Below are positions 1 to 25,525 of a DNA stretch of 25,525 bases, in pieces. The notes under the pieces are model-generated. The model had not been told where the DNA came from. It was given only the letters and a program-made list of their open reading frames with translations, and made no database searches. Position numbers and translations under genes: made by a program. Origin of the DNA: a virus; IMG/VR virus record IMGVR_UViG_3300042914_001627, positions 1 through 25,525 of that record; one strand, 5' to 3'. The stretch's first letter is position 1; the number at the start of each line of letters is the position of its first letter.

Positions 1-8
1 GGAAAGCA

Positions 9-332
9 ATGTTCACAACCGATATTGCACGTTGGAAAAATAACCAACGCGAAGCGGTGATGATACTCGCGCCTAATTTCATTGCGAAGTTTTATGAACT
101 GGAAGCGGTGAACGATGACTGCTGGACCGATGAACAATGGAAACAATGGAAGTTCGCAGCGCGATTTCAAGTCATCGAAGATTTGCATCTGACAAAAACG
201 CGATTGGAGCGCATGAACAAAGATGAAAAACTTTCCTTTAATCAATCAGTTCAAAAAGAGTTGATGCGTAAGTTATATGCGGACATCATGGATAGCACGA
301 TTTTACAGCAACGAATTATTGATAAGTTATGA
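9..332 (+). CDS. Unknown phage protein, possibly 5' truncated by the window edge
   Basis: I do not recognise this 107-residue protein. It is hydrophilic, charged and probably all-helical, rich in Trp, Lys and Glu, with no membrane segment and no obvious motif. The reading frame is open to the left edge, so the ATG at 9 may be internal. A purine-rich GGAAAG lies just before it and makes it a plausible true start. Its stop overlaps the next ATG as ATGA, and the following two genes are coupled in the same way, so it is the first visible member of a tight cluster leading to the terminase. That position would suit a packaging accessory protein, but this is inference from place only. Confidence 0.7.
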   Translation: MFTTDIARWKNNQREAVMILAPNFIAKFYELEAVNDDCWTDEQWKQWKFAARFQVIEDLHLTKTRLERMNKDEKLSFNQSVQKELMRKLYADIMDSTILQQRIIDKL

Positions 333-499
333 CAGCGTGTGGATGTGAAGTAAAGAAAAAAGATGCGTTCAAATGCACTGGATGCAACCAAACTTTTTGC
401 GGAAAACATATCTACTATTATATAGATGAAGCCAACATTGCCATCACTCGAAATTCAAGACCTTATTGTGAACCTTGTTATAAAATCAAATACAAATGA
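329..499 (+). CDS. Small zinc-ribbon-like protein (56 aa)
   Basis: This short gene starts inside the stop of its upstream neighbour (ATGA) and itself ends in an ATGA overlap with the next gene, which supports it as a real member of the cluster. The product holds Cys4, Cys6, Cys16, Cys19, Cys24, His27, Cys47 and Cys50. The CxxC, CxxxxCxxH and C-terminal CEPC spacings suggest one or two zinc sites, as in small treble-clef or B-box-like fingers. I cannot assign a family. A nucleic-acid or protein-binding role is the usual expectation for such folds. Lying just before the terminase, it could help packaging, but nothing in the sequence proves this. Confidence 0.7.
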   Translation: MTACGCEVKKKDAFKCTGCNQTFCGKHIYYYIDEANIAITRNSRPYCEPCYKIKYK

Positions 500-642
500 A
501 AACATATAACGTACGCTTTGAATTGTATGGTAAAAAATATCACATCAAAAAACAATGTGATAATGAAAACCTACTGAAGCAATTGATACGAATGGATATA
601 ATCTTTACTCAAATAAATGAAATACCATCAGAAACAAATTGA
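496..642 (+). CDS. Small hypothetical protein (48 aa)
   Basis: Unrecognised basic protein beginning MKTYNVRFELYGKKYHIKK, which looks like a short beta-hairpin followed by a helix. It starts in an ATGA overlap with the zinc-ribbon gene. Its 3' end overlaps the terminase N-terminal remnant (start 617) by 26 bases. Translational coupling on both sides is the main evidence that it is real. No function can be given. Confidence 0.6.
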   Translation: MKTYNVRFELYGKKYHIKKQCDNENLLKQLIRMDIIFTQINEIPSETN

Positions 643-742
643 TGCTCTCAATCTACTAGCCATTGATAATGATTGCAGGCAGTTGTTATATGGTGGAAGT
701 TGTTTATATCTTTTATCCATTGGATGCTCAACCAAAGTGTAA
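617..742 (+). pseudogene. Remnant of a resident terL: N-terminus cut at the Walker A motif
   Basis: A 41-codon frame starting MKYHQKQIDAL. Residues 6-27 (KQIDAL...LLYGG) match residues 10-31 of the intact TerL downstream (KQIQAL...ILYGG) at 14 of 22 positions. By hand alignment the DNA is only about 64% identical (44 of 69 bases). The similarity stops after YGGS, exactly where Walker A should continue; 13 unrelated codons and a stop follow. The frame overlaps the upstream gene by 26 bases, as a functional terL start would in this cluster. The HNH gene begins at the next base after the stop. I read it as the 5' end of an older terL displaced by an HNH plus terL unit. A translated leader or immunity-like peptide is a less likely alternative. 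Confidence 0.75.
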
Positions 743-1336
743 ATGATGTATTTTAGTTCTATGAATTACACATTAAATCAATTGAGTATTGCATTGGATG
801 CTATGCCTAACGAGGAATGGAGATACGTTCCCAACACAAACAACCGTTATTTAGTTAGCAATATGGGTAGACTATTGACAACTGGTTATAGAGGATCAAC
901 TAAATGCTCCATTATGAAACCTGCAAAAGATGCTAATGGATATTACCGCACTATGTTATTGATAAATGGTAAATTTAAAACTATTAAAGTGCATCGTATT
1001 GTTGCTCAAACGTGGATTGAGAACCCATTAAATAAATTACAAGTTAATCATATTGATTTTGTGCGTGACAATAATCAGATAACTAATTTGGAATGGGCTA
1101 CACCAAAAGAAAATGCAATGCATTCTTATTTGAGTGGAAGAATTAAAAAACCAATATGCACAAATTTTGTAAAAGGTTCAAAGGTTGGAACTGCTAAACT
1201 GAATGAAGAACAAGTCATTGAAATTCGTTCAAAATTTAAACCTAGAATTTATACAAGAGAAATGTTAGCGAAGGAATATGGAGTAAGTCCTCATACTATA
1301 AAAGATGTAATTTTAAGGAGATGGCAACACATATAA
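743..1336 (+). CDS. NUMOD4/HNH homing endonuclease
   Basis: The 197-residue product has the order typical of free-standing phage homing endonucleases. A NUMOD4-like segment (about residues 24-48, EEWRYVPNTNNRYLVSNMG) is followed by an HNH_3-type nuclease core (about 80-124) with VHRIVA, NHIDFVRDNN and NLEWATPKEN; His84, His103 and nearby Asn residues are the likely catalytic and metal residues. A C-terminal helix-turn-helix (about 148-193, with YGVSPHTIKDVI) should bind DNA. Internal starts at 746 and 761 are possible. The 3' end overlaps the start of terL by 16 bases, so HNH and terL behave as one unit. Directly upstream is the terminase remnant broken at Walker A, which suggests that the enzyme targets terL at these conserved codons. 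Confidence 0.9.
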   Translation: MMYFSSMNYTLNQLSIALDAMPNEEWRYVPNTNNRYLVSNMGRLLTTGYRGSTKCSIMKPAKDANGYYRTMLLINGKFKTIKVHRIVAQTWIENPLNKLQVNHIDFVRDNNQITNLEWATPKENAMHSYLSGRIKKPICTNFVKGSKVGTAKLNEEQVIEIRSKFKPRIYTREMLAKEYGVSPHTIKDVILRRWQHI

Positions 1337-2622
1337 AATATAATCCAAAACAAATTCAAGCGTTAGATTATTTATCAATAGAAAATGATGCTAAACAAAT
1401 TTTATATGGCGGAGCTGCATCAGGTGGAAAGTCATTTCTCGGTTGTGATTGGCAAATTAAACGGAGGTTGAAATATCCAGGCACACGCGGATTAATCGGA
1501 AGATCAGAACTTAAAAAACTGCGCCTTTCAACAATGGCAACGTTCTTCGAATTATGTGCGATGTATGGATTAAACCCCGATAAACATTGGACATATAATG
1601 GACAAGACCACGTGATTAAGTTCTTCAATGGCAGCCAAATTATCTTAATGGATTTAGCCGATTTACCGAGTGATCCCGAATTTCAACGATTTGGTAGTAT
1701 TGAATTAACGGATGCGTTTGTTGATGAAGCAGGGGAAGTAAGTCAAAAATGTATTGACATCCTTTCATCGCGTTTGCGTTATAAGTTAATCAATGACAAA
1801 CCGAAATTACTAATGACCTGTAATCCGCATAAAGGTTGGTTATACAATGAATTCTTCGATGCGCAAAGGAATGGCACAATAAGGAAAGATAGGCGGTTTA
1901 TACAGGCATTACCAACGGATAACCCCCACGTTTCAGAAGTGTATTTAGAATCATTGCAAATGCTTCCAATCATTGACCGCAAACGATTACTCGAAGGCGA
2001 TTGGGATTACGATGAGACAAAAGATAGATTGTACAATTACGATGACTTACTGCGATGCTTCCGCGCTCCACAAATCAACGCTAACAATGATGCGTTCATT
2101 ACTGCCGACATTGCGCGAATGGGAGACGATAGGACGGTTATCGTGTTGTGGAATGGATTACACGCGTCAAAGTTTATCGTGTTAAAACAAAAGCCAATTA
2201 ATGAAGTGGTGGACACAATCAACCAACTCGCACAATCGAATAACGTGAGATTGTCTAACGTATTATGCGATGAAGATGGGATTGGTGGCGGTGCTGTTGA
2301 CTTCCTCAAATGCAAGGGATTTTTGAATGGATCAAAAGCGGTGCGAGATAATTATATGAATCTCAAAGCGGATTGTTATTTTAAACTTGGTGAACTCATT
2401 ACCACCAATGCAATCACATTTGAAACCACGCACAAAGATACCATTGTTAAGGAACTGGAGATGATTAGACGTGAGAAAATAGATAGTGATGGAAAGCTGC
2501 GCGTAACTAACAAAGAAACGCTTCAAAAGAAGTACGGCATTAGTCCCGATTTCGCTGATGCGATAATGATGCGGTGCTTCTATGAACTCAAAAAGAATTA
2601 TGGCAAATATGCATTTGGTTAA
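1321..2622 (+). CDS. terL: Terminase large subunit (ATPase-nuclease)
   Basis: Full-length TerL (433 aa), the packaging motor and headful or cos nuclease acting at the portal. The ATPase half has Walker A GGAASGGKS (30-38), Walker B FVDEAGE (133-139) and a coupling motif MTCNP (165-169). The RNase H-like nuclease half has TADIARMGDDRT (Asp263, Asp269/270), LCDEDGIGGG (Asp317/319) and PDFADA (Asp410/413). AAGGAG lies directly against the ATG, too close for a standard ribosome site, so translation may depend on coupling to the overlapping HNH gene. The first 31 residues duplicate the remnant at 617-742. It lies on the + strand, facing the rest of the structural genes. Confidence 0.95.
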   Translation: MATHIKYNPKQIQALDYLSIENDAKQILYGGAASGGKSFLGCDWQIKRRLKYPGTRGLIGRSELKKLRLSTMATFFELCAMYGLNPDKHWTYNGQDHVIKFFNGSQIILMDLADLPSDPEFQRFGSIELTDAFVDEAGEVSQKCIDILSSRLRYKLINDKPKLLMTCNPHKGWLYNEFFDAQRNGTIRKDRRFIQALPTDNPHVSEVYLESLQMLPIIDRKRLLEGDWDYDETKDRLYNYDDLLRCFRAPQINANNDAFITADIARMGDDRTVIVLWNGLHASKFIVLKQKPINEVVDTINQLAQSNNVRLSNVLCDEDGIGGGAVDFLKCKGFLNGSKAVRDNYMNLKADCYFKLGELITTNAITFETTHKDTIVKELEMIRREKIDSDGKLRVTNKETLQKKYGISPDFADAIMMRCFYELKKNYGKYAFG

Positions 2623-2632
2623 ATTATTTTAA

Positions 2633-2640
2633 TATATTTG
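2633..2640 (+). promoter_or_regulatory. Bacteroidetes-type -7 box (TATATTTG)
   Basis: Matches the TAnnTTTG consensus and lies 19 bases before the ATG at 2660, with an A-rich leader between. A TTG at 2615-2617 is a possible -33 element, but the 15-base spacing is shorter than usual. It would drive the four small genes after terL. Confidence 0.5.
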
Positions 2641-2659
2641 AAATCTAAAACAAAACAAA

Positions 2660-2890
2660 ATGGAAAACAAAAAACAAAGTAGTGTTGAGTGGTTAATTGA
2701 TGAACTATGGAATACACCCAAAGACAAATTTGAATGGCACTCAATCTTGAGAAAAGCCAAAGCAATGCACAAGGAGGAGATTAAGGATGCTTGGAATGAT
2801 GGACATACTGAAGGAATGGAGGGTGGATATTCTGGTACTTATGAAGAATACTACAAAGAAACATTTGGAGGACAAGACAATGAGAACTGA
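2660..2890 (+). CDS. Conserved small phage protein of unknown function (76 aa)
   Basis: Acidic, helical protein beginning MENKKQSSVEWLIDELWN, with a central stretch AKAMHKEEIKDAWNDG. I have a sense of this pattern (SSVEWL near the start, a mid KA-M--EEI-DA-N-G block) recurring in small phage proteins, but no function is known to me. The start at 2660 follows a promoter-like box and an A-rich leader. Its 3' end contains GGAGG (2867-2871), which sits 8 bases before the next ATG, and the two genes overlap by 11 bases. Confidence 0.8.
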   Translation: MENKKQSSVEWLIDELWNTPKDKFEWHSILRKAKAMHKEEIKDAWNDGHTEGMEGGYSGTYEEYYKETFGGQDNEN

Positions 2891-3170
2891 AATTATTGAA
2901 TGGGCGAATGAACGCGGATTATTGACTGCGGATAATGCCAATAAACAAATGCTTAAATTAGTTGAAGAAGTTGGTGAGTTATCCAGTGCGATTTTAAAAA
3001 ACAAATCATTAGAAATCGCAGATGCAATTGGTGATATTCAAGTAGTGCTAATCATATTATCAGAGCAGTTAGGTTATGATTATGATTCTTGTTTAGAGGA
3101 TGCCTACAATACAATTAAGAATAGAAAAGGAAAAACAATTAACGGAATTTTTATCAAAGATGAAAACTGA
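2880..3170 (+). CDS. MazG-like nucleotide pyrophosphohydrolase
   Basis: A 96-residue single-domain MazG-like protein. The MazG metal-binding pattern is visible: VEEVGEL (Glu29, Glu30, Glu33) on the first helix and IADAIGD (Asp48, Asp52) on the next. MazG-type enzymes hydrolyse NTPs or dNTPs to the monophosphate plus pyrophosphate, cleaning nucleotide pools; in phages they may also affect (p)ppGpp signalling. I chose ATG 2880 over an upstream in-frame ATG (2787) because GGAGG lies 8 bases before it and the longer frame would run through the preceding gene. It overlaps the next gene by 11 bases. Confidence 0.88.
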   Translation: MRTEIIEWANERGLLTADNANKQMLKLVEEVGELSSAILKNKSLEIADAIGDIQVVLIILSEQLGYDYDSCLEDAYNTIKNRKGKTINGIFIKDEN

Positions 3171-3507
3171 AATAACAAAAGACGAATTAGAAAAAGTAAA
3201 GGTGTTAAACCTATTGATGTGGTTACAAGCGTCCATCTACGCAGGTGATGAATGCGAACCAATCAAATGGTTTTACAATCACCAAACAAAGATGTTACTC
3301 AAACGACTTAACGACTCAATCCAACGTGAACACGGCAAGACAATCACCGCGTTATGGAATACCGATGGTGCAATACTCCCCGATATAACTCGCCAAATTG
3401 ATGACTTCACGTTTGAAATGGCAAGTTATGGCTACTGGATGTTACCGGAACTAACTGAGTACATCCGCAAACAAAAAGAAACACAACCAAAAATTGAAGT
3501 AATATGA
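3160..3507 (+). CDS. Hypothetical protein (115 aa)
   Basis: Unrecognised, mostly helical protein starting MKTEITKDELEKVKVLN, with no membrane segment or catalytic motif that I can name. The ATG at 3160 is preferred over an in-frame ATG at 3100 because it keeps the overlap with the mazG-like gene to 11 bases. It ends in an ATGA overlap with the next gene. Its place between two nucleotide-hydrolase-like genes hints at nucleotide metabolism, but this is weak inference. Confidence 0.75.
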   Translation: MKTEITKDELEKVKVLNLLMWLQASIYAGDECEPIKWFYNHQTKMLLKRLNDSIQREHGKTITALWNTDGAILPDITRQIDDFTFEMASYGYWMLPELTEYIRKQKETQPKIEVI

Positions 3508-3716
3508 ATATCACACACGATTTTGATAACTGCCAAAGCGAGACATACAAAGAAGTAATTACTGATCTAATCTCACGCGAGAAAATGGGACGAATGAAGT
3601 ACGGAGTAACGGTGGACAAAGCTAATTTGAGTGAACAGGAATGGTTACACCACGCTTACGAAGAAGCATTGGATTTTGCTATCTATTTAAAACGTATAAT
3701 GAAGTTAAAAAAATGA
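3504..3716 (+). CDS. Small protein with a phage nucleotide-hydrolase-like KYG/W--HA pattern (70 aa)
   Basis: The sequence has ISREKMGRMKYGVTVDK followed by LSEQEWLHHAYEEALDFAIYL. The pattern R..-KYG...-L-E-EWL-HA-EE--D---YL resembles small phage proteins related to MazG-like or dATP/dGTP-diphosphohydrolase N-terminal domains, where the acidic and His residues lie on an all-alpha bundle. Domain naming is from memory and not certain. It is coupled to its upstream gene by ATGA and is the last gene of the + strand block. Its last 38 bases overlap, tail to tail, the 3' end of the gene at 3679-4056 on the other strand. Confidence 0.8.
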   Translation: MNITHDFDNCQSETYKEVITDLISREKMGRMKYGVTVDKANLSEQEWLHHAYEEALDFAIYLKRIMKLKK

Positions 3717-4056
3717 CATTAACACCAACCGAATAAAGAGTGGCCTTGCGCCACTTTTTTTTTCTCTTTATTTCCTCACTTAATCTCTCGTTTAATTCCT
3801 TATTTAACCCCTCGATTTGCACGATATAAACGGCATTACGCTCGTTAATCTCGTTTAGTGAATGATTCATCCTACTTAATTTTTTATTGTCGCTAATCAA
3901 ATAATCGAGTTTAGCAACTGCCAATACAACCAACCGCTTTTCTTTACTTATCGAATCCAGTGCGCTCGTAATCGCGTAGCTTTTCAATTGCTTTTGTGTA
4001 TGCGCTATCAATGGCAATAGAATCATAAAGGTAAATAGTATCAATTTGCTTTTCAT
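3679..4056 (-). CDS. Spanin-like protein: signal sequence, coiled coil, C-terminal membrane helix
   Basis: The 125-residue product starts with a signal-like segment (KLILFTFMILLPLIAHTQ, residues 4-21). A long charged helical region of coiled-coil character follows, with many Asn, Glu, Lys and Leu, and the protein ends in a hydrophobic helix (about 106-122) after a basic KRKKKWRK. The order (exported N-terminus, periplasmic coil, C-terminal helix) is that of a unispanin, but there is no lipobox Cys. The basic patch before the last helix is also unexpected for that topology. It begins 113 bases inside the preceding gene in another frame, as Rz1 does with Rz. It carries the opposing terminator within its last codons. 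The lysis role is inferred from architecture and place. Confidence 0.72.
   Translation of the reverse strand: MKSKLILFTFMILLPLIAHTQKQLKSYAITSALDSISKEKRLVVLAVAKLDYLISDNKKLSRMNHSLNEINERNAVYIVQIEGLNKELNERLSEEIKRKKKWRKATLYSVGVNVIFLTSLYVLNR
3739..3763 (+). terminator. Intrinsic terminator of the + strand block
   Basis: AGTGGC (3739-3744) and GCCACT (3750-3755) form a 6-bp stem with a 5-base loop, followed by a run of nine T (3755-3763). An outer AATAAAGAG/CTCTTTATT arm surrounds it. It lies 22 bases after the last + strand gene and inside the coding region of the opposing gene 3679-4056. Confidence 0.85.
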
Positions 4057-4237
4057 AAATCTCTTTTATTTTGATGCGTTCTTTTTCTATCGTGTCAATT
4101 CGTGCTTTCAATACGATAACCGTATCTGAGGTGGTTACAATTTGTAACCGATTGGAATTGGATGAATTTTTCCCAATAATGAATGCAATAATTAACCCAA
4201 CTGCAAATGCAATCCATTTAATATAACTGTCCTTCAT
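3944..4237 (-). CDS. Rz-like inner-membrane spanin candidate (97 aa)
   Basis: One N-terminal membrane helix (about residues 7-22, KWIAFAVGLIIAFIIG) is followed by a soluble, heptad-rich region with repeated IDTI, KERIKIKEIYEK and YTKAIEKL. This is the usual shape of an i-spanin: anchored in the inner membrane with a periplasmic coiled coil. It overlaps the phosphoesterase gene by 20 bases and its own 3' part overlaps the next gene by 113 bases out of frame. With holin and endolysin upstream, this placement supports a role in outer-membrane disruption. Sequence similarity alone would not identify it. Confidence 0.7.
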   Translation of the reverse strand: MKDSYIKWIAFAVGLIIAFIIGKNSSNSNRLQIVTTSDTVIVLKARIDTIEKERIKIKEIYEKQIDTIYLYDSIAIDSAYTKAIEKLRDYERTGFDK

Positions 4238-5210
4238 TGATTCGGTAATTTTTAACGTGAAATGCTTTATTTAATCCGCGCGTAACTATCGCGAATCCGT
4301 GATTGTATTTTGAGTAAGGATTGTAATCAGGTGAAAGTTCAGATAAACACCCCACCCCCCAACACGTTATCACCTTTCCATTAACATCGCGCTCGGTGTG
4401 TTCTGCTGTTTGGTGATGGTGGCCGCACATCGCATTCGCTTTCGTCTTGAGAAACAACCCACGCGCCACGTTAACGCTCGGTAAAAATTGCTTTCCAAAT
4501 TCGTGGCCGTGAAATATCGATAGGCCGCCAATGTTTAATTTGCTTTTTCCATCCAACCATTTGATGTTATGCTTATCGCAGTGAGTGAGCGTTGGAAAAT
4601 CGAATGCATCAATGTCGAATAATTCCGGTGCTTTCACCCTCATATATCTCCAATATCTTTCTTCGTGGTTGCCTTCTTTGTAAACGATTTCAGCGTTTGG
4701 AAATTGCCCTCTCAACTCGTGTAAAAATGTACGCATTGCATAGAGTTCATCCTTAAATTTTCTCTTCTTTGGATCTTTGACAAAATCACTAATCATATGA
4801 CAATCGAGAGCGTCTCCATTCAATACAACCGTATCAACTCCCTCATCGATTCCTGTTTGGATTGCTACGGATAGCGCGTCAATGTCGTGATATGGTATGT
4901 GAATATCCGATAAGATTAAAACTTTTTGCCCTTTAATATCAAAATGCTTTCGACCTTTCGCGTATGATTTCGGCAGGTTGAATGGGTTGCGTGGACGATG
5001 TTCAGTAATGACCAGTGTTTTGTCTTTTGGAGTTCTACCATCTTTGCCCTCGATTCTACGCAGTGCATCACGAGCATCTTCAACCCCTAAAAAAGTTTCA
5101 AAATGTTCTTTGCTTAATTTCTTTGCGAGAGTTAGCGTTGGTGTGTTTGGAAATCGTGCGCGAAGTTCACGCGCTAATTTTGTTTTGTCTGATTCCTTTC
5201 GTCCTTTCAT
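4218..5210 (-). CDS. Calcineurin-like metallophosphoesterase
   Basis: The 330-residue protein has all the blocks of the two-metal phosphoesterase fold: LSDIHIP (Asp102, His104), LNGDALD (Gly132, Asp133), EGNHEER (Asn181, His182, Glu183), FHGHEF (His234, His236) and CGHHHQ (His264, His266). The first 60 residues form a separate small helical domain with TLTLAKKLSKE, possibly DNA binding. Substrate is unknown; relatives act on phosphodiesters of nucleic acids or nucleotides. It starts 3 bases after the endolysin stop and overlaps the spanin candidate, so it sits within the lysis block. That place is odd for an enzyme of DNA metabolism. Confidence 0.9.
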   Translation of the reverse strand: MKGRKESDKTKLARELRARFPNTPTLTLAKKLSKEHFETFLGVEDARDALRRIEGKDGRTPKDKTLVITEHRPRNPFNLPKSYAKGRKHFDIKGQKVLILSDIHIPYHDIDALSVAIQTGIDEGVDTVVLNGDALDCHMISDFVKDPKKRKFKDELYAMRTFLHELRGQFPNAEIVYKEGNHEERYWRYMRVKAPELFDIDAFDFPTLTHCDKHNIKWLDGKSKLNIGGLSIFHGHEFGKQFLPSVNVARGLFLKTKANAMCGHHHQTAEHTERDVNGKVITCWGVGCLSELSPDYNPYSKYNHGFAIVTRGLNKAFHVKNYRINEGQLY

Positions 5211-5212
5211 AG

Positions 5213-5674
5213 TTAGTAAGGTTTGTAAATAGTTTTTCCACCGCTCTTTGTAGCTCGTAGTATTTGTTTTCTATTTACTCCCTTGTTGTAACTAACGTGA
5301 ACCCAATCAGGCGCATTCTCTGTTCCAAACTCCCAAATGAGTTGGTCAAATATACAATTATTTTTTATATAAAGGAATATGTCTTTATTGCATACTCCAC
5401 CCAATAAATCGCCATCGATATCGAGTGCCTTGCCTTCCAAGTGTTGCGATGATTTACTACCGCCAATTCGCTTGTTTAATTCTGCACTTCTAAAACCGCT
5501 TGTAATTCCGATTGGTTTACCAAAGTGTTCGCGAACTTTATCAAATACTTCCGTACAAACTAATTTTAGATTGGCAATTTGTTCAGCGTTTGGGATGTTT
5601 TGAATTTGCAACACGCTCGCCATATTGCTTTTAATCACTTCTTGCAGTGTGGTGTATTTACTTAGTTTGCTCAT
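5213..5674 (-). CDS. Endolysin, M15-family peptidase
   Basis: The 153-residue protein matches the short Peptidase_M15 (DD/LD-carboxypeptidase-like) family. ITSGFRSAELNKRIGGSKSSQHLEG leads into the zinc ligands His78 and Asp85 (SSQH...ALD), and the C-terminal EFGTENAPDWVHVSY supplies Glu115 and His126. It should cut peptide cross-links of the cell wall. There is no signal peptide, so release would depend on the holin just upstream, whose gene it overlaps by 17 bases. A GGAG lies about 10 bases before its ATG. Length is normal for a single-domain phage M15 endolysin with no separate wall-binding domain. Confidence 0.92.
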   Translation of the reverse strand: MSKLSKYTTLQEVIKSNMASVLQIQNIPNAEQIANLKLVCTEVFDKVREHFGKPIGITSGFRSAELNKRIGGSKSSQHLEGKALDIDGDLLGGVCNKDIFLYIKNNCIFDQLIWEFGTENAPDWVHVSYNKGVNRKQILRATKSGGKTIYKPY

Positions 5675-6086
5675 CCTTCATTATCTCCTTTAAGTCCTCA
5701 TTTTTCCTTCCGACTAATGTCTTAATCTTACCCCACAAATCTTTTCCTGTAACCGATTCAATGGATTCAACAATCGATTTAAATTCGATTACCGCGATAA
5801 CCGTTGCAATCAATTTCGTTATCGGTATTAACTGATCGATTATATACGTTTCAATTAAGAATCCACTCACAATCGCAAGTTGATACAACAGCATTTTTGT
5901 AACGCTGTCGCTCATTCTTCTTGAACGGATTTTAATGCCCAGCTTTATCGCTTTCCAAATACCAACAACCATATCCGCACCAACTAAAAAACCAATGGTA
6001 ATCATTAGTTCTTTGATTGGCAGGAAGATTGTAACCAACGCGAGTAACCAATATTTAGTTTTTAAAAACAATAACTCCTTCATCAT
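5658..6086 (-). CDS. Holin (class with several membrane helices)
   Basis: The 142-residue product has about four hydrophobic segments (roughly 10-28, 30-48, 66-84 and 88-104) separated by short charged loops, and ends in a charged cytoplasmic-looking tail (DLWGKIKTLVGRKNEDLKE...). A central GADMVVGIWKAIKLGIKIRSRRMSDS resembles the D--G--KA-K-G---SS--- signature of the phage holin 4 type. It lies directly before and overlaps the M15 endolysin, the classical lysis pair. Family assignment is by pattern and place; the alternative is another small membrane protein of the lysis block. Confidence 0.8.
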   Translation of the reverse strand: MMKELLFLKTKYWLLALVTIFLPIKELMITIGFLVGADMVVGIWKAIKLGIKIRSRRMSDSVTKMLLYQLAIVSGFLIETYIIDQLIPITKLIATVIAVIEFKSIVESIESVTGKDLWGKIKTLVGRKNEDLKEIMKDEQTK

Positions 6087-6187
6087 TTCTTTGTCTCGTA
6101 TTGTTTCTTTAAATATTGTTTCAGCAATTTTTCATATTGCTTTTTGCGGTTTAGTACGATGGTGGTAGAAAATCTTTTATTGTCCAT
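6083..6187 (-). CDS. Possible small basic protein (34 aa)
   Basis: A short frame starting MDNKRFSTTIVLNRKKQ, very rich in Lys, Tyr and Gln. It overlaps the end of the connector gene by 37 bases and its stop overlaps the holin start (ATGA). The gap between those genes would otherwise be about 64 bases in a genome with almost no gaps. Spacing and coupling are the only support. Confidence 0.42.
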   Translation of the reverse strand: MDNKRFSTTIVLNRKKQYEKLLKQYLKKQYETKK

Positions 6188-6726
6188 TTTAATCGGTTAT
6201 GTTTATATGAATCACTAATTAAGAAACTACTTTTTCCGTACGGATTACGATCGGGAGAAATGTCGTTATTGGTGTTGGATGTGTATTCGGGAAACAAAGT
6301 GCTATTATAACAAAGATATTGCACCAAACGATTGGTATAATAACGAGCATTATCACGCGCAGCTTCCTTCAATGATTCCATTTCGCCTTTTGTAACTGGC
6401 GTTGTGTCCTCACTTTGTCGGCTAACTAAATTACCATTGTCGTGCTTATACAATAACGATGGGTAAAGTTCAACCATTGTCCACCATAACAACGCTTTCA
6501 GCACGTAATCATTCAATAAAGTTTCGTAATCACCTGCCAAAGTTCCACCACTTACATCGGATTTAATTTTGTTCATCAAATCAGTTCCCAAATAATTCGT
6601 TATTTGCTTATCCTGTGCCAAATAAATGGCAGGTCGGATAATGTTTGGATCAACCGCGTCAGTGATTGCGGTGTACTTCTTTAAATAATCTTCAGTGATT
6701 AAAAGTATTTCGGGTTGTATTGCCAT
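6151..6726 (-). CDS. Head-tail connector candidate (191 aa)
   Basis: A helical protein starting MAIQPEILLITEDYLKKYTAI, with YLAQDKQITNYLGTDLMNKI and a middle block LNDYVLKALLWWTMVELYPSLL. The pattern of an N-terminal 'edylkkyt' segment, a region listing positions along a lattice and the central ALLWWT helix resembles head-tail connector-like proteins found next to the portal in Bacteroidetes phages (DUF6712-like by memory). Its start lies 11 bases after the portal-fusion stop. It probably forms the ring between portal and tail. The C-terminal third (YTSNTNNDISPDRNPYG) is Asn and Pro rich and likely extended. Confidence 0.7.
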   Translation of the reverse strand: MAIQPEILLITEDYLKKYTAITDAVDPNIIRPAIYLAQDKQITNYLGTDLMNKIKSDVSGGTLAGDYETLLNDYVLKALLWWTMVELYPSLLYKHDNGNLVSRQSEDTTPVTKGEMESLKEAARDNARYYTNRLVQYLCYNSTLFPEYTSNTNNDISPDRNPYGKSSFLISDSYKHNRLKWTIKDFLPPSY

Positions 6727-6737
6727 TTTCTTTAATT

Positions 6738-8867
6738 TTATTTGATTCCAAATCGGGGATTATCAGGTAGAAATCCATTGTAAGGCATATCAATTGGGCG
6801 CGTTTCTACCAAGTAATTGTTGCGCACTTTGTAACCTGCTTTCTCTGCCATACTCCACGCTTTTTTTCTTGCGTTTGGATTGTTTAAATCAAGTCCAAAT
6901 CCCTTCGCGCTAATGTACAATTCTTTTCTGAAGATATGGCCACAATTACCCCCCCCTTTGAATAACCAGACCGAATAGGTGTCAGCCCCATACGGGCCCC
7001 AACCTGGATTAACTGCCTTGTTATTGAGTGCCATTATATCTTCCTTTCTATATAGCTTATCCGCACTAATCATCTTACGGCAAAATGGCCTTGATGATGC
7101 AGTAATGCGGCCGCTATAACGATAACGCACGTAGTACGTCTTGCCATCTATCACTTTGTCCTGCTCACTCGTTGCGTTTGGTTTAGCAGTTCCTGTGCTT
7201 ACCGCTTGTTCGATGGGTGTAATATCAAAAATATGTGCGAGTGCTTCATTCTCAATATCGTCATTTTCGTAATCGACATCGTAACTATCAATTAAAATCC
7301 AATCTTCATTTGGTTCTTCGCCTAACGCAATCAAATCTTCAGCGATGTCATCTAAATTTACTTCCTCGCGTTCAATGATTCTCTTTGCCCAATCGCGCCC
7401 TGCATCACCACCCCACAATTGCCAAGCGATACGACCTGCGGAAGGAAATCCTTCTTCACCATCGTTCCATCCAGTTGCTTCTTTGTCGACTTCGTGCCTT
7501 GCGAAATAAGAGTTCATTCGCTTCACGGTGTCAAATGACAAATTACGTTTGTTGCTTATATCACGCGCACGCGCTACACCTACCTCCGTTCCACCTCTAC
7601 CAAATTCCTCTCGCCACTTTAAACCAAGTTCAGCTTCTGCGGCCATTTCGTTTGTTGGCTCATAGCTTTCATCGACTTGAGAAATGCTTTCGTGTTCGCA
7701 CTTAACTTTTTTTTTTTGCTCTATTTGAGTGGTGGGAGTAGTATTGGCAGGCGGTGAATAAATCAAATCGTTCTGCGTGATTTGAACCGTTGCATTTATT
7801 GCAACAACTGAAAACAAATATTCGATGCTATCAGTAATCATTCGTTGAAATGGTTCAATTACTTGTTTGGTGAAAATCCACATCGCTTGTTTCATTTCAT
7901 CGGTATTTGAACCTAATCCACCACCATCACGAATACCGAAAAGTAATGGACTTGTAACGCGGTGAGAAATCAATATTTGTTTGGTGCTTTCTTCACTTAA
8001 AAATTCATATTGCTTATCTGCATCCGAAATAGGAAATGAAGTGAACTCTACACCCCGATCTCTATCTTCATTGAAAAATGTTAAAACCTTCCCTGCATTC
8101 TCCGCTCCTTGTATAGCTTGTTGCAATTGGTTCTTAATCATTCGTTGTTCTTCGAGTGATGGAATGCCATTGTTAAACGAAGTAATCAATGAAGGAAAAA
8201 AGCCGTTTAATATATTATTAACGTGATACTCGCTAATCTGACGCGTTAACTCTATGTAATTTACACCACCTATATAATCGGGTTTAGGATAATACTCACT
8301 ACCCGGTACAATCGAATGAACGAACATTACTTGTTTTGGATATTCATCTTTGTAATCGGGGTTGAACATCGGAATATATGCAGGTGTGTTCTTCTTTTTG
8401 CGCGTGTCGTTCCAATCACGCGAGTAGTAAATACCACTCACATCGTCATTATCATCGCTCACGCATAAACGACAATTCTCAAAAGGTAAATGATTAATTT
8501 GTGCAATGGTGCTTCTATCCATCGACCAAATGATTTCCCAATAAAAACCACCGTGCAACTTCAAATCGAGCGCGGTGCTGTGTCTTATCTTATCTAATTG
8601 TAATCGTGTGATTTCATTCGATGCTTCTGCGCTACTTGACACGAATGATTGTCCTGCAATCATAAACGCAATCGAGTTTACAATGCTTCCGTGAACTGGA
8701 GATTCGTTGTATAGTTCGATGATGTAATTTGGAAATGTATTCCCATCCCCATAACTCACAAATCCCTTCCTATCTTCAACTTCAATAGGTTGAATCTTCA
8801 CATACTTTGATAGTTCAACTTGCGTTGCTCCTATGCGTTGTTTTATTTCGTCAACTATATTAGGCAT
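6738..8867 (-). CDS. Portal protein fused to a GRGGTEVGVAR domain and a MuF-like domain
   Basis: The 709-residue protein has three parts. Residues 1 to about 380 look like a portal: early FPNYIIELYNESPVHGSIV, a central FPSLITSFNNG, and ISHRVTSPLLFGIRDGGGLG (300-319), typical of portal clip and stem regions. Residues about 408-500 carry GLKWREEFGRGGTEVGVARA and YFARHEVDK...PSAGRIAWQLWGGDAG, a module I know from phage head proteins but cannot name. Residues about 577-655 (RPFCRKM, YRKEDIMALNN, GGGNCGH) look like the Cys/His core of a MuF-type head-morphogenesis domain. An A11 tract codes residues 384-387 exactly between part one and part two. It overlaps the upstream gene by 8 bases. Confidence 0.85.
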   Translation of the reverse strand: MPNIVDEIKQRIGATQVELSKYVKIQPIEVEDRKGFVSYGDGNTFPNYIIELYNESPVHGSIVNSIAFMIAGQSFVSSSAEASNEITRLQLDKIRHSTALDLKLHGGFYWEIIWSMDRSTIAQINHLPFENCRLCVSDDNDDVSGIYYSRDWNDTRKKKNTPAYIPMFNPDYKDEYPKQVMFVHSIVPGSEYYPKPDYIGGVNYIELTRQISEYHVNNILNGFFPSLITSFNNGIPSLEEQRMIKNQLQQAIQGAENAGKVLTFFNEDRDRGVEFTSFPISDADKQYEFLSEESTKQILISHRVTSPLLFGIRDGGGLGSNTDEMKQAMWIFTKQVIEPFQRMITDSIEYLFSVVAINATVQITQNDLIYSPPANTTPTTQIEQKKKVKCEHESISQVDESYEPTNEMAAEAELGLKWREEFGRGGTEVGVARARDISNKRNLSFDTVKRMNSYFARHEVDKEATGWNDGEEGFPSAGRIAWQLWGGDAGRDWAKRIIEREEVNLDDIAEDLIALGEEPNEDWILIDSYDVDYENDDIENEALAHIFDITPIEQAVSTGTAKPNATSEQDKVIDGKTYYVRYRYSGRITASSRPFCRKMISADKLYRKEDIMALNNKAVNPGWGPYGADTYSVWLFKGGGNCGHIFRKELYISAKGFGLDLNNPNARKKAWSMAEKAGYKVRNNYLVETRPIDMPYNGFLPDNPRFGIK
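7707..7717 (-). promoter_or_regulatory. A11 slippage-prone tract at the portal domain boundary
   Basis: On the coding strand this reads CAA AAA AAA AAA GTT, eleven A in a row. One inserted base gives an immediate stop (AGT TAA); one deleted base, or -1 frameshifting, gives 24 codons and then a stop. It may let RNA polymerase or ribosomes make a free portal of about 390 residues, or it may mark a sequencing homopolymer error. Confidence 0.5.
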
Positions 8868-9267
8868 TGTATTCGATGTCTGAAGGTATTGTTAATGTTG
8901 GTTGGTCGTAGTAGTTAATGAGCGAAGAAAATTCAATAAAACCTCTTTCAATTTCACCGACCACCACAGCATCAGCAGGATCCAAGTTAGTATTTGAATT
9001 TTGACCGTAAACAATATAATTCCAACGGCCACCGTGATTGATGAGAATCGATGCATTAGTTGGATCATTAAAGTTCGTACTAATGCCCAAAGTGGTAATC
9101 CTTTCATTCTCGGTAATAATCGTTGGAATCACATATAACAATTCCGAAGTTAATTCATTTTGCAACACCAACAAATAATCGGTGTAAGTTGTTGAAAAAA
9201 GTAAACTCCCCTGCTTTAATGAGAGCAGGAGAGTTTGAGATGCAGTATTTGATTGCAGGTAATTCAC
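8860..9267 (-). CDS. Conserved structural protein of Bacteroidetes phages, function unknown (135 aa)
   Basis: Beta-rich protein with QTLLLSLKQGSLLFSTTYTDY near the start, then ENERITTLGISTNFNDPTN and YIVYGQNSNTNLDPADAVVVGEIERG. I recognise the TDYLL...NDPTN...YGQNS--NLDP style from Bacteroidetes phage gene clusters, where it lies between the tail-tube and portal genes, but know no experiment. It starts 10 bases after the preceding stop and ends 8 bases into the portal gene. Codons 11-25 contain a terminator-shaped hairpin followed by six U on the coding strand (9195-9236), which is unusual inside a gene. Confidence 0.8.
   Translation of the reverse strand: MNYLQSNTASQTLLLSLKQGSLLFSTTYTDYLLVLQNELTSELLYVIPTIITENERITTLGISTNFNDPTNASILINHGGRWNYIVYGQNSNTNLDPADAVVVGEIERGFIEFSSLINYYDQPTLTIPSDIEYNA
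9195..9236 (-). terminator. Terminator-shaped hairpin inside codons 11-25 of a structural gene
   Basis: On the - strand RNA, 9236-9224 pairs with 9215-9203 in 13 consecutive base pairs (one U-G), with an 8-base loop, then AC and six U (9200-9195). The single non-Watson-Crick position is a wobble only in the - strand RNA (C-A on the other strand), which supports a role in the sense transcript. Confidence 0.6.
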
Positions 9268-9277
9268 TGCAATTAGA

Positions 9278-9823
9278 TTAAATTGTTGGAGCTACAACGG
9301 TAATTGAAGCAAAGTTATCAAATGGAGTAGTAGTAAACGATTCCAAACGATATGCTTTATTCGCTTCATCTGCGGTAAATGTAATGGTGTAACCATTCAT
9401 ATCACCTTTGGCTGTTCCTGTCATTGTTGACGCTGCGGTTACTTCCGCTCCATCAACCTTACCAACCATCCAAATATTGTTATTGTTATCTTGTACGAAA
9501 ACAACCAAACGATTTTTAGCAATTAACTCTAATTGCTTTCTTCTCGCTGCGCTCAACTTATGGAATGATACGGTAACGGTTTGAGTGTAGAAAATTGTTC
9601 CATTCTCAACACTGGATGACACTTCTTCGGTGAAGCTACCTGTTGATTTTGGAAGTGTGTATTGATAGATAGATGCGGTTGGCAATCCATCTATTTCTTG
9701 ACTTGTTCCATCGACTGTAACTCCAGTCAAAAAGTCCTCACGCTGTTGAATGAAAATGGCTTTAATTCCACCAATTCCATCCTTACATTGTAGCGTAAAT
9801 CCTGCGGTTAATTCACAACTCAT
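9278..9823 (-). CDS. Tail tube (major tail) protein candidate
   Basis: The 181-residue, beta-rich protein starts MSCELTAGFTLQCKDGIGGI, then IKAIFIQQRED, and later has TVTVSFHKLSAARRKQLELI, LVVFVQDNNNNIWMVGKVDGAE and GYTITFTADEANKAYRLESF. The 'gGIK-I-i' start, the central 'R-QL-lia' helix and the closing 'ytitF-a-E--ka--L' strand fit tube-fold proteins seen in Bacteroidetes siphophages. It follows the capsid gene and a hairpin, consistent with high expression. It lies head-side of the portal rather than beside the tape measure, so a head-decoration role is an alternative. Confidence 0.65.
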   Translation of the reverse strand: MSCELTAGFTLQCKDGIGGIKAIFIQQREDFLTGVTVDGTSQEIDGLPTASIYQYTLPKSTGSFTEEVSSSVENGTIFYTQTVTVSFHKLSAARRKQLELIAKNRLVVFVQDNNNNIWMVGKVDGAEVTAASTMTGTAKGDMNGYTITFTADEANKAYRLESFTTTPFDNFASITVVAPTI

Positions 9824-9848
9824 AATTTATATTTTTATTTTAATAAAT

Positions 9849-9874
9849 AGGGGAGCAGCCGTAACCACTCCCCT
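9849..9874 (-). terminator. Hairpin after the major capsid gene (partial terminator)
   Basis: AGGGGAG (9849-9855) and CTCCCCT (9868-9874) form a 7-bp G+C-rich stem with a 12-base loop. In the - direction it is followed by ATTTATT, a weak U-rich tail. It starts 18 bases after the capsid stop and could protect or terminate the capsid message. Confidence 0.6.
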
Positions 9875-9891
9875 TTTATATGTGGTTAATA

Positions 9892-10809
9892 TTAGTTATG
9901 TCCGATTACGCAGTCAGTAATAATACCAACTTGTACTCCAGTGCGGAAACGCATTGCCATTCTTACGTTATCAGAAGCATCAGTCAAAGACATATCAACT
10001 ACTTTCACTTCAGCGAAATCAGAGTTAGCATCAACACCAACAAACAAGTTAGATGGTTGAGCGGCTATGATTGTTCCTGTGCTTATACCGGGACAAACAT
10101 AAATGTCATATCCATTGAATTGCAAGTTAAACTCATCCGCAGCTTGATACATTTGCATATAACCCAAAGCTGTAATCGCTTGACGATAGTATTGAGCAGT
10201 TGCACGATTCACATACAATTTAGTATCAGGACTTCCAATCAAAGCGGCAGGAAGTGCATTGATAACTGCATTCATATTTGCGATAACAGTTGATGCATCC
10301 AAAGTAGCTGCCCAAGTTTGATCAGCAGAACCACTTAAACCAGCTTTCAATTTCTTTTCGAATCCATCAAATGAAGTGTAAGTTCCTGCGGTATCACCTT
10401 GCCAAATTGTGTATTCAATAGTTTCACCAACTTTAGCGGCAGCGTAACCAATCAAAAAGTCAACAAAATTTGAAGGAACTACATCGTTAATAAATCCACG
10501 TCCAGTTTGAGCAGCTTCCCAATCTTGAGCAAATTCTTTTTTACACAATTCAAGGTTAGTCATTAAATCAGTAACAGTTAACACGCTTTCGGTTAATGTC
10601 AATGAACCTTGTTGAGTAAAATCACAAGCGGCAGCTTGTACCAATGAAGCTGAATTAGCCAACTTCTTTAAAACCGCTTTGTATTTTACACCCTCTTTAA
10701 GAGTAACATATCCTTTCGCCAAAGTGTCTCCCGACAAAATAGCAGCGTTGATATATGGTAACGCTAACTCACCTGCGTAGGTGCTTGTAATGGTTAATGA
10801 ATCAGCCAT
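9892..10809 (-). CDS. Major capsid protein
   Basis: The 305-residue protein has the size, composition (Ala, Thr, Val and Asp rich, few Cys) and place of an HK97-fold capsid protein. It lies directly after a scaffold-like gene and the prohead protease and before the tail-tube candidate. It starts MADSLTITSTYAGELALPYI; the first half has SASLVQAAACDFTQQGSLTLT and the second LYVNRATAQYYRQAITALGYM followed by NGYDIYVCPGI, a pattern seen in the A-domain of several capsid proteins. The last part (DNVRMAMRFRTGVQVGIITD) resembles the usual closing strand of the P-domain. A hairpin follows the stop. A decoration protein is unlikely at this size and place. Confidence 0.85.
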   Translation of the reverse strand: MADSLTITSTYAGELALPYINAAILSGDTLAKGYVTLKEGVKYKAVLKKLANSASLVQAAACDFTQQGSLTLTESVLTVTDLMTNLELCKKEFAQDWEAAQTGRGFINDVVPSNFVDFLIGYAAAKVGETIEYTIWQGDTAGTYTSFDGFEKKLKAGLSGSADQTWAATLDASTVIANMNAVINALPAALIGSPDTKLYVNRATAQYYRQAITALGYMQMYQAADEFNLQFNGYDIYVCPGISTGTIIAAQPSNLFVGVDANSDFAEVKVVDMSLTDASDNVRMAMRFRTGVQVGIITDCVIGHN

Positions 10810-10826
10810 TTTCTTTTTTTATTTAA

Positions 10827-11408
10827 TTATTTATATTTATTTATTATCGAAAAGATTCTATTTTTAGAATCCATCTTTGACAAGTTGATTGGAGCAGATG
10901 CAGCAGGAGCATTCACTTTCTTCACGCTCTCCGTTGCAGGTTGTTTGCTCATCTTTTCTACTTGTGCAGATAGTTGCGCTTTCTCGCTATTCAACGCATT
11001 TATGCGGCTTTCGAATTGCTCAATTAACGCGTTAATAGTGGACTCAAATTCCTCTTTGCTCACACCATCAAAAGCGGCTTGTTCTTCTTTGGCCACTTCT
11101 TCGGATTCCATTTCGGGTTCCAAGATTTCAGTAACCACACCACCAACGGTTACGATGTACTTGCCTTCGGCAGTTTCGTGCTTACCATCAGGAGCAGGAA
11201 CTTCATTACCTTCAGCGTCCTTTACAAATAGTGGACTACCAACGGCAATCATTTCATCGGGTGAACTGACTTCAGTTCCATCTTTAAGAATTGCAACTGC
11301 AAAACGTACTGGAGTAGCCGCTTCGATTTCGCCTTCAGCACTTAATTTAATGCCAAATGACTTCAAACGATCTGCGTACTTACTCACGATTTCATTTACT
11401 TTATTCAT
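10827..11408 (-). CDS. Capsid scaffold candidate (193 aa)
   Basis: The first half includes KSFGIKLSAEGEIEAATPVRF and a small beta-rich section; the second half is a predicted long helix or coiled coil (GVSKEEFESTINALIEQFESRINALNSEKAQLSAQVEKM), followed by an Ala/Pro-rich linker and a basic end (KMDSKNRIFSIINKYK). That order (acidic N-part, coiled coil, basic tail binding the capsid) is typical of scaffold proteins and the gene is directly before the capsid gene. I take ATG 11408 rather than an in-frame ATG at 11441, as the residues it adds look like untranslated leader. It follows a terminator, so it may start its own transcript. Confidence 0.75.
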   Translation of the reverse strand: MNKVNEIVSKYADRLKSFGIKLSAEGEIEAATPVRFAVAILKDGTEVSSPDEMIAVGSPLFVKDAEGNEVPAPDGKHETAEGKYIVTVGGVVTEILEPEMESEEVAKEEQAAFDGVSKEEFESTINALIEQFESRINALNSEKAQLSAQVEKMSKQPATESVKKVNAPAASAPINLSKMDSKNRIFSIINKYK

Positions 11409-11509
11409 TGTTAAAATTATTTTCTCGTATATATGTAGCATTAAGCGTAAATTTGTTTTGTAGTTTGATCGTTAGTTTAGTTTTGTTTTAATTTCCTTTG
11501 TACGAAAAA

Positions 11510-11527
11510 CCCCCAAAACGTTGGGGG
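11510..11527 (-). terminator. Bidirectional-looking terminator between protease and scaffold
   Basis: CCCCCAA (11510-11516) and TTGGGGG (11521-11527) form a 7-bp stem with the loop AACG. In the - direction it is followed by five T (11509-11505, the complement of AAAAA); on the + strand a C and five T follow. It lies 29 bases after the protease stop and splits the morphogenesis genes into separate transcription blocks. Confidence 0.8.
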
Positions 11528-11555
11528 CTTTTTGTTTGTCGGGTAATCAACGAAC

Positions 11556-12143
11556 TCACGAGTTTAACTCGGCAGTTAACTCACGCATTATTTTTTCTAT
11601 CTCTTGTTCAGCTAAATATTCATCGCTCAACTCGGTAAAGAATCCTTCTAATGAAAATCCTTTTACATCGCCTTGTTTAATCGATTGCCATACCTCATCA
11701 TTGTCCACCTTCATTCCAATACACCAAGTACCATCGGGAAAATTAAATCCAAAGTTTTGACTTTTATCGTGTTCACCTTCTTTAATCCACGACTCGACAA
11801 CCGTACATCCAGTAATGGGTATCTCGTGTTGAAGATTAGAATTGTGGTGCATATTTCTTTTAAGATATTCCTGCGCTATTTTATTGATAGTTTCTGCGCT
11901 GTATTTAGCGTAATATTCACCACCTGTTGAATCCACTCGATATATCAATTGTTCGGGAAGCATAACCGCACCATACAACATCCTGCGCTCACCTTCGTCA
12001 ACTGCTGCGTGGTTCATTTTCTTTGCTGATTTCAATGCAACAAAATCCACCTCAATGGCAGGTTTGTCAACTAATGAAATACAATTAACACCGAGATAGC
12101 CGCTATCGTCTATGGTGTATTCAATAACTTTAAATTCGCTCAT
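11556..12143 (-). CDS. Prohead protease, XkdF-like (Peptidase S78_2)
   Basis: The 195-residue protein carries the family blocks: LYGAVMLPEQLIYRVDSTGGEYYAKYSAETI (start about 57), LQHEIPITGCTVVESWIKEG with the likely catalytic His106, FNFPDGTWCIGMKVDNDEVW, and KGDVKGFSLEGFF with the likely Ser164. Such enzymes cleave the scaffold and capsid N-terminus in the procapsid. It starts in an ATGA overlap with the tape measure stop. Its gene precedes the scaffold and capsid genes, with a terminator between. The N-terminus VIEYTIDDSGYLGVNCISLVD is also common to the family. Length is normal. Confidence 0.9.
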   Translation of the reverse strand: MSEFKVIEYTIDDSGYLGVNCISLVDKPAIEVDFVALKSAKKMNHAAVDEGERRMLYGAVMLPEQLIYRVDSTGGEYYAKYSAETINKIAQEYLKRNMHHNSNLQHEIPITGCTVVESWIKEGEHDKSQNFGFNFPDGTWCIGMKVDNDEVWQSIKQGDVKGFSLEGFFTELSDEYLAEQEIEKIMRELTAELNS

Positions 12144-13942
12144 TTTATTATTCTTGATTGGTCTTTTATTTTTTCATTCGCTTCTTGTGCTGAACTCACA
12201 TTTGTTGCGAGTACATATGCTTGTAGCGGTTGTGGTTGATTTGTTTGGTTATTGAGAAAAGATAAATCCAACATTGGAGCGGTTGTACTTCCTGCGCCAC
12301 CCGATGCACCTGTTGAGGATGGAGTATTCGATGTTGGACTTGTACTTGAATTAAATTTAGTTGCTGCGATTTTAGCGACATTCGCTGCCGCACTAATTCC
12401 TGTTGCTACCGCTAATGGAATCCTAACAACGGTTGGTAAAGTCAAATCAGCCAATACAGCATTTACCGCTTGGATTCCACCCATTGTGGATTGTGCAATC
12501 ATTAACGCTTTGTTTACCTTAAACGCTTGTTCTGCATTTAACACCCCTGCCGCTTCTAACGCTGAACTCAAATCAGCTAACGCAGTCATTGATGCTGCCG
12601 CTAATTCATATTTTTGCTCTTGCCATTTCTTTTCGTTTTCAGCTTCCGTTTTAATCCTATCCAAAACAGCTTTCTTTTTATCACTTTCAAGAGTGATAAT
12701 TTGCTGATCAATCTCTTGTTTTTTGGCAGCATATTCAATTTCTGCATCTAATCGCGCTTGTGTACCTATCGCGTAAGTATCGATTTGTTCTTGTAATCTT
12801 TGGAGTTCAATTGCTCTTTCTTGTTGAGCAATTTTAATCAATGCATTTATTCGATTTTCATCATTCTTTATTCGCGATGCATAAAACTTTTGTTGATTTA
12901 TGTCTAATTGTGCTTCACTTTCAGCTTGTTTTTTGAGCAATTCATTCTTCTCTTTGCTCAATGCAAGGTCATTCATTTGCTGTTCAGACCTTAATCCTGC
13001 TATTTTAGCACGAACACCATCCGCAGCCGCTAAAGCTTGCGTCAATGCAACCTGATTGTCTATTGTTTGATTGTGTTGATAGGTCGCTTGTGCTGCTGAT
13101 ATTTGTGCATTGGCTGCTGCTAATTCGGCTTTTTCTTGTTTATCGAGAACATTGGCTAATTCATCATTGGCTTTTATCCTATCATCAATGGATTTGCGTT
13201 CATCGTCTCTCGCCTGTCGCAATAATTCCGCACTTCTGTCGTATTGTTCGGCCAATCTTTGCTGTTCAGCCGCAGCGATTTTCGCATTGTTTTGCAAATC
13301 AACTAATGCTTTATTGCTATCAATGGACTTTTGTAAAAACTTTCCAAATGTATCTGCCGCTTCACTCACCGCTTCGCTGACTTTATCAACCGTATTATCA
13401 ACCCCAGTTAATACATCAATACTTTCTTTTCCTGCCTGCTTTAATGTGTCCCAAGATTGAGAAAATTCACCTGCAAAAAATTCAGCAACAGCTTTACCAA
13501 TTAACCCTAATGTTTCTCCCAAAGAAACAAAACGCTCAATTATATTTTCTTTAATGGCATTTCCAAAATCAATTAAAGATTGAACTGGATCATCAAATAT
13601 TGCTTCAAAATATTCAACTACTTTACCTGCATTATTGGTAATGTAATCAAATGCCGCTCTTACCGTATCGGCCAAAACACCAAATGCAACGCTGAAAAAA
13701 TCAACGACCTTTTGATTTTGAGCGATTATATCTTTAACAATATTTAATGCGCCTGCTATGAGAGTAACAACACCAAGTGATTTGGTAATTGTTTCAGCCA
13801 TCTTTTTAAATCCACTACTGGCTTTTTCCGCACTCTTTTTACCTTGTTCACCAATGTTTTTTACCTTATCACCAACTCCATCAACTGCTTTATTTGCTGC
13901 TGACGCATCGACATCTAATTCAACTACATATTTTTTTGCCAT
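12140..13942 (-). CDS. Tape measure protein
   Basis: The 600-residue protein starts MAKKYVVELDVDASAANKAV, typical of tape measures. Hydrophobic stretches follow (about 52-72 and 80-130), and then a long coiled coil (about 205-460) rich in Ala, Glu, Gln and Lys with many AEQQR, RQARDDERK and KKQAESEAQ segments. A second hydrophobic section (about 470-540) and a Ser/Thr/Gly-rich linker complete it. It sets tail length during assembly and probably enters the cell wall with DNA. At the usual rate of about 0.15 nm per residue, 600 residues suggest a tail near 90 nm. It overlaps both neighbours by a single base or ATGA. Confidence 0.9.
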   Translation of the reverse strand: MAKKYVVELDVDASAANKAVDGVGDKVKNIGEQGKKSAEKASSGFKKMAETITKSLGVVTLIAGALNIVKDIIAQNQKVVDFFSVAFGVLADTVRAAFDYITNNAGKVVEYFEAIFDDPVQSLIDFGNAIKENIIERFVSLGETLGLIGKAVAEFFAGEFSQSWDTLKQAGKESIDVLTGVDNTVDKVSEAVSEAADTFGKFLQKSIDSNKALVDLQNNAKIAAAEQQRLAEQYDRSAELLRQARDDERKSIDDRIKANDELANVLDKQEKAELAAANAQISAAQATYQHNQTIDNQVALTQALAAADGVRAKIAGLRSEQQMNDLALSKEKNELLKKQAESEAQLDINQQKFYASRIKNDENRINALIKIAQQERAIELQRLQEQIDTYAIGTQARLDAEIEYAAKKQEIDQQIITLESDKKKAVLDRIKTEAENEKKWQEQKYELAAASMTALADLSSALEAAGVLNAEQAFKVNKALMIAQSTMGGIQAVNAVLADLTLPTVVRIPLAVATGISAAANVAKIAATKFNSSTSPTSNTPSSTGASGGAGSTTAPMLDLSFLNNQTNQPQPLQAYVLATNVSSAQEANEKIKDQSRIIK

Positions 13943-14115
13943 CAGATTAAATTAAAAATGTAAATAGTTCCCAATATCATTGTAGCAATAACGCTCAAAT
14001 TGATAAGCATCGTTAACCAATTGGGTAGATTATTTTTGTTGCTCGGCAGATTTGTACCGTGTCCTAATTCAACTAACTGCTGAATGTTTTTAAATGTCAT
14101 TTGTGGGTTATTCAT
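13942..14115 (-). CDS. Small membrane protein upstream of the tape measure (57 aa)
   Basis: Starts MNNPQMTFKNIQQLVELGHG and ends with one strong hydrophobic helix (about residues 34-56, LTMLINLSVIATMILGTIYI). It overlaps the preceding tail gene by 8 bases and shares one base with the tape measure start, and it fills what would be a 165-base gap. The position between distal-tail and tape measure genes is unusual for a membrane protein. It might aid DNA entry or simply be an accessory gene. I do not recognise the family. Confidence 0.65.
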   Translation of the reverse strand: MNNPQMTFKNIQQLVELGHGTNLPSNKNNLPNWLTMLINLSVIATMILGTIYIFNLI

Positions 14116-17100
14116 AATGGTATTGTGTGAAGGTTGTTAATGCGCTCAACTTAATATCGTTTTCGGGATAAGTTGCACTGCCTACTAATTTAACGCGTGG
14201 ATAAAATGTTTCTCCGGTAATGACTACATCCCAAACAAGATATCCAGTCATATTGTCGAGCGTCTCGTCTATGGTTGTTGCATTGATAAATATTACTGTC
14301 GTTCCTCGATTAACGATATGAAGGTTGTATTCGCCTGTTATCGTTCCATCGATTCCACTTAATCCGTATTGCATACCACTCAATAGAATCTTTAAAACCC
14401 ACATTGAATCGGTGGGGATATTGTAACTATCCGTTCCTTCGATTTGCAAGTTGATGTAGGTAGTGTTATTCGTAAAGTTTCCACTTCCCGAAATGTGAAC
14501 TATGCCTGTTTGGATTTCACCGCCATAACTACCCCCACCCCCTATCGTCATTCCTTTATTAATAACCGAAGCGTTACTTCCAGTAACAAAAAGTGATTCA
14601 CCGACATTATTATTTACAACAAGATTTTTACCAACGATTAATGAGTTATCATTGTTATCACCTAAATAATTTTTTGTTCCACTGACAATCGACAAAATAT
14701 TTGTTGGCCTAACGGTGTTGGTGTCTCCGTTGGTAAATGTGTTCAATATTGGATCGCTGTTAACATCGAGTGTTGGTTTATATGGTTTGGTTTGATCTTG
14801 TGGTTTAGTTGTTCCACCATCCCGAATAAATGCATAACAACTGCCTATGCCATCCCAAGTATAACCATAAGCTGAACAACAATCAAAATTCGCAGGTTGT
14901 GGATTGCCTTCGCTATCGTTAAAAATCACTTCACCATTGGTATCGATTGCAACTGGAGTAAGTAAACAAGATGGCTCAACACCAATCAATTTCATTAACT
15001 TCACCTTAACCGTGTCCATCGTGCCAATAACGTAATCGCTAATCTCTAAAATTCTCCAATAAGAATCTTTAATAAAGATTTTATCGTTGTATTTGAAGTT
15101 GTAAATGTCTGCAAATTCGAGAGCAAAAAACGCTTCCATTATACGAGCGTCAGGAGCGTAAATGTTAGCAATGTAATCGTTCCAAAATCTTTGGTAAAGC
15201 GTTTGAAATGGGATAGCATTCGTTGGATGTAATGGAGTTTCTTGACCAAAATTAAAATCTAATGAATCAATATCAGGAATAGAATTGGAATAATGGCTCG
15301 TTGCAGTTAATGAAGTACTAATGATTGTATTTGTTGAATCATCATAAACATTCGCCAAAAAAGAACTACCTATTCTTAAAATTCGTGGAGTTGGATTCAC
15401 ATACTCTCCGTTTTCATTTATAAATTTTGGAATTGGTATATCTGTTCCTTCAATTAATGCATTCGGTGTACTACCAAATTCAACTTCTATTTTTTGTTCT
15501 TCAGTTGCAAAATCATTTTCAGGATCGAGTAATTGCAACCTACCATACACGCGATTACCTTGCGTGTTGTAAAGGTTGTTTAAATAATCGTCTGACTTTT
15601 TGTAAGTCCAAGTATTTATTCGCGCTTGGTAATCGGTGGTGGGAGTTAATACGATGTCTTTACTAATGTCTAATTTATTACTCCAATCTTTGTTATCTCC
15701 TGCCGATAAATATTCTTGAATGGGAATGAATGTAAGCAATTTCGAATTGAACGCATCGGGAATCACTACCAAGTTAAACATCTTAAATAATGCGCTCATA
15801 AATTCCGCGCATTTCATCACTGGCGCATTTGCCACCCAGTCGATTGTATTTCCGTAGAGTGGTTTGCTTAATGTATCACATTTGAATGATGCATTTGATA
15901 AAGTAAATGTAGATGTATTTGGTGCGATGCTTAATAAAAACCATTCTCCTTCATTTTCATAAATAACAGGTCTAATCGTTTCACCTGCTTCTAAAAAAAC
16001 TTCTTGTGTATAGGTAGTTCCAATAAATGCAGTGGATGTTTTTACTGTATTCGTAAAATATACATTATTCCCTTGATTATCATAATCATAAAATTGTAAT
16101 GCTGTCGATACACCAATAAATGTTTGATTTGAAGATAAATCAGTTTTAACCAATCTAACTTTCATTTGATCGGAATCTGTATTAATGTCAACGCTAACTT
16201 CAATTCGAGCGGTAATTAAATAAGTTCCGCTAAATGGAGCGGTATATGTATTACCACTTACATTATTGCCAGGATCAGTTATTTCATTGATTGTCGGAAA
16301 TTCGTAAACATATTCTGAAATTCCGTTAATTGTTTGCGTAGCAAAATCAGTATAATCAAATGTTGATGATGAAGCATAACCTTCTAATAAGAATTTAGCA
16401 GTTACAGGATTTCCAATAGTTTGAATATTGTTAACTTCACTCGTAAATGGTACAAATAATCTATTTAATTCACCGATTAATGTAGCACTTGCACTTGTAT
16501 CAACAGTGAATCCACTTAAATCAATTATCTTATTAAAAATGTATTTAGCTTTTACAAAAGGAGTAAGTTCACCTGCCTTAATTACATTATTTACATTAGT
16601 TGTATAAATTGAACGCGTTCCTGTTGTATTTATCATTCCCACCCAATTATTACCCCTATCGGTTAATCCCATAAAAGCATTGTTATCTGTCAACGATTCG
16701 AAGTCGACTGCATTCAAATAATTGATTGTAATTGGATATTCATCTTGTAATTCAACTGCTATGTAATTTTTAAAATCAGCATCGCCAATATTTTTAAAGA
16801 AGTCGATTACATTACCGAAGAAAACAATCTCATATTCGTGAACTAATCCTGCCTGCGTGTAACTCGCTTTCCATTGGATATTACCTTCCATAACAGGCAA
16901 GGTATCAACGGTAATTATCGCGTTGAACTTACGCTTAGGATTAAACGAACTGAATTGAAAAGTATTATTTTCAATGAATCCAAATATCTTCGAATTGTTT
17001 TCAGTTGCAGGAATGCGAAATGAACGTGAATAACTCGCCTTCGCTTTGAGGTCTTTAATATCACTAAATGAATATTGCAGGGCAATCGTTTCATTCAAAT

Positions 17101-17161
17101 ATAAATCCATTACAACTGGCTCATTCGAACCTTGTGTATAAATGATGAGTGCTGTTTCCAT
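14108..17161 (-). CDS. Large tail tip / baseplate hub-like protein (1017 aa)
   Basis: The N-terminus METALIIYTQGSNEPVVMDLYLNETIALQYSFSDIKDLKAK is followed by SYSRSFRIPATENNSKIFGF. The order (short strand, 'ALQYS-SDI', then S--F-IPAT--N---F) is characteristic of large tail tip proteins of Bacteroidetes phages. The middle part is beta-rich; AEFMSALFKMFNLVVIPDAFN (about 450-470) resembles hub domains. The last 200 residues include VVNNNVGESLFVTGSNASV and other repeated Gly/Asn/Thr strands, likely fibre-like. With the next gene upstream it should form the tail end that meets the host. Its place just before the tape measure gene in transcription order is compatible with this. Confidence 0.78.
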   Translation of the reverse strand: METALIIYTQGSNEPVVMDLYLNETIALQYSFSDIKDLKAKASYSRSFRIPATENNSKIFGFIENNTFQFSSFNPKRKFNAIITVDTLPVMEGNIQWKASYTQAGLVHEYEIVFFGNVIDFFKNIGDADFKNYIAVELQDEYPITINYLNAVDFESLTDNNAFMGLTDRGNNWVGMINTTGTRSIYTTNVNNVIKAGELTPFVKAKYIFNKIIDLSGFTVDTSASATLIGELNRLFVPFTSEVNNIQTIGNPVTAKFLLEGYASSSTFDYTDFATQTINGISEYVYEFPTINEITDPGNNVSGNTYTAPFSGTYLITARIEVSVDINTDSDQMKVRLVKTDLSSNQTFIGVSTALQFYDYDNQGNNVYFTNTVKTSTAFIGTTYTQEVFLEAGETIRPVIYENEGEWFLLSIAPNTSTFTLSNASFKCDTLSKPLYGNTIDWVANAPVMKCAEFMSALFKMFNLVVIPDAFNSKLLTFIPIQEYLSAGDNKDWSNKLDISKDIVLTPTTDYQARINTWTYKKSDDYLNNLYNTQGNRVYGRLQLLDPENDFATEEQKIEVEFGSTPNALIEGTDIPIPKFINENGEYVNPTPRILRIGSSFLANVYDDSTNTIISTSLTATSHYSNSIPDIDSLDFNFGQETPLHPTNAIPFQTLYQRFWNDYIANIYAPDARIMEAFFALEFADIYNFKYNDKIFIKDSYWRILEISDYVIGTMDTVKVKLMKLIGVEPSCLLTPVAIDTNGEVIFNDSEGNPQPANFDCCSAYGYTWDGIGSCYAFIRDGGTTKPQDQTKPYKPTLDVNSDPILNTFTNGDTNTVRPTNILSIVSGTKNYLGDNNDNSLIVGKNLVVNNNVGESLFVTGSNASVINKGMTIGGGGSYGGEIQTGIVHISGSGNFTNNTTYINLQIEGTDSYNIPTDSMWVLKILLSGMQYGLSGIDGTITGEYNLHIVNRGTTVIFINATTIDETLDNMTGYLVWDVVITGETFYPRVKLVGSATYPENDIKLSALTTFTQYHYE

Positions 17162-17171
17162 TTATTACTTA

Positions 17172-19007
17172 TTATGGGCAATTACCGAATCCAATAGTTA
17201 CATAAATATTACCACTGATTGTGCCACCACCCCAATATGGTAATCTTAAAAAGAAATAATTTGTAAATGCCGCAGTTCCCCAAATTCCACTCGCAATGAT
17301 TGGAGTACCCGGTGTGAGTAGTTTGAATGTTGTTTGTGTTCCACCACCTGTGGCCACATTTCCTAAATCAATAATTCCATCCGCTCCACCGCTTGAAGGT
17401 TGAGTTACATTGTAATCTATTCTGACATAATATGGTTGTCCACCAATCGGAGTAATTCCACCTGTACCTTCAACACCAACAGTGATTCTTCTACCATTGG
17501 AAGCGTTGGTTAAAACGATATTACACGCATCGCCTAAATTGGCCCCAATAGATAATGCCAAACTACTTCCTTTATTCATAAATGAATTGAAGTATTCGCA
17601 GGGCGCAGGGCCAGGTATTGGAAATGGCGATGAAGTTATGTTAATCGTTTCGTTGTTCGAAGCAATTTGTAATCTTAATGTCTGATTGTACTTCTTCGAA
17701 TTACGCTCTCGTTTCATCAAATAATTGCTATCACTAACGACAACAGGAACAATTGAATATCCATCCACATTATCATCCACCATCCACACGCTTTTTGATG
17801 TGAACAAATCTTTGAGATATTTGAATTCAGATTCGCACAACCAATCACTTGTCAAATTGATAAACGTGTTAACTATTGGTTCGCGCTCGGTTAATTCACG
17901 CGTGTAGTTTTTTGTTGCATACGGATCAGAAAAAGTGGCATTATTGAAATCTCCCTGATATGCTTTATATCTTTTGCGTTCAACCTCAATACTTCGTTCA
18001 TTGCGTTTAATAAATGAGTAACTATCCCATCCACCCAATTGATTCAGCCAATAAACGTGAACAGGATTATATTTACAATCGTCAGATAAATAATAGCCGT
18101 ATTTAGTTGTAACTTGTTCATTACTTGCGTCATAACCTGCATATACATAGAATGCAGTTGCATCTGCTGTGGGATCGTCTATATAACCGCCATTCACAAG
18201 ATTCTTTAATCCAGTTGGCAAGAAAAGTAAACTTGCCGCATCGAATGACATTGGAATATCAAATGAATCGATTAGCGTTTGATTCTCATCATATAAATCA
18301 AAAGTGAAATGGTCAATTGAATTGTACGGATAACCTGCATTTATGTAGTTGTTATCGTCAGCAATCCAAGCGTGCATATCGTATGCGCTATCCGTTGCGC
18401 CATTAACATCGGTACGCGATATGTATTTCCAATTGATCAGTTCAGATTGTAGCAGCGATGGTATAACTAATTTATTGGCAAGTGTTTCATTACTAAATCC
18501 AATCTCATTATCGTAGTTCTGCGATAACGCAAGTGGGCGCGTGTCATTCGTACCCATCACAATAAAATTCTGCTTACCACTTCCGTAAATACACATTAGA
18601 TTGTATGTGATTGCTACGCTAATATCTTCAGTAAATACACCCCCTACATCGTAACCTTCATAAAGTTCAATTTTAAATGAGTTCACATTATTTTTACTCG
18701 TCAGTGTTGGCGCTGCGGTTTGCAAAACAACATCATCCGAATTATCATAAACAATCGAATTATTTACAAGTTGGTTGAAGATTGTTTTAGCGTTGAACAC
18801 TCCACTATTTACAGCATTTGCCGCAATGTAAAATTTATATTCTTCGGTTGTATTATTGTCGGTGATTTTAACGATGTACTTAAAATTGGGTTGAGCAAAT
18901 TCGCTCGATGTCATTGTGAACGATACATCGTTATTTGAATAACACAAACCTGTTAAATCATCAATGCCTTGTGCCGTTAATCCTGTAACTGCTGAATTAT
19001 AACTCAT
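17172..19007 (-). CDS. Distal tail-like structural protein (611 aa)
   Basis: Beta-rich protein. The first part (to about 130) has FKYIVKITDNNTTEEYKFYI; the middle has CKYNPVHVYWLNQLGGWDSYSF followed by KRNERSIEVERKRYKAYQGDF (about 325-365), a hallmark block of Bacteroidetes phage tail proteins; and SDWLCESEFKYLKDLFTSKSVWMV (about 400) is the next conserved region. I infer a distal tail or baseplate role from these blocks and from its neighbours. The C-terminal 130 residues are Gly, Thr and Pro rich (from GAGSSL-like to YVTIGFGNCP), likely a separate exposed domain. It begins in an ATGA overlap with the gp10-like gene and ends 10 bases before the next start. Confidence 0.75.
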   Translation of the reverse strand: MSYNSAVTGLTAQGIDDLTGLCYSNNDVSFTMTSSEFAQPNFKYIVKITDNNTTEEYKFYIAANAVNSGVFNAKTIFNQLVNNSIVYDNSDDVVLQTAAPTLTSKNNVNSFKIELYEGYDVGGVFTEDISVAITYNLMCIYGSGKQNFIVMGTNDTRPLALSQNYDNEIGFSNETLANKLVIPSLLQSELINWKYISRTDVNGATDSAYDMHAWIADDNNYINAGYPYNSIDHFTFDLYDENQTLIDSFDIPMSFDAASLLFLPTGLKNLVNGGYIDDPTADATAFYVYAGYDASNEQVTTKYGYYLSDDCKYNPVHVYWLNQLGGWDSYSFIKRNERSIEVERKRYKAYQGDFNNATFSDPYATKNYTRELTEREPIVNTFINLTSDWLCESEFKYLKDLFTSKSVWMVDDNVDGYSIVPVVVSDSNYLMKRERNSKKYNQTLRLQIASNNETINITSSPFPIPGPAPCEYFNSFMNKGSSLALSIGANLGDACNIVLTNASNGRRITVGVEGTGGITPIGGQPYYVRIDYNVTQPSSGGADGIIDLGNVATGGGTQTTFKLLTPGTPIIASGIWGTAAFTNYFFLRLPYWGGGTISGNIYVTIGFGNCP

Positions 19008-19531
19008 ATCTTTATTTTCTTTTGCAAATTATCTTCAATAACCAAATTGATTTCGCGCGTTAATGCTTCTTCGAATTCAGATTTAAATTCAATGATTGTA
19101 TCATTAACCGCATCGCGCCAATAAAACAGTGGTGGAATTCCATTTTTTGAAATTCCTTTGGCGATATTGTACGCTGCGCTCCTAACAACGGAAGGAGTTT
19201 GTTTCACTATCTTGCCTTTGTCATCACGAACACGAATTGGTTTGATGCGCATCCATTCTACTATCGCGTCTATTGGCGGCATCTTCGCACCTTTGCGCCT
19301 TCCATATTCAACAACTGGAGCGTAAACAGCCGCTTTACCTTTGGCAAAGAATTGAATCTTACTACTTCTGCCATCGTAATAAAATGAAAGCGATTTTCGA
19401 AGTGTATCACTTGCAACCGCCCTGCGTTTTTTACCACGAACTGTGCGATAAACACCAAGATTAAGCATTGCCTTTTCGACAACCTCTTTGCCGAATTTCT
19501 TCATTACCGATGTTAGTGGACTATCAGCCAT
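19004..19531 (-). CDS. HK97 gp10-like tail completion protein
   Basis: The 176-residue product has a basic N-terminal half and the family signature AAVYAPVVEYGRRKGAKMPP followed by IDAIVEWMRIKPIRV (about 80-115), plus a C-terminal helix FEEALTREINLVIEDNLQ. HK97 gp10-type proteins cap the head or tail at the neck. I choose the ATG at 19531 over the in-frame ATG at 19567, because 19531 gives an 8-base overlap with the preceding gene and the longer frame only adds residues read through that gene. It ends in ATGA with the next gene. Confidence 0.82.
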   Translation of the reverse strand: MADSPLTSVMKKFGKEVVEKAMLNLGVYRTVRGKKRRAVASDTLRKSLSFYYDGRSSKIQFFAKGKAAVYAPVVEYGRRKGAKMPPIDAIVEWMRIKPIRVRDDKGKIVKQTPSVVRSAAYNIAKGISKNGIPPLFYWRDAVNDTIIEFKSEFEEALTREINLVIEDNLQKKIKI

Positions 19532-19724
19532 TGACGAATAATAAATAAGCGGTGTTCGGATCAGCAATTAACAACTCAACAAATACTTCGATGCCTTTCG
19601 TGTTGAGAGCGTTTACAAATTCTTCATTCGAATCTTCCCACGCAAAACAAATAGTGCCCCATTGTCCTTCCGTTGGTATCGTCAGTTCATTGATGCTATC
19701 TTTTTCAGTAATTGTATAATTCAT
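19524..19724 (-). CDS. Small hypothetical protein (66 aa)
   Basis: An acidic protein starting MNYTITEKDSINELTIPTEG, with the later block VNALNTKGIEVFVELLIADPNTAYLLFVNG. No family recognised. It is coupled to both neighbours by 4-base and 8-base overlaps, which supports it. Possibly a small neck or tail accessory protein, by place only. Confidence 0.72.
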   Translation of the reverse strand: MNYTITEKDSINELTIPTEGQWGTICFAWEDSNEEFVNALNTKGIEVFVELLIADPNTAYLLFVNG

Positions 19725-21262
19725 ATTGTTATCATTATTGAAAGTGAAATGATTGGTGCGCTATTACCTGCTGAATTGTTTACTATTTTAACGCTTGTCA
19801 AATCTCCTGCGCTAAATGCTATTGATGTCGCAGTATTCGAATAAGTACCTGCCACACTACCTGCGGCAATTGTAATTACTAACGCAGTATCTACTTGATT
19901 TTGTCTTAATGTAATTACTAACGATCCAGTTGCGGGTTGAGTAGCAGAAGTTCGAGCGTACCATCTACTTAATGAACACGATTGTGGTAGTGGCACAAAT
20001 CTTTGAAATTCATTAGCTGCATTCACATAACCACCTCCCAAGATTCCGCTATAATTCGTTAAACCCGGTCCAATCACTCCCGTACCTATGTAACCACCCA
20101 TAAAAGATGTACCACTTCCTGCACCGGCATATTGCGGAATGTTTAAAATTCCACTTCCTAAAGTAGCCGCACCACTCGTTCCTGTTGTGGTTAATGTTAG
20201 CGTTCCTTGTTTAGCGTTTAATTGAGTTTGAATATCTGAAGTAACTCCACTCAAATATCCGAGTTCGGTTGTTGTAACTGCGCTCACATCTACCTTACCA
20301 CCACCATTACTTACTAATGCGCGACTGCCTGTTAAATTACTCGTTGTAATCGTTGAAGCCGCGCCTGTAATCGTATCTTGTTTGGTGCTTAATGCGTTGC
20401 TGTTTTCCCAAAGTGAATTGGATGAATTGTATTTTAAAATGTCATTATTCGCAACCGATGTAATTTTTACGTTGTGAAGTTCTTGTAATTCATAACCATT
20501 CTGGACACGAACATACATACGGCCTGCACTTCCATTATTGGCCGTTGTAACGAATCCCAAATACACTAAATGATTGGGTGCGGATGGTTTGACATTCGTA
20601 ATTGTTCCTGCTGTTGCACCTAAATAAATGGCATCGCCATCCGCGTAAGTGGAAGTCGGTAAAATGCTTAAGCCATCGAGTTGACCTTGCATCATTATCA
20701 GACCTTTTTGATTGGCCGCAATGGATGAACTCAACACCAATCCAACTGTCTGCGCACTTGTTGCATCGCTTGTATTGTAGGCAAGTTTAACCGTTAATCT
20801 ATCGCCAGTTCCACCAAACGCGTAAACAGGTTGGCCTTTTGTAATCGTAACGGAATCCGCATTGGTTACATAGGTAATTAACGAATTGGGTGCGCTACCG
20901 ATAACTTGAAATCCATTCAGCGTAGTGTTGTAAATGCAAAACATTTCAGCACCATCAATGATATCGCCACCAATTAAAAGTCCATTGTTGTTTCTATACA
21001 AATCTTTTGCACCAAGTGAATTGATGTTTAAAGTGCATCCAGTTGTATTGCCATTGGTGAACCTAATCAAATAAGCATCGCCATCATTATACGCGGTTAC
21101 TCCACTGATTGTGGTTGTATATGTGTCCGTTCCGCTCGTTGTTCCTTTTGGAATACCACTACCCCCACCTCCACCGGGTATTGTTTTCCAAGTGTTGTCG
21201 GCAGCTAAATAATCAGTTGTCGCACTTGGTTGATTGGTTGTAAATTGTACCTTCTTTGCCAT
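19721..21262 (-). CDS. Tail fibre-like protein (513 aa)
   Basis: It starts MAKKVQFTTNQPSATTDYLA, then AADNTWKTIPGGGGGSG, a Gly hinge (28-36). The middle includes DGDAIYLGATAGTITNVKPSA and RMYVRVQNGYELQELHNVKI, then LKYNSSNSLWENSNALSTKQ, LGYLSGVTSDIQTQLNAKQG and a Gly/Thr/Ser-rich C-terminus. LGYLSGV-S-IQ-QLN-K and 'YNSS---WENS' blocks are very common in phage fibres and in metagenomic phage structural proteins. The fold is probably a trimeric beta structure. It is separated from the hub-like proteins by smaller neck genes, so a head or neck fibre rather than a tail-tip fibre is possible. It shares one base with the previous gene's stop. Confidence 0.78.
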   Translation of the reverse strand: MAKKVQFTTNQPSATTDYLAADNTWKTIPGGGGGSGIPKGTTSGTDTYTTTISGVTAYNDGDAYLIRFTNGNTTGCTLNINSLGAKDLYRNNNGLLIGGDIIDGAEMFCIYNTTLNGFQVIGSAPNSLITYVTNADSVTITKGQPVYAFGGTGDRLTVKLAYNTSDATSAQTVGLVLSSSIAANQKGLIMMQGQLDGLSILPTSTYADGDAIYLGATAGTITNVKPSAPNHLVYLGFVTTANNGSAGRMYVRVQNGYELQELHNVKITSVANNDILKYNSSNSLWENSNALSTKQDTITGAASTITTSNLTGSRALVSNGGGKVDVSAVTTTELGYLSGVTSDIQTQLNAKQGTLTLTTTGTSGAATLGSGILNIPQYAGAGSGTSFMGGYIGTGVIGPGLTNYSGILGGGYVNAANEFQRFVPLPQSCSLSRWYARTSATQPATGSLVITLRQNQVDTALVITIAAGSVAGTYSNTATSIAFSAGDLTSVKIVNNSAGNSAPIISLSIMITI

Positions 21263-21732
21263 TAGTTACCTATATAAGGAATATCACACGCGTTCCACTC
21301 GTAATCAACTGTGATGTCTATCGTGCCTTGAACACCACTCAACACATTGCTAAATTCTTCGATGAACGGAGTAAAGGTAATTGGCTTGGTGATAATCACT
21401 GACTCATCGAATATTTGTCCATTCTCGATTTCGTTAACAAGGTCAGCGAATAACAACACGCAATCACTAATCGAGTAGCGTTGGTATTCAGTTTTTAGTT
21501 CTTTGTCGCGTGGAAGGTCAGCAAAGAAGATATCGAGCGAATAGGTCAATTGTCCTGCATCGATGCTAAATTGATTGGGTACAACGTGCATAAATGGAAA
21601 TTCATCTTCCTTTTCCAAATCAGCTTGTGCGATTTGTCCGTGCGTGAACTTTTTTATTAATGCGTGGTTAGTGGCAAACTCTTTTAATTTACCGATGATT
21701 ACATTGTAAGTGTAAAGTGAAGATGCGCTCAT
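21262..21732 (-). CDS. Tail terminator / completion protein candidate (156 aa)
   Basis: An alpha/beta protein: a helix (IIGKLKEFATNH), then GQIAQADLEKEDEFPFMHVV, FSIDAGQLTYSLDIFFADLP and a helix DCVLLFADLVNEIEN, ending in VQGTIDITVDYEWNACDIPY. The order and the paired beta strands with two helices look like tail terminator or head-tail joining proteins of Bacteroidetes phages. Assignment is from pattern and place only. It starts 20 bases after the stop of the frameshift extension and its own stop overlaps the fibre-like gene. Confidence 0.65.
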   Translation of the reverse strand: MSASSLYTYNVIIGKLKEFATNHALIKKFTHGQIAQADLEKEDEFPFMHVVPNQFSIDAGQLTYSLDIFFADLPRDKELKTEYQRYSISDCVLLFADLVNEIENGQIFDESVIITKPITFTPFIEEFSNVLSGVQGTIDITVDYEWNACDIPYIGN

Positions 21733-21752
21733 ATCTATATGTAGCGAAACCG

Positions 21753-22495
21753 CTATTTTTTAGTTAGTAATTGCTTTTGAAATTGTGCGTAATCTATTTT
21801 GTAACTCAAATGCGCGAATATCGTTGATGCTTGTGTCTTGACAATCTTGTCAAATTTAGTTACATCGCGGTCGGCAAGTTCCTCGATGACGTGAAACCAT
21901 CCGTAATTCGAACTTAATTCGCTTGTTGCTGTAACGCTTCCTGCATCATCGAGATCGCCTTCTTCAGTTCCGTCATCATCTGATTGTCGGAATACTCTTG
22001 GAAACGAATCAACAATTCTTTTTCGATATTCGAAAAAAAAACCATCGCCCCATTTGCTATCATCAAAGGCATATCATTAAAATCATCCGCGTTTTTTAGA
22101 TGGATATTTGAATCGTAATCTTCCACCTCATAGCGGTTAACCAGTTCATTCTTGCGCGGTCTAAATAGGATGGCGAGTAGTTTGTTCAATTGCTTTGGGA
22201 ACTGATTACAATGAGCATCCAGGTCTAACCATTCGCCAAAAGTTACCGCGTTAATATCAGGCACGAACCCATACCGATTCCACTTGGTAACGTGCTTCGA
22301 TGGAATGCTATTCAACGCTTCCTCAAATGCGCTTTTAATCTCATTGAGTTGCGATGGGGTGAGTAGTAGCACTTGACTGCGTGGCAGCTTCGTGATGCTT
22401 TGCACCTGGTTAATTGAATCGCCTTCGCTAATCGTGAACCCAACGTACTGACCAACGGTTATTTTTTCGGGGGATAGGTCTAATTTAATCTTCAT
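21753..22495 (-). CDS. Tail assembly chaperone-like protein, -1 frameshift product (247 aa)
   Basis: Reading the 0 frame from 22495 to Phe154, slipping back one base on the T9 tract (heptamer T TTT TTT at 22040-22034) and continuing from TTC at 22034 gives 93 further codons to TAG at 21755-21753. The extension has no ATG, lies behind stops in its own frame upstream of the slip site and overlaps the 0-frame end fully, so only frameshifting can express it. It includes an acidic linker (QSDDDGTEEGDLDDAG) and SSNYGWFHVIEELADRDVTK, a pattern typical of the long form of tail chaperones. An inverted repeat TTTTTCG-AATAT-CGAAAAA overlaps the slip site. It probably coats the tape measure before tube assembly. 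Confidence 0.75.
21914..22495 (-). CDS. Tail assembly chaperone-like protein, short 0-frame product (193 aa)
   Basis: Without frameshifting the gene codes 193 residues. It starts MKIKLDLSPEKITVGQYVGF; the middle has GFVPDINAVTFGEWLDLDAH (77-96), a block I know from Bacteroidetes phage proteins, then FNDMPLMIANGAMVFFSNIE around the slip site (Val152-Phe154), and ends in an all-helical KKAISMMQEALQQQAN. Short and long forms sharing an N-terminus are the rule for siphophage tail chaperones (lambda G and GT). It overlaps the preceding 55-residue gene by 11 bases. The gene lies about 8 kb from the tape measure, whereas most siphophages have them adjacent. A head-related role is the alternative. 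Confidence 0.8.
   Translation of the reverse strand: MKIKLDLSPEKITVGQYVGFTISEGDSINQVQSITKLPRSQVLLLTPSQLNEIKSAFEEALNSIPSKHVTKWNRYGFVPDINAVTFGEWLDLDAHCNQFPKQLNKLLAILFRPRKNELVNRYEVEDYDSNIHLKNADDFNDMPLMIANGAMVFFSNIEKELLIRFQEYSDNQMMTELKKAISMMQEALQQQAN
22034..22040 (-). promoter_or_regulatory. -1 frameshift slippery heptamer T TTT TTT
   Basis: Part of a nine-T run (22041-22033 on the coding strand) read GTT TTT TTT TCG in the 0 frame. It satisfies the X XXY YYZ rule for tandem -1 slippage of two tRNA-Phe. The 3' half of the run can pair with a CGAAAAA just downstream. Confidence 0.7.
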
Positions 22496-22652
22496 ACTTC
22501 TTCGATAGTTCGGTAATCCATTCGGAGTAAAGTTCGGTGATTTTCGCCTTTGCTAATCGCTTGCGTTGCTCCTTTTGTTGTAGCCACATTCCGAATAACA
22601 CGGCTATCGTGAACGCGGACTGCGCGGTGTTGTTTACTTCTTTATTTTCCAT
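22485..22652 (-). CDS. Small hypothetical protein (55 aa)
   Basis: A short frame starting MENKEVNNTAQSAFTIAVLF, then GMWLQQKEQRKRLAKAKITE and ending KKYED. A mildly hydrophobic segment (13-24) is followed by a basic amphipathic helix. It starts in a TAATG overlap with the stop of the preceding gene and overlaps the chaperone-like gene by 11 bases. No function known. Confidence 0.6.
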   Translation of the reverse strand: MENKEVNNTAQSAFTIAVLFGMWLQQKEQRKRLAKAKITELYSEWITELSKKYED

Positions 22653-22888
22653 TAGTTAAATAATTCAAATGATATTCCTCTCTCCATTAAATGGTCGCGT
22701 AGCATCGTTCTAATGTGATTAACTCCTTCCTTGTAATCTTCGCTCTTTGTCTCATCATATTTAATGATTCTTCGCATATCTTCATCAATCTGCCAAATGA
22801 TGAATGAGATAGTTTCAATGTGAGTGAATAGTTTGTGTTTGCAATTATCTTCTGCATCGTCTAAATCAAATTCAATAGTAGCTTTCAT
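22652..22888 (-). CDS. Conserved phage protein of unknown function (78 aa)
   Basis: It begins MKATIEFDLDDAEDNCKHKL, continues with a helix HIETISFIIWQIDEDMRRII and ends with a helix GVNHIRTMLRDHLMERGISF. The 'KAT-EF-LDD--D---' start followed by the 'al--WeiD-wlR---Ky' helix is a widespread small phage protein type, always without known function in my memory. Probable helical protein with an N-terminal strand. Overlaps both neighbours by a few bases. Confidence 0.78.
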   Translation of the reverse strand: MKATIEFDLDDAEDNCKHKLFTHIETISFIIWQIDEDMRRIIKYDETKSEDYKEGVNHIRTMLRDHLMERGISFELFN

Positions 22889-23226
22889 TTCGATCCCATA
22901 TAAGTTAAAATTCCATCGGTTGAAAGATAATTATCTAATAAATCATAGTTTATTTTATCTTTTAAAATAACCACTCTAAACACAGCACCATCTTCGCCAA
23001 GTACTGCTAATTTCATTTTTGAATATTCAAAATCAAAAAATCCACTTTCAATCATTGCCTTTTGATAATCTTCAAAAAATTCATTATCATAAAACTTGCG
23101 TTCATTTTTTGTGTATACAGTCAATCCATCAGGAAAGAAAAAATACTTTTCATACTTATCCTTAAACCATTGAGGAAGTTCAGATCCTGGTCTATCATTT
23201 GAGCAAAGTGTGCATCTATAACCCAT
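22885..23226 (-). CDS. Hypothetical protein with N-terminal CxxC (113 aa)
   Basis: It starts MGYRCTLCSNDRPGSELPQW, where Cys5 and Cys8 might bind a metal, though no second pair follows, so a complete zinc site would need a dimer. The rest is alpha/beta, with many aromatic residues (KYEKYFFFPDGLTVYT and later FFDFEY). It overlaps the next gene by 4 bases and begins 2 bases after the TerS-like stop. Base composition is more AT-rich than its neighbours. No family recognised. Confidence 0.72.
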   Translation of the reverse strand: MGYRCTLCSNDRPGSELPQWFKDKYEKYFFFPDGLTVYTKNERKFYDNEFFEDYQKAMIESGFFDFEYSKMKLAVLGEDGAVFRVVILKDKINYDLLDNYLSTDGILTYMGSK

Positions 23227-23228
23227 TA

Positions 23229-23519
23229 TTATAACTTATCAGATATTATTATTTGAACTGGAGAATCTCCTTCACCAACTATCGTTTGTCTAGCTTGCTT
23301 TGGTTTGAAATATTCAAGTGTCTTTAGGTATAGTTCACTCGCAATCATTTTATCTTCATCGTTCCTGCTATTCCACAACTTATCGAGGAAGTCATTAAAC
23401 TTTTCCGCTTGTTGTCCTGTAATCGATTCGCCTAATGCTTCCCACTGCTCGGTTCGTTTATTCTTCGAACCAACAGGGCGGCCACTTGCGTTATTCGTTT
23501 GTCCTTTCGGTAATCCCAT
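23229..23519 (-). CDS. Terminase small subunit-like protein (96 aa)
   Basis: It starts MGLPKGQTNNASGRPVGSKN followed by KRTEQWEALGESITGQQAEK. The basic 'KGQTNN-SGRP-GSKNK' start (DUF5681-like) is a recognised DNA-contacting element in small packaging proteins, and the middle helix with DEDKMIASELYLKTLEYFKPK is typical for the family in Bacteroidetes phages. The end (QTIVGEGDSPVQIIISDKL) is extended. TerS normally lies directly before terL; here terL is on the other strand, about 21 kb away in this window (closer only if the genome is circular or permuted). Function by family pattern, not proven. Confidence 0.7.
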   Translation of the reverse strand: MGLPKGQTNNASGRPVGSKNKRTEQWEALGESITGQQAEKFNDFLDKLWNSRNDEDKMIASELYLKTLEYFKPKQARQTIVGEGDSPVQIIISDKL

Positions 23520-23521
23520 AA

Positions 23522-23707
23522 TTATTCAAATTCATCATAAAACAATCTATATACAATTCCTATGGCTAACATAGACACAACAATTAAAAGAAATAATACA
23601 AATGGTAAACCTAAATAATAGACTAAAAAATAAAGCAAAATAGGTAATGAAAACAATCCGATAACGGATAGAATTGTTTTAATATGTCTTTTAATGTTTC
23701 GATTCAT
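23522..23707 (-). CDS. Small membrane protein (61 aa, two helices)
   Basis: After a basic N-terminus (MNRNIKRHIKTILS) come two hydrophobic stretches: about 13-31 (LSVIGLFSLPILLYFLVYY) and 33-52 (GLPFVLFLLIVVSMLAIGIV), then a short acidic tail. AT-rich. Its stop is 2 bases before the TerS-like start. Unknown function; the neighbouring genes also encode small membrane proteins. Confidence 0.65.
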   Translation of the reverse strand: MNRNIKRHIKTILSVIGLFSLPILLYFLVYYLGLPFVLFLLIVVSMLAIGIVYRLFYDEFE

Positions 23708-23734
23708 TTGTAATAAATTTTTGATATTTACAAA

Positions 23735-23869
23735 TTATTCACCCCAAGACCACTTAATAAACTTGACCAATGAATAAATAACCAATGCAGTCAAACTAAC
23801 ATAAATGGAAAAAGAAATAAGCCAATCAATGGCATCATAAATTTTATACTTCAATACTTGTTTATTCAT
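23735..23869 (-). CDS. Small membrane protein (44 aa, one helix)
   Basis: MNKQVLKYKIYDAIDWLISF leads into a single hydrophobic helix (about 15-37) and ends KWSWGE. It starts in an ATGA overlap with the stop of the preceding conserved gene, the best support for it. It could be an accessory membrane peptide, for example in superinfection exclusion, but nothing in the sequence shows that. Confidence 0.55.
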   Translation of the reverse strand: MNKQVLKYKIYDAIDWLISFSIYVSLTALVIYSLVKFIKWSWGE

Positions 23870-24222
23870 AATTCCAATTTACTCTTAAAATGATTAATCA
23901 ACTGCTCCATCTTATGATCGTAGTATTTGGCAAAGGTTAAAAATCCTTCTTTATCCTGTTCAAATAATTTATACAATACGTTCCGCAGTCGTTGACCATT
24001 TGATTTCCTTTCAATTTCAAAGTCGGCTTTGAGTTCATCCAATATCTCCTTCTCATTTGTAGCGAACTCTTCCTCTTTTAGAGCGCAATAAACGAAGCTA
24101 TTTTGCAAAGTGAATAGTTGACCTGCCACTTGTGGAGTCATTTCATTTGTGCCTATCACAATGGCCGTTGTTTTGTCCTTACGGCTTTTGATGGATTCGA
24201 TTTGTGCAGGTAGGATAATCAT
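23866..24222 (-). CDS. Conserved Bacteroidetes phage protein of unknown function (118 aa)
   Basis: It begins MIILPAQIESIKSRKDKTTA, then IVIGTNEMTPQVAGQLFTLQ, NSFVYCALKEEEF, and closes with GQRLRNVLYKLFEQDKEGFL and FAKYYDHKMEQLINHFKSKL. The ordered blocks (LPAQIESIKSRKDKT, the 'LQNSF' helix, SQRLRNVLY-L-EQ, 'FKSKL' end) recur in phages and prophages of this host group, with no proven role that I know. The central 'E-NE' and 'QRLRNVLYK' resemble a DNA-binding or replication accessory context. It begins 13 bases after the preceding stop. Confidence 0.82.
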   Translation of the reverse strand: MIILPAQIESIKSRKDKTTAIVIGTNEMTPQVAGQLFTLQNSFVYCALKEEEFATNEKEILDELKADFEIERKSNGQRLRNVLYKLFEQDKEGFLTFAKYYDHKMEQLINHFKSKLEL

Positions 24223-24235
24223 TATTCAAATATAG

Positions 24236-24472
24236 TTAATTATTTAGAAAGTCAAGCAAAGCAATTGCATCATTTAAATCATTCAATGAACCGCGTTCAT
24301 TTAAATCTATAATGTGATATTTGAGTCCAGTTGTAAAAATGTCAACGGTGTGATTAGGTAGAATCACTCTAAAATGTGGTTTGGCTAATCGTGTCCAAAC
24401 AATCATATTATTCGCTGCGTAATCATTGAGCATCTTTTCAAATAATTGACCTCTTAATTCTTTTTGTTTCAT
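24236..24472 (-). CDS. Hypothetical protein (78 aa)
   Basis: It starts MKQKELRGQLFEKMLNDYAA, with later PHFRVILPNHTVDIFTTGLK and a final helix DLNDAIALLDFLNN. No family recognised; alpha/beta by inspection. It is the first gene after the 480-base non-coding stretch, so it probably begins the transcript that includes the TerS-like and chaperone-like genes. An A-rich GAAAAGAAATG start context fits Bacteroidetes. Confidence 0.7.
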   Translation of the reverse strand: MKQKELRGQLFEKMLNDYAANNMIVWTRLAKPHFRVILPNHTVDIFTTGLKYHIIDLNERGSLNDLNDAIALLDFLNN

Positions 24473-24552
24473 TTCTTTTCAGTTATGGACATAGTTAGGT
24501 TTTTAGGTGAATAAAGATGAAATCACTTTTCTTCAATATTCATAATCCTTTT

Positions 24553-24583
24553 TAGTTATCTCTTTAACTTTAATTGATAACTA
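24553..24583. repeat. 8-bp perfect inverted repeat, 15-base spacer
   Basis: TAGTTATC (24553-24560) and GATAACTA (24576-24583). Arm centres are 23 bases apart, about two helical turns, as for a dimeric repressor site; on RNA it would form a weak hairpin. It lies about 80 bases before the ATG of the gene at 24472. Confidence 0.5.
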
Positions 24584-24849
24584 CTCACTGCCCAAAAGTT
24601 CCAGTTAGGTTCTGGCATTGGTAAAGATTCTTTAGTTCTTTTCACCACTTCGTTGCACCTCTGCAGAGCGAAGATTTATTTATCACCAATGTTATTCATC
24701 ATTCAAACAATCTCGCAGTTAAGATCACATAACCGCTACCAATTTAAATGATGATTCTTTTCGCAGTCGCTTTTATTTGCTACTTAATTAAAGTTACATA
24801 GCAAGGGATTAAAACGGGAAAAAACCTTATTCAGCTATTCAAAGAAAAT

Positions 24850-24896
24850 CCCCCAATGATTTATGTAATTGTTCAGAGTACAAAAATCAAAGGGGG
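24850..24896 (-). terminator. Hairpin with C5/G5 base, possible terminator or small-RNA end
   Basis: CCCCCAATGATTT (24850-24862) faces AAATCAAAGGGGG (24884-24896): 11 of 13 positions pair, with a 21-base loop. In the - direction it is followed by ATTTTCTTT. It lies about 25 bases after the TATATTTG box, so a transcript from that box would be a short RNA ending here. Alternatively it ends the upstream membrane-protein message. Confidence 0.5.
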
Positions 24897-24921
24897 CATA
24901 TCATCGCACTACTGAACACAA

Positions 24922-24929
24922 CAAATATA
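24922..24929 (-). promoter_or_regulatory. Bacteroidetes-type -7 box (TATATTTG)
   Basis: Matches TAnnTTTG on the - strand, in the non-coding stretch after the gene ending at 24955. No well-spaced TTG -33 element is visible (nearest are 10 and 36 bases upstream), so this is only a candidate. Confidence 0.4.
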
Positions 24930-24954
24930 AAATGAAAGTCAAGTATACTTACAT

Positions 24955-25137
24955 TCACTTTTTAACAATCAAAGAGTAAATTAAAATCGGGAGCCATAAC
25001 AATCCAGTTACGATGACACCCACCACATTCTCACGAGAAAAACGTAATGTTGGATTTAGGAACATCAAACTCATCAAGCCAATAAGTGATAAGGCGATCA
25101 CCATATAAGATATAAAACAAAAAAGAAGCGGATTCAT
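24955..25137 (-). CDS. Small membrane protein (60 aa, two helices)
   Basis: MNPLLFCFISYMVIALSLIG begins the first helix (about 3-27), followed by NPTLRFSREN and a second helix VVGVIVTGLLWLPILIYSLI. An in-frame ATG exists at 25260, but the residues it would add are a shadow of the upstream gene; the start at 25137 lies 2 bases after that gene's stop. Unknown function. Confidence 0.65.
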   Translation of the reverse strand: MNPLLFCFISYMVIALSLIGLMSLMFLNPTLRFSRENVVGVIVTGLLWLPILIYSLIVKK

Positions 25138-25139
25138 AT

Positions 25140-25508
25140 TCAAGATTGTTTTCTTCTTCGTCCACGTTTTTTGGGTTGAATGGGTTGTACTTCTTCTATT
25201 TGTAGCACTTCCTCTCTTTTTAGTTGTTTGTTGAGTTCCGCAATGGTCTGATTCACACAACTAACACAGCTCGTAACCTTTTCATTACGTCCAGTCATCA
25301 ACGACTTTAACCGAGCGAGTAATGTGCGCTCATCGTTATTTAATGCACCGTTCTTTTTAGCATTGAAAAGAAGCGTTTGAGCGTCTTGCATTAACGAACC
25401 ATCGACAATCTTCTCCCACTTACCGGCAGGACAATCGGATAGTGTCATTTTTGTTTTGACATCGAGAAAACATCCACAGGGTTTGAATGTAACTCCTTCA
25501 ATGGTCAT
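25140..25508 (-). CDS. Hypothetical Cys-pair protein with basic tail (122 aa or longer)
   Basis: It contains CGC near the start (Cys11, Cys13), Cys26, and CVSC (about 81-84), then a helix QTIAELNKQLKREEVLQIEE, and ends KKRGRRRKQS, a strongly basic nucleic-acid-binding-like tail. The Cys pairs could form a zinc site. The frame stays open to the window's right edge, so the ATG at 25508 may not be the true start. No family recognised. It is the most upstream gene visible on the - strand. Confidence 0.68.
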   Translation of the reverse strand: MTIEGVTFKPCGCFLDVKTKMTLSDCPAGKWEKIVDGSLMQDAQTLLFNAKKNGALNNDERTLLARLKSLMTGRNEKVTSCVSCVNQTIAELNKQLKREEVLQIEEVQPIQPKKRGRRRKQS

Positions 25509-25525
25509 TGTTTCACCAAGTGGAT

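What the first reader, a model, noticed from the sequence alone, without database searches (positions are those of the whole stretch)
617..1440. terL N-terminus duplicated on both sides of an HNH gene and broken at Walker A
Seen: a frame at 617-742 copies the first codons of TerL (14 of 22 residues, about 64% of bases) and loses similarity right after YGGS, inside the Walker A codons. The HNH gene starts at the next base and its end overlaps the intact terL by 16 bases. Known: HNH homing enzymes often target conserved codons such as P-loops. Inference: an HNH plus terL cassette from a related phage replaced the resident terL, leaving its 5' stub. The divergence of the copies argues against a recent tandem duplication. 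This would be homing in which the endonuclease carries a resistant copy of its own target gene.
Basis: partly seen in the sequence, partly recalled or inferred. Interest (0 to 1): 0.78.

Follow-up and report, generated by a model that had tools for sequence, protein, structure and literature searches.

The report
HNH element regrows terL's front end
In this phage a selfish DNA-cutting gene sits inside the essential DNA-packaging gene, exactly at its ATP-binding codons, and brings a replacement front end for the gene it interrupts, while the old front end remains upstream as a stub; relatives of the same element survive at the same codons by quite different tricks.

Summary
Frame 617-742 is the 5' end of the resident terL: its first 27 codons encode exactly the N-terminus of intact, HNH-free terLs in sister phages (DNA up to 96% identical). 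It is cut at 700/701, in the Walker A codons. Then come a leader and an I-HmuI-like HNH gene. terL restarts inside the HNH stop region with a foreign 5' end (at most 64% DNA identity to any terL sampled) and a Walker A allele (AASGGKS) shared with other carriers. From about 1438 terL is resident type again, and 2035-4590 is essentially identical to HNH-free L001. So the foreign piece is about 701-1438, not a whole terL. The same HNH family hits the same P-loop in other ways: hidden out of frame in TerL inteins, between split-intein halves, and upstream of terLs interrupted there by a stop, mostly with a covarying hairpin between matched codons (bypass-like, as in T4 gene 60). I read this as a homing element that regenerates its target's 5' end. 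Cleavage and resistance are inferred, not tested.

The parts
496..642 (+). 48-aa resident gene whose end overlaps the old terL start; present at the same place before intact terL in HNH-free sisters
   Evidence: L001 up48 4880-5023 overlaps terL start 5001
617..700 (+). stub: first 28 codons of the resident terL (MKYHQKQIDALNLLAIDNDCRQLLYGGS), cut inside the Walker A codons
   Evidence: 27 of 27 aa identical to intact terL of HNH-free sisters; up to 96% DNA identity (L034)
701..760 (+). cassette leader; sharp left border at about 700/701; carries the stub frame's stop (740-742)
   Evidence: identical or nearly so in L047, L054, L085 although the stubs differ; homologous but diverged in the L088 group
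761..1336 (+). HNH homing endonuclease gene (NUMOD4 about 812-958, HNH_3 about 1022-1120; an upstream ATG at 743 is less likely the start)
   Evidence: Pfam HNH_3 and NUMOD4 over cut-off; AF2 model matches I-HmuI 1u3e E 6e-8; 96% aa identity to L054
1321..1401 (+). replacement (foreign) 5' end of terL, start codon inside the end of the HNH gene
   Evidence: at most 64% DNA identity to any terL sampled, while the flanks are 90-100%
1402..1438 (+). Walker A segment LYGGAASGGKS imported with the new 5' end; inferred cleavage-resistant allele
   Evidence: 97% to L047/L049/L051/L058, 83% to L001; change points of window against sisters fall at 1402-1429
1439..2622 (+). body of TerL, resident: 1438-2034 about 90% to clade members; 2035 onward identical to HNH-free L001
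   Evidence: Terminase_3

Best explanation
A mobile homing-endonuclease element that targets the terL P-loop codons and carries a replacement 5' end for the gene it breaks. Shown by sequence: the element's left border is exact and lies in Walker A of a resident terL; the resident 5' end stays as a stub; the leader and HNH are near-identical in phages whose terLs differ by about 30%; a foreign 5' end plus Walker A segment restores a complete terL, and the sequence returns to resident type just after Walker A. Inferred: the HNH enzyme cuts or nicks resident terL at those codons in a co-infected cell; the right broken end copies from the donor terL leftwards through the new 5' end and the HNH gene; the left end joins at the break or, once a stub exists in the donor, by stub homology. 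The new Walker A allele is not cut, so the product is stable and TerL works.
For: Empty sites: L001 and other HNH-free sisters have the stub as the start of an intact terL. Window mosaic: left flank and stub resident, leader and HNH 5' part 96-100% to L054, 1321-1401 foreign, 1402-1438 97% to the AASGGKS allele, then resident and 100% to L001 from 2035. Mobility: leader and HNH shared by window, L047, L054, while stubs follow each phage's own lineage (best HNH-free matches 96%, 94%, 94%) and terL bodies differ by about 30%. Independent lineage: the L088 group has five P-type stubs (86-98%) + HNH + Y-type terL 5' half (92-95%), the second terL half being shared by both types. Another terL family: L162 stub KYKELYLTDKRYILV, then HNH, then a complete terL with GGRGSSKS. 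Sporadic: 2 of the 80 closest terLs carry the HNH. Fold: I-HmuI. Same family nested in TerL inteins at the same codons.
Against: No cleavage data; the resistance of the new allele rests on allele association only. The new 5' ends of window and L054 are only 63% alike, although the 5' halves of their HNH genes are mostly 96-100% alike and the 3' ends about 83%, so one simple co-transfer does not explain both; later recombination inside the HNH must be assumed. Breakpoints at Walker A also occur between HNH-free phages, so some exchange there may not need the enzyme, or reflects elements since lost. The donor of the window's own 5' end was not found.
Confidence: 0.85

Rival explanations
1. Whole-gene replacement: an HNH plus complete terL from a relative replaced the resident terL, and the resident-like body of the window was restored later by a second crossover near 1438 or 2034.
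For: L047/L054: both flanks follow the IxFHDKQ lineage, the whole terL follows L049-type. L088 group: at least the first ~650 nt of terL came with the HNH. L001 identity starts sharply at 2035.
Against: In the window 1438-2034 is about 90% to resident-clade terLs and 67-78% to L049; change points lie at Walker A.
Confidence: 0.35
2. The stub class descends from an intein or split-intein arrangement (terL-N / intein / HNH / intein / terL-C) that lost the splicing domains once a complete terL 5' end was acquired. Compatible with the best explanation; it concerns origin.
For: Window-type HNHs form a supported clade (95/87) lying among intein-nested HNHs (midpoint root); same insertion codons; split-intein relatives exist (L167, L169).
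Against: No Hint residue in the window or its closest relatives; root not established; bypass and most stop forms fall on the other side of the root.
Confidence: 0.45
3. The HNH is a packaging cofactor like HK97 gp74 or Skunavirus HrdP, and the stub a harmless by-product.
For: HNH genes next to terL can serve packaging (discussed in PMC10448857 and PMC12724721).
Against: Found in 2 of the 80 closest terLs; insertion inside terL; I-HmuI-like fold.
Confidence: 0.04
4. A self-splicing intron or trans-spliced gene in which the stub is exon 1 and the true TerL is stub plus body.
For: ICP1 terL has a short first exon beside a homing gene (PMC10448857).
Against: No Rfam hit at 480-1700 even at E 1; an unbroken terL with its own start and N-terminus is present.
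Confidence: 0.03
5. Tandem duplication of terL's own 5' end, or an assembly chimera.
For: Two homologous 5' ends lie 700 nt apart.
Against: Stub DNA is up to 96% identical to other phages' terL but its protein is only 57% identical to the window's own; same layout in contigs of other metagenomes.
Confidence: 0.02

Closest known systems
Mobile ORFs with replacement gene ends in fungal mitochondria (Allomyces atp6; Glomus atp6, atp9, cox2, nad3; PMC3630166)
   Same: Endonuclease gene inserted in a conserved gene, foreign gene end carried with it, native end retained as a remnant, similar divergence (63.5% between the two atp6 ends)
   Different: There the 3' end is replaced, enzymes are LAGLIDADG or GIY-YIG, mitochondrial; here the 5' end, HNH, phage, P-loop target
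T4 free-standing homing endonucleases and intronless homing (seg, mob; PMC2988022)
   Same: Phage, free-standing gene, spread presumably by cut and repair
   Different: Those mostly lie between genes with distant cut sites; mobE and mobA insertions split the gene; here the gene is restored by a second 5' end at the cut site
I-HmuI (HNH homing endonuclease, intron-encoded; PDB 1u3e)
   Same: Predicted fold (E 6e-8)
   Different: No intron here
TerL P-loop inteins (PMC5050341), split-intein 'fractured genes' (named from my own knowledge, Dassa et al. 2009, not read) and the out-of-frame HNH ShiLan insertion (PMC11855218)
   Same: P-loop target; in the wider family, HNH read in another frame than the host gene
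   Different: Window has no Hint domain. ShiLan has no splicing domain, whereas the relatives found here combine a Hint intein with an out-of-frame HNH
T4 gene 60 bypass beside mobA (PMC5009743, PMC2988022)
   Same: For relatives L160, L165, L449 and others: HNH beside a gene interrupted by a stop, stem-loop and matched codons
   Different: Different gene (terL); gap 40-43 nt; untested. The window itself has no such gap

Membership tests
HNH homing endonuclease (I-HmuI-like) | HNH_3 catalytic domain with NUMOD4 | tested here: met
   HNH_3 29.1 bits (cut-off 24.8), NUMOD4 29.2 (23.4); N96-H97 and further core residues invariant in 15 relatives
HNH homing endonuclease (I-HmuI-like) | I-HmuI-like fold | tested here: met
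   1u3e is the only hit below 0.001, E 6e-8
HNH homing endonuclease (I-HmuI-like) | Sporadic distribution and transfer between diverged genomes | tested here: met
   2 of the 80 nearest terLs carry it; HNH 95-96% aa where terL bodies are about 70% in DNA
HNH homing endonuclease (I-HmuI-like) | Site-specific cleavage of the empty allele | not testable with these tools
   Needs protein and DNA
HEG with replacement gene end (Allomyces/Glomus mORF) | Native gene end retained beside the HEG, foreign end joined to the gene | tested here: met
HEG with replacement gene end (Allomyces/Glomus mORF) | The replaced part is the 3' end | tested here: not met
   5' end here; it works like these elements but is not a member
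Intein | Hint/splicing domain at the insertion | tested here: not met
   No Hint in window proteins; met in relatives L102, L103, L107, L111, L113
Group I/II intron | Ribozyme structure around the HEG | tested here: not met
   No Rfam match in 480-1700 at E up to 1
[quoted passage not shown]
   12 contigs, matched Ala or Gly codons, stop within two codons of take-off, covarying 10-bp stem
T4 gene 60-type bypass (relatives only) | Ribosomes make one TerL across the gap | not testable with these tools
   Needs a reporter or peptide data
Packaging HNH (HK97 gp74, HrdP) | Conserved presence beside terL in the lineage | tested here: not met
   Not found at 78 of the 80 nearest terL loci

The most novel reading that the evidence does not exclude
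One HNH family that attacks the P-loop codons of phage terminases has found several separate ways to sit in an essential gene without killing it: regrowing the gene's 5' end (window), hiding out of frame inside a TerL intein, sitting between split-intein halves, and sitting upstream of a terL whose cut site is filled by a short translational-bypass hairpin or stop. The bypass forms would be a phage system of many natural T4-gene-60-like hops, tied to homing.
Probability: 0.55. Interest if true: 0.92.

Novelty: new variant of a known kind. Interest (0 to 1): 0.78.

Why it matters
It points to another general way, beside introns and inteins, for a selfish endonuclease to live in the most conserved codons of an essential phage gene: bring a new front end for the gene. 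The retained stub is a fossil that marks the insertion point to within a few bases. Several lineages, matched empty sites and two terL families make the model directly testable. It may also explain why the first ~30 codons of terL are exchanged at Walker A among otherwise similar phages. The related loci give candidates for natural ribosome bypassing, of which few are known, and for dual-coded intein-HNH genes.

Tried and rejected
Tandem duplication: the stub is closer to other phages than to the window's own terL. Intron: no Rfam hit. Intein in the window: no Hint domain. Independent small gene: the frame is terL's start in the sisters. Packaging HNH: too sporadic. Stub as a translational-coupling leader: the stop-ATG junction at 740-745 is shared by L047, L054 and L085 but not by the L088 group, so not pursued as its function. 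Isolated phages: the best TerL relatives are only 44% identical (Flavobacterium phage 11b) and were not used as an empty site. The leader motif scan found only contigs already known. The HNH search of cellular genomes found one close case, an intein-nested copy in a Flavobacterium MAG (L213); the other hits are more distant NUMOD4-HNH genes. Paper searches for phage precedents of gene-end replacement found none in the library, which holds open-access papers only.

Full report
OBSERVATION. The region 617-1440 is as described. Frame 617-742 encodes MKYHQKQIDALNLLAIDNDCRQLLYGGS followed by 13 codons that are not terL. It resembles the N-terminus of the downstream TerL (57% over 28 aa; E 9e-9 in its own genome). 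The 56-aa and 48-aa genes lie upstream, the 48-aa gene overlapping the frame's start. The HNH ORF 743-1336 overlaps terL by 16 bases. Relatives conserve the ATG at 761, not 743.

THE STUB IS THE RESIDENT terL'S START. A scan of IMG/VR with the window TerL gave 80 close loci; only two of them (L047, L054) carry the HNH. In HNH-free sisters the 107-aa gene, and often the 56- and 48-aa genes, are followed by an intact terL that begins with the stub's residues: 27 of 27 in L004, L005, L008 and others. Stub DNA is 96% identical to L034, 93% to L008, 90% to L004. Against L001 the differences are few and the match stops at TATGGTGG, in the Walker A codons.

THE WINDOW IS A MOSAIC WITH SHARP EDGES. 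Left flank and stub: resident. 701-1320 (leader, HNH): L054 and L047 type, 96-100% identical to L054 in most 30-nt bins of the 5' part, about 83% near the HNH 3' end. 1321-1401 (first 27 terL codons): at most 64% DNA identity to any terL in the set. 1402-1438 (Walker A): 97% to L047, L049, L051, L058. 1438-2034: about 90% to resident-clade terLs, 67-78% to L049. 2035-4590: 100% to HNH-free L001. Change points between window and ten sisters fall at 1402-1429. So the foreign piece in the window is about 740 bp, ending just past the P-loop; the body of TerL was not replaced.

THE ELEMENT IS MOBILE. The left border (GGAAGT|TGTTTATATC) is the same in window, L047, L054 and L085, while the sequence left of it is each phage's own terL start: L047 and L054 stubs are 94% to IxFHDKQ-type terLs, the L085 stub is nearest L023/L026 (88%). 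HNH proteins of window and L054 are 96% identical while the terL bodies are about 70% identical in DNA. L083 and L084 have the same cassette as L085 without a stub.

AN INDEPENDENT LINEAGE SHOWS THE SAME THING. The L088 group (L088-L093, L100) has HNHs 71-73% identical to the window's. Their stubs (PYKPEYLPRQIEALN...LYGGAAG) match HNH-free P-type terLs (86-98%), whereas the terL after the HNH is Y-type (IIYHDKQK...LYGGGVFSGKS): new 5' end 90-98%, first half 92-95% to HNH-free Y-type phages and only partly alignable to P-type; the second half is about equally like both. Here a Y-type 5' half plus HNH was put into the Walker A of a P-type terL. L162 shows stub, HNH and new terL in another terL family (GGRGSSKS); L139 has a decayed stub.

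WHY THE PRODUCT MAY BE STABLE. Window-clade carriers have Walker A AASGGKS in 5 of 6 distinct cases; HNH-free terLs of the set have it in 6 of 76 (Fisher 1e-4). The allele probably moves with the cassette, so this is consistent with, not proof of, cleavage resistance. HNH-free phages also show exchanged terL starts with breakpoints near Walker A (L020, L023, L026), and L001 and L004 are identical further downstream but differ by 18% around it.

THE ENZYME. Pfam HNH_3 and NUMOD4; an AlphaFold2 model (mean pLDDT 85) matches I-HmuI (1u3e, E 6e-8), the only hit below 0.001. No RNA family lies in 480-1700.

THE SAME FAMILY, SAME CODONS, OTHER SOLUTIONS. (1) About 27 distinct relatives lie inside terL at GGSR|C...HN|SGKS/T; Pfam and NCBIfam find intein splicing regions on either side in the five examined. 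The HNH is in another frame than terL and the intein, and that frame has no stop over about 190 codons in any of them; in 14 tested, none of 3000 synonymous shuffles was as open, while six free-standing relatives have 18-28 stops there. (2) L167 and L169 have the HNH beside split-intein halves at a helicase-like P-loop. (3) In a terL family found with L160, 12 distinct contigs have Walker A interrupted after GCTGCT (or GGA) by a stop and a hairpin, 40-43 nt, resuming after a matched Ala (or Gly) codon; without the gap the protein reads YGGAAGGGKS as in uninterrupted relatives. The HNH lies directly upstream in 9 of 14 interrupted rows (7 of 12 distinct contigs) and in none of 67 uninterrupted ones. 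In nine aligned gaps the 10-bp stem is 97.8% paired, with both-sided changes at 4 pairs; no shuffle of 500 reached the covariation score. This resembles T4 gene 60, where a homing endonuclease lies beside a bypassed insert thought to protect from cleavage (PMC5009743). L301/L302 have TGA between GGT and GGC; L110, L161 and L164 have a 2-nt shift with a stop at the same codons.

TREE. Window, L054 and L047 group with full support; then L083/L085. All stub and upstream forms of that branch (20 rows, 95/87) lie among intein-nested HNHs, with a midpoint root only. Descent from an intein-nested form is possible but not shown.

WHAT IS KNOWN. Endonuclease ORFs that carry a replacement gene end are known from fungal mitochondria, at the 3' end (PMC3630166). 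TerL P-loop inteins (PMC5050341), an out-of-frame HNH without splicing domain (ShiLan, PMC11855218) and T4 intronless homing (PMC2988022) are known. I found no report in the library of a phage element that restores the 5' end of its target, but the library is open-access only.

SHOWN AND NOT SHOWN. Shown by sequence: identity of the stub, borders, foreign 5' end, recurrence, transfer. Inferred: cutting at Walker A, resistance of the new allele, and the repair route. Unexplained: the new 5' ends of window and L054 differ (63%) more than their HNH genes, so later recombination within the HNH or repeated donors must be assumed; the donor of the window's 5' end was not found.

Noticed in passing
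L160/L378, L383, L387, L410, L411, L432, L437, L448, L449, L450, L453, L165 (Walker A of terL): terL interrupted by stop plus covarying hairpin between matched codons, 40-43 nt: candidate translational bypass as in T4 gene 60, strongly associated with the window-family HNH directly upstream.
   Followed up: partly
L102-L109, L111-L116, L144-L159, L168, L213: TerL inteins at the P-loop with the HNH gene nested out of frame and the intein frame open throughout (dual coding); L163 is similar in another terminase.
   Followed up: partly
L301:3010-3030, L302 (identical stretch), L273:670-690: In-frame TGA inside Walker A of terL: GGT TGA GGC in L301/L302 (stop-hop-like), TAT GGT GGA TGA CGA GCC in L273, a Clostridium MAG.
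   Followed up: no
L110:1680-1700, L161:4085-4100, L164:4045-4060: Stop plus 2-nt frame change at the same Walker A codons, with the HNH just upstream; programmed shift or short hop suspected.
   Followed up: no
L167:112-1842, L169:1261-2681: Split-intein halves of a helicase-like gene with the HNH gene between or beside them, at a P-loop (GVPG|C ... HN|SGKST in L167); fractured-gene arrangement.
   Followed up: no
L001 and L004 terL: HNH-free phages identical over the terL 3' part but about 18% different around Walker A: local conversion hotspot.
   Followed up: partly
window 2035-4590: 2.5 kb at 100% to HNH-free contig L001, flanked by mostly 75-95% sequence on both sides: very recent exchange.
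   Followed up: no
L044:4503-5745: terL appears in two pieces, residues 5-43 and 58-433, with about 15 codons missing just after Walker A.
   Followed up: no
window 329-499: 56-aa protein with a weak AN1-type zinc-finger match (E 4e-5, below the curated cut-off), often absent from sister phages.
   Followed up: no
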